Both the position numbers and the translations under genes were made by a program. A model generated the notes under the pieces. It was not told the DNA's origin and made no database searches. It was given only the letters and a program-made list of their open reading frames with translations. A DNA stretch of 64,000 nt from an uncultured Planctomycetota bacterium (GTDB taxonomy: Bacteria; Planctomycetota; UBA1135; GCA-002686595): contig CAIYPP010000007.1 of the NCBI GenBank assembly GCA_903928115.1, positions 1-64,000 on the forward strand, written 5' to 3'. The stretch's first letter is position 1, and every line of letters begins with the position of its first letter. This document shows positions 1 through 64,000 of this stretch, in pieces.

Positions 1-1
1 C

Positions 2-1042
2 AAGAAGGACGAGAAGAGCGCTCCGGCGGAGGAGAAGAAGGAAGAAGCCTCCGGCGCCAAGAAGGAAGAGAAGAAAGACGACAAGACGAAGGGCCAGAAG
101 GAAGAGGAGGAGGCGGATCCCGTCACCGGCGAGTGGAGCGGGAAGCTCACGCTCCCTGGCGCGGACGAGGAGCCGATCTCGCTGCGCTTCCAGCTCCAAG
201 GCGATGTCGTCACCGGCACGCTGCGCTGCGACAGCGTCTCGACCACGCTGGTCGCGCTCCAAGGCACTTGGAAGGACAAGAAGCTCGCGCTCGCCGGTCT
301 CGGCACGCGCGGGTTCGTGTATCTCGGCGGCGAGGCGAAGGGTGGCAAGCTCGACGCGCGCCTCGAGGTTCGCGGCGACGAGGCGAAGTTCAACGCCGAG
401 CGCGCGAGCAAGACGCTGCCCGAGGTGAAGGCGCCCGAGCTGCGCAAGCAGAAGTCCGCGGAGACGAGCGAGCCCAAGGGCAAGCCGCGCTCGCCGGGCA
501 TCGACCCGCGCCTCGAGCCGTTCCGTCGCGCGATGCGCGGCGAAGCAGCGATCCTCGTCAACGTCGACCGTGAAGATGAGATCCTCGCCTGCGTCGCGGC
601 TTTCGAGGCGGCGGGCATTCGTCCCGTGCTCGTCGGCGCCGACGATGCGTGGCGCATCGCGGACAAGCTGCGCGGCAAGGTCGCGGGCGTGCTGCTCAGC
701 CATCAGGTCCTCGCCACGGAAGAGGGCAAGGGCCTCGACAGCGTGCGCAACCGGTACGTCGAGCTCGCGAGTGCGGGCGTCGGCATCGGCTTCCACTCGG
801 CGGCTGAAGAGGGCGCGGCCGAGCTGCCGGTGATCGCGGCTTACGCGGTTTCGCGCGGGCTCAGTCCCGACGCGGCGCTGCGCGCGCTCACCGCGGATGT
901 GGCCCGCATGATGGGCATCGGCTCGCGCGTCGGTCGCCTCGCGACCGGCCTCGATGGCGACGTGCTCTTGCTCGACGGTCCGCCGCTCGAGCCTGCGACG
1001 CGCGTCTTGCGTGCCTTCGTCAACGGGGAAGAGGTCCGCTGA
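2..1042 (+). CDS. Amidohydrolase-like exported protein, 3' part only
   Basis: The 5' end lies outside the window; the frame is open from base 2. The visible part starts with a Lys/Glu-rich linker (about 38 residues), then a beta-strand-rich segment (from GEWSGKLTLPG, roughly residues 43-125) that looks like an insertion, then a typical amidohydrolase C-terminal half ending in ALRALTADVARMMGIGSRVG and the DGDVLLLDG strand that closes the metallo-dependent hydrolase sandwich. The N-terminal HxH region is not in view, so catalytic competence cannot be judged. The charged linker is shared with the degenerate paralogues at 4916 and 6172, not with the intact ones, so this copy is probably also non-catalytic (inference). 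It is the first member in view of a six-gene co-directional array; 26 bases separate it from the next gene. Confidence 0.85.
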   Translation, partial: KKDEKSAPAEEKKEEASGAKKEEKKDDKTKGQKEEEEADPVTGEWSGKLTLPGADEEPISLRFQLQGDVVTGTLRCDSVSTTLVALQGTWKDKKLALAGLGTRGFVYLGGEAKGGKLDARLEVRGDEAKFNAERASKTLPEVKAPELRKQKSAETSEPKGKPRSPGIDPRLEPFRRAMRGEAAILVNVDREDEILACVAAFEAAGIRPVLVGADDAWRIADKLRGKVAGVLLSHQVLATEEGKGLDSVRNRYVELASAGVGIGFHSAAEEGAAELPVIAAYAVSRGLSPDAALRALTADVARMMGIGSRVGRLATGLDGDVLLLDGPPLEPATRVLRAFVNGEEVR

Positions 1043-1068
1043 GCGGGCCCGTGCGGAGACAACACTCC

Positions 1069-2352
1069 ATGATCCGTTCCATGTGGATGATCGCGGCGCT
1101 GCTCGTCGGCGCAGAGGTCGCTTCGGCGCAGCAGCCGGCTCCCGGCGAGAAGGGCGGGCCCGGGCTCGCGCTCTTCACTGCGAAGGCGCTGGTCGCGTCG
1201 CTCGAAGGCGAGCAAGTCGTCGACAACGCCGTGATCCTCGTGCGCGACGGCAAGATCGAGCTCGTCGCGCCGCGCGCGAGCACGGCCGTGCCCGTCGGCT
1301 ACAACGTGCGCGACCTCGGGCCCCTGTGGTGCATGCCGGGGATGATCGACCTGCACAGCCACGTCGGCGGGTCGATGGACATCAACGACATGGTCTACGT
1401 GACCAACCCTGAGATCCGCGTGCGCGCCTCGGTGATCCCCGAGAACAGCGAGTTCAAGCGCGCGCTCGGCGGCGCGGTGACCGCGGTGCTCTACATCCCC
1501 GGCTCGGGCACGAACTCGGGCGGTCAGGGGATCCTCTTGAAGACGGGTCTCCCGAAGTACGAGGAGGCCGTGATCCGCGATCCGGGCTCGCTCAAGGTTG
1601 CGCAGTGGGGCAACCCCGAGCGCTTCCTCTCCGGCGTCGGCAAGACGTGGGAGAACTGGCACCTGCGGCACATGTTCACGCAGGGCCTCGCCTATGCGAA
1701 GCGCTGGGAGGCGTTCGAGGCGGGCAAGGGCGAGAAGCCCAAGCGCGACCTGCGGCTCGAGCTCTTCCGCGACCTCTCGGCCAAGCGCACGCAGGTGTCG
1801 ACGCACACCCAAGTCGCGCAGGTCGTGATGATGACGATCCTGATGATCAAGGGTGAGTTCGGGATCGACGTGTACATCGACCACGGCGAGTTCGGCGGCT
1901 ACCTGTACGCGGGCGTGGCGCAGCAGATGGGCGTGAACGCGATCCTCGGACCGCGCAACGTCGATGTGCCGAGCCGTTCGATGATCGACTGGGTGTCGAG
2001 CAACCCCGAGAAGGTGCAGGGCCTCGCCGCGGGCTACGTCGAGAAGGGCCACAAGATGGTCGGCTTCAACACGGACGCGCCGGTGATTCCGCAGGAGGAG
2101 CTGTTCCTCCAGTCGGCGGTCAACGTGAAGTACGGCCTCGACAACTCGGACATGACGGCGGTGCGCGGACACACGATCGTTCCGGCCGTCACCGCGGGTA
2201 TCGCGCACCGCGTCGGCAGCCTCGAGAAGGGCAAGGACGCGGACATCGTCGTGATCTCGGGCGATCCCTCGGATCCGCGCTCGCACGTCGAGCTCGTGCT
2301 CATCGAGGGGCGCGTCGTGTACGACCCGAAGCTGGAGCCGCGGCGCTTCTGA
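1069..2352 (+). CDS. Exported amidohydrolase, imidazolonepropionase-like, intact
   Basis: A 427-residue metal-dependent amidohydrolase of the imidazolonepropionase-related group. ATG at 1069 gives MIRSMWMIAALLVGAEVASAQ, a clear signal peptide; an upstream in-frame GTG at 1051 would add six residues. The metal site is complete: MPGMIDLHSHVGG (HxH), a later His in STHTQ, another in YIDHGEFGG, and the Asp in GFNTDAPV. The C-terminus RVGSLEKGKDADIVVISGDP is the usual family ending. Substrate is unknown. Its stop overlaps the start of the next paralogue by one base (TGATG), so the two are probably translationally coupled. The next gene is a close paralogue and suggests tandem duplication. Confidence 0.9.
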   Translation: MIRSMWMIAALLVGAEVASAQQPAPGEKGGPGLALFTAKALVASLEGEQVVDNAVILVRDGKIELVAPRASTAVPVGYNVRDLGPLWCMPGMIDLHSHVGGSMDINDMVYVTNPEIRVRASVIPENSEFKRALGGAVTAVLYIPGSGTNSGGQGILLKTGLPKYEEAVIRDPGSLKVAQWGNPERFLSGVGKTWENWHLRHMFTQGLAYAKRWEAFEAGKGEKPKRDLRLELFRDLSAKRTQVSTHTQVAQVVMMTILMIKGEFGIDVYIDHGEFGGYLYAGVAQQMGVNAILGPRNVDVPSRSMIDWVSSNPEKVQGLAAGYVEKGHKMVGFNTDAPVIPQEELFLQSAVNVKYGLDNSDMTAVRGHTIVPAVTAGIAHRVGSLEKGKDADIVVISGDPSDPRSHVELVLIEGRVVYDPKLEPRRF

Positions 2353-3638
2353 TGCACGGCTTCGCTGCCACGAACGCGCTCGCGCGCACCGCGCTGGTCC
2401 TCGGGGCCGCGTGCGGTGTCGTGAGCGCTTCGTCGGCGCAGCGCGCGGGGGAGAAGGGCGGGCCGGGACTCGCGCTCACCGCGGCCAAGGCTCTCGTCGC
2501 GTCGTGGGATGGCGAGCAAGTCGTCGACGGCGCGCTCGTGCTCGTGCGCGACGGCAAGATCGAGCGCGTCGCGAGCTCGCAGGAGCGCGCGCCGGAAGGC
2601 TACGAGTGGGTCGATCTCGGCTCTGCGTGGCTCATGCCCGGCATGGTCGACCTGCACAGCCACATCGGCGGCACGCAGGACATCAACGACATGGTCTATC
2701 AGACCAACGAGGGCCTGCGGGTCTCGCCCTCGGTCGTGCCGCGCAACCCCAACCTGCTGCGCTGCCTCGCGGCGGGCGTCACCACGATTCTCTATATCCC
2801 CGGCTCCGGCACGAACATCGGCGGACAGGGCATCTTGATGAAGACGGGCCTCGACACGTTCGAGGAGGCGCGCTTGCGCGACCCGGGCTCGCTCAAGATC
2901 GCGCAGGGCGACAACCCGACGCGCTGGGCCTATGGCATGGGCCGCTCGATGATGAACTGGCACATCCGCACCAGCGTGCGGCGCGGCCTCGGCTATGCGC
3001 GCCGCTGGAGCGAGCACGAGCGCGGCATCGGGGACCGTCCGGATGTCGATCCGCAGTACGAGACGTTCCGCGCGCTCGCGTCCGGTGAGGCGCAGATCTC
3101 GACGCACACGCAGATGTACCAGTTGGTGCACGCGACGATCCGCATCCTGAAGCAGGAGTTCGGGCTCGACGTGTTCATCGACCACGGCGAGTGGGGCGGG
3201 TTCCTCGCGACGCCCGAGGCCGAGCGGCTCGGCATCGCGGCCATCGTCGGGCCGCGCGAGGTCGACACGCCCGAGGGCCGACACTACACCGATGGCGCGA
3301 TCCTCTCGTGCGCCGGCGAGTACCAGCGCCGCGGCCTCTCCAAGATTGGCTTCAACACCGACGCGCCGGTCGTCCCCGCCGAAGAGCTGCCGCTACAGGC
3401 CGCGGTTTCGATGAAGTACGGCTTCGAGGGCGGCGACATGCAGGCCGTGCGCGGACTCACCATCGTCCCCGCGGTCGTCGCGGGGATCGCGAGCCGCGTC
3501 GGAAGCCTCGAGCGCGGCAAGGATGCGGACATCGTCGTCGTGACGGGGGATCCCGCCGATCCGCGCAGCTGGGTGCAGCGCGTCTACATCGAAGGTCAGC
3601 TCGTCTATCGCTCGACGGAGGAGGCGCGCCAATGGTGA
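2352..3638 (+). CDS. Exported amidohydrolase, intact paralogue 2
   Basis: A 428-residue paralogue of the preceding gene with the same architecture: signal peptide (cleavage probably near SSAQRAGEK), HxH in MPGMVDLHSHIGG, His in STHTQMYQ, His in FIDHGEWGG, Asp in GFNTDAPVVP, and the closing RVGSLERGKDADIVVVTGDP. All metal ligands of the imidazolonepropionase-like family are present, so it should be an active periplasmic or secreted hydrolase; the substrate cannot be read from the sequence. Start ATG overlaps the upstream stop, and its own stop lies inside the start of the next gene (overlap of 7 bases), which supports one polycistronic message. Confidence 0.9.
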   Translation: MHGFAATNALARTALVLGAACGVVSASSAQRAGEKGGPGLALTAAKALVASWDGEQVVDGALVLVRDGKIERVASSQERAPEGYEWVDLGSAWLMPGMVDLHSHIGGTQDINDMVYQTNEGLRVSPSVVPRNPNLLRCLAAGVTTILYIPGSGTNIGGQGILMKTGLDTFEEARLRDPGSLKIAQGDNPTRWAYGMGRSMMNWHIRTSVRRGLGYARRWSEHERGIGDRPDVDPQYETFRALASGEAQISTHTQMYQLVHATIRILKQEFGLDVFIDHGEWGGFLATPEAERLGIAAIVGPREVDTPEGRHYTDGAILSCAGEYQRRGLSKIGFNTDAPVVPAEELPLQAAVSMKYGFEGGDMQAVRGLTIVPAVVAGIASRVGSLERGKDADIVVVTGDPADPRSWVQRVYIEGQLVYRSTEEARQW

Positions 3639-4888
3639 GCCGCATCGCCATCGCCGCGCTCGCCGTCTGCGCAGCGTCCTGTGGCGCGATGCAGCGTCGT
3701 GGCGCTGCTGTGCCGCAAGGTGTGGGCGAGGCGCGCGCCTTGGCGGAAGGTGAGAGCGGCTTCGCGCTCGTCTGCGGCAAGCTGTTCACGCTCAACGAGA
3801 CGGACGAGGTCTTCGCTCCGGGGCTCGTGCTCGTGCGCAACGGTCGCATCGACTACGCGGGGCCGCGCGTCGATGTTCCCGAGGGTTACGACGTCGTGGA
3901 CGCGCCCGAGCTGTGGGCCGCGCCCGGCATGATCGACCTGCACTCGCACATCCAGACCGGCGGCTGGGGCGACATCAACGACATGGTGCTCGCGATGAAC
4001 CCCGAGTACCGCACGTCGCCGACGATCGTTCCGGCAAACGCCGACGTGCAGCGCGCGTGCTCTGCAGGTGTCACGACGCTCTTCGGAATCCCCGGCAGCG
4101 GCACGAACAACTCCGGCTTCGGCGTGCTCTACAAGACGCGCTGCAAGAGCACGTACGAGCAGTGCGTGCTGCGCGATCCGGGCGGCATGAAGGTCGCACA
4201 GGCCTACAACCCCGAGCGGCGCGCGGACCTCGGCGCCTCGCGCACGGGCATGGCTTGGACCATCGAGCACGCGCTCAAGATGGCGATCGCCGCGAACGAG
4301 CAGGGCCGCGAGCACCTCGCGCTCACGAACTTGCAGAAGGTTGCGACGGGCGAGCTGCCCGTGCTCATCCACACCGCCGGAAGCGACGCCGTCCACACGA
4401 CGATCGAGATGTGGGGCGAGCGCTACCCCGAGACGAAGCCCGTGCTGAGCCACGGCTGCTTCGACGGCTGGAAGGTCGCACCCTACGCCGCGCGCGTCGG
4501 CATTCCGCTCAACCTTGGTCCGCGCACGTTCGATCTGCGCCAGTCCGAGGGCGAGTGGGTCGGCACGCCCGAGCGCTACGCGAAGGCTGGCGGCAACCTG
4601 ATCACGCTGAACACGGACGCGCCCGTGATGCCGCAGGAAGAGCTCTTCCTGCAGGGCGCGATGGGCGCGCGCTACGGCGCGGATCCCTACGCGATGCTCA
4701 AGGGCTGCACGGTGTATCCGGCCAAGTCCTTCGGCATCGACCACGTGGTCGGGAGCCTGCAGCCCGGCCGCCACGCGGACATCGTCCTGTGGCGCGGCGA
4801 CCCGCTCGATCCGCGCGCCCGCGTCGAGTCCGTGTGGATCGAAGGCACCTTGGAGTACGACCGCGCTCGGGACCGTCAGCGGTTCTAG
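3632..4888 (+). CDS. Amidohydrolase, intact paralogue 3, probable lipoprotein
   Basis: A 418-residue amidohydrolase. The start ATG at 3632 is chosen because it begins a signal sequence, MVSRIAIAALAVCAASCGAMQ, whose AASC resembles a lipobox (a weak match), so the protein may be lipid-anchored. HxH is present in APGMIDLHSHIQTGG, with further ligands in LIHTAGSDAVH, LSHGCFDG and LNTDAPVMPQ. It is more diverged from paralogues 1 and 2 than they are from each other. It overlaps the upstream gene by 7 bases; 27 bases separate it from the next, degenerate paralogue. Substrate unknown. Confidence 0.88.
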   Translation: MVSRIAIAALAVCAASCGAMQRRGAAVPQGVGEARALAEGESGFALVCGKLFTLNETDEVFAPGLVLVRNGRIDYAGPRVDVPEGYDVVDAPELWAAPGMIDLHSHIQTGGWGDINDMVLAMNPEYRTSPTIVPANADVQRACSAGVTTLFGIPGSGTNNSGFGVLYKTRCKSTYEQCVLRDPGGMKVAQAYNPERRADLGASRTGMAWTIEHALKMAIAANEQGREHLALTNLQKVATGELPVLIHTAGSDAVHTTIEMWGERYPETKPVLSHGCFDGWKVAPYAARVGIPLNLGPRTFDLRQSEGEWVGTPERYAKAGGNLITLNTDAPVMPQEELFLQGAMGARYGADPYAMLKGCTVYPAKSFGIDHVVGSLQPGRHADIVLWRGDPLDPRARVESVWIEGTLEYDRARDRQRF

Positions 4889-4915
4889 GCGCGAGCGAAA
4901 GAAGAAGAAAACGTC

Positions 4916-6175
4916 ATGACCATCCTCACAACCATTCTGGCGCTCGCGCCCGCCCTCGGCGGCGTGAGCGAGCCCTCCGGCGGCCTGCTCGCCATCAAGG
5001 TCGGACGCGCGGAGACCGTCTCCGGGGCGGCCATCGAGCACGCGGTGATCCTCGTCGACAACGGCCAGATCGTGGAGGTCGGCGCCGACCTCCCCGTGGC
5101 GCGCGGCATCCCGGTGTTCGAACGCCCCGACTGGGTCGTGATGCCCGGGCTCGTCTCGTGCTACACGCGCCTTGGCGTCGACAGCCGCGCGGGTCAGGAG
5201 TTCAGCCCCGAGGCTTCGCCCACGCCCGAGATCTTCCCGCGCCACCCCGACTACAAGGAGGTGCTCGAAGCCGGAGTGACGACGATCGGCATCTACCCGC
5301 CGGGCACCGGTTTCCCCGGTCACGCCGCCGCTCTGCGTCCGCATGGCGCGACGCTCGCGGAGATGCTCGTCGATGAGGACGCGTACCTGAAGGTCTACTT
5401 CCGCGCGAACGCACAGGCGAAGAAGCAGGTGCGCGACGCGTGGGCCAAGGTCGACGAGCACGACGAGAAGGTGAAGAAGGCCAAGGAGAAGTTCGACAAG
5501 GACTCCAAGGGCAAGTCGTCCGAGAAGAAGGACGAGGAGAAGAAGGAAGGCGAGGCCAAGCCCGAGGAAAAGAAGGACGACAAGTCCAAGGCCTTCGTTC
5601 CGCCCGAGGCCGACGCGAAGATCAAGCCGTTCCTGCAGGTGCGCGATGGCGAGCTCGGCATGCTCGTCTCGCTGTCGCAGGCGGCCGACTGGGCCCACTG
5701 GGCCGATGCGATCGGCGAGCGCAAGCTCGACTACGCGCTGCGCGTCGTGATGACGCGCGAGATCGACATGTTCGAGGTGAAAGAAGAGATCGGCAAGCGC
5801 GGCCTGCGCGTCGTGATGGAGCCGCAGCTGTCGCTCGTGCAGGGCACGATGCGCCAGCGCAACCTCGCGACCGAGCTCGCGGCCGCGGGCGCGAAGATCG
5901 CGTTCAAGCCGCGGAACGACACCGCGGGCGACCACGCGGCGTGGCTGCGCCACGTCGGCGAGATCGTGGGCGCGGGCTTCTCGCGCGACCTCGCGCTCAA
6001 GGCGGTGACGCTCGAGCCCGCGGCCGTGCTCAAGCTCGACAAGAAGCTCGGCAGCATCGAGAAGGGCAAGACCGCGAACTTCGTGTTCTTGAGCGGCGAT
6101 CCCTTCGAGCCGAGCACGCAGGTGATGGCCGTCATGCTCGACGGAGAGTTCGTGTCCGGGGAGGTGAAGGAATGA
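4916..6175 (+). CDS. Degenerate amidohydrolase-like protein with charged linker
   Basis: A 419-residue exported protein with the amidohydrolase fold ends (VVMPGLVSCYTRLG early, and KLGSIEKGKTANFVFLSGDP at the end) but without the catalytic HxH: the position reads SCYTR. The barrel His ligands and the NTDAP Asp are also not seen. Residues about 182-223 form a Lys/Glu-rich, probably disordered or helical linker (KKAKEKFDKDSKGK and following). The N-terminus MTILTTILALAPALGG is signal-like. Its stop overlaps the next start (ATGA). It is therefore probably a non-catalytic partner of the active paralogues upstream (inference from residue loss and operon position). Confidence 0.85.
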   Translation: MTILTTILALAPALGGVSEPSGGLLAIKVGRAETVSGAAIEHAVILVDNGQIVEVGADLPVARGIPVFERPDWVVMPGLVSCYTRLGVDSRAGQEFSPEASPTPEIFPRHPDYKEVLEAGVTTIGIYPPGTGFPGHAAALRPHGATLAEMLVDEDAYLKVYFRANAQAKKQVRDAWAKVDEHDEKVKKAKEKFDKDSKGKSSEKKDEEKKEGEAKPEEKKDDKSKAFVPPEADAKIKPFLQVRDGELGMLVSLSQAADWAHWADAIGERKLDYALRVVMTREIDMFEVKEEIGKRGLRVVMEPQLSLVQGTMRQRNLATELAAAGAKIAFKPRNDTAGDHAAWLRHVGEIVGAGFSRDLALKAVTLEPAAVLKLDKKLGSIEKGKTANFVFLSGDPFEPSTQVMAVMLDGEFVSGEVKE

Positions 6176-7608
6176 AGCTCGCTCAACGATTCGGCGCGCT
6201 CGGCGCCCTCGCACTCGCGGCGTTCGCGTTCGTCGCCCGGCCTGCGCTCGCGCAGGACGGCGAGAAGAAGGACGACAAGAAGGACGAGGCCGCCAAGGAC
6301 AAGAAGGACGAGAAGAAGGACGAGTGGTTCGCCGTCACGGGCGGAGACGTCTACACCGGGACCGGCGCGGTGCTGCGCGGGGCCACGGTGCTCTCCAAGA
6401 ACGGCGTCATCGAAGCGCTCGGCCACGACGTCGAGGTGCCCGCGGAAGCGAAGACCCTCGACGCCACGGGCATGCGCGTGTACCCGGGCCTCGTCGCGAT
6501 CAACTCGAGCGGCCTGTTCGGCATGGCGGCGGGGGACTTCGCGGACTCGGTCGACCCCTACAACCAGCGCATGCTGCTCGCGCTCGCGAGCGGCATCACG
6601 ACGGCCGGACAGTCGAACACCGCGCTGAAGCTCAAGCGCCGCGACATCAAGAATGTCGTGCTGCGCGAGCGCTACCTCGCGACCCTGTCGTTCACGAACT
6701 CGAACCCATCGGGCAAGCGCGAGTGGGTCGAGAAGTTCGACAAGGCGGCGCGCTACCTGCGCGACTACCGCGAGTGGGAAGAGAAGAAGCGTGACAACAA
6801 GGACTTGAAGGAGCCCAACGCGAGCGGCGTGGACTCGACCGCGCGCGCGATCCTCGAGGGACGCGTGCTGGCGCGCTTCAACTCCTCCTCGCGCGAGGAC
6901 CTGCTCGAGGTCGCGCGCCTTGCCCAGCGCTTCGGCTTCCGCCCGGTGATCGACGGCTGCGTCGAGGGCTGGACGGTGGCGGACGAGCTCGGCCGCGCCG
7001 GCGCGTACGCGGTGGTGACGCCGCGCGACCGCCGCGACAAGGAAGAGCAGCTCGTGCGCGACGGCGGGTCGAGCATCGAGAACGCCGCGATCTTGCATAA
7101 GAGCGGCGTGCAGGTGTGCGTGATCCCTTCGACGACCGGGGTCGACCTCGGTGGCATCGCGGGTCGCGACATCCTGCACCTGCCGATCGAGGCGGGCTTC
7201 GCCGTGCGCGGCGGCCTTTCGGATCAGGCGGCGCTCGAGTCGATCACGATCGTGCCCGCGCGCCTGCTCGGCGTGTCGCACAAGGTCGGCAGCCTCGAGA
7301 AGGGCAAGGACTGCGACCTGATCGTGCTCGACGGCGACGTCCTGCACTACCAGTCGCTCGTTCAATACACGGTGGTCGAGGGCAAGGTGGCCTACGACAA
7401 GTCTGCGGAGCTCTTCTACGCGCACATTCGCCCGCGCCCGACCGATCAGCTCGCGCCCGAGTCCCGTCAGGACAAGGGGGAGAGCGACGAGAAGCCCGAA
7501 GGCGCCAAGGAGACTCCGGCCGACAAGCCCGCGGAGGGTCCCAAGCCCGAGGACAAGCCCGAGGACAAGCCCGAAGAGAAGCCCGAAGAGAAGCCCAAGG
7601 ACGGCTGA
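6172..7608 (+). CDS. Degenerate amidohydrolase-like protein with charged N- and C-termini
   Basis: 478 residues. ATG at 6172 overlaps the preceding stop as ATGA and opens a good signal peptide ending near RPALAQDG. A Lys/Asp-rich stretch follows at once (about residues 24-48). The amidohydrolase beta-sandwich and barrel are recognisable (VYPGLVAINSSGLFG; KVGSLEKGKDCDLIVLDG), but the HxH after MPGLV is replaced by INSSG, so the metal site is lost. The C-terminus is a low-complexity Lys-Pro-Glu-Asp tail encoded by a 12-base tandem repeat. It is the last gene of the array and is followed by a terminator hairpin at 7670-7704. Confidence 0.85.
   Translation: MKLAQRFGALGALALAAFAFVARPALAQDGEKKDDKKDEAAKDKKDEKKDEWFAVTGGDVYTGTGAVLRGATVLSKNGVIEALGHDVEVPAEAKTLDATGMRVYPGLVAINSSGLFGMAAGDFADSVDPYNQRMLLALASGITTAGQSNTALKLKRRDIKNVVLRERYLATLSFTNSNPSGKREWVEKFDKAARYLRDYREWEEKKRDNKDLKEPNASGVDSTARAILEGRVLARFNSSSREDLLEVARLAQRFGFRPVIDGCVEGWTVADELGRAGAYAVVTPRDRRDKEEQLVRDGGSSIENAAILHKSGVQVCVIPSTTGVDLGGIAGRDILHLPIEAGFAVRGGLSDQAALESITIVPARLLGVSHKVGSLEKGKDCDLIVLDGDVLHYQSLVQYTVVEGKVAYDKSAELFYAHIRPRPTDQLAPESRQDKGESDEKPEGAKETPADKPAEGPKPEDKPEDKPEEKPEEKPKDG
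7543..7596 (+). repeat. 12-base tandem repeat encoding a K-P-E-(D/E) tail
   Basis: The unit AAGCCCGAGGAC/AAGCCCGAAGAG repeats about four and a half times in frame at the 3' end of the last amidohydrolase-like gene and encodes KPEDKPEDKPEEKPEEKP. In-frame repeats like this can expand and contract without frameshift, so tail length may vary among relatives. Confidence 0.8.
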
Positions 7609-7669
7609 GACCGCAGCGGGGTGGCTACCCACTCCGCGCCCGCAGCCTTCCCACCGCTTCTCCACATCC

Positions 7670-7704
7670 AGCCCGCGTCACAAGTCTTTGTGGCGCGGGC
7701 TTTT
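7670..7704 (+). terminator. Rho-independent terminator of the amidohydrolase array
   Basis: Left arm AGCCCGCGTCACAA pairs with TTGTGGCGCGGGCT (14 positions, one G-T wobble) around a GTC loop and is followed by TTTT. It lies 61 bases after the stop at 7608. The rest of 7609-7891 (283 bases) holds no gene I can support. Confidence 0.8.
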
Positions 7705-7891
7705 ACGTCGCTCTCCACAGGCGACTCCAACACGCACCTAATCCCTCGTACAGCAGGGCGGCGCACGTCCTTCGGCCCCCTTGCCGCCCCGCCGCGCGCT
7801 GATAGGGTAAGTCGCTTCCTGCTCACGACTTACGCGTGCGCGGAGGGATCGTGCCCGCCGCGCGCCGCCCGTACCCGTACCCTTCCACCCC

Positions 7892-8956
7892 ATGCTGCTC
7901 CGCGATCTCCTGCGCCTCCTCGGCTCCGCCAAGCGCGACGGCCGCAACCTGACGCGGGACGAGGCCTACCGCGCCTTCGAGTTGATCGTGGCGGGCGGGC
8001 AGAGCGAGATCCAGGTCGGTGCGTTCTTGATCGCGCTGCGCTGGAAGGGCGTCACGGTCGAAGAAGTGACGGCGTTCGCGCAGGCCGCACGGGACCACGC
8101 GAAGCTGCCCTGCGTCGGGATGGACGACTTGGTCTGTGTTTCGTCGCCGCTCGACGGCTCGGACTCGTTTCCGCCGCTCGACATCGCCGCGGGGCTGATC
8201 GCGGCGGCTGCAGGCGCCCGAGTCTTGCTCGTGACCGATCGCTGTGTGCCGCCCAAGCGCGGACTGACCGGCGCAAGCGTGCTCGAGCACCTCGGGCTCG
8301 ACATGACGTGGGACGCCGATGAAGCGCAGTCGTGGGTTGAGCGCACGGGCTTCGCCGCGGTCTCGGCGTCGGGGCTGCTGCCGGGGTTGATGGGGTTGCG
8401 TCGCGTGCGCGGTGAGATCGGCGTGCGCACCCCGCTCTCCACGGTCGAGAAGCTCATCGCGCCGCCCAAGGCATCGATCGTGATCGGCGCGCAGCAGGGG
8501 CCGGTGCTCGGAACGGCCGTCGAGGTGCTCGCGGCCCTCGGCCATCCGCGTGCGATCGCGGTGCAGGGCCCCGAGGGCGGCGTGATTCCGTCGGTGCGCC
8601 GCAAGACGCGCGGGATCGAGCTCGCCGAGGGCTTCCAAGTGCCGCTGACGATCGAGCCCGCGGACCTCGGACTCGACTGCGAGGGCGAGCCGGAGCTGCC
8701 GATGTTCGGGCCGCCGGACGAGGGCTACGGCACCGGCGACAACAAGACGCTCGTCGCGGCGAGCGGGGACCTGACCTCGCAGGTGCTCGCGGGCGAGCTG
8801 GGATCGGCGCGCTGCGCGGCGCTGCTCGGCGCGGCGCTGATGATGAAGGCCGCTGGCAAGGCGATGACGCTGGCCGACGGGGTCTCCGCGGCGACCGAGG
8901 CGCTCGACAGCGGCGGCGCACGGCGGGTCCTGACGCGGCTGCGCGAGCTCGCGTAG
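7892..8956 (+). CDS. TrpD2/YbiB-like glycosyltransferase family 3 protein
   Basis: 354 residues with the anthranilate phosphoribosyltransferase fold: helical N-terminal domain (DEAYRAFELIVAGGQSEIQVGAFLIALRWKG), then the alpha/beta domain. The phosphoribosyl-binding GTGGD motif of true TrpD is replaced by SSPLDGSDSFPPLDI, and the Lys-His-Gly-Asn region by a different stretch (KRGLTGASVLEHLG). It is thus closer to the TrpD2/YbiB branch, whose E. coli member binds nucleic acid, than to a tryptophan biosynthesis enzyme; no other trp gene is nearby. It sits 6 bases before the zinc peptidase gene, so the two are probably co-transcribed. Confidence 0.75.
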   Translation: MLLRDLLRLLGSAKRDGRNLTRDEAYRAFELIVAGGQSEIQVGAFLIALRWKGVTVEEVTAFAQAARDHAKLPCVGMDDLVCVSSPLDGSDSFPPLDIAAGLIAAAAGARVLLVTDRCVPPKRGLTGASVLEHLGLDMTWDADEAQSWVERTGFAAVSASGLLPGLMGLRRVRGEIGVRTPLSTVEKLIAPPKASIVIGAQQGPVLGTAVEVLAALGHPRAIAVQGPEGGVIPSVRRKTRGIELAEGFQVPLTIEPADLGLDCEGEPELPMFGPPDEGYGTGDNKTLVAASGDLTSQVLAGELGSARCAALLGAALMMKAAGKAMTLADGVSAATEALDSGGARRVLTRLRELA

Positions 8957-8962
8957 CGCACC

Positions 8963-9976
8963 ATGGCCAGCGACGAGCTCTTTCGCGAGCACAACTGGTC
9001 CAGTCGGCCGATCCGCGATCTCGGGCTGAAGATCGAGGGGACGCCGCTGGAGTCGGTCGTGGCCGAGTTCCAGCGCGAGGTCGAGGCGCTCGGCCTCAAG
9101 GTGCGTCCGCGCCTGTACCTCTCGACGGAGTGGGGAGTCGTGACGGGCACGATCGCCATCGCGATCCCGTTCTATCTCGCGGAGGCGCCGCTCAAGGACC
9201 TGCACGCGCGCAAGGGCCAGATGCTCGAAGGCGACGGGCGGCGCGAGGTGCTGCGCTATCTGCGTCACGAGCTCGGCCACGTCGTGAACTACGCCTACAA
9301 GCTCTACGACGACGGCGAGTGGGTGCGGCTCTTCGGCCCCATCACGCAGCCGTATCTGGAGGACTACCGCCCTTCGCCGTTCAGCCGACGCTACGTGCGG
9401 CACCTGCCCGGCTGGTACGCGCAGAAGCACCCCGACGAAGACTGGGCCGAGACCTTCGCGGTGTGGATGACGCCCAAGCTCGACTGGCACGACGAGTATT
9501 CGGACCAGCCGCAGGCGCTCGCGAAGCTCGAGTACTGCGAGCGCGTGATGGGGGAGCTGCGCGCGCGCGAGCCATTGGTCGTGGAGGCGACGACGGAAGA
9601 AGACGTGGCGGAGCTCGGCTACTCGCTGGAGGAGTACTACGGGCACATGGCGCAGCCCGAGGGCGAGTTTCCGCATGGACTCGACGGCGCGCTGCGTTCG
9701 ATCTTCGAGGAGCTCGCACCCGAGGCGGGTCGCGAGGGCCAGAGCGCGTCAAAGCTCGTGCGCTCGCTGGAGCGCGAGTTGATGGCCTACGTGTATCGCT
9801 GGACCGGCCACTTCCCCGAGCGCACGCGCGCGTTGGTGCGCCACCTCGCGGAGCGCGCCGACGCGCTCGGACTCACGTTGGATCCGGCCCGCGAGCGCGA
9901 GGCCACGCTCGCGCTCACGACGTTCGTCGCCGCGCTCGGCATGAACCACGTGCACCAAGGCAGCTACCTGCCCTGA
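8963..9976 (+). CDS. Putative zinc-binding metallopeptidase
   Basis: 337 residues, no signal peptide. RHELGH gives the HExxH zinc motif (H102, E103, H106), and DEDWAETFAVW supplies a likely third ligand, E163, about 57 residues downstream. The middle (AEAPLKDLHARKGQ to the DWAETFAVWMTP segment) fits the family of putative zinc-binding metallopeptidases found beside ATP-grasp genes in planctomycetes and proteobacteria (from memory of the family, not from a search). It follows the TrpD2-like gene by 6 bases and converges on the ATP-grasp gene with an 18-base gap, which suggests a functional group of three. Substrate unknown. Confidence 0.75.
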   Translation: MASDELFREHNWSSRPIRDLGLKIEGTPLESVVAEFQREVEALGLKVRPRLYLSTEWGVVTGTIAIAIPFYLAEAPLKDLHARKGQMLEGDGRREVLRYLRHELGHVVNYAYKLYDDGEWVRLFGPITQPYLEDYRPSPFSRRYVRHLPGWYAQKHPDEDWAETFAVWMTPKLDWHDEYSDQPQALAKLEYCERVMGELRAREPLVVEATTEEDVAELGYSLEEYYGHMAQPEGEFPHGLDGALRSIFEELAPEAGREGQSASKLVRSLERELMAYVYRWTGHFPERTRALVRHLAERADALGLTLDPAREREATLALTTFVAALGMNHVHQGSYLP

Positions 9977-9994
9977 GCCGCGCGCCCCGCTGCG

Positions 9995-10972
9995 TCAGCG
10001 GATCTCGAGGCGCTCGACGGCGAGGTCGACGATCTCGTTGACGAGCTGGACGTAGCTCATCCCCGCGACGCGCGCCGAGGTCGCGAACTCGCTGTCCTTT
10101 TCGAGGTAGCAGCTCGCGTTGACTTCGAGCACGTAGATGTCGCCCGAAGGCGTGAGGCGCATGTCGACGCGGCCGTAGTCGCGGACACGCAGCGCGCGGT
10201 ACGCGTCGAGCGCGACCTTTTGCAGGCGCGCCTTCAGCTCCTCGGGCAGCTCCGCGATCACCGACTTGGTGCCCTTGTACTCGGCACTCTTCGTGTTCCA
10301 CTTCGCGCGGCTCGACATGATCTTCGGCGCACCCTCGGGCAGACCCGAGAAGTCGACCTCGATCGGCGGCAGCGCCGTCGGCATCGAGTTGCCGAGGACG
10401 CCGACGTAGAGCTCGCGGCCGTCGATGTACTCCTCGACGAGGGCTGAGTCGTGGATCTTGTCGTGGATCGCGAGGATGCGCTTCATCATGTCGCGGAAGT
10501 TGTCCACGAGCGCGTCCTTGCCGATTCCGATCGAAGAGTCCTGCCGCAGCGGCTTCACGAACAAGGGCATGCGCAGGTTGCCGCCGGTCTCGAAGTCCGA
10601 GTCCTGCGAGAACACGGCGAACTCGGGGTACTTGATCTTGTCGAAGGCGAGCAGCTTCTTCGTCAGCGCCTTGTCCTGCTGCATGTAGAACTCGCCCGGG
10701 CCACCGCCGGTGTAGCGCAGGCCGAGCAGATCGAGCACGCCGACGATGCCGACGGCGCCGAACAAGTGATCGTTGAAGCTCTCGCAGAGGTTGAACACCA
10801 GCTCGGGCTTCGCGGCCTCCAAGTCCGCGATCATCTTGCGCAGGTCGCCTTGGACGCCGATGTAGATCGCCTCGTGCTCGCCCTCGAGGAGGGCCGCAGC
10901 CACTTGGTCGGCGACGGGGTCGTGGTCCTCGGGCTTCTCGGACCACTGATCGATCAGCACGGCGATGCGCAT
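9995..10972 (-). CDS. D-Ala-D-Ala ligase-like ATP-grasp enzyme
   Basis: 325 residues. MRIAVLIDQWSEKPEDHDPVADQVAAAL is the pre-ATP-grasp domain; LFVKPLRQDSSIGIG (ATP-binding lysine and small loop), VEEYIDGRELYVGVLG and the metal-binding DMRLTPSGDIYVLEVNASCYLE are standard D-alanine-D-alanine ligase-like motifs. The usual final Asn-Pro-Pro reads NASC, seen in ligases that are not Ddl proper. It probably joins an amino acid or amine to a peptide or carboxylate; the substrate is not readable. No mur or ddl-type cell-wall genes adjoin it. It faces the zinc peptidase gene. Confidence 0.8.
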   Translation of the reverse strand: MRIAVLIDQWSEKPEDHDPVADQVAAALLEGEHEAIYIGVQGDLRKMIADLEAAKPELVFNLCESFNDHLFGAVGIVGVLDLLGLRYTGGGPGEFYMQQDKALTKKLLAFDKIKYPEFAVFSQDSDFETGGNLRMPLFVKPLRQDSSIGIGKDALVDNFRDMMKRILAIHDKIHDSALVEEYIDGRELYVGVLGNSMPTALPPIEVDFSGLPEGAPKIMSSRAKWNTKSAEYKGTKSVIAELPEELKARLQKVALDAYRALRVRDYGRVDMRLTPSGDIYVLEVNASCYLEKDSEFATSARVAGMSYVQLVNEIVDLAVERLEIR

Positions 10973-11052
10973 GCAGGTGCCAAAGACTCTAGCGCAACCC
11001 GAGGGCTCGATGCGAGGGCGAGCTTTGCGAGCCTCGCTATGCTCGGCGCGCG

Positions 11053-11598
11053 ATGTTGGATCTCTCGTTGCACCTCGACGCTTGGTTCGACGCTCTTCCG
11101 CGCTCGCCGAAGGACGACGGAGTGGTCGTGCGCTGCGTCGTTCGGACGGGGCCGGGAGAGCGTGCGACGCCGGGTTCCATCGAGGTGCGCGCCCGATGCG
11201 GGGTCACCGGCGACAGCTGGCCCGTCCACGAGCACAGCGCACCGGAGAGCGAGGTCTCGCTCATCAACATCCACGTCGCGCGCGCCGTTGCCGACGGGGA
11301 CGAGTCGCGCACGCCGCTCACCGGCGACAACTTGCAGGTCGACCTCGACCTCTCGGAGGCGAACCTGCCGCCGGGGACTCTGCTGGAGCTCGGCAGTGCC
11401 GTTCTGCGGGTCACCGCCTTCCCGCACCGGCCTTGCAAGAGCTTCATCGCGCGCTTCGGCGAGCTTCATACCCAGCGCATCGCTCGTGCGTTTCGGGTCG
11501 GGAAGCGCGGGCGCGGCGTGCTCTGCGTGGTCGAGCGCGACGGCGAGATCGCGGTGGGGGATCGCATTCGTGTGATGCGGCCGATCGGCGGGGTCTGA
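11053..11598 (+). CDS. MOSC domain protein
   Basis: 181 residues forming a single MOSC domain. Recognisable segments are LTGDNLQVDLDLSEANLPPG, LRVTAFPHRPCKSF with the conserved Cys at residue 128, and GRGVLCVVERDGEIAVGDRI. MOSC proteins (YiiM and YuaD groups) handle sulfur or molybdenum-cofactor chemistry, with the Cys as the reactive residue. No molybdenum cofactor gene is nearby. It is divergent from the ATP-grasp gene with 80 bases between start codons. Confidence 0.85.
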   Translation: MLDLSLHLDAWFDALPRSPKDDGVVVRCVVRTGPGERATPGSIEVRARCGVTGDSWPVHEHSAPESEVSLINIHVARAVADGDESRTPLTGDNLQVDLDLSEANLPPGTLLELGSAVLRVTAFPHRPCKSFIARFGELHTQRIARAFRVGKRGRGVLCVVERDGEIAVGDRIRVMRPIGGV

Positions 11599-11750
11599 CG
11601 ACACCGGCGGAGTGTGTCATGGACTTCGCTTCGCGACCCTGGGCGCGCGAAGAGGGTGCTAGGTTCGAGGCTGGCGCGCACGACGGTCACTTCTGACTCC
11701 AAAGGAGCGGGGTGCCGTTCGAGTGCGGCGCGCGCCTTCGAGGAATCACG

Positions 11751-12755
11751 ATGTACCTGCACACCCTTCGCGAGCTTCAACTCCTCGGCACCGACTCGAG
11801 ACCCTCGCTGCACTTGCCCGCGTACCGCCCAGAATTGAGCGCGCTCATGACGGTTCTGCTCAACACGAAGAGCCCGATTCAACGTCTCCGTCACACACTG
11901 CGTGCGACGAACCTCGTGCCCGCCGAGCGTGGACTGCTGATCGTCGACGCGCTCGACGCACTCCCGGACGGCGCGCGCGAAGCTGCGATCGTGCACCTCT
12001 TCGAGACGAATGCCGTGGGCTACCTGTCGCCTCCCAAGGCGGCGGAGGTCACCGAGCTCTACGCGAAGGTGGCCCTCGCACCGCGCTTCTCGGGCGGCAT
12101 GTTTCACCGCCTTGGCGAGCAGCGCGCCGCGTGGGTCTACATCTGCGAGGCGCTCTTTCCGCGACTCGACCCGGACGATCCCGAAGACAACCTTCAGGCC
12201 AACGCCGTCGCGTCGCTCGTCGAGCGCCGTCGCCTCAAGACGGCCGCCGATGCGCTGTTTGCCTTCGACTCGTTCACGCAAGCGCGCGAAGGGCTGCGGC
12301 GAGAGCCCGACAGGGTGCTCCCCGGGGCGTCGCTCGGCGCGAAGACCTACGTGCACTACAACGGCCTGCGCGAGTGCATGGCCCCTGGCACCCCGGCGCA
12401 ATGGAAGCACCATGGAGTCGCCGTCCGAGTCGACATCGAGGCCGTCTTTCGGAGGGCGAGCCCGAAGACGCTGAGCGCGGAGCTTGGCATCGACGTCGCC
12501 CAGATCGAAGCGCGGGCACGGGAGCTGCCCTTGCCGGATGTGTGCCTCATCCTTCCCTCCAAGCCCGAGCATCCCCTGCTTGGGGACGATCGGTTGACCA
12601 CACTGACGCTGCTTTCCAAGCGCGTCGGGAGCGCGTGGATTCGCAGCCAGCGTCCGGAGCTCGAGTTCGCTCGGCCGACGGAGGAGAGCCTCTCGTTGCT
12701 CGTTCCTCCTCAGTTCGCGAGCCAACTCTCGCTCGGGAAGCGCGATGCGAGCTAG
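11751..12755 (+). CDS. Protein of unknown function, 334 residues
   Basis: I do not recognise this protein. It is rich in Leu, Ala and Arg, looks mostly helical, and has no signal peptide, transmembrane segment or clear catalytic motif; segments such as YLSPPKAAEVTELYAKVAL and LIVDALDALPDGAREAAIVHLFE read as soluble helical protein. Start is ambiguous: ATG at 11751 has AGGA seven bases upstream; an in-frame GTG at 11712 has a strong AAAGGAG four bases upstream and would add 13 residues. It stands alone, 152 bases after the MOSC gene and convergent with pirin. Confidence 0.65.
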   Translation: MYLHTLRELQLLGTDSRPSLHLPAYRPELSALMTVLLNTKSPIQRLRHTLRATNLVPAERGLLIVDALDALPDGAREAAIVHLFETNAVGYLSPPKAAEVTELYAKVALAPRFSGGMFHRLGEQRAAWVYICEALFPRLDPDDPEDNLQANAVASLVERRRLKTAADALFAFDSFTQAREGLRREPDRVLPGASLGAKTYVHYNGLRECMAPGTPAQWKHHGVAVRVDIEAVFRRASPKTLSAELGIDVAQIEARARELPLPDVCLILPSKPEHPLLGDDRLTTLTLLSKRVGSAWIRSQRPELEFARPTEESLSLLVPPQFASQLSLGKRDAS

Positions 12756-12794
12756 GACGCATCGAAATGCGCGACGCGCGAGCGTGCACCGCGC

Positions 12795-13493
12795 TCAGGC
12801 GAGATCGAACAGGAGAAACTCTGCGTCTGCGCTGGCAACGACCTCCAGCTGAGCCTCGCCACTCACGGAAGCGCCGTCACCCGCAGAGAGCTCCACGTTG
12901 TTGAGCTTCACCTTGCCGCGGGCGAGCTGCAGCCAAGCGTGCCGGCCCGGAGCGAGCGAGTGCTTCACCGTGACACCCTTGTCGAGCAAAGCTGCGTAGA
13001 TGGCGACGTCTTGGTGGATGTTCAGCGCTCCGTCGCGACCACCCCGCGCGGCGAGCAGTCCCAACTTGTTGCGTCGATCCTGCTCGGGGAATGCGCGTTG
13101 CTCGTACTCGGGCGCGAGTCCGCGTGCCTCCGGCAGAAGCCAGATCTGGAGCAAGTGAAGCGGCTCGCTCTTCGAGGGATTGAACTCGCTGTGCTGCACG
13201 CCGCGGCCCGCGCTCATGCGCTGCAGCTCGCCGACCTTGAGGATCGCGCCGGTGCCGAGGCTGTCCTTGTGCTCGATCGCACCCGAGAGAACGTAGGTCA
13301 CGATCTCCATGTCGCGATGCCCGTGCGTCGGGAAGCCCGCGCCCGGCCCGACCACGTCCTCGTTGATGACGCGCAACGCGCGGAAACCCATGTGCGCAGG
13401 GTCGTAGTAGTCGGCGAACGAGAACGTGTAGCGTGTGTCGAGCCAGCCGTAGTTGGCGTGGCCGCGATCGGCCGACTTGCGGAGCGTGATCAT
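12795..13493 (-). CDS. Pirin family protein (YhhW/quercetinase type)
   Basis: 232 residues, bicupin. The metal site of bacterial pirins is intact: H57 and H59 in FPTHGHRDMEIVTYVLSG, and H101 and E103 in RGVQHSEFNP. N-terminal RKSADRGHANYGWLDTRYTFSFADYYDP and GFRALRVINEDVV are hallmark pirin segments. Members of the YhhW group can show quercetin 2,3-dioxygenase activity; the physiological role is uncertain. It diverges from the cardiolipin-synthase-like gene with a 57-base gap. Confidence 0.92.
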   Translation of the reverse strand: MITLRKSADRGHANYGWLDTRYTFSFADYYDPAHMGFRALRVINEDVVGPGAGFPTHGHRDMEIVTYVLSGAIEHKDSLGTGAILKVGELQRMSAGRGVQHSEFNPSKSEPLHLLQIWLLPEARGLAPEYEQRAFPEQDRRNKLGLLAARGGRDGALNIHQDVAIYAALLDKGVTVKHSLAPGRHAWLQLARGKVKLNNVELSAGDGASVSGEAQLEVVASADAEFLLFDLA

Positions 13494-13550
13494 GGGGGGC
13501 CGAGGCTAGTGCTTGAGAGCCGCGGGTGCATCGGCTAAGCCCACATCTGC

Positions 13551-14822
13551 GTGAGTTCCAGCCCCCGCAGCCACAGGTACGTCGAGCGACCCGAGCGCCT
13601 GTGCGGCGGCAATCGGCTGGAGCTGCTCGTCGGCGGAGCCGCGATCTATGACGCGATGCTCGCGGCCATCGCACAGGCCACCGACAGTGTGCACCTCACG
13701 ACCTACATCCTGCACTCGGACGCGACGGGTCGCCGCTTCGGCGAGGCGCTCAAGGCTCAGGCGCGTGCGGGGCGCGACGTGCGCCTCATGTTCGATGCGG
13801 TCGGCTCCTACGACACCGTCGACGACGACTTCTTGACGGAGCTCGCCGAGGCCGGTGTGCGCGTTCACATCTATCGCCCGATTCTGCCGGCACGCCGACG
13901 GCTGCTGGAGAAGCTCCAGCAGCTTCATGCAGCCTACGAGCGCTCGCGGAAGCGCGACGTGAGGCCGCCGTCGCGCTTCAGTCCTGATTTCTGGGGCTTC
14001 CACCGGCGCAACCATCAGAAGATTCTGGTCATCGACCGCCGCATCGCCTTCACCGGTGGGGTGAACATCGGGGACGACTACATCGATCGTGTCGTCGACG
14101 CGCGCCCAGTCCGTGGCTGGCACGATCTCCATGTTCGGATCGAAGGCCCTGCCGCGGTGGCTCTGGAGAATGCGTTCCTCGCGGCTTGGAATCGAAGTGG
14201 AGCCGTCGCGAAGCGTGGAGAGCCAGAGGCTCCGTGTGTGGACGGGCCCGTCAAGCTCGAGGTCTGCGTCAACGCGGAGTGGGACGTCGTGCGCGAGCGC
14301 TTCCGCAACGTCCGGCGCACCTCGATCCGTGACGCGTATTTTTCTGCGATCCGCGACGCACAGCACTGCATCCGCATCGCGAACGCCTACTTCCTTCCGG
14401 ACCGCGGGCTGCGCAAGGAGTTGAAGCGAGCGTGCGAGCGCGGCGTCCGCGTGCAGGTCATCGTCCCGAGAGACTCGGACGTGCGCGCCGTGTTTCATGC
14501 GAGCCGCTACTACTATGACGAGCTGCTCGCCGCAGGCGTCGAGATCCACGAGTATGTCGGCCGCATGATGCACGCCAAGGCCGCGGTGATCGACTCGGCG
14601 TGGTCGACGATCGGCTCGTTCAACCTCGACCAACGCTCGTTCCGCCACAACCTCGAAGCGGGCGTTCACGTCCTCGACGCGGAGTTCTCTGCCCGCATCG
14701 AGGCGCAGTTCGAAGAGGACCTCGAACAATGCGAGCGTGTCTCGTTGGACGCGTGGCGACAGCGGTCGTGGCACGCGCGACTGCGCGAGCAACTCTGTCA
14801 CCTCTTCGTCGCCTGGATGTGA
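13551..14822 (+). CDS. Cardiolipin synthase-like phospholipase D protein
   Basis: 423 residues from a GTG start. Two HKD motifs are complete: HQKILVIDRRIAFTGG (H155, K157, D162) and HAKAAVIDSAWSTIGSFNLD (H341, K343, D348). No N-terminal transmembrane segments are present, which fits the ClsB/YbhO type rather than ClsA. It should make cardiolipin or a related diacyl phospholipid at the membrane by phosphatidyl transfer. Ends 62 bases before the convergent proS stop, with a strong hairpin between them. Confidence 0.88.
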   Translation: MSSSPRSHRYVERPERLCGGNRLELLVGGAAIYDAMLAAIAQATDSVHLTTYILHSDATGRRFGEALKAQARAGRDVRLMFDAVGSYDTVDDDFLTELAEAGVRVHIYRPILPARRRLLEKLQQLHAAYERSRKRDVRPPSRFSPDFWGFHRRNHQKILVIDRRIAFTGGVNIGDDYIDRVVDARPVRGWHDLHVRIEGPAAVALENAFLAAWNRSGAVAKRGEPEAPCVDGPVKLEVCVNAEWDVVRERFRNVRRTSIRDAYFSAIRDAQHCIRIANAYFLPDRGLRKELKRACERGVRVQVIVPRDSDVRAVFHASRYYYDELLAAGVEIHEYVGRMMHAKAAVIDSAWSTIGSFNLDQRSFRHNLEAGVHVLDAEFSARIEAQFEEDLEQCERVSLDAWRQRSWHARLREQLCHLFVAWM

Positions 14823-14827
14823 AAGCG

Positions 14828-14860
14828 CGAGGCCGCGCGGCGGAGCGCCGCACGGCCTCG
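14828..14860. terminator. Bidirectional hairpin between convergent genes
   Basis: CGAGGCCG and GCGGCG pair with CGCCGC and CGGCCTCG around a GAG loop, with one unpaired base on each side: 14 base pairs in all. It fills the gap between two convergent stop codons. There is no U tract on either side, so it may end transcription by another route or mark and protect the 3' ends. Confidence 0.65.
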
Positions 14861-14884
14861 ATGGATGCAGGAGACGCCGGAGCC

Positions 14885-16372
14885 CTAGTAGTTCTTCGCG
14901 AACAGCACGCGCTGTGCGCTCGGCTTGCCGGTCTTGATGCACGCGCCGGACTCGGGGTCGGGACCCTCGCCCGGCAGCGGGATGCAGCGGATCGTGGCCT
15001 TGGTCGCCTCCTTGATGGCGAGCTCGGTCTCGGTCGTGCCGTCCCAGTGCGCGAAGACGAACTTCGAGCCCTGATCGGCGAAGACTGCCTCGAAGTCCTT
15101 CCACGAGTCGACGTGCACCGTGTTGGCACGACGGAACGCGAGCGCGCGCTCGTAGAGCGCCGACTGCATGCCGTCGAGCAGCTTGCCGACATGAACGCCG
15201 ATGTCCTCGAAGGGCACCTTGACCTTGTCCTTGGCATCCGCGATGCGCGTCTTCGCCATCGCCGTCGCGCTCGCGACGTCGCGCGGTCCGACCTCGAGGC
15301 GCACGGGCACGCCCTTGCGCTCCCACTCGTAGTACTTCTCGCCCGGACGCATCGCGTCCCGGTCGTCGAGCTTGACCGTGAGTCCGTCGGCACGCAGCTC
15401 GCGCGCGAGCTTGTCGCTCGCTTCGAGCACCTGCGCCTTCTCGGCATCGCTCTTCCAAATCGGAACGATCGCAACGTGGATCGGTGCGAGCTTCGGCGGC
15501 AACACGAGGCCGCCGTCGTCGGAGTGCGCCATGATCAGCGCGCCGATCATGCGCGTGGAGGAGCCCCACGAGGTCTGCCAGACGAAGTCGCGCACGCCTT
15601 CCTTGTTTTGGAAGGTGACGTTGAAGGCGCGGCCGAAGTTTTGGCCGAGGTCATGGCTCGTCGCGCCCTGCAGCGACTTGCCGTCCTGCATCATCGCCTC
15701 GACGCAGAACGTCTCCAGCGCGCCGGCAAAGCGCTCGTTCGCCGTCTTGCGCCCGCGGATCACGGGCACCGCGAGCACGTCGTGGTAGACCTCGCGGTAC
15801 ACGTCGAGCATGCGCATCACCTCTTCCATCGCCTCTTCGTGTGAGGCGTGCGCAGTGTGGCCTTCCTGCCACCAGAACTCGCCGGTGCGCAGGAAGAGCC
15901 GCGTACGCAGCTCCCAGCGCATCACGTTGCACCATTGGTTGAGCAGCATCGGCAGGTCGCGGTAGCTGTCGATCCACTTCGAGAAGAAGTGACCGATGAT
16001 CGTCTCGCTCGTCGGACGGACGACGTAGGGCTCTTCGAGCTCGCCCTTGAGCTCGATCTTGCCGTCGACGTTGCGCAGGCCGGCGTGCGTCACGACCGCG
16101 CACTCCATCGCGAAGCCGGTCGCGTGCTGAGCTTCCTTCTGCAGGAAGGAGAGCGGGATCAGCAGCGGGAACGCGGCGTTTTGATGGCCGGTCTCCTTGA
16201 AGCGCCGATCGAGCTCGGCCTGGATCTTCTCCCAGATCGCCCAGCCGTGGGGCCGCACGACCATGCAGCCGCGGACCACGTTCGCGGGCTCGGCGAGCTG
16301 CGCTGCGGAGATGACGTCTTGGTACCACTGCGCGTAGTCCTTCGCGCGCGGCGTGATGTGTTGTTCCGACAT
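14885..16372 (-). CDS. proS: Prolyl-tRNA synthetase, archaeal/eukaryal type (ProS type 3)
   Basis: 495 residues. ATG at 16372 (MSEQHITPRAKDYAQWYQDVI) is chosen over an upstream in-frame ATG at 16492 because the latter would overlap the divergent gene and adds 40 residues unlike the family. Class II motifs are clear: VVRPTSETIIGHFFSKWI (motif 2 region), the TGEFWWQEGHTAHA block, and SWGSSTRMIGALIMAHSDDGG (motif 3). No editing INS domain is inserted and the protein ends in a Tyr, as in the short archaeal/eukaryal type found in some bacteria. It charges tRNA-Pro. Confidence 0.95.
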   Translation of the reverse strand: MSEQHITPRAKDYAQWYQDVISAAQLAEPANVVRGCMVVRPHGWAIWEKIQAELDRRFKETGHQNAAFPLLIPLSFLQKEAQHATGFAMECAVVTHAGLRNVDGKIELKGELEEPYVVRPTSETIIGHFFSKWIDSYRDLPMLLNQWCNVMRWELRTRLFLRTGEFWWQEGHTAHASHEEAMEEVMRMLDVYREVYHDVLAVPVIRGRKTANERFAGALETFCVEAMMQDGKSLQGATSHDLGQNFGRAFNVTFQNKEGVRDFVWQTSWGSSTRMIGALIMAHSDDGGLVLPPKLAPIHVAIVPIWKSDAEKAQVLEASDKLARELRADGLTVKLDDRDAMRPGEKYYEWERKGVPVRLEVGPRDVASATAMAKTRIADAKDKVKVPFEDIGVHVGKLLDGMQSALYERALAFRRANTVHVDSWKDFEAVFADQGSKFVFAHWDGTTETELAIKEATKATIRCIPLPGEGPDPESGACIKTGKPSAQRVLFAKNY

Positions 16373-16490
16373 GTCGAGTTCTCGGTGGAGCGCTGCGCGA
16401 GGACCCGCCCATTCGGACCCTCCGTCGCGCGGAAAGGTCGCGCAGCGTAGAGGACTGGTCGCACAGCCGCCAGCAGCGGATAGTGGGGGC

Positions 16491-17660
16491 ATGGGATATC
16501 GCTACACGGTGCTCGGAGCGGGCCGCCAAGGTGTCGCGCTGGCCTACGACTTGGTGAAGAACGGAGAGGCCGAGCTCGTGCGCGTCGTCGACAGCGACGC
16601 GGACGTCGCGGCGCGCGCAGAGCGGCGTCTTCGCAAGCTGCTGCCGCGCTCCAAGGTGCGCTTGGAGTCCGAGTGCTGTGATGTCGCGAGCCGTAGGCAA
16701 GTGCGAGCGGCGATCGAAGGCGCGCACGTAGCGCTTTCTGCGGTTCCGTACCGCTTCAACGCGCAGCTCGCTGCTTGGGCGATCGATCGCGGCGCGTCGT
16801 TCCTCGATCTCGGCGGCAACACTGCAGTCGTGCGACAGGAACTCGCGCTTCATGCCCGGGCGAAGAAGGCGGGGGTCAGCGTCGTACCCGACTGTGGTCT
16901 GGCGCCGGGGCTCGGCAATCACCTCGCAGCACACGGGATTGCGTCGATGGATACGCCGCGCCATGTCCATGTGCGTTGCGGTGGCTTGCCCGAGACGCCG
17001 GTGGGTCCGCTCGGCTACAAGCTCGTGTTCAACTTCCGTGGCCTGTGGAATGAGTACCGCGGCGAGGCCGAGTTCCTGCGCGGTGGGAAGCGGGTCCGCG
17101 TTCCCACGCTCACCGAGTTGGAGCCGTTCGAAAGCTCTCCTTTCGGTCCGCTCGAAGCATGCGTGACGAGCGGTGGGACGAGCACCTGTCCTCAGTCGTG
17201 GGAGGGCAAGCTCGAGAGCTTCGACTACAAGACGATCCGCTACCCCGGCCACTGGGCGCAGATTCGCACGCTCTTCGAGCTCGGCTTCATGGACGAGCAC
17301 TTCACCGCGCGCAACGGCTGCGAGTTCGAGCCGCTGGCCCTCACTCAAGCACTCTTCGAAGAGCGCCTCGCGTTTCCGTCCGTGCGCGACGTCGCGCTCT
17401 TGCGCGTGCTCGTGCGCGGCTCGCACGCCCGACGACCGCTTGCACTCCAGTACGACTACCTCGAGCGCCACGACGCGAGGACGGGCTTCACCGCCATGGA
17501 GCGCGCGACAGCGTTCCCCGCGGCCCTCGTCGCACACCTGCAAGCACGCGGCCTCGTCTTCCCCGGCGCACGCCCCCTCGAGCTCGCCGTCCCGCCGCTC
17601 CTCTACTTCGAGGAGCTCGCGCAGCACGGCATTCATGTCCAGCTGACCGTGGGTCGCTGA
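16491..17660 (+). CDS. Saccharopine dehydrogenase family oxidoreductase
   Basis: 389 residues. A Rossmann fold opens at once (YRYTVLGAGRQGVALAYDL), followed by SFLDLGGNTAVVRQELALHARAKKAGVSVVPDCGLAPGLGNHLA, typical of the saccharopine dehydrogenase / lysine-ketoglutarate reductase family. The C-terminal part (FDYKTIRYPGHWAQIRTLFELGF) also matches bacterial members often annotated as L-lysine dehydrogenase-like. Start ATG at 16491 leaves a 118-base divergent region with proS. Role may be lysine degradation, but no partner gene is adjacent. Confidence 0.88.
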   Translation: MGYRYTVLGAGRQGVALAYDLVKNGEAELVRVVDSDADVAARAERRLRKLLPRSKVRLESECCDVASRRQVRAAIEGAHVALSAVPYRFNAQLAAWAIDRGASFLDLGGNTAVVRQELALHARAKKAGVSVVPDCGLAPGLGNHLAAHGIASMDTPRHVHVRCGGLPETPVGPLGYKLVFNFRGLWNEYRGEAEFLRGGKRVRVPTLTELEPFESSPFGPLEACVTSGGTSTCPQSWEGKLESFDYKTIRYPGHWAQIRTLFELGFMDEHFTARNGCEFEPLALTQALFEERLAFPSVRDVALLRVLVRGSHARRPLALQYDYLERHDARTGFTAMERATAFPAALVAHLQARGLVFPGARPLELAVPPLLYFEELAQHGIHVQLTVGR

Positions 17661-17719
17661 GCGCACCTCGCGGTCGGGCAAACGCGCTGCTGCGGCTGCA
17701 AGCACCGCGATCAAGTCGC

Positions 17720-17750
17720 GAGCCCCCACCGCACGGGGCGGAGGGGGCTC
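17720..17750. terminator. Hairpin between convergent genes
   Basis: GAGCCCCC pairs perfectly with GGGGGCTC, with further CCGC/GCGG pairing inside. It lies 60 bases after the saccharopine dehydrogenase-like stop and 43 bases after the convergent beta-propeller gene. No U tract. Confidence 0.5.
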
Positions 17751-17792
17751 GCTGGAAGTTCGCTCACGCGGCGCAGCCGCGCGCGCGGGTCG

Positions 17793-20171
17793 CTACTGCA
17801 CGCGCAGCACGTCGGTCACGTTGATCGGCGTGCCGTTCGAGAGCTGACCAGTCAGGCTCACGTTGACGAGCGTGCCGACGGGCAGGCTGCCCAAATCGAG
17901 TGCGCGGCGCAGCATCCAGTTGGGGACGGTGACGCTCGCGTCCGGGTACGCCTCGGGGCCGGAGGTGTTGCAGCCGCCCGCGGGGCCGTAGTACGGCCGC
18001 GTGATGTCCTGCGTCTGGTACGGCAGGTTCTCGAGGCGCAGCGGCATGCCGACGCCGTCGGTGCGACGCAGCACGAGCGACGCGCGATCGACGTTGCCGT
18101 TGAGGTTGTGCAGCCAGGTTCCGACCAGCGTGATCTTGGTCGAGCCCGGCGAGTTGACGGCGACGTTGTTCGGGCAGCTGCCCGGGTTGACGTCGAGCGT
18201 CAGCGCACCAGCCTGTCCCGCGGGCGAGAGCAGCGTGATGATCTGGGTGCAGCGCTCGTTCGCGCCGCAGTTGTCGGTCAAGGTCCAGACGCGCGTGATG
18301 ACCGCCTCGGGTGCGTGCGGGTTCTGCGGCGTGTTCGTGACGATGCTGGTGTCCTGATAGTTCAGCGTGGCACCACCCTGACCGCAGCTCGACGTGAACG
18401 TCGCGACGCCCGTGTTCGCGGGCAGCGTCTGACCGGCCGCGATACCGCCGGCCCAGACCGCCGTGAAGTCCGGCGGGCAGGTGAGGGTCGCAGAGCTGCA
18501 GCAGGCGACGGTCAGGTCGAGCAGCACCGGCGAGACGCTCGAGTTCGGCGAGCGAGTCAGCGTCGCACGCGTCTCGAAGAAGCGACCGGCGAGGTTGCCG
18601 CCGCACAAGGACTGGCCGTTGCCGACCTGGATGAAGCTCGCCTGCGCCAAGCTCGCAGCGCTGTCCGCGGCGCGCACTTCGACCGCGATCGAGGTGCCCG
18701 CGGGCTCTTGGCTGCTCCACGAAACCGTGCCCCACGCCTGTCCGTTCACGCCGCTGTCCTTGACGACGGTCCACGAACCCGTGGGCGACGTCGTCGCGTT
18801 CACGAAGCCCGTCATGTCGGAGTAGTTGTAGGGGCTCGCGCCAGCTCCCAGATCGACGATCATGTCGACCGCGCCGATCGGGAATCCGCCGCCGCCGAGG
18901 GCACCGGCGTTCGGGTCGATGCGCATGGCGTGGTTCGTGTTGTAGCAGGTGACCCACACCTTGCCGTTCGCGTCGACCGCGACGCCGGTGGGGCCGTTGC
19001 CCACCACGTTGCCCAGCGAGAGCGAAACGTTGCCGACGAACGTGCCGTCAGTGCGCAGGTGTCCGACCGTCGAAGCGCTGAACAGCGCGTGGGCGACCCA
19101 GACGTTGCCGTTGGCGTCGACGGCACAGCCCTGCGCCGTGCCCGAGCCGTGCCCAAAGATGTTGAGGCAAGCGCCCGCGGGGCTGATCTTCGCGATGTTG
19201 CCGAAGAGTTGCGTGTGCCAGATCTCGCCCGTGTTGGGGTCCACGCCGAGGCCGTAGTCGCCGCAGCCGTTGCCGAGCACCGTGCCGGTGTTGGTCGCGG
19301 TGTCGTAGCGCAGGAGGCCGCTGCCGCCGCGCGCCGACCACAGGATGCCGTTCTGGTCGACGAGGCCGCCGTAGCCACCGGCGCCGAGGTTGAACTGGCT
19401 TCCGGCAATCGGCTGTCCCGTGACGCCGTCGAGCTTCTCGTGGTCCTGATCGTTCAGGCCGCCGGTCCAGACGTCGTTGTTGGAGTCGATCGCGACCGTG
19501 CGCGCCGCGGCGCCCGTGATGCGCGTGTAGTTGATGATGCTCTCGTCGTCGGCCGTGCTCACTCCGCCGGCGCTGTCGGCGTTTCCGGCGTTGCTCCAAG
19601 CGAGGATGTTGCCGAGGCCGCGCGAGGTGCGGATCAAGCCGTCTCCGTCGCGGTCGACGCAGGTCGAGTACAGGAACGGTCCCTGCAGGTACTCACCGGT
19701 CGGATTCGCAGTGAAGGCGCCGGTGACGGGATCCTTGTCGCCGCGCGTGCCGCCGATCACGAGTCCGACGCGCGTCACCGAGCCGCGGGCCTCGCCGTTC
19801 AAGAAGCCTGACTCGGCGCGGTTGGAGACCCACACGTTGCCGGCTTGGTCGACCGTCGTGCGCGAGGGATCGCGGCCCATGAAGTTCGGTGCGGTCAGGT
19901 ACTCGCCGAGGACCGTGCCCGTGTTGACGTCGATGCGCACGATCGTGCCGCGCGCCGAGCAGGCGACGTTTACGAACGGCAGCGACGCGGTGCCGACGTT
20001 GAGCTGAATCTGATTGTTGTTGGGGCCTGCGTTGTTGACGTTGAGCGACACCCCGAGCGCGAAGTCCGCGTCGGTGCTGTAGGTCTGGTTGCAGTTCGGA
20101 GTTTGCGCGGTGGCGCTCGTGGCGAGCGCGCCAAGCGCGAGGACCGCGACTCGATGCGGGAAGTGCTTCAT
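17793..20171 (-). CDS. Large secreted beta-propeller (NHL/SMP-30-like) protein
   Basis: 792 residues with signal peptide MKHFPHRVAVLALGALATSATAQ. Residues about 60-430 carry repeated blades such as TTVDQAGNVWVSNR, IDSNNDVWTGG, VDQNGILWSARGG, VDANGNVWVAHAL and VDANGKVWVTCYN, the pattern of NHL or Vgb-type propellers. The C-terminal third is beta-rich and includes a segment with CPPDFTAVWAGG and ITRVWTLTDNCGANERCTQII that resembles HYR/immunoglobulin-like adhesion modules. No catalytic residues are evident. It is probably a cell-surface or secreted structural/binding protein. It lacks the C-terminal module found in the nearby subtilase. Confidence 0.8.
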   Translation of the reverse strand: MKHFPHRVAVLALGALATSATAQTPNCNQTYSTDADFALGVSLNVNNAGPNNNQIQLNVGTASLPFVNVACSARGTIVRIDVNTGTVLGEYLTAPNFMGRDPSRTTVDQAGNVWVSNRAESGFLNGEARGSVTRVGLVIGGTRGDKDPVTGAFTANPTGEYLQGPFLYSTCVDRDGDGLIRTSRGLGNILAWSNAGNADSAGGVSTADDESIINYTRITGAAARTVAIDSNNDVWTGGLNDQDHEKLDGVTGQPIAGSQFNLGAGGYGGLVDQNGILWSARGGSGLLRYDTATNTGTVLGNGCGDYGLGVDPNTGEIWHTQLFGNIAKISPAGACLNIFGHGSGTAQGCAVDANGNVWVAHALFSASTVGHLRTDGTFVGNVSLSLGNVVGNGPTGVAVDANGKVWVTCYNTNHAMRIDPNAGALGGGGFPIGAVDMIVDLGAGASPYNYSDMTGFVNATTSPTGSWTVVKDSGVNGQAWGTVSWSSQEPAGTSIAVEVRAADSAASLAQASFIQVGNGQSLCGGNLAGRFFETRATLTRSPNSSVSPVLLDLTVACCSSATLTCPPDFTAVWAGGIAAGQTLPANTGVATFTSSCGQGGATLNYQDTSIVTNTPQNPHAPEAVITRVWTLTDNCGANERCTQIITLLSPAGQAGALTLDVNPGSCPNNVAVNSPGSTKITLVGTWLHNLNGNVDRASLVLRRTDGVGMPLRLENLPYQTQDITRPYYGPAGGCNTSGPEAYPDASVTVPNWMLRRALDLGSLPVGTLVNVSLTGQLSNGTPINVTDVLRVQ

Positions 20172-20480
20172 CGGGGATCTCGGGTGGGGAGATGGGGTGA
20201 AATTGGGACGTCCGAGGCGGCCGCTTGGACAGCGCGCGCCTCACCGGCTCCGGAGTCTAGCGGTCCGCTATCCGTTGGGGGGGCTGGGGAGTTCTTGGGA
20301 CGTCGACCCTTTGGGGGAGCGGAGGCCGTGGCCCCCGTCGCGGCCGCCTTCGAAGGGGTGCGTAGGCCCCCGCGGCTTCTCGCCTGCCATCCGGCGCTCG
20401 CGGGCTGCGCGGGCGTGCATCCCACCGCCGCGTTCGATGAACTCTCGCTCCGCGCCTCTATTTCTGGTCGAACAAGGCGA
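20172..20480. other. Non-coding upstream region of the propeller gene
   Basis: 309 bases between the propeller start and the hairpin at 20481. Open frames here do not resemble any protein and have no plausible start context. It includes a run of eight G at 20275-20282. Promoter elements are presumed but not identifiable. Confidence 0.5.
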
Positions 20481-20527
20481 CCGCGCGCGCCTTCGAAGCA
20501 CCGTTCCGGTGTCGAAGGCGCGCGCGG
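20481..20527 (-). terminator. Long perfect hairpin after the ThuA/DUF1080 gene
   Basis: A 16-base perfect arm, CCGCGCGCGCCTTCGA, pairs with TCGAAGGCGCGCGCGG, and inside it CACCG pairs with CGGTG around TTC. It lies 30 bases past the stop codon of the minus-strand gene. There is no clear U tract. Stem length and position make it the strongest 3'-end structure in the window. Confidence 0.7.
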
Positions 20528-20556
20528 CGCAGGCGGTGGGGCTGGAGAGCTCCGCG

Positions 20557-22527
20557 TTACTGCAGCGGGAACAGCCGGATGTTGCGGAAGTGGATCTCGG
20601 CGCCTTCCGACTGGAGGCAGATCTTGCCCGGTGTCTCGAGCACGTCGGAGGCGGCGTTGACCACCATTCCATTGATCTCGAGGCTCACACTGCCGCGCTC
20701 GACGGTGATGCGGTACTGGTTCCAGTCGCCGAGCGGCTTCTCGAGGTCGTCGGCCGCGAGGCGCTTGCAGTTCCGACCCTGCGTGCGCTTGGGGTCCGTC
20801 TTGCAGGGGAAGCCGTCGATCACCCAGAAGTCACCCGCCGAGCCGCTCTGGAGCTGCGCTTCGAGACTCTTGGGCCAGACCTTGTCCTCGCCGATCATGC
20901 GCAGGAGCACGCCACTGTTGCGATTGCCTTCGACGGCGGGGTTCCAACGCCACTCGAGCTCGAGCACGTAGTGCGTGTAGTCCCCGGTGGTGCGGATGTA
21001 GCCCGCGGGCTTTCCGCTGCAGATCATGTGCCCCTCGGCGCTCACCGACCAAGTCTTCGCCGGATCGCTGCCGTCCGGCAGATGGAACGTCCAGCCGTCG
21101 AAGTTCTTGCCGTTGAAGAGCACCGTGGGCTTCGGCAGCGGCCGTACGCGGATGTTGCGGTAGGCGACCTCGTCTCCGTGGTCCTGAAGCGCGATGTGGC
21201 CGCGCGCGTGCTTCATGAAGTCGGGCATCTGCGCGAACTTGCTCGCCGCGAGCGCGGCCTTTCCCTCGGGCGAGCCGAAGTCGCTCTGCGCGATCAGTCG
21301 GCCGTTCAGGAAGTGCGCGACCTTCCATCCTTGGACGACGATGCGACCCTTGTTGAACTCACCGACCGCGAGCGGCTGGACGCTCTCGCTCGCGGGGCAG
21401 ATGTCGTAGAGCGCGCCCGCGGAGTGACGCCAGTCGGGCTTCTCGCCGAAGTAGGCGTTGTCGATCACCTGATATTCCGGACCCGACTGCCACGTGGGGT
21501 TCGCCGTCTCGACGACGCGATACATCACGCCGCTGTTGGCCTTGGCGGTGACGCGCCACTCGAACTCGAGCTCGAAGTCGTCGAACTGCTCGACGCTGAT
21601 CAGGTCGCCGCCGCCGCGCTTGCACACCAGCGTGCCGTTCTCGACCACCCAGCCGCCCTCGGGGAAGTCCTTGCGGCCGTAGCCGCGCCAGCCGGCCCTC
21701 GTCTTGCCATCGAAGAGCGAGATCCAGCCCGTGCTCTCCATGGAGCGCGTCACTCGCACCGAGGGCTCCTCGGCGACGTCTCCGGTCGCGGCCCACTCGA
21801 CGCCGCGCGCGACCAAGCGCTGGAACTGCGGGTCGTCGTGGCTCGCGCGCTGCGCGGGGGATCCGGGCCACACGTGTCCGAGCGGCGTGTGGAACACGCG
21901 CCCCGCGCCGTAGCTCGCGACGAGCACCATCGGCTCGTCCTGTCCCGTGCCGCCGGACTCCTGCGTGGAGAAGGCCGTCGCGAGCGCGCGGTGCTGCGCG
22001 CCGTTCGTGCGCACGAGCTTGTGGTAGAGCTCGTCGGGGTGCGCGCGGAACTCGCCGAGCCCGCGCGTGATCGGGTGGGTCGCATCGACGACCTTGAGAT
22101 CGAACGGGTGGAACGAACCGTGGCCCGTCCCGTCGCGCCAGCAATCGCCGACGAGCAGCTCGTACTCGCTCCAGCCGGGGAAGGCGTTGTTGGCCGCGTG
22201 GATCACCGCGACGCCGACGCCGCCCTTCACCGCTTCCAAGAAGTTCGACTCCGCCGGCTCGCCCCAGCGCGGGCCGTTGTAGTCGAGCACGATGGCCCGA
22301 TAGCGCGCGAGCTCGGCGCGATCGGCGAGCGTCTTCGTAGGCTCGTAGGTGATGTCCGCCTCGAACAGCCCGGTCTTCTCGAGCATCCGCTCGAGCGACG
22401 GAGTGGTCCATTGCCAGTCGTGGTTGTTGGCACCGCTGACGATCAGCACCGGAATCTTCTGCGAGGAACCGGCGTGGGCCGCGGGAGCGACGAACGGGAA
22501 CACCAAAAGCAGCGCAGTGAGTTGCAT
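20557..22527 (-). CDS. Exported ThuA-like protein with two DUF1080 domains
   Basis: 656 residues. Signal peptide to about residue 19 (APAAHAGSS). Residues about 24-240 are a ThuA-like domain, a class I glutamine amidotransferase-like fold linked to trehalose/sugar use (IPVLIVSGANNHDWQWTTPSLERML; GGVGVAVIHAANNAF). Two DUF1080 (3-keto-disaccharide hydrolase) jelly rolls follow, starting at WISLFDGKTRAGWRGYG and TVLFNGKNFDGWTFH, each with the expected NSGVMYR/NSGVLLR segment. DUF1080 proteins are abundant in planctomycetes and act on glycosides, some via 3-keto-sugars. Having ThuA and two DUF1080 units in one chain suggests a single exported sugar-processing enzyme. Confidence 0.9.
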   Translation of the reverse strand: MQLTALLLVFPFVAPAAHAGSSQKIPVLIVSGANNHDWQWTTPSLERMLEKTGLFEADITYEPTKTLADRAELARYRAIVLDYNGPRWGEPAESNFLEAVKGGVGVAVIHAANNAFPGWSEYELLVGDCWRDGTGHGSFHPFDLKVVDATHPITRGLGEFRAHPDELYHKLVRTNGAQHRALATAFSTQESGGTGQDEPMVLVASYGAGRVFHTPLGHVWPGSPAQRASHDDPQFQRLVARGVEWAATGDVAEEPSVRVTRSMESTGWISLFDGKTRAGWRGYGRKDFPEGGWVVENGTLVCKRGGGDLISVEQFDDFELEFEWRVTAKANSGVMYRVVETANPTWQSGPEYQVIDNAYFGEKPDWRHSAGALYDICPASESVQPLAVGEFNKGRIVVQGWKVAHFLNGRLIAQSDFGSPEGKAALAASKFAQMPDFMKHARGHIALQDHGDEVAYRNIRVRPLPKPTVLFNGKNFDGWTFHLPDGSDPAKTWSVSAEGHMICSGKPAGYIRTTGDYTHYVLELEWRWNPAVEGNRNSGVLLRMIGEDKVWPKSLEAQLQSGSAGDFWVIDGFPCKTDPKRTQGRNCKRLAADDLEKPLGDWNQYRITVERGSVSLEINGMVVNAASDVLETPGKICLQSEGAEIHFRNIRLFPLQ

Positions 22528-22855
22528 GGGGGCTCGTGGTTAGCGGACTGCCCAGATGCTAGCGAGCCCGAGCCCGCGTAGGAGCAGGCAACTGTCGGCA
22601 TCAGCTCGAGCCACGCTCGCTACCTCGAACGCGCCCAAGCTAACGACACCTCTCGCGATCGATACGCTGACTCAGCAGCGCGAATCCGATGGACTTGGAG
22701 CGAACCCGTGAGGTCGCGTGGGCAAGCTCGACGCCATTTGGCCCTGTGCTGCGCGCGGATCTTCTCGTCCACGCGCACGGTGCTCAGCAACGCACCCTGC
22801 GTCTGCTCCCGTCGATTTGAGCTTGTAGTTGTGGCGCGCGAAACGCCCGCCTGAT
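22528..22855. other. Intergenic region, nothing recognisable
   Basis: 328 bases between the ThuA/DUF1080 start and the subtilase stop. No RNA gene, repeat or plausible short gene stands out; short open frames on the minus strand lack starts and resemble nothing I know. It should contain the promoter of the ThuA/DUF1080 gene. Confidence 0.5.
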
Positions 22856-25414
22856 TCAGTCGCAAAACTCGACTTCGAGCCCGTTCGACAGCGCATCGCC
22901 GAACATGTCGAGCGGATCGCGGTGCCACCACTGGTAGTACCGCGTGGTACCGATCATCAGCGGCGTGATCGTGACCGCGCATTGGGCGCTGCCGTTGGCT
23001 GCGGTCGTCAGAACAGGAGAGCGCACGGTCGGGGACATCGCGCACAAGTAGCCGCCATGGAACGGCGTGTTGCGCGGCTGAAGCCCGTAGAAGGCCAGCG
23101 CGCTCTTCTGAGGCAGCGCGCCGCTCACCGTCACGCTGAAGTTGTTGCTCGCTGCGCTCGGAGCGCCGCTGAAGCCGATCGAGGCCATGCCGAACTGCGA
23201 GTTGATCTTCGCCGTGCAGTACGTCACCGGTTGGGGGCAGATGGGGGCGAGCGTTGCGCCGGTGGCCCACAGCGCAAAGTCCGTCGTGCTACTCGGAGCG
23301 CCTGTCAGCGGATGAGTGTTGACGTTGTCGCCACGTACCTGAACAGTCCACGCGCCTGCTGCGGGGAATTGCACGAACACATTTTCGACGGTGTCGACGG
23401 TGTTGGGGGCACCGCCCGCAGTCGACCACAGCCCCGCGCTGAGTCCGTTGTTTCCGAAGTACTGCGTGCCGCTCGGCGAGCGAAGTACCAGCGTCAGATC
23501 GTTCTTGCGGTGCTGCGAAGAGCTCACCGCGCCTTGGTTGTCGCGGTAGACGAGCGTGACGCGGAGATCGGGCTCATTCGCCGCGACGTTGAGCGTGTAG
23601 CTCACCACGCCGAGGTTGGCCACGAGGGTCGTCTGGTCCACGAAGACCGTCTTCGTGCGCCGCTCGTAGAGCGTGCGGACATTGGCGTGGCCGAAACCCT
23701 GCTTGGCACGCGAAAGATCCGCGCTCGCGCCTGAGAAGCTCCACGACGTGGCCGTATTGATCATCGCTGCCTTGGCCAGCGAGAAGCTCGGTCGGTTTTG
23801 GAACACCGTCCCCGGTACGGTTGGATTTCCGAAAACGCCGAGGCTCCACATCTGGAAGAACAGTCCGAAGTGCCCAGCGGTGATCGGTGTCGCGGCGCTG
23901 GTACCGCCGAAGCTGGTCGTGTAATTGCCGCTCGAGTATCCACCCGAACCTTGCACGTCGTTGCATTGGATGGAGTCGTAGAAATACGCCAAGTCGGGCT
24001 TCATACGCCCGTCTTCCGCAGGACCGATGCTCGCTCCGCCGTTCCAAGTGTCGTCCGAGTACGTGAGCGAGTTCATGTGCCGAATCCCGCCGATCGAGAC
24101 AACGTTCTTCGACCAAGCCTGCGGGCGGGAGTTCTGCGTTCCGTCGTTGGACTGCGATTGCACGATCAGCAGGTTCGTATCCAGAATGATGTCGTCGAGC
24201 TCTGCCGAGATCGTCGTATAGCTGGTCGTCAGGCTCGAGCCCCACGAGTTGGACTGGAGTACCGCCTGGTAGCTCAGGGACGGATTCACGAGCTCTGCGG
24301 TGTGCGTGTAGCGGTCGCCGCCAGAGAGCGCGCTGTAGTATCCGGCGTAGAGCTGGGCCGAGGGCAACATGCCGCGCGCAGCCGCGTTGGCGATCCCGCT
24401 ACCCGCGACGATGCCAGCCGTGGAGGTTCCATGGGTGCCGACGGGTACCGCGCCGTGGGCGAGCGGCGCGTTGAAGTTCGGGTGGGTCAGGTCGCATCCA
24501 CCGTCGAGCACTTCGACGCGCACGCCTTGGCCGGTGAACCCAGCGACGCTCTCCACATAGTTGGCCCCGCCGAAGTTGCGCACCAGATCCATGTCTTCTT
24601 CCGGCGCACTCCATGCATCGATGAAGCGCACGTGATCGAGGCCAGCGACCTGCACGAGCATCTGCGGCGTCATCGTCGCCTCCATGCGGAAGCCCTTCGG
24701 CACGACGAGGTCCACGCTCCCGCCCAGCGCGACGATGCGCTCTCCGACGAGAGTCTGCTCTTCCACTCCGCGTCGGAAGACCTGAATATTGTAGCGCTGC
24801 CGGCCGCGGAGCTCGCCGGAGCGCAGCGAGTTGAGAAGCCGCGGGTCGACGCGAAATTCAGGCTGGTAGGCGACGATCGCGCGTACGAAGGGCAACTCGG
24901 CCACGCGCGCTCGGCTCGGAGCATTCATCCGCACGATGTGGGCGTGCCGCTCGATGAAGTCGAAGACCTCTCCCCCCAACGCGGTGATGGCCGTGCTGTA
25001 CTCGACGAGAGGTTGCGTGAAGTACTGAACGATGTGGACACCGCCCTCGCCGACATCCAGCGGCGAATCTGGGAAGAGCGGATCGCCCGCGGCGGGGTCG
25101 AACGAGAGGCGGCGCAGAGCGAGCTCGTAGCTCGTCTCCTTTACCGCTTGCACGGAAGTTCCGTCCAGGCTGAGCGCGAAGTAGGCGCGGGCCGGCTGGT
25201 CGGGACGAGCCTCGTTCCACGCTGCGAAAGCTGCGCGCCCCACGCGACCCACGTTCAGTTCGCGGATCTCTGCGGGGGTCGTGCGCACGCTCGCGCCACC
25301 ACTCCAACGCAGCGTCGAGCCGTCCGGTCGACGCTCGACCTCGAATTGCGCGTTCGAGGCTTGTGCCAGCAATACGACTACGACCAAGCGCGCTGTGAGT
25401 GGGAAGAGGCTCAC
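22856..25414 (-). CDS. Secreted subtilisin-like serine protease with C-terminal module
   Basis: 852 residues. GTG at 25414 is chosen because GGAGAG lies just upstream and the result is a signal peptide ending at ASNAQ. Catalytic triad of family S8: D304 in EVLDGGCDLTHPNF, H328 in GTHGTSTAGIVAG, S506 in GGTSAATPITAGHF; N423 in QSQSND is the likely oxyanion residue. Residues about 600-730 are a proprotein-convertase-like beta-sandwich (NEPDLRVTLVYRD; LRSPSGTQYFG). The last 120 residues (from CTAKINSQFG) form a separate Cys-bearing module. The GTG overlaps the stop of the upstream truncated RhuM frame as GTGA. Confidence 0.9.
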   Translation of the reverse strand: MSLFPLTARLVVVVLLAQASNAQFEVERRPDGSTLRWSGGASVRTTPAEIRELNVGRVGRAAFAAWNEARPDQPARAYFALSLDGTSVQAVKETSYELALRRLSFDPAAGDPLFPDSPLDVGEGGVHIVQYFTQPLVEYSTAITALGGEVFDFIERHAHIVRMNAPSRARVAELPFVRAIVAYQPEFRVDPRLLNSLRSGELRGRQRYNIQVFRRGVEEQTLVGERIVALGGSVDLVVPKGFRMEATMTPQMLVQVAGLDHVRFIDAWSAPEEDMDLVRNFGGANYVESVAGFTGQGVRVEVLDGGCDLTHPNFNAPLAHGAVPVGTHGTSTAGIVAGSGIANAAARGMLPSAQLYAGYYSALSGGDRYTHTAELVNPSLSYQAVLQSNSWGSSLTTSYTTISAELDDIILDTNLLIVQSQSNDGTQNSRPQAWSKNVVSIGGIRHMNSLTYSDDTWNGGASIGPAEDGRMKPDLAYFYDSIQCNDVQGSGGYSSGNYTTSFGGTSAATPITAGHFGLFFQMWSLGVFGNPTVPGTVFQNRPSFSLAKAAMINTATSWSFSGASADLSRAKQGFGHANVRTLYERRTKTVFVDQTTLVANLGVVSYTLNVAANEPDLRVTLVYRDNQGAVSSSQHRKNDLTLVLRSPSGTQYFGNNGLSAGLWSTAGGAPNTVDTVENVFVQFPAAGAWTVQVRGDNVNTHPLTGAPSSTTDFALWATGATLAPICPQPVTYCTAKINSQFGMASIGFSGAPSAASNNFSVTVSGALPQKSALAFYGLQPRNTPFHGGYLCAMSPTVRSPVLTTAANGSAQCAVTITPLMIGTTRYYQWWHRDPLDMFGDALSNGLEVEFCD

Positions 25415-26142
25415 GGTTCTCTCCGGGGTAGGAGCGGTGGTTTCGAAGCCAGGTCCACGAGCGTAGTCGCAAGGACGCGATTGGGGTACCGGGCGTCCCA
25501 AGTTCCGAACGAGTCGCGACAAGTGGCGCCCGGTTTCCCGCGCGCGAAGGGGGGCGTGGGCAAGTTCCCGCCCGGCGTACCGTGAGGGTCCGCGAGTGAG
25601 CCTTCGTCGTAGCGCTGCAGCAGCAGGAAGGTTTGCGTGTACCTCGCGATCACGTCGACGAGCCCGCGACCTTCGTCGGCGGACAAGGCTGAACGCTCGG
25701 CGGTGGTGCGGATCAAGTCGAGCGCCGCTTCCAGCTCGTGCGCGTCGCGCTCGAAGCGCTTCCGCTGCAGCGTGTATCCGCGCAGGAGGTGCTCGCGCAG
25801 CACGCCGGTCGCCCAGATTCGGAAGCGGGTTCCGCGCTTGGAGTTGACTCGATAGCCGACCGAGAGGATGGCGTCGAGGTTGAAGTACTCGACTTGATAC
25901 CGCTTGCCATCTGTGGCAGTTGTTGCAGTTTTTGCAACTACTGCTTCGCGCACGAGTTCCCGAGAGCGGAAGACGTTCGCCAAGTGCCGCGAGATCACCG
26001 ACTTGTCGCGCTCGAAGAGCTGCGCGATCTGGTTGAGCGAGAGCCAGACCGTCTCGGCATCGAGCCGGACATCGAGTCGAATCGTGCCGTCCTTCGCCTC
26101 GAAGACCACGAGCTCGCCGCGCTCGTTCTCGCGGAGGTTCAT
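25411..26142 (-). pseudogene. RhuM-family protein truncated before its Fic/DOC domain
   Basis: The frame encodes 243 residues. Residues 1 to about 195 are a clear RhuM domain: LSLNQIAQLFERDKSVISRHL (winged-helix-like), YFNLDAILSVGYRVNSKRGT, FRIWATGVLREHLLRGY, and QRYDEGSLADPHGTPGG. Longer relatives continue after this point into a Fic/DOC domain of roughly 140 residues; here it is replaced by about 48 unrelated residues read from the subtilase upstream region, ending in the GTGA overlap with the protease start. I read this as a deletion remnant, though a shorter functional RhuM cannot be excluded. No toxin or antitoxin partner is adjacent. Confidence 0.75.
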
Positions 26143-26375
26143 GCGGGCCCCGTCGCTGCAGCCCGGGACCGCGGGAAATCCGTCGCTATCGCGCGCTGCG
26201 CCCCGCAACCGTTCGCGCGGCTTCGAGCGCGAAACCTCGGATCGAGCGAGTTTCGAACGGCGATTCGAACAGCGAAGGGAGAGCGCATGCGAGCGACGCA
26301 CACCCGTCGCTCGGTCTGCGCGTCCGTCGCGCGCTTTTTCTTTTTTCTCGTCGCCCGTCGAACGCCGTGCGCCGC

Positions 26376-27785
26376 TCAGCGCACGACGGCGCGCAGGTCG
26401 CGCCAGAGCTGCTCGACGTGGGCGCGCTCGGTGGTGAGGGCGCCGATGGAGATGCGGGCCATCCAGTGGCCGTCGAGCTGGGCGGGGGTGAGCCACGCGG
26501 CGCCGGAGGCGTGGAGGCGCTCGACCCAGGCGAGGGTGTGGCGGTCGAGGGCTTCGCTGGAGATCTGGGGCGGCTCGTGGCGTACGCAGAGTGTCTGGAG
26601 CGCGACGGGGGCGAGCAGACGCCAGTGGGGCTCCGCGCGAACTTGGTCGGCGAGCCACTGAGCGTTCTCGAGGTCTCGGCGCAGGCGCTCGCGGAGGGCG
26701 AGGACGCCGCGCTCGCGGATCAGGCACCACAGCTTGAGCGCGCGGAAGCGCCGCCCCAGCGGAATGCCCCAGTCGCGGAAGTTCGTGACGCGCCCGTCAG
26801 CCGAGGTCTGCAGGTAGCTCGGGTTGGTGCTCATCACGCGCACGAGGTGCTCGGGATCGCGCACGTAGTAGGTCGAGCAGTCGAACGCCGCACCGAGCCA
26901 CTTGTGCGGATTCACCACGAGCGAGTCGGCGCCTTCGATGCCCTCCCACAGGCCGCGACACTCGGGCAGGATCATCGCGCAGCCCGCCATGGCTCCGTCG
27001 ACGTGCAGCCACACCTTGTAGTCGCGTGCGAGCGCCGCGCAGCGCGCGATCGGGTCCATCGCGGTCGTCGTCGTCGTACCCGTGGTGGCGACGATCGCGC
27101 ACGGGCGGCGGCCCGCGGCGAGGTCGGCGCGGATCGCGTGCTCGAGTGCGTCGGCATCGAGCGCGTAGCTCGCGTCGACGGCGACCTTGCGCAGGTTCGC
27201 GCGGCCAAAGCCGGCGAGCAGCGCCGCTTTCTCCACCGAGCTGTGGCTGTGCGCCGAGACGTAGACCACGAGCGGGGCCCGAGATTGGTCGAGGCCGTGT
27301 TCGACCGCGGCGAAGCCCGTGCTGCGCTCGCGCGCGCACAGAAGCGCCACGAGCGTGCTCGACGAGGCGGTGTCTTGGATCACGCCCCGCCACGCGGGCG
27401 AGAGGCCGAGCATCTGCCGCAGCCAGTCGAGGACGTGCTCTTCGAGCTCGGTCAGAGCGGGCGCGGACTGCCATGCGATTCCGAGGACGCCGAGGCCCGT
27501 GCTCAGGTAGTCGCCGAGCACGCTGGAGAGCTCGCCGTTGGACGGGAAGTAGCCGAAGAACTTGGGGTGCTGCCAGTGGGAGAGGCCGGGGAGCAGCACG
27601 CGCTCGACGTCGGCGAGCACCGCCGCGAAGTCCTCGGGAGCTTGGGGCGGCTCGGGCGGTAGCTGGGCGCGGATAGCGCCGGGCTGGTGAGGCGGGTGAA
27701 CGGGGCGTGCGGCAACCCCCGCGCGGTAGTCGGCGATGAGATCGACGACGCGGTGGCCGAACTGGCGAAACTCCTCGGGGTTCAC
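26376..27785 (-). CDS. PLP-dependent aromatic amino acid decarboxylase-like enzyme
   Basis: 469 residues of group II pyridoxal-phosphate decarboxylases. NPEEFRQFGHRVVDLIADY at the N-terminus and HWQHPKFFGYFPSNGELSSVLGD are family signatures; VVNPHKWLGAAFDCS carries the Schiff-base lysine, and WLHVDGAMAG the cofactor-pairing Asp. It probably decarboxylates tyrosine, tryptophan or DOPA to the amine in the cytoplasm. It is single, with a 122-base divergent region before the rhodanese gene. Confidence 0.93.
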   Translation of the reverse strand: MNPEEFRQFGHRVVDLIADYRAGVAARPVHPPHQPGAIRAQLPPEPPQAPEDFAAVLADVERVLLPGLSHWQHPKFFGYFPSNGELSSVLGDYLSTGLGVLGIAWQSAPALTELEEHVLDWLRQMLGLSPAWRGVIQDTASSSTLVALLCARERSTGFAAVEHGLDQSRAPLVVYVSAHSHSSVEKAALLAGFGRANLRKVAVDASYALDADALEHAIRADLAAGRRPCAIVATTGTTTTTAMDPIARCAALARDYKVWLHVDGAMAGCAMILPECRGLWEGIEGADSLVVNPHKWLGAAFDCSTYYVRDPEHLVRVMSTNPSYLQTSADGRVTNFRDWGIPLGRRFRALKLWCLIRERGVLALRERLRRDLENAQWLADQVRAEPHWRLLAPVALQTLCVRHEPPQISSEALDRHTLAWVERLHASGAAWLTPAQLDGHWMARISIGALTTERAHVEQLWRDLRAVVR

Positions 27786-27907
27786 GGGCGCGGGCCTCCG
27801 GCTCGGATCCTACGCAGGTGCCGACGCCACGCCCCCTTTCAAAATCGACCGTGCACGTTAGATTTCTATCGCTCTCTCCCCAGACACCCGCTCGCCCTCC
27901 AACCATC

Positions 27908-28444
27908 GTGACCCAGACCCTGCATATCGAGCCTTCGATGACCATGGAGCAGATCCTCAAGGTCGCTCCGTCCGCCCAGCGGGCCCTGTTCCAGCGCTAC
28001 CACATCGGCGGCTGTTCCTCTTGCGGTTTTCAACCTAGCGACACCCTTGCGCAGGTCTGCAAGGACCACAACATCCTCGACGTGCCGGAGGTGATCCGCA
28101 CGATCCAGCTCTCGGAGGAAGTCGACCGCAAGGTTCAGGTCGGCGCCACCGAGGTGAAGCGCTGGCTCGACGAGAAGCGGGACTTCTCGTTCATCGACGT
28201 GCGCACGCCCGACGAGCTCGCGATCGCCAAGGTCGCGCAGGCCGAGGCGCTCGACTACCAGAACCCGGGCAAGTACATGAGCCTGCCCAAGGACCGCACG
28301 ATCGTGTTCATGTGCCGCAGCGGTATGCGCTCGCTCGATGTGGCGGCGTACTTCATCGGGCACGGCTTCACCAACGTGCACTCGATGACCGGCGGCATCC
28401 TCGCGTGGAGTGCGCAGGTCGACTCCAGCGTGCCGCGCTACTGA
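27908..28444 (+). CDS. Rhodanese with N-terminal disulfide/cluster-type domain
   Basis: 178 residues from GTG at 27908 (ATG at 27938 is an alternative). N-terminal domain, about residues 1-65, contains HIGGCSSCGFQPSDTLAQVCKDH, resembling the DUF1858/ScdA-N redox-disulfide type. Residues about 75-178 are a rhodanese domain with the active-site loop CRSGMRS, which carries the persulfide cysteine. A role in sulfur transfer or iron-sulfur chemistry is likely. An AT-rich patch 50-75 bases upstream (TTCAAA ... TTAGAT) could be a promoter, weakly supported. Its stop overlaps the convergent pseudopilin gene by 7 bases. Confidence 0.85.
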   Translation: MTQTLHIEPSMTMEQILKVAPSAQRALFQRYHIGGCSSCGFQPSDTLAQVCKDHNILDVPEVIRTIQLSEEVDRKVQVGATEVKRWLDEKRDFSFIDVRTPDELAIAKVAQAEALDYQNPGKYMSLPKDRTIVFMCRSGMRSLDVAAYFIGHGFTNVHSMTGGILAWSAQVDSSVPRY

Positions 28445-28950
28445 TCGTCGTCCGCGGGTTGGGTCACCACGAGGTGGCCCGCCCCTGACTCGATCTCCAC
28501 GAGTCGCCAGCCGTCGCCGAAGCGCAGCGTGAGCCGCCCCGTCTCGGCGGTGAGTCCGCGCTCGTTCACTTCGAGCTGGGCGTCGCCTTCGCAGTCGATG
28601 GCCTCGATCGTGACGCCTTCGAAGACGCCGTCGCGCGAGAAGCGTCGCACGATGGGGGCATTGTCGGCGACCGAGGTGAGCGTGTTGCCGTCGAGCGCGA
28701 GGGCCTGCCAGCCGTCGGCGTCGAACACGAGGCGACCCGCGGATCTGGAAACGGCGGCGCGGTTCTGTAGGGCGCGCACGTCGCGGTCGAGCAGCCGCAC
28801 GGCTGCATCGAGCGTCACCTCCGCGCTCCCGAAATAGGCAGGGATCGCGACCATCGCCACGGCGGCGACGAGCGCGAGGCTCACGAGGATCGTGAGGAGC
28901 GAGACCCCGCGCCGCGGGTGTCGACGTCTCAGGCTCGGGAGGAGCTTCAT
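28438..28950 (-). CDS. Type IV/type II pseudopilin-like protein (GspH/minor pilin)
   Basis: 170 residues from ATG at 28950. A basic leader (RRRHPRRG) precedes VSLLTILVSLALVAAVAMVAIPAYF, a prepilin-type class III signal with cleavage after the Gly. The mature protein starts with V rather than F/M, and the near-universal Glu at +5 is a Thr. In family members Glu5 directs assembly, so loss of it suggests a tip or minor pseudopilin like GspK. The remaining 120 residues are a beta-rich pilin head. No secretion ATPase is nearby. Confidence 0.72.
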   Translation of the reverse strand: MKLLPSLRRRHPRRGVSLLTILVSLALVAAVAMVAIPAYFGSAEVTLDAAVRLLDRDVRALQNRAAVSRSAGRLVFDADGWQALALDGNTLTSVADNAPIVRRFSRDGVFEGVTIEAIDCEGDAQLEVNERGLTAETGRLTLRFGDGWRLVEIESGAGHLVVTQPADDDQ

Positions 28951-29068
28951 GGCGCGTGGCTCGAATCTATCGGTCGGCCACTCCAAATTCTGAAGTTTGG
29001 AACCCCTTCTCACTCAGCGGCCTCGTGCGTGCAGATGCCGCCCCGCGAGCGAGCGACGAGCCACAGGC

Positions 29069-29716
29069 TCAGGTCATGCCCCAGACCTTGAGGCGCTGGT
29101 AGACCTTGGCGCGCGAGATGCCGAGCAGCTGCGCTGCGCGGCGCTTGTCGTTGTCCGTCGCCGCCAGCGCGTTGAGGATGGCCTCGCGCTCCAGCTCTTC
29201 GATCGGGCGCACCGGACGATCCGCCGACGGAGCGCTCGAGTGTTGGGCGAGTTCCTCGCAGCGGCGTCGGAGCGCTTCGAGGCGGGCGGTCTGCCGGATC
29301 GCAACCCCGAGATGCGGAGTCAGTTCCGACACGCGCGCGACCGCGCTTGCGTCGAAGGGGGCCGCGCTCCGCGGGCGCGTGACCACGAGGACTCCGCGCG
29401 TGGTCGCATCGACAGCGAAGGGCGCGCAGAGCAGCGAGCTCCCATTCGCAGGGTCGGCTTCGACCGTCGACTGCATCCGGTCGAGCGCGCGCAGCGCCGT
29501 GCGCGAGGCGCCCTCCACATCGGCGCGCGTGACACGCTCATGCTGGCGCTCGAGCGTGGAGTCGATCTCGAGTCGACCGTTGCGCTCCAGCACGACGAAG
29601 GCGCCCTCGCCTCCGCACAGGGACACAGCATGCTTCGCCAGCATCACGAGCAGGGGCGCTACGCTCTCCTGAGCAAAGAGCCACTCGTTCAGCGCAAGAA
29701 GTTCAGTCGCATCCAT
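29069..29716 (-). CDS. GAF-Fis transcriptional regulator without AAA+ domain
   Basis: 215 residues from ATG at 29716; an in-frame upstream ATG at 29869 would add 51 basic, unlikely residues. Residues about 1-150 form a GAF sensor domain (VSLCGGEGAFVVLERNGRLEID ... SSLLCAPFAVDATTRGVLVVTRP). The C-terminus LEREAILNALAATDNDKRRAAQLLGISRAKVYQRLKVWG is a Fis-type helix-turn-helix. The central AAA+ sigma-54 activation domain normally between these parts is absent, so it cannot act as a classical enhancer-binding protein. Signal unknown. Confidence 0.8.
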   Translation of the reverse strand: MDATELLALNEWLFAQESVAPLLVMLAKHAVSLCGGEGAFVVLERNGRLEIDSTLERQHERVTRADVEGASRTALRALDRMQSTVEADPANGSSLLCAPFAVDATTRGVLVVTRPRSAAPFDASAVARVSELTPHLGVAIRQTARLEALRRRCEELAQHSSAPSADRPVRPIEELEREAILNALAATDNDKRRAAQLLGISRAKVYQRLKVWGMT

Positions 29717-30064
29717 CGTTTCGTAGGTAGCTGCCGCGAGCAGTGATCGGGAGTGTCCCGGACTTGCTCGCGTGCCGGGATGCACGCGCGCGAGATCGGT
29801 GAGAGGGTAGCGTTCCTGCGCGCTCTTTCGAGAGGCGCCAAGCTTGCGCGAGTCCTGCACAGCCCCCAATCTTGACTTCGGACGTGTCGCAAGATTGCGA
29901 CGCGCGAGAGCGGAACTCGAAGGTGGTGCGGGGTGATGTCAGGGCGTCGGGCTCGTGCTCTGTCGGGATGAGACGTCGAACGTCTTCCGTAAGTTCCGAA
30001 CACCGGTTACCTGTGCACGTCTCGGCTCACTACGGAAGCCAACGTAAAGAGTTGGAAAATCGGA
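29717..30064. other. Intergenic region with two perfect palindromes
   Basis: 348 bases between the GAF-Fis start and the mntP stop. It holds GTCGCAAGATTGCGAC at 29886-29901 (7-base arms) and AGACGTCGAACGTCT at 29971-29985 (6-base arms). The sequence is less GC-rich than its surroundings. No gene is apparent. Confidence 0.6.
29886..29901. promoter_or_regulatory. Palindrome upstream of the GAF-Fis gene, candidate operator
   Basis: GTCGCAA-GA-TTGCGAC is perfectly symmetrical and lies 170 bases upstream of the GAF-Fis start codon. Size and symmetry suit a dimeric helix-turn-helix protein; autoregulation by the adjacent regulator is a guess. Confidence 0.4.
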
Positions 30065-30637
30065 TCAGCTACCGGCGCCAAGGTGCTCGACGAGCATGCT
30101 CACGCCCAGCGCGATCAAGATGAGGCCCGCGATCCAGTGAGCCACGCGCTCGAAGCGAGCGCCGATCGCTTGCCCGCTCGCGAAGCAGAGTGCGCAGCCG
30201 AGCGCGGTCATCGCCGTGGTGAGCAAGACGGGGCGCTCGAAGTGACTCTCGCCGAGCGACATGCCGAAGCCCGCAGCGAGCGCGTCGATGCTCGTCGCGA
30301 CGCCCGCCAAGGCGAGCTTCCCGAGCGGTGGGACTCCCTTGGACTCGGCCTCTCCCTCCGCCTCGCCGTCTCGGAGGGTCCGCACTCCGATGGCTGCGAG
30401 CACGAGGAAGGCGATCCAGTGGTCGTAGCTAGAAAACGCGGCAGCGATCGGTGCGCCGACGACCCAGCCGAGTCCGAGCAGTGCGCCCTGGATCGTTCCG
30501 AAGACCGCCGCGATCGTCAGCGCCCCTCGCAGGCGCGCCGAGCCGGCACCGACCCCGTACGCCAACGCGACGAGGCAGCTGTCGACGGACAGCCCGGCGG
30601 CGAGGAAGAGCGAGCTTAGCCAGTCGGCTTGGTGCAT
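30065..30637 (-). CDS. mntP: Manganese efflux pump MntP
   Basis: 190 residues with six hydrophobic segments. Two repeated motifs with a membrane Asp, LSVDSCLVALAYG and ATSIDALAAGFGMSLGE, match the MntP (YebN) family, which exports Mn2+ across the inner membrane. The internal duplication and length (about 190) fit the family. The 83-base 5' region shows no yybP-ykoY riboswitch core. Divergent from the cytochrome-domain gene. Confidence 0.93.
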   Translation of the reverse strand: MHQADWLSSLFLAAGLSVDSCLVALAYGVGAGSARLRGALTIAAVFGTIQGALLGLGWVVGAPIAAAFSSYDHWIAFLVLAAIGVRTLRDGEAEGEAESKGVPPLGKLALAGVATSIDALAAGFGMSLGESHFERPVLLTTAMTALGCALCFASGQAIGARFERVAHWIAGLILIALGVSMLVEHLGAGS

Positions 30638-30720
30638 CGGTGAAAGAGCGTCGCAGCGGCGGGACGAGATTGCCAGCCCACGAGGGGCTCACGTGCCGCG
30701 GACGCCGCTACGATGGGGGT

Positions 30721-33700
30721 GTGTTGAGACATCGCGCCATGGTTTTCGGAGCTGCGGTCGCGCTCGCAGGCGCGGCGCTCGCGCGCCCTTTCCGCGGCGA
30801 TGACGAGCTCTTCTTCGAGAGCCGCGTGCGTCCGCTGCTCGCCGAGCACTGCTTCAGCTGCCACTCGGACCGTGCATCCAAGGTCAAGGGCGGGCTCAAG
30901 CTCGACTCGCGCGCCGCGCTCTTCGCGGGCGGGGCCTCCGGCGCGGCCGTGGTCCCCGGCGACCCCGCCGCGAGCGAGCTGGTCCGGGCGCTCCACTACG
31001 ACGGGCTCGTGCAGATGCCGCCCAAAGGCAAGCTCGCTCCGAGCGACATCGCGACGCTGGAGGAGTGGGTGCGGCGCGGTGCGTTCTACCCCGAGGGTGC
31101 TCCGGCGAGTGGGACCGCGAACTCCGCCGCACGTGAGCCCCTGTGGTCCTTCCAAGCTCTGGAAACTCCCCAGCCGCCCGAGGTGCGCGACGATCTTTGG
31201 TGTCGCAACGACCTCGACCGCTTCGTGCTGGCGAGGCTGGAGGCGGAGCTCCTCGCACCTGCGCCCGAGGCCGACCGCCGAACTCTGCTGCGTCGCCTCT
31301 CGTACGACCTGATCGGTCTGCCTCCGACCGCCGAGGAGCTCGACCAGTTCGAACACGACCTTTCGCCCGACGCGTGGCGCAAGCAGATCGAGCGCCTGCT
31401 CGCGTCGCCGCACTACGGCGAGCGCTGGGGGCGCTACTGGCTCGACCTCGCGCGCTACTCCGACTCCAACGGCCTCGACGAGAACCTCGCGATGTCGACC
31501 GCGCACCGCTACCGCGACTGGGTGGTGCGCGCGCTGAACCAGGATCTTCCGTACGACCAGTTCCTCACGTGGCAGCTCGCGGGCGATCTCCTGCCGGAGC
31601 CCGAGGACGACGCGCAGCAGCGCGACCAGCTCGCGGCGACGGGCTTTCTGGTGCTCGGCCCGAAGATGCTCGCAGAGCAGGACAAGGAGAAGCTCGTCTG
31701 CGACATCGTCGACGAGCAGATGGACGTCGCGTTCCGCACGTTCCAAGGCCTGACGGTCGGCTGCGCGCGCTGCCACGACCACAAGTTCGATCCGCTGTCG
31801 CAGCGCGACTACTACGCGCTCGCCGGGATCTTCAAGAGCACCGCGACGATGGCGAACCTCGGGTTCGTTTCGCGCTGGAACGAGCGCTCGCTCGGGCGTG
31901 CGAGTGCGATCGAAGCGCGGCGCGCACACGCCGAAAAGCTGGAGTCCGCGCGCAAGGAGCTCGGGCAGCTGCGCGAGCGCGCGGCCTCGGCGGCGGCCCG
32001 TCGCTCGCTGGGTTCGATCGCGAGCTACATGCTCGCGGGCAGTGCGGCGGCACAGCGGATCGTGCGCATCGAGGCGGAAGCCGCGGCACGCGGCAACCTG
32101 ATCACGGACTCGACTCAATACGGCTCGCCGGAGGTCGTGGTCGCGCGCACAGGCAGCGGCGGGACGCAGTTCGCGGAGTTCGATCTCACCTTCGAGCGCG
32201 CGGGTCGTGCGCGCTTGGAAGTGCGCTACGCGGCGAACGAGCCGCGGCCGATGAAGGTGACGCTCGACGGCGTCATGCTCGCCGAAAGCGCGCTCGGTGA
32301 CGTCACGGGTTCGTGGAATCCCGACGGGCAGCGCTGGGTGAGCGTCGCGACGTTTGACGTGCGAGCGGGGAACAACGTGCTGCGCTTCGAGCGCGCGGGC
32401 TCGATCCCGCACCTCGATCAGCTCCTCGTCGTGCCCGAGCTCGACGGCGGCGAGCCGGCCGAGTGGCCGCTGGACGCGACGGAGCCGGGGGTGACGTTGT
32501 CGCCGGAGCTCGCCCGCGCTTGGACGGCGCATCTCGATGGTGCGGCCCAGCGCGAGGACGCGGTGTTTGCGCTGTGGAGCCGCTTTGCCCGGCTTCCGGC
32601 GAGCGAGTTCGCCGTGCGCGCGACGGCGCTCGTGGAGGAACTGCGCACCCGCCGCGCTGCGGGCGAGCTCGCGAAGTGGAACCCGCTGGTTCTTGCGCTG
32701 CTCGACGGGCTGCCTCCCGAGTCGCTGCGCGAGCTCGCTGGCCGCTATCAGGTGCTCTTCGCGGGCGCGGACCGCGCTTGGAGCGAGCTCAAGGCGCGCA
32801 ACAAGGACGCTGCCAAGCTCGACGATCCCGCGCTCGACGCGCTCGCCAAGTTGATCTCGGGCAACGACAGTCCGCTCCGTCTGCCTGCGCAGCAGCTCGA
32901 GGTTCTCTTCAGCGCGGAGGAACGCGCCCAGCTCGCGACACGCAAGTCGGAGGTCGACGAGCTCGAGCGCACCCTGCCGCCGATGTTCGACACCGCGCCG
33001 GGCGTGCGCGACGCGGACAAGGTCGCAGACATGAAGCTCCTGCGCCGTGGCAGCCACCTCGATCCGGTGGGGGAGCCGGTTGCGCGGGGCGTGCCCGAGG
33101 AGCTTGCGAAGCTCGCGGCGCTCGCACCCATTCCGGAAGGACAGAGCGGGCGCCTGCAGCTCGCGCAGTGGATGACGTCGCGCGGCAATCCGCTGACGGC
33201 GCGCGTGGCGGCCAACCGCGTGTGGCAGGGGCACTTCGGGCGCGGTGTCGTCGCGTCGAGCTCGAACTTCGGCGTGCGCGGAGACAAGCCGACGCATCCG
33301 GAGTTGCTCGACCACCTCGCATCGCAGCTCGTCGCGCGCGGCTGGTCGCTCAAGGCGCTGCACCGCTACATCTGCGAGTCCGCGGCCTATCGCATGGCGG
33401 CCGATCCGACGGCGACGGCTGCGGAGAAGGACCCCGCGAACGCGCTGCTCTCGCGCCAGAACCGACGCCGACTCGACGCAGAGTCGCTGCGCGACGCGCT
33501 GCTCGCGGCGAGCGGACAGCTCGACCGCACGCTCGGCGGGACGCTGCTCTCGACGGGCAACGGCGACTACGTGACGAACGACCAGTCGGCCAACGGTGCG
33601 CGCTACGACCTCCCGCGGCGCTCGATCTATCTGCCGATCATCCGCAACGCGATGCTCGACCTGTTCGCGTCGTTCGACTATCCCGATCCGAGCGTGACGG

Positions 33701-34047
33701 TCGAGGCGCGGCCGGAGACCACGAGTCCGAGCCAAGCGCTGTACCTGATGAACAGCCCGCTCGTCGTGGAAGCGAGCCGGAAGCTCGTCGAGGCGAGCGC
33801 GAGCGCGGGCGACGATGCGCAGCGCGTCGACGCGCTCTATCGCGCAGCGCTCGGTCGCAGCTCGAGCGAGTCGGAGCGCGGCCGCGCGCTCGCCTTCGTA
33901 GCGCGCGCGACGACTCCGATGCAGCCCTCGATGGGCGCGGACGTCGGCAAGGAAACCTCCGCGGAGAGCAGCGCCGCGAAGCAGGAGGGCTGGCGCGCGC
34001 TGGCGCAGGTGCTGCTCGTCTCCAACGAGTTCCTCTACGTCGATTGA
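30721..34047 (+). CDS. Planctomycete cytochrome c / DUF1549 / DUF1553 (PSD1) protein
   Basis: 1108 residues from GTG at 30721, chosen because LRHR supplies the positive start of the signal peptide; ATG at 30739 is possible. N-terminal haem-binding domain has AEHCFSCHSD (C44, C47, H48). DUF1549 follows (DRFVLARLEAELLAPAPEADRRTLLRRLSYDLIGLPPTAEEL; a second CxxCH in CARCHDHKFDPLSQRDYYALAGIF), then a carbohydrate-binding-like insertion (residues about 450-570), then DUF1553 (NPLTARVAANRVWQGHFGRGVV; QNRRRLDAESLRDALLAASGQLD). Such proteins are planctomycete hallmarks, exported and of unknown chemistry, probably redox. The DUF1501 partner follows 4 bases later. Confidence 0.95.
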   Translation: MLRHRAMVFGAAVALAGAALARPFRGDDELFFESRVRPLLAEHCFSCHSDRASKVKGGLKLDSRAALFAGGASGAAVVPGDPAASELVRALHYDGLVQMPPKGKLAPSDIATLEEWVRRGAFYPEGAPASGTANSAAREPLWSFQALETPQPPEVRDDLWCRNDLDRFVLARLEAELLAPAPEADRRTLLRRLSYDLIGLPPTAEELDQFEHDLSPDAWRKQIERLLASPHYGERWGRYWLDLARYSDSNGLDENLAMSTAHRYRDWVVRALNQDLPYDQFLTWQLAGDLLPEPEDDAQQRDQLAATGFLVLGPKMLAEQDKEKLVCDIVDEQMDVAFRTFQGLTVGCARCHDHKFDPLSQRDYYALAGIFKSTATMANLGFVSRWNERSLGRASAIEARRAHAEKLESARKELGQLRERAASAAARRSLGSIASYMLAGSAAAQRIVRIEAEAAARGNLITDSTQYGSPEVVVARTGSGGTQFAEFDLTFERAGRARLEVRYAANEPRPMKVTLDGVMLAESALGDVTGSWNPDGQRWVSVATFDVRAGNNVLRFERAGSIPHLDQLLVVPELDGGEPAEWPLDATEPGVTLSPELARAWTAHLDGAAQREDAVFALWSRFARLPASEFAVRATALVEELRTRRAAGELAKWNPLVLALLDGLPPESLRELAGRYQVLFAGADRAWSELKARNKDAAKLDDPALDALAKLISGNDSPLRLPAQQLEVLFSAEERAQLATRKSEVDELERTLPPMFDTAPGVRDADKVADMKLLRRGSHLDPVGEPVARGVPEELAKLAALAPIPEGQSGRLQLAQWMTSRGNPLTARVAANRVWQGHFGRGVVASSSNFGVRGDKPTHPELLDHLASQLVARGWSLKALHRYICESAAYRMAADPTATAAEKDPANALLSRQNRRRLDAESLRDALLAASGQLDRTLGGTLLSTGNGDYVTNDQSANGARYDLPRRSIYLPIIRNAMLDLFASFDYPDPSVTVEARPETTSPSQALYLMNSPLVVEASRKLVEASASAGDDAQRVDALYRAALGRSSSESERGRALAFVARATTPMQPSMGADVGKETSAESSAAKQEGWRALAQVLLVSNEFLYVD

Positions 34048-34051
34048 TGCC

Positions 34052-35455
34052 ATGAGCCGACCGCCGCGCTTCCATCGCTCCCGCCGCGAGCTCTTCCGCG
34101 ACAGCGGAGTTGGCTTCGCGTCGATCGCGCTCGCCGGACTTGCGAAGGGCTGGGGGCTCGCGTCGGACAACCCGCTCGCAGCGCGCGCGCCGCACTTCGC
34201 ACCGCGCGCCAAGCGTGTGATCTTCCTCTTCATGCACGGCGGGCCAAGCCAGATCGACACCTTCGACTACAAGCCGCTGCTCGAGCGCGACCATGGCAAG
34301 CCGCTGCCCTTCGAGAAGCCGCGCATCCAGTTCGCGCAGACCGGGAACCTGCTGAAATCTCCGTGGAAGTTCCAGCAGTACGGCGAGAGCGGCGCGTGGG
34401 TCAGCGAGCTCTTCCCCAACGTCGCGCAGCACGTCGACAAGCTGTGCTTCATCAAGTCGCTGCACGGTACGAACGAGGCGCACGGCGGCGCGTTGCTCGC
34501 GCTGCACACGGGCTCGGCGACGTTCGTGCGTCCGTGCATGGGCTCGTGGACGCTCTACGGGCTCGGGAGCGAGAACGAGAGTCTGCCGGGCTTCATCACC
34601 ATCTGTCCGACGCTCGGCCACGGCGGCGTGAACAACTGGTCGAGCGCGTTCCTGCCCGGCATCTACCAGGGTGCGCCGATCGGGAATGCAAGCGTGCCCG
34701 CGAAGCAGGCGGGGTTCGCGCACCTCACGAACCAAGAGATCGCGCCCGAGCTGCAGCGCGCGCAGCTCGATCTGCTGCGCGAGCTCAACGGCGAGCACAA
34801 GGACAAGCGCGCGGCGGATGCGGCGCTCGAAGCGCGCATCGCTTCGTACGAGCTCGCGTTCCGCATGCAGACCGAGGCTCCGGGCGTGATGGACATCGCG
34901 GGTGAGTCGCCGGAGACGCTCAAGCTCTACGGCATCGACGACCCCAAGACGGAGAACTTCGGGCGCCAGTGCCTGCTCGCGCGCCGCTTTGCGGAGTCCG
35001 GCGTGCGCTTCGTGCAGTGCACGCACAGCTACAAGTGGGACCAGCACGACAACCTGCTCGACGGACACTCGAACAACGCGCGCGAGGTCGACAAGCCGAT
35101 CGCGGGCCTCTTGCACGACCTGAGTGCGCGCGGGCTGCTCGAGGACACGCTGGTCCTGTGGGCCGGCGAGTTCGGCCGCACGCCGACCGCGCAGGGCGAG
35201 AATGGCCGCGATCACAACCCGCACGGCTTCACGATCTGGTTCGCGGGCGGCGGCACGAAGCCCGGCTTCAGCTACGGAGCGACCGACGACTACGGCTTCT
35301 ACGCCACGCAGGACCGCGTGCACCTGCACGACTTCCACGCCACGTTGCTCGCTCTCTTGGGCCTCGACCACGAGCGCCTGACCTATCGCTACGCGGGCCG
35401 CGATTTCCGCCTCACGGACGTCTCGGGGCGGGTCGTGAAGGAGATCTTCGCCTGA
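34052..35455 (+). CDS. DUF1501 protein, TAT-type signal
   Basis: 467 residues. RRELFRDSGVGFASIALAGLA resembles a twin-arginine signal. The body matches DUF1501, an alkaline-phosphatase/sulfatase-superfamily fold: KRVIFLFMHGGPSQIDTFDYKP, GTNEAHGG, LLEDTLVLWAGEFGRTPTAQGENGRDHNPHGFTIWFAGGG and a C-terminal HDFHATLLALLGLDHERLTYRYAGRDFRLTDVSG. DUF1501 genes almost always follow DUF1549/1553 genes, as here; the pair probably works together in the periplasm. Confidence 0.95.
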   Translation: MSRPPRFHRSRRELFRDSGVGFASIALAGLAKGWGLASDNPLAARAPHFAPRAKRVIFLFMHGGPSQIDTFDYKPLLERDHGKPLPFEKPRIQFAQTGNLLKSPWKFQQYGESGAWVSELFPNVAQHVDKLCFIKSLHGTNEAHGGALLALHTGSATFVRPCMGSWTLYGLGSENESLPGFITICPTLGHGGVNNWSSAFLPGIYQGAPIGNASVPAKQAGFAHLTNQEIAPELQRAQLDLLRELNGEHKDKRAADAALEARIASYELAFRMQTEAPGVMDIAGESPETLKLYGIDDPKTENFGRQCLLARRFAESGVRFVQCTHSYKWDQHDNLLDGHSNNAREVDKPIAGLLHDLSARGLLEDTLVLWAGEFGRTPTAQGENGRDHNPHGFTIWFAGGGTKPGFSYGATDDYGFYATQDRVHLHDFHATLLALLGLDHERLTYRYAGRDFRLTDVSGRVVKEIFA

Positions 35456-35472
35456 TCCGGCCCTCGCCCGAG

Positions 35473-35497
35473 CGTCGGGAGGCCTTGCCTCTCGACG
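35473..35497 (+). terminator. Hairpin after the PSD1-DUF1501 operon
   Basis: CGTCGGGAGG pairs with CCTCTCGACG (10 pairs, one G-T) around CCTTG, starting 18 bases after the DUF1501 stop. No U tract follows. Confidence 0.5.
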
Positions 35498-35536
35498 TTC
35501 GAGGCCGCTTGGGCTGAAATCTGCGCCCCTAACGTC

Positions 35537-37036
35537 ATGGGCATCGGTCTCCTCCTGCTCGCGATCTTCGTCGTCGCCGCGATCGTGATGTTCACGCGCG
35601 CGTTGCCGGCCGTGATCACGTTGCCGCTCATGGGCATCGCGCTCGCTTGCGGTGCAGCGTGGATCGACGGCGGCATCAGCCAGCAGGACATCCTGAAGGG
35701 TGTTCTCTCCGACGGCGCGCTCAAGCTGCACGAGGCGATGATCGTCTCGTTCTTCGGCGGAGCGCTCTCGTTCGTGATGCAGCGATCGGGTGTGGCGGAG
35801 AGCGCGGTCAAGCAGGGCGCCGAGCTCGTCGGCGCGAATCCGCTGCCGGTCGGCGTGTTCTCGCTCTTGCTCGTCGCGCTGCTCTTCACGAGCCTCGGCG
35901 GACTCGGCGCCGTGATCATGGTCTCCATGATCGTGCTGCCGTTGCTCGCGACGGTCGGGCTTTCTCCGGCCGCCGGCGCAGGCATCATCCTGTTCGGCAT
36001 GAGCCTCGGCGGAGTGCTCAATCCCACCAACTGGGTGATCTACAAGAACCTCCTCGGCGTGCCCGTCGAGGACATCAAGGCCTACGCGCTCGTCGTGTTC
36101 GCGACCGTGATGGCGGCGGGCTGCGCGATGATCGTGTTCGAGCTGTTTCAGAGCCGACTGGTGCGTTTCGAAGCGCGCTTCGTCGGGACGTTGCTCGCAC
36201 TCGTCGCTGGCATCGCCCTCGCAGGATGGGCGCTCGTCGCTTCGTCCGGCAGCGACGCGGGCGATGCGACTCCGCTGTGGCTTCTTTGGACGCGCCGCGT
36301 CGCACTCGCGCTATTCGCGCTCGTGCTGGCACTCATCGCGTACGACACGTTCCACAAGATCACGCGCTGGCGTCAGCAGGAAGTGCAGATCCGCGGCTGG
36401 GCGTACCTGATTCCCGTCGTGCCGCTCGTGGCGATCCTGCTCTTCGACCTCCCGATCCTCGCTGCCTTCGCGCTTGGATTCGTCTATGCGATCCTCGCGA
36501 CGCTGCGGCCGGGTTCGCTCGCGCTTTCCGTGCGTGCACTGATCGAGGGCGGTGCGAGCGTGATGCCCGCGGTCGTCTTGATGTTTGGCATCGGCATCCT
36601 CGTTCAGGCCGTGATCGGGCCCGCGGGCTGGAAGGAAGCGCACGGTGGCGCGACATGGCCGGTGCTGGCGGCGATCGAGCCCGTGCTGCGGCAGTTCGTG
36701 CCTTCGACGCCGATGGGCTACGTGATCGGCTTCGGACTGGCTGCCCCGCTCGCGCTCTATCGCGGTCCGCTCAATGTCTGGGGGCTCGGCTATGGCGTCA
36801 CGGCCATTCTGCAGTCGGCCAACGAGACGTCCAACGTGATCCCGCCCGCCGCCATCATGGCGATGATGCTGAGCGTCGGCCAAGTGCAGGGCATCTGCGA
36901 TCCCACGAATACGGCGAACGTGTGGATAGCGAACCATCAGGGCGTCGACGTGCAGAAGCTGATGCTGCGCACGCTGCCCTTCGTGTGGGCTGCGGTGTTC
37001 GTCGGGCTCGCGGTTGCGGCGGTGCGCTTCTACTAG
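35537..37036 (+). CDS. Multi-pass membrane transporter, substrate unknown
   Basis: 499 residues with about 12 hydrophobic segments. It resembles ion-transporter superfamily permeases for organic acids in having two re-entrant-like polar motifs: GAGIILFGMSLGGVLNPTNWVIYKNLLG in the first half and VIPPAAIMAMMLSVGQVQGICDPTNTANVWIANH in the second. I cannot name the subfamily. It ends two bases before the HyuA-type gene, which suggests import of the substrate of that enzyme, for example a hydantoin, oxoproline or related cyclic or organic acid (inference). Confidence 0.75.
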   Translation: MGIGLLLLAIFVVAAIVMFTRALPAVITLPLMGIALACGAAWIDGGISQQDILKGVLSDGALKLHEAMIVSFFGGALSFVMQRSGVAESAVKQGAELVGANPLPVGVFSLLLVALLFTSLGGLGAVIMVSMIVLPLLATVGLSPAAGAGIILFGMSLGGVLNPTNWVIYKNLLGVPVEDIKAYALVVFATVMAAGCAMIVFELFQSRLVRFEARFVGTLLALVAGIALAGWALVASSGSDAGDATPLWLLWTRRVALALFALVLALIAYDTFHKITRWRQQEVQIRGWAYLIPVVPLVAILLFDLPILAAFALGFVYAILATLRPGSLALSVRALIEGGASVMPAVVLMFGIGILVQAVIGPAGWKEAHGGATWPVLAAIEPVLRQFVPSTPMGYVIGFGLAAPLALYRGPLNVWGLGYGVTAILQSANETSNVIPPAAIMAMMLSVGQVQGICDPTNTANVWIANHQGVDVQKLMLRTLPFVWAAVFVGLAVAAVRFY

Positions 37037-37038
37037 CC

Positions 37039-39180
37039 ATGCAGCGCCGCCTGAAGATTGGAATCGACGTCGGCGGGACGTTCACCCACGCGGTGGCGAT
37101 CGACGTCGACCAGATGGAGCTCGCGGGCAAGGCCGTCGTGCCGACGACGCACCACGCCGACGAAGGCGTCGCGCGCGGCGTCGTGCAGTCGATGCAGAAG
37201 CTGCTGGCGGAGGCCCAGATCTCGCCGGACGAAGTGGTGCTCATCGCTCACAGCACGACGCAGGCGACCAACGCGCTGCTCGAAGGCGACGTCGCGAAGG
37301 TGGGCGTGCTCGCGCTCGGAACGGGAGCGCAAGGCCTGCGCGCGCGCCAAGAGGCCAACGTGGGTACGGTCGAGCTCGGCGGCGGTGCCAAGCTCTTCAC
37401 CAGCTTCCGGTTTCTCGACACGGCGGTTGGGATCGACGAGGCGAAGGCCCGCGAGCTGCTGGTGCAGCTGCGCGACGACGGTTGCCAAGCGATCGTTGCC
37501 GCCGAGCCTTTCAGCGTCGACGATCCTCGCCGCGAAGAGCGCATCTGCGAGCTCGCGCGCTCGCTCGGTCTGCCGGCGACGCCGACCAGCTCGCTCTCGC
37601 AGCTCTACGGCCTGCGCATGCGCACGCTGACGGCCGTCGTGAATGCGAGCATGCTGCCGAAGATGGTCGAAACCGCCGAGCGCACCGCGCAAGCCGTCGC
37701 ACAGAGCGGCATCGCGGCTCCGCTGATGGTCATGCGCTCCGACGGCGGCATCATGGACCTCGCGGCGATGCGTGAGCGGCCGATCCTCACGATGCTCTCC
37801 GGCCCCGCGGCTGGCGTCGCGGCGGCGCTCATGTACGAGCGCATCACGAACGGAGTCTTCGTCGAAGTGGGGGGCACGTCGAGCGACATCTGCCTCATCA
37901 AGAATGGTCGCCCGCAGGTCAAGCACGCGGAGATCGGTGGACGGCGGCTCTTCATCCGCACGCTCGACGTTCGCACGGTCGGCGTCGCGGGTGGATCCAT
38001 GCCGCGCGGGCGCTCGAAGCTCGTCGATGTTGGGCCTCGCAGCGCGCACATCGCGGGACTCAAGTACGAGACCTTCGAGACTGCGAAGATCGAGTTCGAG
38101 CTCGCGCACGTGCAGCCGAGGAAGGGCGACCCCGACGACTACATCGCCCTCGGCGCGGGCGGCGGTAAGGCGTCCCACGCACTCACGCCGACCGGCGCAT
38201 CGAACATTCTCGGCCTCGCGCAGGGCTACAGCCGCGGAAACGAGACTTCCGTGCGGCGCGCCTTCGAGTCGGTGGCGCGTTCGTTTGGCACCGACGCGAA
38301 GACGCTGGCGACGCGCATGCTCGAGCTCGCGTCGAAGAAGGTCGCGCCGGTTGTGAAGGCGCTGCTCGTCGAGAACAAGGCGAAGGCCGCCGAGTTCGTG
38401 ATGGTCGGCGGCGGCGGCGGAGCGGAGGCGATCGTGCCTTTCACGGCGCAGGGGCTCGGCATGGAGCACCGCATCGCGCGCCACGCGGAGGTCATCTCGG
38501 CGATCGGCGTGGCACTGGGCATCTTGCAGGACACCGTCGAGCGCACGCTGCTCAGCCCGAACGAGTCCGACTTGCTCGCGCTCCGCAAGGAGGCCTTCGA
38601 GCGCGTGCTGCGCATGGGTGCGGATCCTTCGTCGATCGAGGTTCACGTCGAAGTGGATCGCAAGGACAAGCGTGTCCGCGCCACGGCGCGCGGAACGCCG
38701 CAGATGCGCTCGCGCGAGCTCGGCGGCGCCCTGCCCAGCGACGCGCAGCTCGCGGAAGTCGCGGCCAAGACGCTCGGTGTCGAAATCGAGGCGCTGCAGC
38801 CACTTTCCACGGGCGGTTGGCTGCGTGCGTACACCGCTGAGAAGCGCGTGCCCGCCTTGTTCGGTCTTCTGCGGCTCGTGCGCACGCCCGTGTGCGTGCT
38901 CGACGCCGAGGGCATCGTGCGGTTCTCGACGGACGATGCCTTCGCGTTGCGCATTGCGCCCACGGAGATCGAGAGCACGCTCTCGAGCCTGCTCGAGCGC
39001 TTCTCGACTTGGGGCGACGCGGGCCTTGTGCTCCCCGAGGTTCAGCTCGTCAAGCCGACGCAGACGGTCGATCTGTCTGGTTTGATCGAGCCCGCCCAGC
39101 TCGTCGCCCTCGCCCGCGCCGAGGCCGCATCGCTCGGCGCCGCGGATCACGTCGTGGTGCTGGTTCGCCGCCGCGACTGA
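37039..39180 (+). CDS. Hydantoinase/oxoprolinase HyuA-type protein
   Basis: 713 residues. KIGIDVGGTFTHAVAID is the actin-like ATPase phosphate loop of HyuA/5-oxoprolinase N-terminal domains; HSTTQATNALLEGDVAKVGVLALG, MRSDGGIMDLAAMRERPILTMLSGPAAGVAAAL and VFVEVGGTSSDICLIKNG are family blocks. After about residue 515 a C-terminal extension of roughly 200 residues (SIEVHVEVDRKDKRVRATARG onward) is not part of standard HyuA. No HyuB subunit gene follows. The start is two bases after the transporter stop. Confidence 0.88.
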   Translation: MQRRLKIGIDVGGTFTHAVAIDVDQMELAGKAVVPTTHHADEGVARGVVQSMQKLLAEAQISPDEVVLIAHSTTQATNALLEGDVAKVGVLALGTGAQGLRARQEANVGTVELGGGAKLFTSFRFLDTAVGIDEAKARELLVQLRDDGCQAIVAAEPFSVDDPRREERICELARSLGLPATPTSSLSQLYGLRMRTLTAVVNASMLPKMVETAERTAQAVAQSGIAAPLMVMRSDGGIMDLAAMRERPILTMLSGPAAGVAAALMYERITNGVFVEVGGTSSDICLIKNGRPQVKHAEIGGRRLFIRTLDVRTVGVAGGSMPRGRSKLVDVGPRSAHIAGLKYETFETAKIEFELAHVQPRKGDPDDYIALGAGGGKASHALTPTGASNILGLAQGYSRGNETSVRRAFESVARSFGTDAKTLATRMLELASKKVAPVVKALLVENKAKAAEFVMVGGGGGAEAIVPFTAQGLGMEHRIARHAEVISAIGVALGILQDTVERTLLSPNESDLLALRKEAFERVLRMGADPSSIEVHVEVDRKDKRVRATARGTPQMRSRELGGALPSDAQLAEVAAKTLGVEIEALQPLSTGGWLRAYTAEKRVPALFGLLRLVRTPVCVLDAEGIVRFSTDDAFALRIAPTEIESTLSSLLERFSTWGDAGLVLPEVQLVKPTQTVDLSGLIEPAQLVALARAEAASLGAADHVVVLVRRRD

Positions 39181-39189
39181 GGCGCGGAT

Positions 39190-39217
39190 CTCGTGCGCGC
39201 AGCGCTCCCCGCGCGAG
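39190..39217. terminator. Imperfect hairpin between convergent genes
   Basis: CTCG-CGCG pairs with CGCGCGAG across a two-base bulge, in the 69-base gap between the hyuA-type stop and the convergent FAD oxidoreductase stop. No U tract. Confidence 0.35.
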
Positions 39218-39249
39218 TGAGTGCGGTGGAAGCCTGCGCGTCGTGGCGC

Positions 39250-40902
39250 TCAGGCCCTCGCGGCGTCCAGAGTCGCGAAAAACGCGGCGCGCGTCATGCC
39301 CGGCTTCCAAGCGGAGCGTGCGGCGTCGCGGGCGCCGAGCCGCAGCGAGACGAAGCGCTCCGCTAGGGCCTCTGCTTCGCCGCGATCGAGCGCTTCGTCC
39401 GGTCGGAAGTGCACGGGGTCGCTCGAAGTCGTCATCCCGAGTGCGGCGAGCCGTTGCACAGCAATGAAGTGCTCATGCGTCGACGGCAGGTCGCGCATCG
39501 GGACGAGCATCGTGCGCTCGGCGAGCAGCGCCTCTTGGACGTCGCGCGCATGAAGATTCCGCGGCTCCATCGAGCGTTTCGCGCACAGCGCGGCCGCCGC
39601 GCCCGCGGCTTGGCCGATCAGCATCACCACCGGCTGCAGTCGCGAGCAGCCGTTCACGATGTGCGTGATGCCGATCGACTTCTCAGCGAGCACGAGGCCG
39701 TCGACTTCGCGCGGAACGAGTGCCGCAAACGGAATCTGGAACGGCGCGTTCTTCGGGTAGCGCTCGTCGAGGCGCGTCGCAGGCGGGTAGTGGCTCTTCG
39801 AATGGTGGTGATCGAGGAAGTAGTCGCCGACTGCGATCGCGTCGGGTTGCATCGGCGGGCGAGGTGCGCCCGTCGCGGGCACGACATCCTGCTCTCGCAT
39901 CCAACGCAGAGGCTCGGCGCGACGGCTCTCGCGCACGTAGGGAATGTACGGCAGCTTGTCGGGAGTGCCGAACTCGTCGGCAAGACCCCACTCGGGGTGA
40001 CCGAGCTCGTTCTGCATGTAGTGCACGAACGCGAGCGTGCGGTGCTTGGCGTCCGCGATGCACTGCGCGCGCTCGGTCGCGCTGCCGAAGAGCCCGTCCG
40101 CGGGGCTGTCGTTCGAGTGGAACGGCCAGTTCAGCATGAACTTGTCGTTCGGAAGCAACGCGTAACCGAGGAAGCTCGACCAGTCGTGCAAGCCGTGATT
40201 CAAGAGCACGGCGTCCGGCGTCGTGCAGCGATCGGAGGTCGAGCAGTCGAAGAGCGCGGGGTCGTAGCCTTCCGGCCGCGGAACCGCAGGCGCCTTGCCC
40301 ACGTGCTTCTTCAGGATCGCCACGTAGGTCTGGTCCTGAAGCTCCATGTCCGGCTGCATGGGTGCGTCTGGCTCGCCGCTCTGGGCCATCGATTCGCGTC
40401 CGAGCCGGTGCGGAACGCCGCCGAGCGCGAGCACGTCGCCGAATTCGGTCGCTTCGACCGTGATCTTGGCGTGCACCTCGACGAGCTGGCCTTCGAATCG
40501 CAGACGCGCCCCGGCGATGCGTCGGCCTTCGCGGAGCACTTCGACCAGCTCGGCCCCGTGCCATACCTCGGCACCGCTCTCGCGCACCTTGCGCGCCATC
40601 ACCTCCGCGCCGAAGTGCGGCTCGAAGCACGTGTTGCTCACCCAGCCCGTACGCACGTTTTGCGCGCCGCCGTAGTGGGCCTCGATCTCTGCGCGGAAAC
40701 CGCCGAAGAAACCGCTTCCCAAGGCTCCCTCGTTGCCATCCAATGCACTCACGCCCGCGGCGGTCACCATGCCGCCGAGCCAGGGCGTAGGCTCCGCCAC
40801 GAGGGTGCGCGCGCCGAGCCGTGCCGCCTGCCACGCGGCCGCCGCTCCGCTCGCGCCACCGCCGATCACCAGAACATCCACCAAGACCGTTTTCGTGCTC
40901 AT
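39250..40902 (-). CDS. FAD-dependent oxidoreductase
   Basis: 550 residues. The dinucleotide-binding start VDVLVIGGGASGAAAAWQAARLGARTLVAEP sets the N-terminus at ATG 40902. The rest (PTPWLGGMVTAAGVSALDGNEG; TVEATEFGDVLALGG; the C-terminal IVNGCSRLQPVVMLIGQAAGAAAALCAKR) fits the FAD-dependent oxidoreductase family PF12831, often found in planctomycete sugar-use clusters. No signal peptide. Its start codon overlaps that of the divergent gene at 40901 (shared CATG), so there is no private promoter space. Confidence 0.88.
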   Translation of the reverse strand: MSTKTVLVDVLVIGGGASGAAAAWQAARLGARTLVAEPTPWLGGMVTAAGVSALDGNEGALGSGFFGGFRAEIEAHYGGAQNVRTGWVSNTCFEPHFGAEVMARKVRESGAEVWHGAELVEVLREGRRIAGARLRFEGQLVEVHAKITVEATEFGDVLALGGVPHRLGRESMAQSGEPDAPMQPDMELQDQTYVAILKKHVGKAPAVPRPEGYDPALFDCSTSDRCTTPDAVLLNHGLHDWSSFLGYALLPNDKFMLNWPFHSNDSPADGLFGSATERAQCIADAKHRTLAFVHYMQNELGHPEWGLADEFGTPDKLPYIPYVRESRRAEPLRWMREQDVVPATGAPRPPMQPDAIAVGDYFLDHHHSKSHYPPATRLDERYPKNAPFQIPFAALVPREVDGLVLAEKSIGITHIVNGCSRLQPVVMLIGQAAGAAAALCAKRSMEPRNLHARDVQEALLAERTMLVPMRDLPSTHEHFIAVQRLAALGMTTSSDPVHFRPDEALDRGEAEALAERFVSLRLGARDAARSAWKPGMTRAAFFATLDAARA

Positions 40903-43330
40903 GCAGCGAGGAATCCTAGCTTTTGCGGCCTTCGCCTGTCTCGCGCTCGATGTCTCGGCGGGGGAGCGCGAGCTGCGCGCGGTGTGGATCCCCAACACCG
41001 ACACGCGCTTCTTCGAGTCGCGGGCCGAGATCGCCGCTGCCATGGAGGCGCTCGCGCAAGGCGGTATCAACGTCGTTTTCCCCGTGGTGTGGAGCAAGGG
41101 CGCGACGCTGTATCCGAGCGAGGTGATGCACGAACTCACGGGGCAAGCCATCGACGCGCGCTACGCGGGGCGCGACCCGCTGGCTGAGACGATCGTCGAG
41201 GCGCATCAGCGCGGCATCGAAGTGATCCCGTGGTTCGAGTACGGCTTCACCGATGGCCATGTGAAGTTTCCCGGCAAGATCCTCGGCGTGCATCCCGAGT
41301 GGGCGGCGCTCGGTATCGACGGCAAGCTCGTCGTCAAGAACAACTACCCGTGGCTCAACTCGCTCAATCCCGAGGTGCAGCGCTGGATGAGCGACCTCGT
41401 GCTCGAGGTCTGCCGCAAGTACGACGTCGACGGCGTGCAGGGGGATGACCGCCTGCCTGCATTGCCGAGCGAAGCGGGCTACAACCCCGAGATCGTCGCG
41501 GCGTACAAGGCGGAGACCGGCCGCGATGCGCCGAGCGACACGAAGGAGCCGCGCTGGCTCGCGTGGCGCGCCGAGCGACTCACGAAGTACTTGCAGGAGC
41601 TGCGTGCCGAGGTGAAGGCGGTGCGCGCGGACCTTGTGTTCTCGATGGCGCCGGGCGCGCCGAGCTGGGCGTACACGGAGTATCTGCAGCAACAAGAGCG
41701 CTGGATGGAGCTCGGGTTGCTCGATGCGCTGCATCCGCAGGTGTACGCGCGCTCGTTCGACGAATACGAGAAGATGCTCGACACGGTGTTCGCGCTCGAC
41801 TGGGTCGCGAAGCGCAAGGACAAGCTCTTTCCCGGCGTGCTGTCGCGCATCGGTGATTGGCGCGCGAGCGGCGAGCTCCTGTGCGAATCCGTGCAGCTCA
41901 ACCGCAAGCGCAAGCTCGACGGCGAGGTCTACTTTTTCCATCAGGGCTTGCTCGACGACAAAGGCGAGCGACTGACGGCCCTCGCGAAGGGGCCGTACAA
42001 GCGCGCGGCGGGCGCGCCGTGGCGCACGCAAGACAATTGGCGCGCGCCGTCGAAGCCGAGCCTGCCGAAGTCGGGAGGTGCGAAGTCTCTGGAAGACGGC
42101 CGTGCGTTGGAACTTCCGGCTGGGTCGGCCGCGACGGTGACCTGGATGGTCGATGCGGCGTGCGAGGGCGCGCAGCGGCTCGCGCTGCGGTTGCCGCAGG
42201 GTCACGGGCTCGCGGGTCCGCTCGTACTCACGGTACATCAAGGTCCCGACGCGCGTGTGCTCATGAAGTCGAGCGATGTTGCGCCGTTGCGCGAAGGTTG
42301 GGTCGAGTTCGCTGGCGTGGGATGGAAGCGCGGCGAGACGTGTTCGGTCACGCTGACGCTCGCTCCCGGCGATGCCGTGCGGCGCGTGGGGGAGCTCGTC
42401 GCACTCGCCGATCGTCGTCCGTCGCAGGTGCGGACTCCCAAGTCGGAGTCCTTGAGCGAGCGCGGACTCCTCTGGAAGCCGATCGACGAACTCAACACGG
42501 GTCTGCCGCCGTCGCTGCGCGTGTACGCGGCGGACTGCGAGCGACCGCGACTGCGTGCATGGCTCGTCGAGGCGCGCTTCGCTCCGAAAGAATGGCGTGC
42601 GCGCGCCGCGCTCTCCGACGAAGGCGACGGTGTTGAGACCGTCGAGTCGTTCGCGCGCGACGGCGACGCGCTTGTCGCGATCAACACGGGCTACTTCGGC
42701 GGCAGCAAGTCGTTCAGTCTCGTCGTCGACGAAGGCAAGCAGCTCTCGCCAAACGTGCCGTCGCTCGCGCGCGATGGTGCCAACCTCTACCCGACGCGGG
42801 CGGCCTTCGGCATCGATGCGGACGGCGCGTGCGACATCGCGTGGGTGTACGACGTCGAGGGCAAGCTGCTGCGCTACTCCACGCCGAGTCCGATCCGTCA
42901 GGGCGCGCCGCAGCCGCGTCCGTCCGACGAGTTTCCTTCGAAAGGCCAACGCTGGAAGCCGCGTCTCGCACTAGGCGGCGGCCCGGTCCTGATCGAGAGC
43001 GGCGCCACGCGCATCACCTTCGATGAAGAGGTGTTCTGGGGCTCCGGCATGGGCTCGCTCGACGCACGCCACCCGCGAACTGCGCTCGGCTACACGGAAG
43101 ATGGTCGTCTTCTGCTGCTTGTCGTCGATGGACGCAGCGAAGCGAGCGTGGGCGCCACGCTGGGTGAGCTGGCTCGTGAGCTCGCGGCGCTTGGCGCGCA
43201 CGAAGCGCTCAACCTCGACGGCGGTGGCTCCACGACCTTGGTCGTGAGCGGCAAGGTCGTCAATCGCCCGTCCGACAAGTCCGGCGCCCGCGAAGTCGCG
43301 TCGGCGCTCTTGCTCGTCCCCGCGCGCTGA
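40901..43330 (+). CDS. Secreted GHL10 glycoside hydrolase fused to phosphodiester glycosidase
   Basis: 809 residues. MQRGILAFAAFACLALDVSAG is a signal peptide. Residues about 24-340 are a glycoside-hydrolase-like 10 (DUF187) barrel: RELRAVWIPNTDTRFFESRAEIAAAM, HQRGIEVIPWFEYGF, YDVDGVQGDDRLPALPSE. A middle beta-rich segment follows (about 370-530). The C-terminal 230 residues match the phosphodiester glycosidase (NAGPA, DUF2233) domain: INTGYFGG, PRLALGGGPVLI, RHPRTALGYTEDGRLLLLVVDGR, EALNLDGGGSTTLVV. NAGPA removes GlcNAc from GlcNAc-phospho-mannose in animals. A plausible job is attack on phosphodiester-decorated glycans (inference). Confidence 0.88.
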   Translation: MQRGILAFAAFACLALDVSAGERELRAVWIPNTDTRFFESRAEIAAAMEALAQGGINVVFPVVWSKGATLYPSEVMHELTGQAIDARYAGRDPLAETIVEAHQRGIEVIPWFEYGFTDGHVKFPGKILGVHPEWAALGIDGKLVVKNNYPWLNSLNPEVQRWMSDLVLEVCRKYDVDGVQGDDRLPALPSEAGYNPEIVAAYKAETGRDAPSDTKEPRWLAWRAERLTKYLQELRAEVKAVRADLVFSMAPGAPSWAYTEYLQQQERWMELGLLDALHPQVYARSFDEYEKMLDTVFALDWVAKRKDKLFPGVLSRIGDWRASGELLCESVQLNRKRKLDGEVYFFHQGLLDDKGERLTALAKGPYKRAAGAPWRTQDNWRAPSKPSLPKSGGAKSLEDGRALELPAGSAATVTWMVDAACEGAQRLALRLPQGHGLAGPLVLTVHQGPDARVLMKSSDVAPLREGWVEFAGVGWKRGETCSVTLTLAPGDAVRRVGELVALADRRPSQVRTPKSESLSERGLLWKPIDELNTGLPPSLRVYAADCERPRLRAWLVEARFAPKEWRARAALSDEGDGVETVESFARDGDALVAINTGYFGGSKSFSLVVDEGKQLSPNVPSLARDGANLYPTRAAFGIDADGACDIAWVYDVEGKLLRYSTPSPIRQGAPQPRPSDEFPSKGQRWKPRLALGGGPVLIESGATRITFDEEVFWGSGMGSLDARHPRTALGYTEDGRLLLLVVDGRSEASVGATLGELARELAALGAHEALNLDGGGSTTLVVSGKVVNRPSDKSGAREVASALLLVPAR

Positions 43331-43343
43331 CTCGTTCGATCGC

Positions 43344-44315
43344 TCAGGCGATGCCGACCGCGGGCGGGCGGAAAATGCCGCCGCGTCGGGACTCGCGGTG
43401 CCAGCGGATCGAGTCGAGGGAGAGCGGCGGGAAGCCCGGCGCGGGTGCGCGGAGGGGGCGACCGTGCAACGAGCGCAGCTCGTGAAGTGCGTTGTCCGAG
43501 CCGCTGAAGTGGCGTGACACGATCACGCGGCGCTCGTCGTCGATCGACCACGCGCCGTGGTCGAGGAGTTTGTGCAGCGTCGGCGTGAGCGCGAGTCCGT
43601 TGTCGACGGTCGACGGGCCGCCCTGGCTGTGCCAGTACACATGCGCGGCTTCGAGACAGAACGCGGAGCCGCCGAGCAACGCCTGGAAGCCGGTGACGGC
43701 GCAGCGGTAGTCGTAGGCAGCGAGAACTTGATCGCGGAAACTCGAGTCACGAGCACGTTCACCGCTGCGTTGGTTTTTCGACGAGCCCGCGCCTTCCGGC
43801 GGCGGCTCGGCGACGCGCTCGGCGTCGTTTCCTTGCGAAGTCCGTCCTTGGCCGAGATCGATTGCGGAGCGCAGGTCCTCGTGCAGCGAGGGCTCGAAGT
43901 GCTGATCGAGCAACAACTGCACGACTCGCTCGGCGAGCGCCGGATCCGCGAGGAGTGCCTGCGCGAAGCGTCTCGGAATGCGACCTGCCGAAGCCCGCAG
44001 GGCGCCCATTCGTGGGAAACCGCCGACGCTGCGCTGCATCTCCGATGCGTGCGGGATCTCCCAGACGTCGTCGGATTGAAGGTGCCAGTAGGGGAGCTCG
44101 GGGTGGTGCTCACCCTTGACCGGCGGTGCGTAGAGATCGAGCAGCGGGCGCAGCTGATCTTCGAGCGCCGCGTAAGGGACTTCGCTTTGGCGGGTCGCGA
44201 GCAAGCGCTGGATGGCACACAGCATGAGCAGCGGCTTGTGCGGCTTGCGCTGACCGCGCGAGCGGTCGACACGCAGCTCCGCGAGCTTCTGAAGCAGCTC
44301 TTCGCCTGCGTTCAT
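43344..44315 (-). CDS. HNH restriction endonuclease of the phosphorothioate-DNA type
   Basis: 323 residues from ATG at 44315. N-terminal region RKPHKPLLMLCAIQRLL ... LRPLLDLYAPPVKGEHHPELPYWHLQSDDVWEI matches the sulfur-binding-domain proteins that recognise phosphorothioated DNA (ScoMcrA/SprMcrA type). C-terminal HNH domain: YRCAVTGFQALLGG, LEAAHVYWHSQGGPSTVDNGLAL, LHKLLDHGAW (H, N and H of the motif kept). It would cut foreign DNA carrying Dnd-type backbone sulfur, a type IV restriction function. No dnd genes are in the window, as expected for a host that lacks the modification. Confidence 0.8.
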   Translation of the reverse strand: MNAGEELLQKLAELRVDRSRGQRKPHKPLLMLCAIQRLLATRQSEVPYAALEDQLRPLLDLYAPPVKGEHHPELPYWHLQSDDVWEIPHASEMQRSVGGFPRMGALRASAGRIPRRFAQALLADPALAERVVQLLLDQHFEPSLHEDLRSAIDLGQGRTSQGNDAERVAEPPPEGAGSSKNQRSGERARDSSFRDQVLAAYDYRCAVTGFQALLGGSAFCLEAAHVYWHSQGGPSTVDNGLALTPTLHKLLDHGAWSIDDERRVIVSRHFSGSDNALHELRSLHGRPLRAPAPGFPPLSLDSIRWHRESRRGGIFRPPAVGIA

Positions 44316-44353
44316 GGGGAGCGACGTGTGGAATGCCCGGCGCGGGGTGCGGC

Positions 44354-45571
44354 TCACTTCGCCGCTAGGGCCGCGGTGAGCTCGCGCTCGCAGAGCCAGA
44401 GTGCGCGGGGCACGTGGAAGCAGCCCTTGTAGGGGCCGCCCTTGAAGCGCTGGGAGACGGCCCCGCTGCGGTCGAGGTAGCCGTACCACTCGCCGTGTTC
44501 GGTGTCGGGGAAGTGGGCAAAGGTCCACTGGGCGACCTCCTCGAAGCGTGCGAACCACACGGCGTCACCGGAGTCGCGCCACGCCATGAGGAGCGCGACG
44601 ATGGCCTCGCAGTGGGGCCACCAGAGCTTCATGGGCCACTCCAGTTGCTGCGGGCTGAAGCCTTCGCTGTCGAGGAAGTAGAGGATGCCGCCGAACTCGC
44701 GGTCCCAGCCGAAGTCGAGCGCGCCGCGGATCATCGCGAGCGCCTCGTCGCGCAGCTTCGAGTCGTTGGTGCGACGCGCGAAGTCGAGCATGAACCAGCC
44801 GCACTCGATGACGTGACCGGGGTTGATGAGGCGACCTTCGGGTGAGTCGAGGAGCGCACCGTCCGCGCCGATCGTCTCGAACACGAGGCCACGCTCGGGG
44901 CGGTGGTGGCGACGGATCGCGGCGACGCAGCGGCGCTCGATGGCGTCGTAGTCCGCGCGGTCGTGGAACGTCGCGGATCCCGGTGCGCCGCGCAGCTCGG
45001 CCACCAAGTTGAGCAGGATCATTGGCACGGCGAGCTCGCTCGTGGCGACGTTGCCCGCGAGCTTGGGCTTGCCGAGCGGCGTCGGATCCTCGACCCAGCG
45101 CAGGATGGCATCGAACTCCGAGAGCGCGAGGGCGCGATAGCTCGTGTCGCCGCTTGCGCGCGCGTACTCGGCAAAAGCCATCACGTAGAAGCAAGCCGCG
45201 AACATCTTGCGCTGCAGCGTCAGCGGCTTCCCGTCGCGCGCGAGACAGAAGTAGACCTGATCGTCCGGGCGTCGTGCGTGCTCGCGCAGGAACTTGGCGC
45301 CGAGCGTTGCTGCGTCGAGAAGCTCGGCACGAGAGCGATCCTCATTGAAGAGCTTCGACAGCATCCAAACCTGTCGCCCCTGCAGCCAGACGTGCTTCTT
45401 CGTGTCGAAGCGTCGTCCGTCGCGGTCGAGGCAGTTGAAGTAGCCGCCGTGCTCGCGGTCGAGCGAGTGACGCATCCAGAACGGGATCACGTTGCCGTAG
45501 AGCTCGTCGTGCATGCGCGCGCGCCAGCGCTCCAGCGTCGCGCGCGTCGGTTGGTACATCGTGTCAGCCAC
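44354..45571 (-). CDS. AGE-family sugar 2-epimerase
   Basis: 405 residues of the N-acylglucosamine 2-epimerase / cellobiose 2-epimerase (alpha/alpha)6 barrel family. MHDELYGNVIPFWMRHSLDREHGGYFNCLDRDG, KKHVWLQGRQVWMLSKLF, INPGHVIECGWFMLDFA (catalytic His region) and EWPMKLWWPHCEAIVALL are typical. Probable reaction: reversible epimerisation at C2 of a mannose- or glucose-type sugar in the cytoplasm. Last gene of a three-gene operon; its start overlaps the DUF4434 stop by 8 bases, so it likely processes sugars released by the mannosidase. Confidence 0.9.
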   Translation of the reverse strand: MADTMYQPTRATLERWRARMHDELYGNVIPFWMRHSLDREHGGYFNCLDRDGRRFDTKKHVWLQGRQVWMLSKLFNEDRSRAELLDAATLGAKFLREHARRPDDQVYFCLARDGKPLTLQRKMFAACFYVMAFAEYARASGDTSYRALALSEFDAILRWVEDPTPLGKPKLAGNVATSELAVPMILLNLVAELRGAPGSATFHDRADYDAIERRCVAAIRRHHRPERGLVFETIGADGALLDSPEGRLINPGHVIECGWFMLDFARRTNDSKLRDEALAMIRGALDFGWDREFGGILYFLDSEGFSPQQLEWPMKLWWPHCEAIVALLMAWRDSGDAVWFARFEEVAQWTFAHFPDTEHGEWYGYLDRSGAVSQRFKGGPYKGCFHVPRALWLCERELTAALAAK

Positions 45572-46481
45572 GGATCTTCTTCTCCTGAGCGCGCTTCCAC
45601 TCCATGTAGAAGCGGTGCAGCCCCTTCGCGGACGGGAACATCGAGTTCGGCGAGAGGAAGTGCGAGAACTCGAAGGTGATCAGCTTGTCGACGCCGGCCT
45701 TTTGCGCGGCCTCGACCTTGTGGCGCAGCTTGGGCCAAGCGATCGGCGGAAACTTGATGTGAACGTCGCGGTCGAAGCTCTCGGTGTTCGACCAGCAAGT
45801 CAGGCCATGCTTGCGCGCGAGTCGCGAGTTGAGCTCCAAGAACTCAGGCAGCTTGACGTACTCCACTTGGCCATCTTGGAACGCGACGATGTCGACGAGA
45901 CCCTCGATGCGCGCGAAGACCTGTGCCCATTCGCGCTCGTGTTCGTCGAGCGCGATGGTCGTGCCGAACTGCTTCGCGCCACGGATGTAGGGCGAGATCA
46001 GGATCGGCGCCTTCTTGAGCGAGCGCAGGTGGCGCGCGAGCGACTCGTACACGCGCATCACGCTGTCGTCGAACGTGTTGATCTCGTGGCTGATGTACCA
46101 GCCGCCGAACGCCGGGCTCTTGCCGTAGCGCTCGAAGAATTCCTCGGTGAAGGCGAGGTTGACGTCGATCTCCTTCTGGTGCTCGCCCTTCATCCAGTGG
46201 TCGCCGGAGTCGTAGGTGCCGAAGAAGAAGGTCATGCCATTCTTCTGCGCCAGCTCGAGGAACAGGCCGACCAAGTCCTCTTGCACGATCAGGTAGCCAT
46301 GGCGGCCGCGCAGCACCTTGGAGTCAAAGGCGCAGCGGTCCTGATAGCCGGCGCGGATCAGGATGACGGTGTCGATGCCGAAGGCCTTCATGGCCTCGAA
46401 GTCGCGCGTCCACTCCTCGCGGCTCCAGTTGGCGGACGGGATGTCGTGGCTGATTTCGTCTAGAAACGTTCCGGTGATCAT
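45564..46481 (-). CDS. DUF4434 glycoside hydrolase-like protein
   Basis: 305 residues. MITGTFLDEISHDIPSANWSREEWTRDFEAMKAFGIDTVILIRAGYQDRC is the classic DUF4434 opening; a TIM-barrel pattern follows (FFFGTYDSGDHW, FGGWYISHEINTF, ILISPYIRGAK, VDIVAFQDGQVEY). Members are distantly related to glycoside hydrolases, with acidic residues in YISHEIN and AFQDGQ as possible catalytic groups. No signal peptide. Overlaps the upstream mannosidase stop (ATGA) and the downstream AGE gene, so it acts in the same sugar pathway. Confidence 0.88.
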   Translation of the reverse strand: MITGTFLDEISHDIPSANWSREEWTRDFEAMKAFGIDTVILIRAGYQDRCAFDSKVLRGRHGYLIVQEDLVGLFLELAQKNGMTFFFGTYDSGDHWMKGEHQKEIDVNLAFTEEFFERYGKSPAFGGWYISHEINTFDDSVMRVYESLARHLRSLKKAPILISPYIRGAKQFGTTIALDEHEREWAQVFARIEGLVDIVAFQDGQVEYVKLPEFLELNSRLARKHGLTCWSNTESFDRDVHIKFPPIAWPKLRHKVEAAQKAGVDKLITFEFSHFLSPNSMFPSAKGLHRFYMEWKRAQEKKIRG

Positions 46482-49162
46482 GCGTCGAGCGTGAACGAGA
46501 GGGTGGCGAGGCCGTGGGGGGCGAGCTCGAACTTGGCCGAGCCGTTGGAGTGGGGGAGCGAGCGCTGCTCGCGCTCGTCGAGATCGCAGAGCGCGATCGA
46601 AGCGATCTTTCGACCGCCTAGAGCAGCAGAGCCCAGCGCGACACGGACGGCTCGCGGCTCGCGCACCCGATTCCACAGGCGCACGATTGCACGGCGACCG
46701 TCGTCGTCGAGCTTGAAGGCCGAGAGCTCGACGTCGGGCGAGTCGAGCTCGACGAGCGTTTGCGGCGCGGGCGTCGCCGCGCTCTCGCCAAAGCGAACGG
46801 TGCGCGCTTGCGCGACGAACATCGGCTGCGAGAACGCCATGGCTTCCGCCGCGATCTCACTCGCCGAGCGGCTCGCTGCGTGCAGATCGAGCTGGACTTC
46901 GCACTCCTGCGCGCCGATGCACTGTGCGTCGGGCGTATCGAGGCTCGGGCCAGCTTGGACGCGACGCCAGCGCGTGTCGCCCCGCGAGAGCTTGCCGACG
47001 GCGCGCAGGAGGGTGAGCGCAACCTGCGTGCGCTCGCCTTCGAGGAGCTCGTACTCGTGCAGACCGCGGTGCGCGAGCGAGAGCGCCGCGCGCGTGCCCG
47101 CGACGATCACGACGTCCCGCGTGAACTGCGTCGGGTACTCGAACTCTCCGGGGAAGCACTTGTAGCGCTCCGGCGCGCTCTCCGGCGTCTGCGGGTGGAC
47201 GATGGGGCGCTCGCGGAGCTCGAACGCACCGCCCGCTAGCGAGCTCGTCGCGTTGCCATCGGTGCTGACGAGGAGGCGCAAGCGATGATCTTCGGCTCCG
47301 TTGAGCGTTTCGATCCGCAGCGTGGGCGGACCTCCGGCGCACGCGAGCCGGATGCGCAGCGTCACGCAGACCACGGCGGGCTCGGAGTCATCTTGCGCGC
47401 GCGGGCGCTCGAGATTCCAGCTCGCAAGCAGCTCGTCGAACACGGGTCCGGAAGCCACTCGAGCCACGTGCAGCGGCGGCAGACCGCGCGTCGTGAGCGG
47501 GGTTTCGCCGGCCAGCGGACCGAACGTGTATTCGTCGCCCACATCCGTGCAGCTCTCGAACGCGATCGCGTCGCGGAGCATCGTGCCGGTCGGCTTGTGC
47601 GTGAGGTGAACACGACCCTCGTCGCCGATGGCGATCAGCCAGTCACGGTTCGAGATCGTGGTCGAGTCGGATCCGCCGAGCTGGGGCGCTGCTTCGCTCG
47701 GCTCTGCGCGCAGCCACGCGATCGAACGCGGCGCCTGCGTCTGCGCGAAGGCCAAGCGCATGCGCGTACCCCAGCCAGTGTCGAGGTGCTGCGCGCGGAA
47801 TGCGCTCGATTCGCAGGAGAGGAGCTGCACGGGAATTGCGTGCCCCGCGGCGTCGAAGAGTTGCAGCGACTTGGGTTCCGGCGCACCTTCCACCTTGGGG
47901 AAGAAGACCTCGGCTTCCACGAGTTCCGCAGCATCGCTCGCGCTCGTGCGCAGCGCGCACAGCCACTGCGTCGAACCGTTCTTGCGGAGTCCGGCGGTGC
48001 GGGCGAGCTCGCGGACGCTCTCCGCGGCGACGCTGCGTGCGATCTGCTCGATCTCACGGAAGCGCGCCTCATCGTCGAGGTGCACTTCGTCGATGCTGCA
48101 GCCGCAGATGTCGTCGTGCGGATGGTTGAGGAGCAGCAGGCGCCACGCTTCGTCGACGAGCGCGTTGAGCTCGCGCCCGCGCGCGCCCGCGGCCACGACG
48201 AGCGGCTCCGCCACGCGCTCGAGCATCCACTGCGCGCGGTGATTGGCGAGCTTCAAGTACACGCGCGTCGCCCAGACGCTGGAGAGGATGGGGTTGTGCT
48301 CGTTGCCGAGGATCTCGCCTTCGTGCAGCGCGAGCTTCGCTCCACTCGCTTCGACGTGGTCGATGTAGGCTGCGATCGTCGCGTGCTCGAGCTCGACCTC
48401 CGCCATCGTCTTGCGCGCGCCGTCGAGCAGGGCGGGCAGCTCCGGCTGGAACGGCATGTGATCGCAGCCGTTGAACAGGATCGCCGCGCCGGAGTGCATT
48501 TTCCCTTCGCGCGCCTTCAGCGACGCGCGCAATCGCTCGACCGCGAGCTCGACCGTCGGCGTGTTGCCCTCGAAGTCGCCGAACTGCTCGGGATGCCCGA
48601 GCGCGGCCGAGTCGAGGTAGCCGTCGCGCAGGTAGACCGTCGTCACCTCGCTGCCGTCGCTCGCGCGCCAGCGGAACTCGCAGCCGAGACGCTCCCACTG
48701 CTCTTTCGAGAGCCCGCGCATGAAGAGGAACGAGCGCAGCCCGAGTCCCCGCAGGATCATCGGCATCTGCGCGATGTGTCCGAACGAATCGGGCATGTAG
48801 CCGTCGCGCGGAGTCGCGCCCAGCTCGCGCGAGCGCGCGAGCCCGCGACGCAGGTTGCGGATCAGCGCCTCGCCGCTCGGCAGGAACGCATCCGGCAGCA
48901 CGAACCACGGGCCTACTTCGAGTCGCCCAGCACGCACCAGTCGCTCGATGCGCTCCCGGTTCTGCGGCCGGATCGCGAGGTAGTCGTCGAGCGCCGCCGT
49001 CTGCCCGTCGAGCGTGAACGAGCGGAAGCGCTCGTCGCGCTCCAAGAGCTCGAGGAGCCCATCCACCAGCTGAACCAAGTGCACCCGGTACTGCTGGAAC
49101 GACAGGTACCAAGCCCGGTCCCAGTGCGTGTGCGACACAACAAACCCGCGCAGGCGCTTCAT
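46478..49162 (-). CDS. Family GH38 alpha-mannosidase
   Basis: 894 residues from ATG at 49162 (an ATG at 49186 would add eight). FVVSHTHWDRAWYLSFQQYR holds the zinc ligands of GH38; GYMPDSFGHIAQMPMIL holds the catalytic nucleophile Asp and another zinc ligand; CDHMPFQPELPALLDGAR and LLLNHPHDDICGCSIDEVH complete the active site. The C-terminal half is the usual beta-sandwich set. No signal peptide, so probably cytoplasmic, hydrolysing alpha-mannosides taken up by the cell. First gene of the operon with DUF4434 and AGE genes. Confidence 0.93.
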   Translation of the reverse strand: MKRLRGFVVSHTHWDRAWYLSFQQYRVHLVQLVDGLLELLERDERFRSFTLDGQTAALDDYLAIRPQNRERIERLVRAGRLEVGPWFVLPDAFLPSGEALIRNLRRGLARSRELGATPRDGYMPDSFGHIAQMPMILRGLGLRSFLFMRGLSKEQWERLGCEFRWRASDGSEVTTVYLRDGYLDSAALGHPEQFGDFEGNTPTVELAVERLRASLKAREGKMHSGAAILFNGCDHMPFQPELPALLDGARKTMAEVELEHATIAAYIDHVEASGAKLALHEGEILGNEHNPILSSVWATRVYLKLANHRAQWMLERVAEPLVVAAGARGRELNALVDEAWRLLLLNHPHDDICGCSIDEVHLDDEARFREIEQIARSVAAESVRELARTAGLRKNGSTQWLCALRTSASDAAELVEAEVFFPKVEGAPEPKSLQLFDAAGHAIPVQLLSCESSAFRAQHLDTGWGTRMRLAFAQTQAPRSIAWLRAEPSEAAPQLGGSDSTTISNRDWLIAIGDEGRVHLTHKPTGTMLRDAIAFESCTDVGDEYTFGPLAGETPLTTRGLPPLHVARVASGPVFDELLASWNLERPRAQDDSEPAVVCVTLRIRLACAGGPPTLRIETLNGAEDHRLRLLVSTDGNATSSLAGGAFELRERPIVHPQTPESAPERYKCFPGEFEYPTQFTRDVVIVAGTRAALSLAHRGLHEYELLEGERTQVALTLLRAVGKLSRGDTRWRRVQAGPSLDTPDAQCIGAQECEVQLDLHAASRSASEIAAEAMAFSQPMFVAQARTVRFGESAATPAPQTLVELDSPDVELSAFKLDDDGRRAIVRLWNRVREPRAVRVALGSAALGGRKIASIALCDLDEREQRSLPHSNGSAKFELAPHGLATLSFTLDA

Positions 49163-49223
49163 GGGGGCGACCAGTCTAGCGCCCACCCCATCCCGCCGGA
49201 CGCTATCCTCTGCGCTCCCGCGT

Positions 49224-49300
49224 GCGCCCGTAGCTCAGCAGGATAGAGCGGCGGTTTCCTAAACCGCAGGTCGTTGGTTCGACTCCAATCGGGCGTACCA
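49224..49300 (+). tRNA. tRNA-Arg (anticodon CCU)
   Basis: 77 bases including an encoded CCA. Acceptor GCGCCCG pairs with CGGGCGT; D stem GCTC/GAGC; anticodon stem GCGGT/ACCGC with loop TTCCTAA (anticodon at 49258-49260); T stem GTTGG/CCAAT with loop TTCGACT. All four arms close. It reads rare AGG codons. Confidence 0.95.
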
Positions 49301-49325
49301 CTCTCGCCGTTTGGGCGGATTTCGG

Positions 49326-50648
49326 TCAGTCGAGCAGCGTGGCGCGCAGGCTGGCGGCGCGGGCGAGGTCGGCGGGGGAGAGACGGGCTTCGAGCGCGGT
49401 GAGGCGCTCGGTCGCGGAGCGCTGGCCGTTGGCGACGGCGAGGGAGTACCAGGCGTGGGCGAGGACGTCGTCGCGCTCGATGCCCTTGCCGTATTCGTAG
49501 AGGGCGCCGAGGCGGGCTTGGGCGACGCCGAGGTCTTGGCGGGCGGCGGCGCGGAACCAGCGGGCGGCTTCGGACGGATCGGCGGGAATGCCGTTGCCCT
49601 GCAGGTAGACCTGACCGAGGTTGTGCTGCGCGAGTGCGAGGCCGCTGTCGGCGGCGCGGCGCAGCCAGAAGAGCGCGCGCTCCGTGTCCTTGGGGATGCC
49701 GTCGCCTTCGAGCAAGAGCAACGCGAGCGACATCTGCGCCTCGGCGACACTTTGCTCCGCCGCGCGCTCGTACCAGCGGGCGGACTCCGCGACCTGCCGC
49801 TCGAGCACGTCGCCGCGCGCGTACAGCAGACCGAGGTTGGTCTGGGCGCGTGCGTCGCCCTGCACCGCCGCGGTGCGCAGCCATTGCTCTCCCTTCGCGA
49901 GGTCACGCTTCACGCCACGACCTTCGAGGTACACGACGCCGAGGCGACCTTGGGCCTGCGGCTCGCCCTGCACGGCCGCGGCTTCGAGCCAGCGTGCGGA
50001 CTGCGCGTCATCGCGCGGGACGCAGCGTCCGGCGGCGTACATCTCGGCGAGCGCGAGCTGCGCTTGCACGAGTCCCTGCTCGGCGGCGTGCTGCAGCCAC
50101 GCTGCGGCATAACGCTGATTCTCCTCACTCGTCTGCGGATCGCTGGCATAGGCGAGCCCGAGGGCCAGTTGCGCCTCAGGCACGCCCTGTAGCGCCGCGC
50201 GGCGCAGCCACTTCTGGCCCTCCTCGACGTCGGCCTTGCAGCCACGGCCAGCGAGCAAGAGCAGCCCGAGGTTGTGCTGCGAACGCGCGTAGCCTTGCTC
50301 GGCCGCAGCGCGGTGCCACTTCACCGCTTCCGTCTCGTCGACTGCGACGCTGTCGCCCTGTTCGAGCATCACGCCGAGCGCGTACTGTGCGTCGGGTAGC
50401 CCCTTCTCCGCCGCGCGTCGATACCAGTGCGCCGCGAGCGCGCGATCTTGCACGGTTGCGCGGCCTTCGTAGAGCATCGTCGCGAGAAAGAGCTGCGCGC
50501 GAGCGTCATCCTTCTCCGCAGCGACTTGCAGTTCCGCAACCGTCGGCGGCGCGGGCTCCTCCTGCGTCGCCGCCGCTTCGGGCGCCGGCTCGGGGCGCGC
50601 ACACGAGAGGATCCAGAACGAAGCGAAGACAAGTCCGAGGTGCTTCAT
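49326..50648 (-). CDS. Sel1-repeat lipoprotein
   Basis: 440 residues from ATG at 50648. MKHLGLVFASFWILSC ends in the lipobox ILSC, so it is a lipoprotein. A Pro/Glu-rich spacer is followed by about nine Sel1-like (TPR-related) repeats of 36 residues, each with the pattern A-x-x-W-x-x-(K/R)A-A-x-(Q/K)-G and A-Q-x-x-L-G-x-x-Y/L, for example HWYRRAAEKGLPDAQYALGVM. A protein-protein scaffold at the membrane is likely. Stop lies 26 bases past the tRNA 3' end on the opposite strand. Confidence 0.92.
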   Translation of the reverse strand: MKHLGLVFASFWILSCARPEPAPEAAATQEEPAPPTVAELQVAAEKDDARAQLFLATMLYEGRATVQDRALAAHWYRRAAEKGLPDAQYALGVMLEQGDSVAVDETEAVKWHRAAAEQGYARSQHNLGLLLLAGRGCKADVEEGQKWLRRAALQGVPEAQLALGLAYASDPQTSEENQRYAAAWLQHAAEQGLVQAQLALAEMYAAGRCVPRDDAQSARWLEAAAVQGEPQAQGRLGVVYLEGRGVKRDLAKGEQWLRTAAVQGDARAQTNLGLLYARGDVLERQVAESARWYERAAEQSVAEAQMSLALLLLEGDGIPKDTERALFWLRRAADSGLALAQHNLGQVYLQGNGIPADPSEAARWFRAAARQDLGVAQARLGALYEYGKGIERDDVLAHAWYSLAVANGQRSATERLTALEARLSPADLARAASLRATLLD

Positions 50649-50712
50649 ATGTCGAGCTGCGGCGCAGCGGCCGTAGGTGAGCTCATTTCGCAACTCGATC
50701 GTGAAGGCTCGA

Positions 50713-51342
50713 TCAAGATCTCTCCGCGCGCCTGGCGATGCGCACGAGCAGCGCGAGCGCTTCGGCGGAATGGCCTTGGAGGTCGAGCTCGTCGGTGGGT
50801 AGGAGCCCGGACATCGAGAGACTGTCGCCGGACTGCAGAGAAATGGCTTCGTCTTCACCCGTGACGCGTGCCACGAGCTTGCCTGTGGGCACGTGCAGGA
50901 AGGCGCGCGGGCTCTCGAGGCTCAGTCGCGCGCGGCGGACACCGACGCGCAGCACCTCGACGTCCACGCGCACGAGGTCCGGACGGTAGATCACGTTGAA
51001 GTCGCTTGCGGGCTCGCCGAGCAGCGTCGCCCGCGTGGGCCAGTCACCAGAGAAGCGATAGGGCTCGTGTGTGCGCACGCGGGCTCGCGGCGCATGCTCG
51101 CCATGCTCGAGCGAGAGTGCGCCGCCGTCGAGCAACACCAAGATGCGCTCACAGTGCGGAAAGCCGGAGAATGCTCCGTCTTCTGCCACGCGCGCGCGGG
51201 AGATGCGCCAGTGGAAGTCGCCGCGCTCCAAGCTCCCGCCGCGAGGCTCCAGCGCGAGCTCGTCCGTGAAGCCGCGGCCGTTGCGCCACGGAGTGCGGCG
51301 AGCCTCGGCGAGGGATGTGCGAACGACGACGCGGGAGCTCAT
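50713..51342 (-). CDS. HutD/Ves family cupin protein
   Basis: 209 residues. EARRTPWRNGRGFTDELALEP and FHWRISRARVAEDGAFSGFPHCERILVLLDGG are the conserved HutD/Ves segments; DFNVIYRPDLVRVDVEVL matches the second half of the bicupin. HutD is linked to histidine use regulation in pseudomonads, Ves to cold response in E. coli; no hut gene is near, so the role here is open. Confidence 0.88.
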   Translation of the reverse strand: MSSRVVVRTSLAEARRTPWRNGRGFTDELALEPRGGSLERGDFHWRISRARVAEDGAFSGFPHCERILVLLDGGALSLEHGEHAPRARVRTHEPYRFSGDWPTRATLLGEPASDFNVIYRPDLVRVDVEVLRVGVRRARLSLESPRAFLHVPTGKLVARVTGEDEAISLQSGDSLSMSGLLPTDELDLQGHSAEALALLVRIARRAERS

Positions 51343-51517
51343 GACGAATCAGCCATGCTGCCACGCCTGCTGCACACAAGACCACGAAACCCTGCGAATT
51401 CCCGCGCGCGACAGATGTGTCGCAGGCTCGTACTCACTATGTCCCGTAGAACCGCAAGGCTCGTGGCGCGATGCTCCCCTCCGTTCGCCCCCCCGCGAAT
51501 TCCCAAGCGGAGCGAAT

Positions 51518-51907
51518 ATGAAGAAAAAGGAACGTGAGCAACGGATCGCACTGTTGCAGTCACATGTGGACGCACTCGGCCTGCCACGGGAGCGCATCTG
51601 CCCATTCAGTTCTCGCAAGGCCTTTCTCTGTCGAGGCTTCGCGCAGTGGCTGTGGGATGCGCGGGACCAGCGGCGGCACTTGAAGCCGGAGATGTTGCCG
51701 CTGAGCGGATTCGAGCTGCGCACGCTCGTCGAATCGTGGGACGAAGTGCGGCGTGCCGGACTCGCAGGAAATCACTGCCGCGGAGTGCTCGTCGACGAAT
51801 ATCGACTTCCGTGTGACGGGTGGGACGAGTGGAGCGACGAAGACCTTGCGCGCATGTGTCGCGACTTCGGTCTCCCCGTCGCGAGCGGCTCCGTGGCCGA
51901 CGCCTGA
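51518..51907 (+). CDS. Protein of unknown function, 129 residues
   Basis: I do not recognise it. ATG at 51518 is preceded by CGGAGCG at a suitable distance. The N-terminus is basic (MKKKEREQRIALLQSHVDALGLPRERICPF), followed by RGFAQWLWDARDQRRHLKPEMLPLSGFELRTLVESWDEVRRAG and an acidic C-terminus (DGWDEWSDEDLARMCRDFGL). Four Cys are scattered without a zinc pattern. No signal or membrane segment. The first codons are unusually AT-rich for this genome. The 175-base upstream gap has a GCGACA-GATG-TGTCGC palindrome at 51408-51423. Confidence 0.65.
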   Translation: MKKKEREQRIALLQSHVDALGLPRERICPFSSRKAFLCRGFAQWLWDARDQRRHLKPEMLPLSGFELRTLVESWDEVRRAGLAGNHCRGVLVDEYRLPCDGWDEWSDEDLARMCRDFGLPVASGSVADA

Positions 51908-51914
51908 GTCCATC

Positions 51915-52538
51915 TCAGCTTCGGCGCGCTCGCTGCGCCTTCACGCGTAGATCGCAGCCCTCGAGGTGATCGTTGACGAGGCCCATGGCCTGCATCAGCG
52001 CGTACATCGTCGTCGGCCCAACGAAGGTCCAACCGCGCCGCTTGAGGTCCTTGCTGAGCGCGCGCGAGCTGGCGGACTCCGTGAGCTTGCGCAGCACGTC
52101 GAGCGTCATGCGCTCGGGGCGCTCCGTGAGTGCGGGCTCGAAGCTCCACAGGTACTCGGCGAGCGAGCCACGTTCCTCGACGAGCTCGCAGGCGCGCCGC
52201 GCGTTGTGGATCGCGGACTCGATCTTGCCGCGGTGACGCACGATACCGGCGTCGCCGAGCAGCGCGTCGACCTTGCGCGGTGTGAAGCGTGCGACGGCCT
52301 CCATGTCGAAGCCGTCGAAGGCGCGACGGAAGTTCTCGCGCTTGCGGAGGATCGTGAGCCAGCTCAAGCCCGCCTGAAATCCCTCTAAGCAGAGCTTCTC
52401 GAAGAGGCGCGTGTCGTCGCGCTGCGGAAAGCCCCACTCGCGGTCGTGATAGGCGCGGTAGAGCGCGTCGTCGGTACACCAAAAGCAGCGGCTCACACCG
52501 TCTTCGCAGTGGACGATCCCGTCGATTTCTAGCGCCAT
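51915..52538 (-). CDS. tag: DNA-3-methyladenine glycosylase I
   Basis: 207 residues. SRCFWCTDDALYRAYHDREWGFPQRDDTRLFEKLCLEGFQAGLSWLTILRKR is the Tag signature, with the zinc ligands Cys and His at the N-terminus and NDHLEGCDLR (His, Cys) at the C-terminus, and YALMQAMGLVNDH in the active-site region. It excises 3-methyladenine from alkylated DNA, starting base excision repair. Convergent with the 129-residue protein (7 bases apart) and divergent from the esterase gene. Confidence 0.95.
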   Translation of the reverse strand: MALEIDGIVHCEDGVSRCFWCTDDALYRAYHDREWGFPQRDDTRLFEKLCLEGFQAGLSWLTILRKRENFRRAFDGFDMEAVARFTPRKVDALLGDAGIVRHRGKIESAIHNARRACELVEERGSLAEYLWSFEPALTERPERMTLDVLRKLTESASSRALSKDLKRRGWTFVGPTTMYALMQAMGLVNDHLEGCDLRVKAQRARRS

Positions 52539-52589
52539 GCGGTGATTGTCCGCTGAGCCGCACACACCGCGCAACAGCGACTCGGTAGC

Positions 52590-54011
52590 ATGGCGCCGAT
52601 GGTCTTCCGCCTCCTCCCAATCGTCTCCGTCCTCGCACTGCCGCTCGCGGCATCCGCGCAGTCCTCCAACGCCCGCTACGAGCTCGCGTGGCGCACCAGC
52701 GCATTCGAGCGCGCGTGGATGGCGACCACGGCCGAGCAGCACGCAGCCGTGCTGCCTACGGTCGAAGCCGCGGTGCAGCGCTTTTTCTCGATGGACTTCG
52801 CCGGAGTCGCGTCGGCGCTCGACGAAGCGCGGTTGTCGCTGGAGCAGCGCAGCGGTCCGCTGGACCTCGAACGCTTTGCGGTCCAACCGCAGCTTCGGCT
52901 CGTCGACGCCGCGTCGACGTCGCTCGCGCTCACGATCTCGCCGCTCTATGAGTCAGAGAGTGCCGCGCCGTTCGCGTTGCGCGCGTCGTTTCAAGGCAAG
53001 TCGCTCGGCATCGAGCCTGCGAGCATCGAGGTGCCCGCGAAGGGGGCCGATCGCGGAGTGCGCCTCTCGCTCGACGGCGTTGCGGCGCTCGGAGACATCA
53101 CGATCGAAGTGGAACTCTCGCGCGAAGGTGGTGCGCGTGCGGTGCGCGAGGTGCGACTGTCCCGCGCGGAGTCGGTGGAGAGCCGTATCGCGGCGCTGAA
53201 GACTGCACTCAACGCGCTGCCGGAGTCGGCGCCGACGCTCGAGCGCGAGACGGTGCGCACCAACGTCGAGCTGCTCGAGAAGCTCTCCAAGTCGTCGAAC
53301 GAGGAAACCGACTTTCCTGCAGCGGCGCTGCTCGCGGACAGCGAGCGCATGGTCGAGCGCGCGGCGAAGGCGGAGCGCTGGTTTGGCATCGAGCGCAGCG
53401 GCGAGTCGTGGATGACCGTCCCCAGCGGCAAGAATGGCGCGCGAGTGCGGCTGTTCGTGCCCGAAGGGCTGTCCGAGGAGCGCAAGGTGCCGCTCGTCGT
53501 CGCGCTGCACGGCGCGGGCGGCAGCGAGAACATGTTCTTCGATGCGTATGGCGACGGCCTCATCGTCGAGCTGTGCCGCAAGCGCGGCTGGATGCTCGTG
53601 GCGCCGCGCGTCGGGTTCATGGGAACGCCGGTTTCCGCGGTGCTCGGAGCGCTGCGCGAGCGCTATCCCGTCGATTCGGAGCGCGTGCTCGTCATCGGCC
53701 ATTCGATGGGCGCGGGCGTTGGACAGCAGCTCGTTGCAAAGGACCCCGGCGCGTATCGCGCGTTTGCGGCCCTCGGTGGCGGATCTGGCTTGAAGGATGC
53801 CAGCGCACTCGCTGCCGAGCCGATCTTCGTTGGAGCGGGGGAGCGCGACTTCGGCCGACGCGGCGCGGAGGCGCTGCACAAGTCGCTCGCGGCGGCCGGC
53901 TCGACGGTCGCGCAGCTGCGCATCTACCCCAACTGCGAGCACTTGATGATCGTCGTCGACGCGCTGCCCGACGTATTCGCTTCGTGGGACGCGCTGCTCG
54001 CGGCAAAGTAG
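52590..54011 (+). CDS. Secreted alpha/beta hydrolase (esterase-like)
   Basis: 473 residues. Signal peptide ends near LAASAQSS. Residues about 25-260 are a helical and beta N-terminal extension that I do not recognise. The C-terminal 200 residues are an alpha/beta hydrolase of the feruloyl esterase/poly-hydroxybutyrate depolymerase type: VPLVVALHGAGGSENMFFD (oxyanion), VLVIGHSMGAGVG (Ser nucleophile), VGAGERDF (Asp) and YPNCEHLMIV (His). Likely an exported carboxylesterase. It runs with the next gene, 7 bases apart. Confidence 0.87.
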   Translation: MAPMVFRLLPIVSVLALPLAASAQSSNARYELAWRTSAFERAWMATTAEQHAAVLPTVEAAVQRFFSMDFAGVASALDEARLSLEQRSGPLDLERFAVQPQLRLVDAASTSLALTISPLYESESAAPFALRASFQGKSLGIEPASIEVPAKGADRGVRLSLDGVAALGDITIEVELSREGGARAVREVRLSRAESVESRIAALKTALNALPESAPTLERETVRTNVELLEKLSKSSNEETDFPAAALLADSERMVERAAKAERWFGIERSGESWMTVPSGKNGARVRLFVPEGLSEERKVPLVVALHGAGGSENMFFDAYGDGLIVELCRKRGWMLVAPRVGFMGTPVSAVLGALRERYPVDSERVLVIGHSMGAGVGQQLVAKDPGAYRAFAALGGGSGLKDASALAAEPIFVGAGERDFGRRGAEALHKSLAAAGSTVAQLRIYPNCEHLMIVVDALPDVFASWDALLAAK

Positions 54012-54018
54012 CGCACCG

Positions 54019-55275
54019 ATGCTTGCAGCCTTCGCACTCGCGCTCGCGCAGGATGTTCGTATCTCGCTGCGCGTGGACTTCGGTCCGGTCGGGCGGCCCG
54101 CAGTCGTTCGTGAGCTCAAGCTGCCGCGCGGGACGAACTTGGTCGAGGCGACGCGGCGTGTGTGCAGCGTCGAGCAGGACTGGCTGTGCTGGTCGAAGGA
54201 CGACGTCTGGTCGATCGACGGCGTGGGGCCGGACACGCGCCTCGATCGTTATTGGATGTGGAACCTCGACGGCGCCATGGGCCCGAATTTTCCGGTCAAG
54301 CACGTCGTGTCGGACGGCGAGCGCATCGAGTGGCTGTACGTCGGAGGAAAGGAACCCGTGAAGCTGGAAGCCCGTGCGGTCTCGCTCTTGCCTGCTGCCA
54401 CCGAGATCGCGATCGCGATCGGCGCCGAGAATGCGCTCGTCGGCATCTCGCACCTCTGTCGCCAGCCGCAGGGGCGGGAGCTGCCACGCGTGATGTCGAC
54501 GACGGTCGACTCCGACGCGTGGAGCATGGGACGGATCGACGCGTACCTGCGCGAGGCTGGGGCGCGAGGGGAGACGCTCTACTCGCTGGACGAGGAGCGG
54601 ATTCGTGCGCTCAAGCCGACGGTGGTGATGAGCCAGGGCCTGTGTCCAGTGTGCGCCGCGACGCCGCAGGATGTCGAGCGTTCGCTGGGGAAGGACAAGT
54701 GCGCGGACCTGCTCGTGTTGACGCCGCGCTCGCTCGCCGATGTGGCGCAGAACATCCGCGACGTCGGCAAGGCACTCGGCCGCGACTCCGCCGCGACGAT
54801 CGCGGCACGGGACTTCGAGCGCCGCTTCGAGAAGTTGCGCTCCGAGCCGCGCGCGACCCCGGTGCCGCGCGTCGTCGTGCTGGAGTGGTTCGAGCCTCTG
54901 TGGGTCTCGGGCGAGTGGATCGCCGAGATGGTGGAGGTGGCGGGGGGGACTCCGCTGCTCGCGTCGCCCAAGGACCCTTCGCGCCGCATCGAGTGGACCG
55001 ATCTCCAAGCCGCAGACCCTGACGTCCTCGTCCTGGCGGCGTGCTCGATGGATATCCCGCGCGCGCGTCGTGAGCTCGGCGCACTCACGAATCACCCTGC
55101 TTGGACCGGCCTGCGCGCCGTGAAATCGCGCCGCGTCTTCCTGCTCGACGGCGAGCGCCACTTCTCCACCCCCGGCCCCGGCCTCGCGCAGGGCGCGGAG
55201 GTCATGCGTGCGGTGCTCGCCACGAGTGCATCGAGCGCCCCGCTTCCGCTGGACGCGTGCGTTCGCGTCGAGTGA
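54019..55275 (+). CDS. DUF4430 domain fused to BtuF-like substrate-binding protein
   Basis: 418 residues. A very short N-terminal hydrophobic segment precedes residues about 15-110, which match DUF4430 (the transcobalamin/intrinsic-factor C-terminal-like fold): LKLPRGTNLVEATRRVC, LCWSKDDVWSIDGVGPD, YWMWNLDGAMGPNFPV. From about residue 118 a helical-backbone periplasmic binding domain begins, RAVSLLPAATEIAIAIGAENALVGISHLC, with the BtuF/cobalamin-type pattern through HPAWTGLRAVKSRRVFLLDGERHFSTPGPG. Both halves belong to families with cobalamin binders. No BtuCD permease or ATPase is in the window. Co-directional with the esterase gene. Confidence 0.82.
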   Translation: MLAAFALALAQDVRISLRVDFGPVGRPAVVRELKLPRGTNLVEATRRVCSVEQDWLCWSKDDVWSIDGVGPDTRLDRYWMWNLDGAMGPNFPVKHVVSDGERIEWLYVGGKEPVKLEARAVSLLPAATEIAIAIGAENALVGISHLCRQPQGRELPRVMSTTVDSDAWSMGRIDAYLREAGARGETLYSLDEERIRALKPTVVMSQGLCPVCAATPQDVERSLGKDKCADLLVLTPRSLADVAQNIRDVGKALGRDSAATIAARDFERRFEKLRSEPRATPVPRVVVLEWFEPLWVSGEWIAEMVEVAGGTPLLASPKDPSRRIEWTDLQAADPDVLVLAACSMDIPRARRELGALTNHPAWTGLRAVKSRRVFLLDGERHFSTPGPGLAQGAEVMRAVLATSASSAPLPLDACVRVE

Positions 55276-55299
55276 CGTGACCGGATCCGTTGCGAGTGC

Positions 55300-56442
55300 T
55301 CAGGCGCTCTTCACGGCGGCGATCAGCTCGGCTTCCTTTTCCGGGCTGAGCATGCGGGCGGCGGAGTCGAAGAGGCGTTGGCGGCGCGCCTCGGGCAGGG
55401 ACTGGAACCACGCGAGCGTGTCGCAGGTTGTCGTCTCGATGGGGCGGAACTTGAGACCCGCGGCGACGGCGCGCGCGTTGCTGACGCGGTGGAGGCCGCG
55501 CGTTTCGCCTTCGTAGGGGGCCCAGATATGGAAGCCGGCGGGCTGGTGCGCTGCGAGCGTGTCGAGCGGGATCCAGCGCGGCGTCGCGGTGCCGCCGGCG
55601 CACTTCACGCACGCGGCGATGGCATCACCCCAGCGCAGCATCGACTCGGGGCTCGGCATCGGACCCGCCGCGTTGAAGTGGCCGTAGAGCTTCTGCTCGG
55701 CCGTGTGGACCATCCACTCCGCGAGGTCGCGCACGTCGATCACTTGGATCGGATCGTCCGGCGCGCCGGGGACGGCGAACTCGCCACCCCGGGCGGCGCG
55801 CGCCGGCCAGTAGGTGAAGCGATCGGTCGGGTCGAGCGGTCCGACGATGTAGCCGGGGCGCACGATCGTGGCGCGACCCGCGAAGGCGCTCTCGGCGGCT
55901 TCTTCACACAGCTTCTTGAGCGGCCCGTAGTACTCGTAGCTCGGCCCCATCGACTCCGAGGTCGGATCGGGCATCGTTCCGCAGGTCGCGTCCTCGTCCA
56001 TGCCTTCGATGTCGTTGCGCGAGTAAACGGAGATCGAGCTCACGTAGACGTAGTGCGCGACGCTCGGTGCGAGCAGCTCGGCCGAGGCCTTGACATGCCG
56101 CGGGTAATAGCCGGAGTCATCGAACACGACGTCCCACGTGCGATTCGCGAGGGCCGAGATGCCCGCTCCCTTCTGCGGGTCGCGGTCGCCGAGCAGCGTC
56201 TCGAGCTCTGGGAACATCCCGGGGTTGGTCTTGCCGCGATTGAAGAGCGTGAGCTCGTGTCCGCGTGCGCGCGCGGCATCGACCAGCGCGGGCCCGAGGA
56301 ACCCCGTGCCGCCCAAGATCAGGATGCGCAGCTTCGGCGTGGGGGCTGCGGTCGGCGCCGACTGGCAGGCGAGCGAGCTCGCACCGAGCAGGGCGGCGGT
56401 GACGGAGGTGTATTGGAGGAGCTGGCGGCGATCGACGGTCAT
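55300..56442 (-). CDS. TAT-exported NAD-dependent epimerase/dehydratase
   Basis: 380 residues. ATG at 56442 is preceded by AAGGAG with a 6-base gap. MTVDRRQLLQYTSVTAALLGASSLA is a twin-arginine signal, so the protein leaves the cytoplasm already folded with its cofactor. RILILGGTGFLGPALVDAA is the nucleotide-binding loop and SYEYYGPLKK the Tyr-x-x-x-Lys catalytic pair of extended short-chain dehydrogenases. A TAT-exported Rossmann enzyme is common in planctomycetes but unusual elsewhere. Substrate is probably a sugar or sugar derivative. Confidence 0.88.
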   Translation of the reverse strand: MTVDRRQLLQYTSVTAALLGASSLACQSAPTAAPTPKLRILILGGTGFLGPALVDAARARGHELTLFNRGKTNPGMFPELETLLGDRDPQKGAGISALANRTWDVVFDDSGYYPRHVKASAELLAPSVAHYVYVSSISVYSRNDIEGMDEDATCGTMPDPTSESMGPSYEYYGPLKKLCEEAAESAFAGRATIVRPGYIVGPLDPTDRFTYWPARAARGGEFAVPGAPDDPIQVIDVRDLAEWMVHTAEQKLYGHFNAAGPMPSPESMLRWGDAIAACVKCAGGTATPRWIPLDTLAAHQPAGFHIWAPYEGETRGLHRVSNARAVAAGLKFRPIETTTCDTLAWFQSLPEARRQRLFDSAARMLSPEKEAELIAAVKSA

Positions 56443-56558
56443 GGGGAACTCCTTGGGGAGGGCGCAGAGCATGACGTCACTTCCTCGTGCGCGATGTCAG
56501 CAGCACGTAATCCTTCGGCGCATTCCCCGCGCGTTCGGGCTGCGCTAGCCTCCACCGC

Positions 56559-57533
56559 GTGAAGCGCCTCTGCCTGCTTTTCCTTCTCGCGTCCTGCGGT
56601 GAATCCGCGACACCGCCGCGCTCTGCTCCCGCGGGCATGGTCTGGATTCCGCCGGGCGAGTTCTCGATGGGTTCGAGCGATGGCCTGCCCGACGAGCGGC
56701 CGGTGCACCGCGTCCAACTCTCGGGCTTCTTCATCGACGAGACGGAGGTCACGAACGCGCAGTTCCGCGCCTTCGTCGAGGCGACCGGATACGTGACGAC
56801 GGCGGAGCGTGCTCCGACGGCGGAAGAACTGCTCGCACAGGCTCCGCCGGGAACCCCGCCGCCGCCGCCGGAGTCGCTCGTCGCCGGCGCCCTTGTGCTC
56901 GACCTCACCATGGCAAACGGCTGGTGGTGGAAGTGGCAGCCCGGCGCGAGCTGGCGCAACCCCGACGGCGAGCGCCCGCTGACGCCCGAGAAGGACTCGC
57001 ATCCGGTCGTGCAGGTCTCGTGGGACGACGCGGTCGCGTACGCGAAGTGGGCCGGCAAGCGCTTGCCGACGGAGGCCGAGTGGGAGCGCGCGGCGCGCGG
57101 CGGCGCGGACGGCGAGCGCTACATCTGGGGCGCAAGCAAGAATCCCGAGGGCCGCGAGATGGCGAACATCTGGCAGGGCCGCTTCCCGCAGAGCCACACG
57201 GTTCTCGATGGCTTCGAGCGCAGCGCGCCCGTGCGCTCGTTTCCGCCCAACGGCTTCGGCCTCTACGACATGTCCGGCAACGTGTGGGAGTGGGTCGCCG
57301 ACTGGTATCGCCCCGACACGTATGCGCAGTCGGGCGAGCTGGTTCGTAATCCGAAGGGGCCCGAGTCGAGCTACGACCCGCAGGAGCCCAATGCGCCCAA
57401 GCGCGTCTCGCGCGGCGGTTCCTTCTTGTGCAGCGACAACTACTGCGTCGGCTATCGCCCGAGCGCGCGCATGAAGTCCAGTCCGGACACGGGCCTCTTT
57501 CACACGGGTTTTCGCTGTGTTCAGGACCCCTGA
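56559..57533 (+). CDS. Formylglycine-generating enzyme-family lipoprotein
   Basis: 324 residues from a GTG start. MKRLCLLFLLASC gives a lipobox (LASC). FGE-sulfatase domain: GMVWIPPGEFSMGSSDGLPDERPVHRVQLSGFFIDETEVTNAQFRAFVEATGY, VQVSWDDAVAYAKWAGKRLPTEAEWERAARGG, YDMSGNVWEWVADWY. The active-site pair of true formylglycine-generating enzymes is kept: RGGSFLCSDNYC has Cys291 and Cys296, matching the two copper-binding Cys of the human enzyme. So it may be catalytic, oxidising Cys or Ser in exported sulfatases, rather than one of the inactive homologues. Confidence 0.9.
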   Translation: MKRLCLLFLLASCGESATPPRSAPAGMVWIPPGEFSMGSSDGLPDERPVHRVQLSGFFIDETEVTNAQFRAFVEATGYVTTAERAPTAEELLAQAPPGTPPPPPESLVAGALVLDLTMANGWWWKWQPGASWRNPDGERPLTPEKDSHPVVQVSWDDAVAYAKWAGKRLPTEAEWERAARGGADGERYIWGASKNPEGREMANIWQGRFPQSHTVLDGFERSAPVRSFPPNGFGLYDMSGNVWEWVADWYRPDTYAQSGELVRNPKGPESSYDPQEPNAPKRVSRGGSFLCSDNYCVGYRPSARMKSSPDTGLFHTGFRCVQDP

Positions 57534-57572
57534 GCGCTGCGACGGAGAACCGAGTCGCGTCGAGCTGCCCCG

Positions 57573-58466
57573 ATGAGCACCGCACGTCCCGACTGGCCCA
57601 AGCTCGCGCCCGCGCCGCGCCACCTACCCTTCTCGCACGCCTTCGTGAGCCACTTCGGCAATCCGCTGATGCAGGCGGCGTGTCTCTTTCTGCTCTTCGC
57701 TTTGATGCCTTTCTGGGCAGTCATGCCGAATGTCGACGTCACCTCGGCGTGGCGCTTTCGAGGCGAGCTCGACGTCTTGCCCGGCCGCGTCGTCGCGGTC
57801 GAGGCGACGTCCTTCTCTGAGGGCGGCAGCAAGCGTCGGCGCGGGACGACGATTCAACGCATCGAGTACGCCTTCGAGGTCCAAGGTGTCGAGCAGCGTG
57901 GAACGAGCTTCGGCGCCGTCGCGCCGCCGCAGGTGGGTGCGAGTGTCGAGGTCGAAGTCCCGCGCACCGCGCCGGAGTTCTCGCGCATTCGCGGGCTGCG
58001 CTCCGCTCCGTACGGCCCGGCTGCTGCGCTCTTCTTGCTCCTTCCACTGATGGGCGTCGTACTCGCGAGTGTCGCCATCGTGCAGTCGAGACGCTGGTTG
58101 CGCCTCGCTGCGAGCGGCCGCTCGGCGTTGGGGCGGACGCTGGAGCTCAAGTTTCTGCGTCGCCACAAGCGTCGCGATCACTACACGGCCCGCTACGAGT
58201 TCGAGTTCGATGGCGCCAAGGTGAGCTCCGAGCGCAAGACGACGAACGCGGCGTTGTACGAGGACGCGCGCGGCCTGCGCGTGCTCGTCGATGCGCGCGA
58301 TCCGAAGCGTCACCAACTCATCGACGAGCTGCCGGTCGTTCCGCAGTTCGACTCCGTGGGTCGGCTGCAGCCTCAGGCGACGCGCAAGGTGCTGCTTGCG
58401 GCGATCCTGCCCACGCTGATCCTCGTGGGTTACTGCGCTTTGGGGATCGTGCTGCTCGTCGGCTGA
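57573..58466 (+). CDS. DUF3592-like membrane protein
   Basis: 297 residues with three membrane segments (about 34-50, 150-170 and the C-terminal 275-295). Between them lie two beta-rich extracytoplasmic or cytoplasmic repeats with the DUF3592 pattern: PGRVVAVEATSFSEGG ... RIEYAFEVQGVEQRGTSF ... VEVEVP, and later LGRTLELKFLRRHKRRDHYTARYEFEFDGAKVSSER. Function unknown. Starts 39 bases after the FGE gene and ends 3 bases before the convergent stop. Confidence 0.7.
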   Translation: MSTARPDWPKLAPAPRHLPFSHAFVSHFGNPLMQAACLFLLFALMPFWAVMPNVDVTSAWRFRGELDVLPGRVVAVEATSFSEGGSKRRRGTTIQRIEYAFEVQGVEQRGTSFGAVAPPQVGASVEVEVPRTAPEFSRIRGLRSAPYGPAAALFLLLPLMGVVLASVAIVQSRRWLRLAASGRSALGRTLELKFLRRHKRRDHYTARYEFEFDGAKVSSERKTTNAALYEDARGLRVLVDARDPKRHQLIDELPVVPQFDSVGRLQPQATRKVLLAAILPTLILVGYCALGIVLLVG

Positions 58467-58469
58467 GCT

Positions 58470-60479
58470 TCAACGCGCGAGCAACTCGGCGAGGTTCGAG
58501 TCGCTCTCGGCGCGTGGTCCGAGCCATGACTTCAAAGTCTCGAGTGCCTTGATGTGCGGAGTTCCCTTCGCGCGCTGGCGCGCGAGCCACGCTGCCGCGA
58601 GGTGCACCGCGTGCGCGCTGTCGATCTCGCCGAAGCGTGCGCGTAGCGCAGCTTCGTCGGCCTTCTGCACGAAGGCCGCCGCGGCGGCTCCGGGGCTCGT
58701 GTAGCCACCCCCGTCGCGGTCGACGAAGATCGGGTTCGTCGCGGCGAGCGTGTAGGGGTTCACCATGGGCCACGCAGGGCTCGCGACGGCATCGCCTTCG
58801 ACGAGGCAAACGATCCACGCGTCGTTGCGGTTCGCGAGCGGGAGCTCGACGGCCAGCGTCGCGTCGACGGGGCGGCTCTCGGTGATCGGCACGTCCTGAA
58901 CAATGACCGGCGTGCCGTTGGCGAAGACCGTCAACGTGCGCGGGCGAATCCACGAAGCCGCGCGCACGCGCACGTCGAGCTTGAGCGGAGCGGGTTCGGT
59001 CGAGCGGTCGAGCGTCGCGCCCATGACGGGCCGACCCTCGTGGAGCACCGTGGCGAAGATTCCTTGGCTGATCGACGTGCGGCCTTCGCGGATCGCCGTG
59101 CACGAAGCGCTCACGTCGATGGCGTTCGCGGCGTCCGTCGCGCTCGGAACATAGGTTCGTCCCTGTCCGACGGGCTCGCCGACCGTGTGCGAGTCCGAGG
59201 AGCCGACCGCGAAGATGCGCACACCGCGGTTCAGCAGCGCGAACCAGTCGAGGAACAGCCCGCGTGGGTTCTTCTCTTCCGTCGTGGAGTTGATCATCTC
59301 CGTCGCGTCGACCGGCAGCTCGATCGGCGGATCGAAGCGTCCGAGCAGGCGATCGAGGTTGTGGTGGCCGAAGGGACTGTCGCTCGCGCTGGGCCAGCGT
59401 GGGTGGTTGAGGATCACGACCTGCGCACCGAGCGCGCGGATGCCCAGCGCGATCGTCACGAGGTCGCGCGAGCGATGCGGCGGCAAGGGGCCGCCCGCTG
59501 GCAGCGGAAACGCGTTGAAGTGGCCGACCTCGGTCGTGACTTCGTTGCCGACGACGCTCGTGTACCACGCGGACAGCCCCAGCTCGCGCTGGAACGGCGC
59601 ATAGTCCGTCTGATGGTTGTGGTCCGTTGCAATCGCGAGCTCGACGCCCTCGCCGGCGAGCGTCACCTGCCGCTCCAGCGCGCTCGCATCGCCATGGCCG
59701 GAGAACTGCAGGGTGTGCAGGTGCGTGTCGCAGGCGATGAAGCCCGTCGTGTCGACCTCAGGCGCGAGAGCGTGCTCGCACGTGACCGGAGATTCCGCGA
59801 CCACGAGCGCTCGCTCCGACAGGCTCCACTCCGGCCCGCGCGTCGCGAAGCAGCGATAGGATCCTCGGGGCAGCTCCACCTCGGCATTTCCGTTGAGGTA
59901 CAGCACGCCGTCTCGGATGGCCGTCGCCGCGGGCTGGGGAAAGAACAGCGGCGGACGCACGCCCTTTTCGTCGAGGAACGTGATGCGCGCGGGCAGCGCA
60001 GCGCCGTCCGCAGCGCGAACTTGCACGCGCACTCGCTGGAGGTCGAAGTGCTCGCGCACCGAGCGCTCCACGAGCCGCACATCGCCGACCACGATGTCGT
60101 CGCTCGGCGTGTCGGGGAGGATCGCCAGCACATTGGCGCCGGCCTTCACGCTGCCCGCGGGCAGGGCGTACCAGCGCTCCACGAGGTCGCCGCCTCGCCG
60201 CAGCTGCCCGACCTCCACGCCGTTGAGCGCGAGCCGCCAGACGTTGTCGATGCTGCGCTGGCGCAAGAAGAGCAGCCACTCCGTGGTGCTGGCGGCGGCG
60301 CTCTCGAAGGGGACTTCGAGCCGCGTGCCCTCGGGCTCGACGGGCGCCTCGGGCCAGTCGGGCGTGCGATCGTTCCCAAGGTGATGCAGCCGTGCATCGA
60401 GCACGCGCTGCGGGCTCTGCTTTGCCGTGGCGAGCTGGGGGGCAGCAGCGACGAGGAACGCGAGGAAGAGAGGCAGCAT
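58470..60479 (-). CDS. CehA/McbA-family PHP-type metal hydrolase, secreted
   Basis: 669 residues with a signal peptide to about residue 19. The N-terminal 240 residues are beta-rich. From about 245 a PHP-type polymerase/histidinol-phosphatase-like domain: FIACDTHLHTLQFSGHGD (metal HxH), ELAIATDHNHQTDY, VGNEVTTEVGHFNAFPL, VVILNHPRW, IFAVGSSDSHT. These match CehA/McbA, known for carbamate/carbaryl hydrolysis in soil bacteria, but the family is broad. The C-terminal half continues with beta-sandwich segments. Probably an exported metallo-esterase or phosphatase. Confidence 0.88.
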   Translation of the reverse strand: MLPLFLAFLVAAAPQLATAKQSPQRVLDARLHHLGNDRTPDWPEAPVEPEGTRLEVPFESAAASTTEWLLFLRQRSIDNVWRLALNGVEVGQLRRGGDLVERWYALPAGSVKAGANVLAILPDTPSDDIVVGDVRLVERSVREHFDLQRVRVQVRAADGAALPARITFLDEKGVRPPLFFPQPAATAIRDGVLYLNGNAEVELPRGSYRCFATRGPEWSLSERALVVAESPVTCEHALAPEVDTTGFIACDTHLHTLQFSGHGDASALERQVTLAGEGVELAIATDHNHQTDYAPFQRELGLSAWYTSVVGNEVTTEVGHFNAFPLPAGGPLPPHRSRDLVTIALGIRALGAQVVILNHPRWPSASDSPFGHHNLDRLLGRFDPPIELPVDATEMINSTTEEKNPRGLFLDWFALLNRGVRIFAVGSSDSHTVGEPVGQGRTYVPSATDAANAIDVSASCTAIREGRTSISQGIFATVLHEGRPVMGATLDRSTEPAPLKLDVRVRAASWIRPRTLTVFANGTPVIVQDVPITESRPVDATLAVELPLANRNDAWIVCLVEGDAVASPAWPMVNPYTLAATNPIFVDRDGGGYTSPGAAAAAFVQKADEAALRARFGEIDSAHAVHLAAAWLARQRAKGTPHIKALETLKSWLGPRAESDSNLAELLAR

Positions 60480-60574
60480 GGGGGGAGCTTAGCGGAGGAA
60501 CTTCGCTGTGGGAGAGCGCGGCGAGGGGAGCTGTGACACAATGCGGCGCCCCCTTTCGCCCGGCCCCAAGCACG

Positions 60575-62968
60575 ATGCGAAACGCGCTCCTGAAGCTCCT
60601 GTGCATCACGTTCCTCGCGACGCTTGCGCGTTCGCAGGAGTACGGCGCGTGGCATGTCCTCGGCCGCTTCGAGGGCGAGTTTGCGAAGAACAGCACGGCG
60701 CAGTCGTTTGCGCCCGAGCGAGTCGTCAAGGTGCAGCTGAAGGCTGGCGCGGACGGCCCGGACCTCACGGCGAAGTACGACGGCATGGACAAGCTGCCGA
60801 TCGCATGGCGCAAGCTCACGGGCGATCAAGCCCGTGCCGCGCTCGATGTCGGTGTGCTCGATCTCAATGCGCTCTGTCCGCCGCCGCCGACTCGCAAAGG
60901 AAACGTCGACAATGCGGTCGTGTACCTGTACCGCCGCATCGACGCGGAGCGCGAAACGCGCGTGCCCGTGTCGCTCGGCAGCGACGACGGCGTGAAGATT
61001 TGGCTCAACGGCGAGGTCGTGCTCGAGAAGCACCTGCCGCGCGGCCTGAATGTGAGCTCCGACGCGCTCACGCTCGCATACCAGCCCGGCGCGAATCACC
61101 TGCTCGTCAAGGTCACCAACGGTGGCGGCGCTTTCGGCTTCCAAATCCAGCCCCGCACGCGCATCTCGCAGGATGCGATCAACGAAGCCATCGATCGCGG
61201 CGTGCAGTTTCTGATTCGCGAGCAGCTCGTCGATGGCTCGTGGGGCTGCTGGGATCACTGGGGCGCCGGACATCCGGTGTACGTCGCGTACACGCTGATG
61301 AAGTGCGGCGTGAAGAAAGATCACCCCGCGGTGCAGATGGCGATGGCGTTGATGGACCATCGTGCGATGGACACGACCTACGCCCGCGCCTGCGCGATGC
61401 TCGCGCTGGAAGCCCGCGGCGACGCGGAATCGCGCGATCGCATGCAGGAGTACCTGCAAGAGCTCATCGCGACGCAGACGACCAGTGGGCTGTGGGACTA
61501 CCCCGTCTACCCCGGCGGCTCGCAGTTGCCCGTGGACATGTCGAACACGCTCTACGCTGCGCTGGCGCTGCGCGCGGCTTCGAAGAGCGGACTGGAGATT
61601 CCCGGCGCGCTCTGGACGAAGCTCGCGGGCGGCGTGCTGCGCTGCCAAGAGAAGGCGCGGCCGATGCCGGGGCCGGGCAAGCGCGAGATGGCCGGCTTCG
61701 GCTATCGCATCGCCGAGGGCGCGTTTGGTTCGGTCACGACCGGCGGAATCTCGTGCCTCGCGATCTGCGAGCAAGAGGGTGGCTCGCAGCTGCAAGCCGC
61801 CGTCAAGACGAAGCTCGCGGGCGCGAAAGAGCTCGGTATGAACTGGCTGGAGCACCACCTCGAGTGGGGCGGCAACCCCGGCCATGGCACGAGTCACCAC
61901 TACTTCTGGGTCTACGGTATCGAGCGCGTCGGTGCGCTCATGGGCGTCGAGAAGATCGGTGAGGTCGATTGGTACTGGGACGGAGCCTCGTACCTCGTCC
62001 GCTCCCAGCGCGACGACGGCTCGTGGAATCCCGAGAACTACGTCGACCACCAATACTTGGACACGTGCCTTGCGCTGCTCTTCTTGAAGCGCGCGACGGC
62101 TCGCGGCTCGGGCGAGAGCTCGAAGGCGGGCGTGTTCGAGATCGGTGATCCGAAGGCCGCCGTGCAGCTGCGCGCAACGGGCGACACTCCGCTCACGGTG
62201 TGGGTGAGCGGCTTGTCCGACGAGGTGCACGCGCGCTTCCGACCGCAGGAGGGCTCCGACCTCGACGTCGTGAAGATCGAGTACTTCACGCGCTTCGAGG
62301 GCGACAAGGACGCGATGCCCGCGCTCGCCGGCGCCGTCGAGGGTGCGCCCGCTCGCCGCACCGAGCTGCAACGCTTCGCGCTGCGCCATCGCTTCGATCG
62401 CCGCGGCAAGTGGCTCGTCACCGCGAAGGTGCACCTGCGCGCCGCCGGTTCGTCGAACGTCGAGGTCGTCGAGTCGCCGGAGCTTGCGGTCACGATCGAT
62501 GGCGTGATCGAGCCGGTGCGGCTCGAATACGCAGCGGACCGCGGGCGCAGCCTCTTTTATGGCGCGAAGTTCAAGGCCGAGAGCTCGACCGTCGAAGGCG
62601 GCGAGGGCGGTCACCTCGCGTTCGACGGCAACCACGCGACGCGCTGGCGCTGCGCGAAGAACGACACGAACCCGTGGCTGCGCGTCACTCTGGAGCGGCC
62701 CGCGCGCGCGGACGGGCTCCTGCTCTCGCATGGGCTCGCGCGGCTTTCGAACGCGGGCGCGCCGCGCGCGAAGCGCGTCGCCGTCGTCGTCAACAAGACT
62801 CAGACCTTCGCCGTCGACATGCCCGACGACGTGCTCGCGAAAGCGCGGCTGTCGTTCGGCGAGCTGCTCAACGTGCGCGAAGTCGAAGTGCGCATCGTGT
62901 CCAGCGAGGGCCGCGGCGGCGGCGAGCCGGTAGGGTTCTCCGAGCTGGAGCTGGTGAAAGGGCGCTAG
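60575..62968 (+). CDS. Secreted terpene-cyclase-like toroid protein with discoidin-like end
   Basis: 797 residues. MRNALLKLLCITFLATLARSQ is a signal peptide. An N-terminal PA14-like beta domain (VPVSLGSDDGVKIWLNGEVVLEKHLPRG) is followed by an (alpha/alpha) toroid of the prenyltransferase/squalene-cyclase fold: DRGVQFLIREQLVDGSWG, ISCLAICEQ, RSQRDDGSWNPENYVDHQYLDTCLALLFLKR. The C-terminal 150 residues resemble an F5/8 type C (discoidin) module: FDGNHATRWRCAKNDTNPWLRVTLERPARADGLLLS. Cyclase-like Asp motifs are not obvious. Probably a carbohydrate- or surface-binding protein (inference). Confidence 0.83.
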   Translation: MRNALLKLLCITFLATLARSQEYGAWHVLGRFEGEFAKNSTAQSFAPERVVKVQLKAGADGPDLTAKYDGMDKLPIAWRKLTGDQARAALDVGVLDLNALCPPPPTRKGNVDNAVVYLYRRIDAERETRVPVSLGSDDGVKIWLNGEVVLEKHLPRGLNVSSDALTLAYQPGANHLLVKVTNGGGAFGFQIQPRTRISQDAINEAIDRGVQFLIREQLVDGSWGCWDHWGAGHPVYVAYTLMKCGVKKDHPAVQMAMALMDHRAMDTTYARACAMLALEARGDAESRDRMQEYLQELIATQTTSGLWDYPVYPGGSQLPVDMSNTLYAALALRAASKSGLEIPGALWTKLAGGVLRCQEKARPMPGPGKREMAGFGYRIAEGAFGSVTTGGISCLAICEQEGGSQLQAAVKTKLAGAKELGMNWLEHHLEWGGNPGHGTSHHYFWVYGIERVGALMGVEKIGEVDWYWDGASYLVRSQRDDGSWNPENYVDHQYLDTCLALLFLKRATARGSGESSKAGVFEIGDPKAAVQLRATGDTPLTVWVSGLSDEVHARFRPQEGSDLDVVKIEYFTRFEGDKDAMPALAGAVEGAPARRTELQRFALRHRFDRRGKWLVTAKVHLRAAGSSNVEVVESPELAVTIDGVIEPVRLEYAADRGRSLFYGAKFKAESSTVEGGEGGHLAFDGNHATRWRCAKNDTNPWLRVTLERPARADGLLLSHGLARLSNAGAPRAKRVAVVVNKTQTFAVDMPDDVLAKARLSFGELLNVREVEVRIVSSEGRGGGEPVGFSELELVKGR

Positions 62969-62998
62969 GCCCCCGCGTTTGGGTGACGTGTCCGATTT

Positions 62999-63015
62999 GG
63001 ATTTCGAAGAAATCC
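62999..63015. terminator. Small hairpin between convergent genes
   Basis: GGATTTC pairs with GAAATCC around GAA, 31 bases after the stop of the toroid gene. The remainder of the 203-base gap before the sigma factor stop shows nothing else I can support. No U tract. Confidence 0.35.
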
Positions 63016-63171
63016 CTGTCCGGCGTCGCTCGGTGATTCGTTTCCCTCAAAGTGAAAGCGTGCTGCGTCTCCGTCGGTCCTGTCCGTGGCCAAGAACGGC
63101 ACTCGGGTCGATTCGTGTCCGATCCCCTTGGTTCATGGATTGGGGACGCTTCGCAGCAATCCCCGCGCCGC

Positions 63172-63738
63172 CTAGTTGTGGCCGTCGGCTTCCATGCGCC
63201 GCGCCACTTCGTCGAGCGCGCGACGGAGCGACTTGCGCGCCGCTTCGGCCGTCGCGACGCCCAGCTCGGGCGCGATCTCGTCGTAGGAAGCGTCGAGCTC
63301 GAGGCGCAGGATCAGCGCGTTGCGCAGCGGCTCTTCCAGAGACGCGAGGGCGCGCTCATAGAGTTCTTGGCGTGCGAGCGCCTCGACGATGTCCGTTCCG
63401 TTCGGATCCGCAGGGCTGGGGTGTTCGGTGTCGGACTGCTGCTCCTGCCGACGGCGCAACTCGACGCGGCATACATCGATGGCGAGGTTGCGCGCGATCG
63501 TGCGCAAGTAGCCCCAGAACGCCGCGGGGGAGTCCCGATCGAAACTCCCGATGCCACTCCAAGCTCTCACGCAGACTTCCTGGACGAAGTCCGATGTCTC
63601 CCACAGCGCGCGAACTTCGCGCGGCAGCCGGCCACTGAGGTAGCGGTCGAGCGGCCCATACAGGCTCGAGAACAGCGCTTCCGCCGCAACGGCATCCCCG
63701 CGGCGGGCGGAGGCGATCAATTCTCGGGAGGGCAACAT
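63172..63738 (-). CDS. ECF-type RNA polymerase sigma factor
   Basis: 188 residues from ATG at 63738. Region 2: IASARRGDAVAAEALFSSLYGPLDRYL ... TSDFVQEVCVRAWSGIGSFDRDSPAAFWGYLRTIARNLAID. Region 4: LASLEEPLRNALILRLELDASYDEIAPELGVATAEAARKSLRRALDEV. It resembles the planctomycete ECF groups with DFVQ in region 2.4. An in-frame ATG at 63831 would add 31 residues. Directly divergent from the gene at 63834, whose product might be its regulator. Confidence 0.9.
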   Translation of the reverse strand: MLPSRELIASARRGDAVAAEALFSSLYGPLDRYLSGRLPREVRALWETSDFVQEVCVRAWSGIGSFDRDSPAAFWGYLRTIARNLAIDVCRVELRRRQEQQSDTEHPSPADPNGTDIVEALARQELYERALASLEEPLRNALILRLELDASYDEIAPELGVATAEAARKSLRRALDEVARRMEADGHN

Positions 63739-63833
63739 TCGCAATTCGCACGCCGCCACCGCACAATGCCGCACGCCGCGCGGGCCAGAGTGTGCGCGAT
63801 CCGCAGGTCCCCGGCAAGTGCGGAACGACAAAC

Positions 63834-64000
63834 ATGAACCCTGACTCGCAGACGCGTGAGCGATTGCTCGAGCAGATCCTGAGTGGCGAGACCGAACTCT
63901 CCGCCAAGGAACTGGAGTCGTTGTCGGAATCGCAGCGCGCCGCGCTTCAGCGGCTGTCAGGACTGCTAGGAACTCCTCGCCCTGCCGCGGAGCCGCGCCC
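63834..64000 (+). CDS. N-terminal part of a gene running off the window
   Basis: ATG at 63834 opens 55 complete codons without a stop to the window end: MNPDSQTRERLLEQILSG, then a helical ELSAKELESLSESQRAALQRLSGLL, then a Pro-rich stretch. Divergent from the sigma factor, 95 bases start to start. Position and helical start would suit an anti-sigma-like or kinase-like partner, but nothing conserved is in view. Confidence 0.55.
   Translation, partial: MNPDSQTRERLLEQILSGETELSAKELESLSESQRAALQRLSGLLGTPRPAAEPR

Follow-up and report, generated by a model that had tools for sequence, protein, structure and literature searches.

Degenerate and intact amidohydrolase paralogues share a tandem array of fixed order in Planctomycetota

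Six tandem amidohydrolase genes of an uncultured planctomycete proved to be the 3′ end of an array of about 13 kb, in which copies without a metal site and intact copies follow one another in a fixed order. The window that we analyzed is a stretch of 64,000 nucleotides from an uncultured Planctomycetota bacterium (contig CAIYPP010000007.1, here C7). In all 56 arrays scored as complete, with both ends visible and by the very 6-n-2 rule that this order expresses, the order was a-b-c-d-(e1-e2 fused)-(1 to 4 intact)-k-l, that is, six metal-less domains, the intact enzymes, and two metal-less domains, with no foreign gene in between. The window begins within e2, of which it has the C-terminal part, and continues with three intact copies, k, and l.

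The six ORFs, g1 to g6, lie on the forward strand at positions 2–7608 of the window. g1 (2–1042) is the C-terminal part of the degenerate position e2 and is open at its 5′ end. The window opens at the first base of contig C7, in a 160-contig assembly, so that g1 is partial because the contig starts there and not through a biological truncation. It consists of a K/E-rich linker, a beta-rich insert, and the C-terminal half of a degenerate amidohydrolase (386–1036). g2 (1069–2352, with an alternative GTG start at 1051) and g3 (2352–3638) are intact amidohydrolases of the STHTQ type, followed by g4 (3632–4888), an intact copy of the IHTAG type (j). g5 (4916–6175) occupies position k and contains a K/E-rich insert at 5411–5584 (residues 166–223), while g6 (6172–7608) occupies position l. 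From its sequence, g6 carries a K/E/D-rich linker (6256–6315) behind a presumed signal peptide and a K/E/P/D-rich C-terminal tail (7459–7605). Neighboring genes overlap by 1, 7, or 4 bases or are separated by gaps of 26 or 27 bases, as a preliminary description of this DNA had stated. Downstream of the array, the window encodes a TrpD/YbiB-like phosphoribosyltransferase-family protein (7892–8956), and a gene with a similar start follows the array in two other loci (L049 and L054). A putative zinc metallopeptidase (Peptidase_Mx) gene follows at 8963–9976.

Genes g2 to g6 scored above the Pfam Amidohydro_1 cut-off (25 bits), and g1, which is cut by the contig, scored 24.7 bits, just below it. 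The description of the window as a run of tandem amidohydrolase paralogues was therefore confirmed, and its count of six holds for the window and not for the array, which extends upstream. Another contig of this assembly, C80, has at its end a position-a-like gene, which is probably the first gene of this genome's own array. None of g1 to g6 reached the cut-off of a named enzyme in Pfam or NCBIfam; against the Xaa-Pro dipeptidase equivalog NF051886, the best window score was 80.2 bits, with a cut-off of 500 bits.

The intact genes g2, g3, and g4 retain all four ligand motifs, namely HxH, the β5 His, the β6 His, and the β8 Asp, and the copies starting at 1069, 2352, and 3632 had rightly been taken as intact. 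Loss of HxH had been noted for the copies at 4916 and 6172, where the site is replaced by SCYTR in g5 and INSSG in g6. This was correct and understated the loss, since every ligand is gone from g5, g6, and the visible part of g1, whose HxH region lies outside the window. An Asp near β8 of g5, the D of PRND, stands one step off the ligand column and is not a ligand match. Across the 56 arrays, all four motifs were present in 111 of 111 domains at intact positions versus 1 of 448 domains at dead positions. The sole fully liganded domain at a dead position is the b copy of one array (L059, genome G003; 15475–16539). The other 55 b copies do not carry the full set, although they include the best matches of the L059 copy.

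The same intact and degenerate order, which the preliminary description had proposed to look for in other planctomycete genomes, was found in every complete array. All eight degenerate positions were present in each of the 56, and none was intact-only. e1 and e2, two degenerate domains, were fused in one ORF in 56 of 56. The number of intact copies ranged from 1 to 4 in complete arrays; five in a row, the most seen, occurred in genome G043 (L052), as read from two loci. In the close relatives G094 and G068, where the whole array is visible, three intact copies are present, giving 11 domains in 10 genes. All array genes lie on one strand, and the median distance between a stop codon and the domain that follows it is 69 nt (440 junctions). 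Two gaps exceed 450 nt, both at b-c junctions where domain calling had detached the initial part of c. Excluded arrays were either cut by contig or locus ends or had an extra, partly matched domain between an intact copy and k (L167 and L173). None of them showed another gene order, and dead copies were never missing where the ends were visible. Upstream of position a, five loci of the window's family (L044, L050, L051, L053, and L057) contain a divergent gene, next to the array, whose product has about 150–180 amino acids and a similar start (FW/YWRxRL) in each.

We then analyzed the distribution of the array. A search with g5 gave a match in every one of 61 genomes of the window's order, many of the matches being clustered on one contig. 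An alignment of the intact IHTAG type matched all 121 sampled genomes of the class, all of them from the window's order. In a sample of the phylum, 174 of 199 genomes matched, and E values below 1e-90 were obtained in 39 of 187 genomes outside the order. The complete arrays that we read include twelve from outside the order, each with one intact copy. One further complete array came from an uncultured planctomycete (L065, CAADGM010000103.1), and the array on JAPLOE010000097.1, from a Planctomycetota MAG, has the same sequence as that of G040. Samples from the phylum to which an Opitutus MAG belongs (195 genomes) and from that of a Deltaproteobacteria MAG (189 genomes) gave no match below 1e-65. 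A pattern scan of contigs from other genomes was swamped by the general HxH pattern and returned few named relatives, so that it is no proof of absence elsewhere. The open-access literature on amidohydrolase pseudo-enzymes, tandem arrays, and Planctomycetes contained no report of this array, and a report elsewhere is possible.

To place the positions relative to one another, we built a FastTree tree of 230 domains, to which the usual long-branch caveats apply. The eleven position labels required 14 changes on this tree, against a minimum of 10 and a mean of 165 for shuffled labels. The intact copies (support 100) and positions d (100), e1 (99), l (99), and c (93) each fell on one side of a branch, and a, b, e2, and k needed 2–4 changes each. 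Because the labels cluster on the tree, the dead positions are mostly old lineages and not products of repeated recent decay, and most positions are orthologous across the order and other Planctomycetota. Position b is the loosest; its scattered ligands and one fully liganded member suggest that activity may have been lost there on more than one occasion.

Mean identity over the whole set was 0.29–0.40 for dead positions versus 0.46 for intact ones. In most dead positions, the ligand columns were among the less conserved columns, and their replacements were weakly kept in a, b, c, e2, k, and l. The PG before β1 and the Asp of a later DAD motif were highly conserved in most positions. Free variation at the ligands together with preserved fold columns fits retention of the fold without catalysis. 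Position d is the exception, with a conserved pocket (H 89%, K 98%, G 98%, and N 88%).

Loss of function by drift after tandem duplication had been put forward as the simpler alternative, and the freedom of the ligand residues to vary in most dead positions is what such decay would produce. We compared the window genes with up to five genus-level relatives by pairwise NG86 estimates, a crude measure at this G+C content. By this measure, dN/dS was 0.17–0.34 for g5 and 0.15–0.30 for g6, and in the intact genes 0.22–0.35 for g4 and 0.15–0.30 for g2 and g3; it was 0.24–0.38 for g1, so that e2 is under purifying selection too. The dead copies k and l are thus under purifying selection like the intact genes, within 0.15–0.35, and decay by drift is rejected for them in this genus because their dN/dS equals that of the intact genes. 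Open frames and the same eight positions in 56 of 56 complete arrays, and the preserved fold of g5 (see below), also speak against drift, and arrays of intact copies only beside decaying degenerate ones did not occur among them. As an account of the degenerate copies, drift can hardly be credited.

It had also been noted that K/E-rich linkers or tails mark the degenerate or partial copies, and suggested that pseudo-enzymes act as charged scaffolds. With a charged segment defined as K+E of at least 16 in 40 residues, segments occurred in 40 of 56 a copies, 40 of 56 e2 copies, 46 of 56 k copies, 9 of 56 d copies, and 3 of 56 l copies. None was found in b, c, or e1 or in the intact copies of the 56 arrays (0/111 intact). 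The absence from intact copies therefore stood, whereas charged linkers as a general mark of degeneracy were rejected, as dead b, c, and e1 are also without them; the feature is position-specific, not degeneracy-specific. A charged scaffold fits a, e2, k, and partly d and l, which makes charge impossible as a general role of the dead copies. The segments of a, d, e2, and k are found at one structural site between β4 and β5 (centers at model columns 209–228), and their net charge is near zero. Behind its K/E linker, e2 also has a beta-rich insert with eight predicted strands at low confidence (residues 655–747 of ORF 227–3106 in L064; about 125–385 in the window), for which no Pfam match was found.

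We utilized AlphaFold2 to predict the structure of g5 from 12 sequences of the window and related loci. The model (pLDDT 81, pTM 0.81) kept the amidohydrolase fold, and the K/E-rich insert was predicted as a 45-residue helix (residues 166–210) followed by a low-confidence stretch. A Foldseek search with this model returned 3ooq, an amidohydrolase of Thermotoga maritima, as the first match (TM 0.71/0.77). By sequence, g3 too has this protein as its closest relative of solved structure (E 1.7e-42). Unlike the array, 3ooq is an enzyme of a single type with no degenerate partners known, and our literature search found no paper on its function. Deposited structures of related amidohydrolases often contain 8 or more chains. 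A model of the e1-e2 fusion, with only three sequences in its alignment, reached a pLDDT of 37.

The pattern looks functional. The conserved order, the conserved dead state, the equal constraint, and the natural fusion of two dead domains all indicate that the products work together. Hydrophobic, export-like N-termini, scored without a dedicated predictor, were present in 78 of 108 called array genes versus 33 of 141 other called genes, so the array proteins are probably exported. The earlier proposal of a multi-subunit exported enzyme gained partial support, and none in assigning a general role to charge. We infer that the proteins are exported and assemble together, that the genes are transcribed together, and that the intact copies carry out metal chemistry, and would explain the array as follows. 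An ancient operon-like array would encode eight degenerate domains (a, b, c, d, e1, e2, k, and l) and one to five active metallo-hydrolases. Outside the cytoplasm, the products would form a hetero-oligomer whose fixed pseudo-enzyme subunits would shape, anchor, or regulate the active subunits, and the latter would hydrolyze an amide or peptide-like substrate. We regard this as the best explanation and, on balance, a somewhat probable one. Its sharper form, a secreted nine-position hetero-oligomer in which eight pseudo-amidohydrolase domains each hold their own fixed place around one or a few active subunit types in several Planctomycetota lineages, we put forward tentatively and with more doubt than belief. 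Separate periplasmic proteins of related function would also account for the operon-like clustering and the conservation, and a fixed stoichiometry would not simply predict an intact copy number of 1 to 5.

The dead copies could instead be separate periplasmic binding or carrier proteins that hold substrate or products without a stable complex. The barrel fold kept in the g5 model and the conserved pocket of d would suit such proteins, and one cluster with common export-like N-termini is also expected of a shared pathway. However, most other dead positions have pocket columns that rank with their least conserved ones, which gives no hint of a kept ligand site, and e1 and e2 are physically fused in every complete array; we therefore consider binding or carriage unlikely, if worth bearing in mind. 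Some or all degenerate copies might also have acquired new, metal-independent chemistry, to which position-specific replacements such as YxR in many k copies and the conserved H and K of d would point. The poor conservation of the replacement residues in a, b, c, e2, k, and l, among which no shared new motif was seen, makes this improbable.

Compared with known systems, the array resembles the Xaa-Pro dipeptidase/Cc2672 type (NF051886; 3mtw) in superfamily and in similar N- and C-terminal motifs, but at about 80 bits against 500 the window genes are not members. A precedent is Pseudomonas ATCase, in which pDHO, an inactive dihydroorotase homologue, is reported to be needed for activity (PMC7053772). 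In that system an inactive chain of the amidohydrolase superfamily is conserved for an active partner (PMC7053772); in the array, dead genes beside active ones are under purifying selection. The Pseudomonas system has one pseudo-enzyme and an unrelated active partner, whereas the array has eight pseudo-enzyme positions and active members of the same family.

Simpler combinations of one intact and one dead copy side by side occurred in the Deltaproteobacteria MAG (L133), in other planctomycetes, and in the window's own genome (contig C99). These pairs comprise two genes only, and their intact members lie apart from the array's intact copies on the tree (97). The pair is possibly a simpler ancestral form of the array. 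The mixed intact and degenerate cluster on C99 spans 7387–9908 of locus L046, and a further small cluster of this genome, at 6143–10595 of L045 (contig C48), has an intact and a degenerate domain fused in one ORF.

Pseudo-enzymes usually come to notice singly or in small numbers, as dead relatives of an enzyme. This bacterial group keeps eight dead lineages from a single enzyme family in a set order, next to one to five active copies. With eight positions having lost the metal site and only one to five neighboring copies keeping it, the array suggests that dead enzymes make up most of a secreted enzyme complex. Being present in dozens of genomes, it is a natural system in which to ask why dead enzymes are retained in evolution, and it probably marks an unstudied extracellular activity of largely uncultured planctomycetes.
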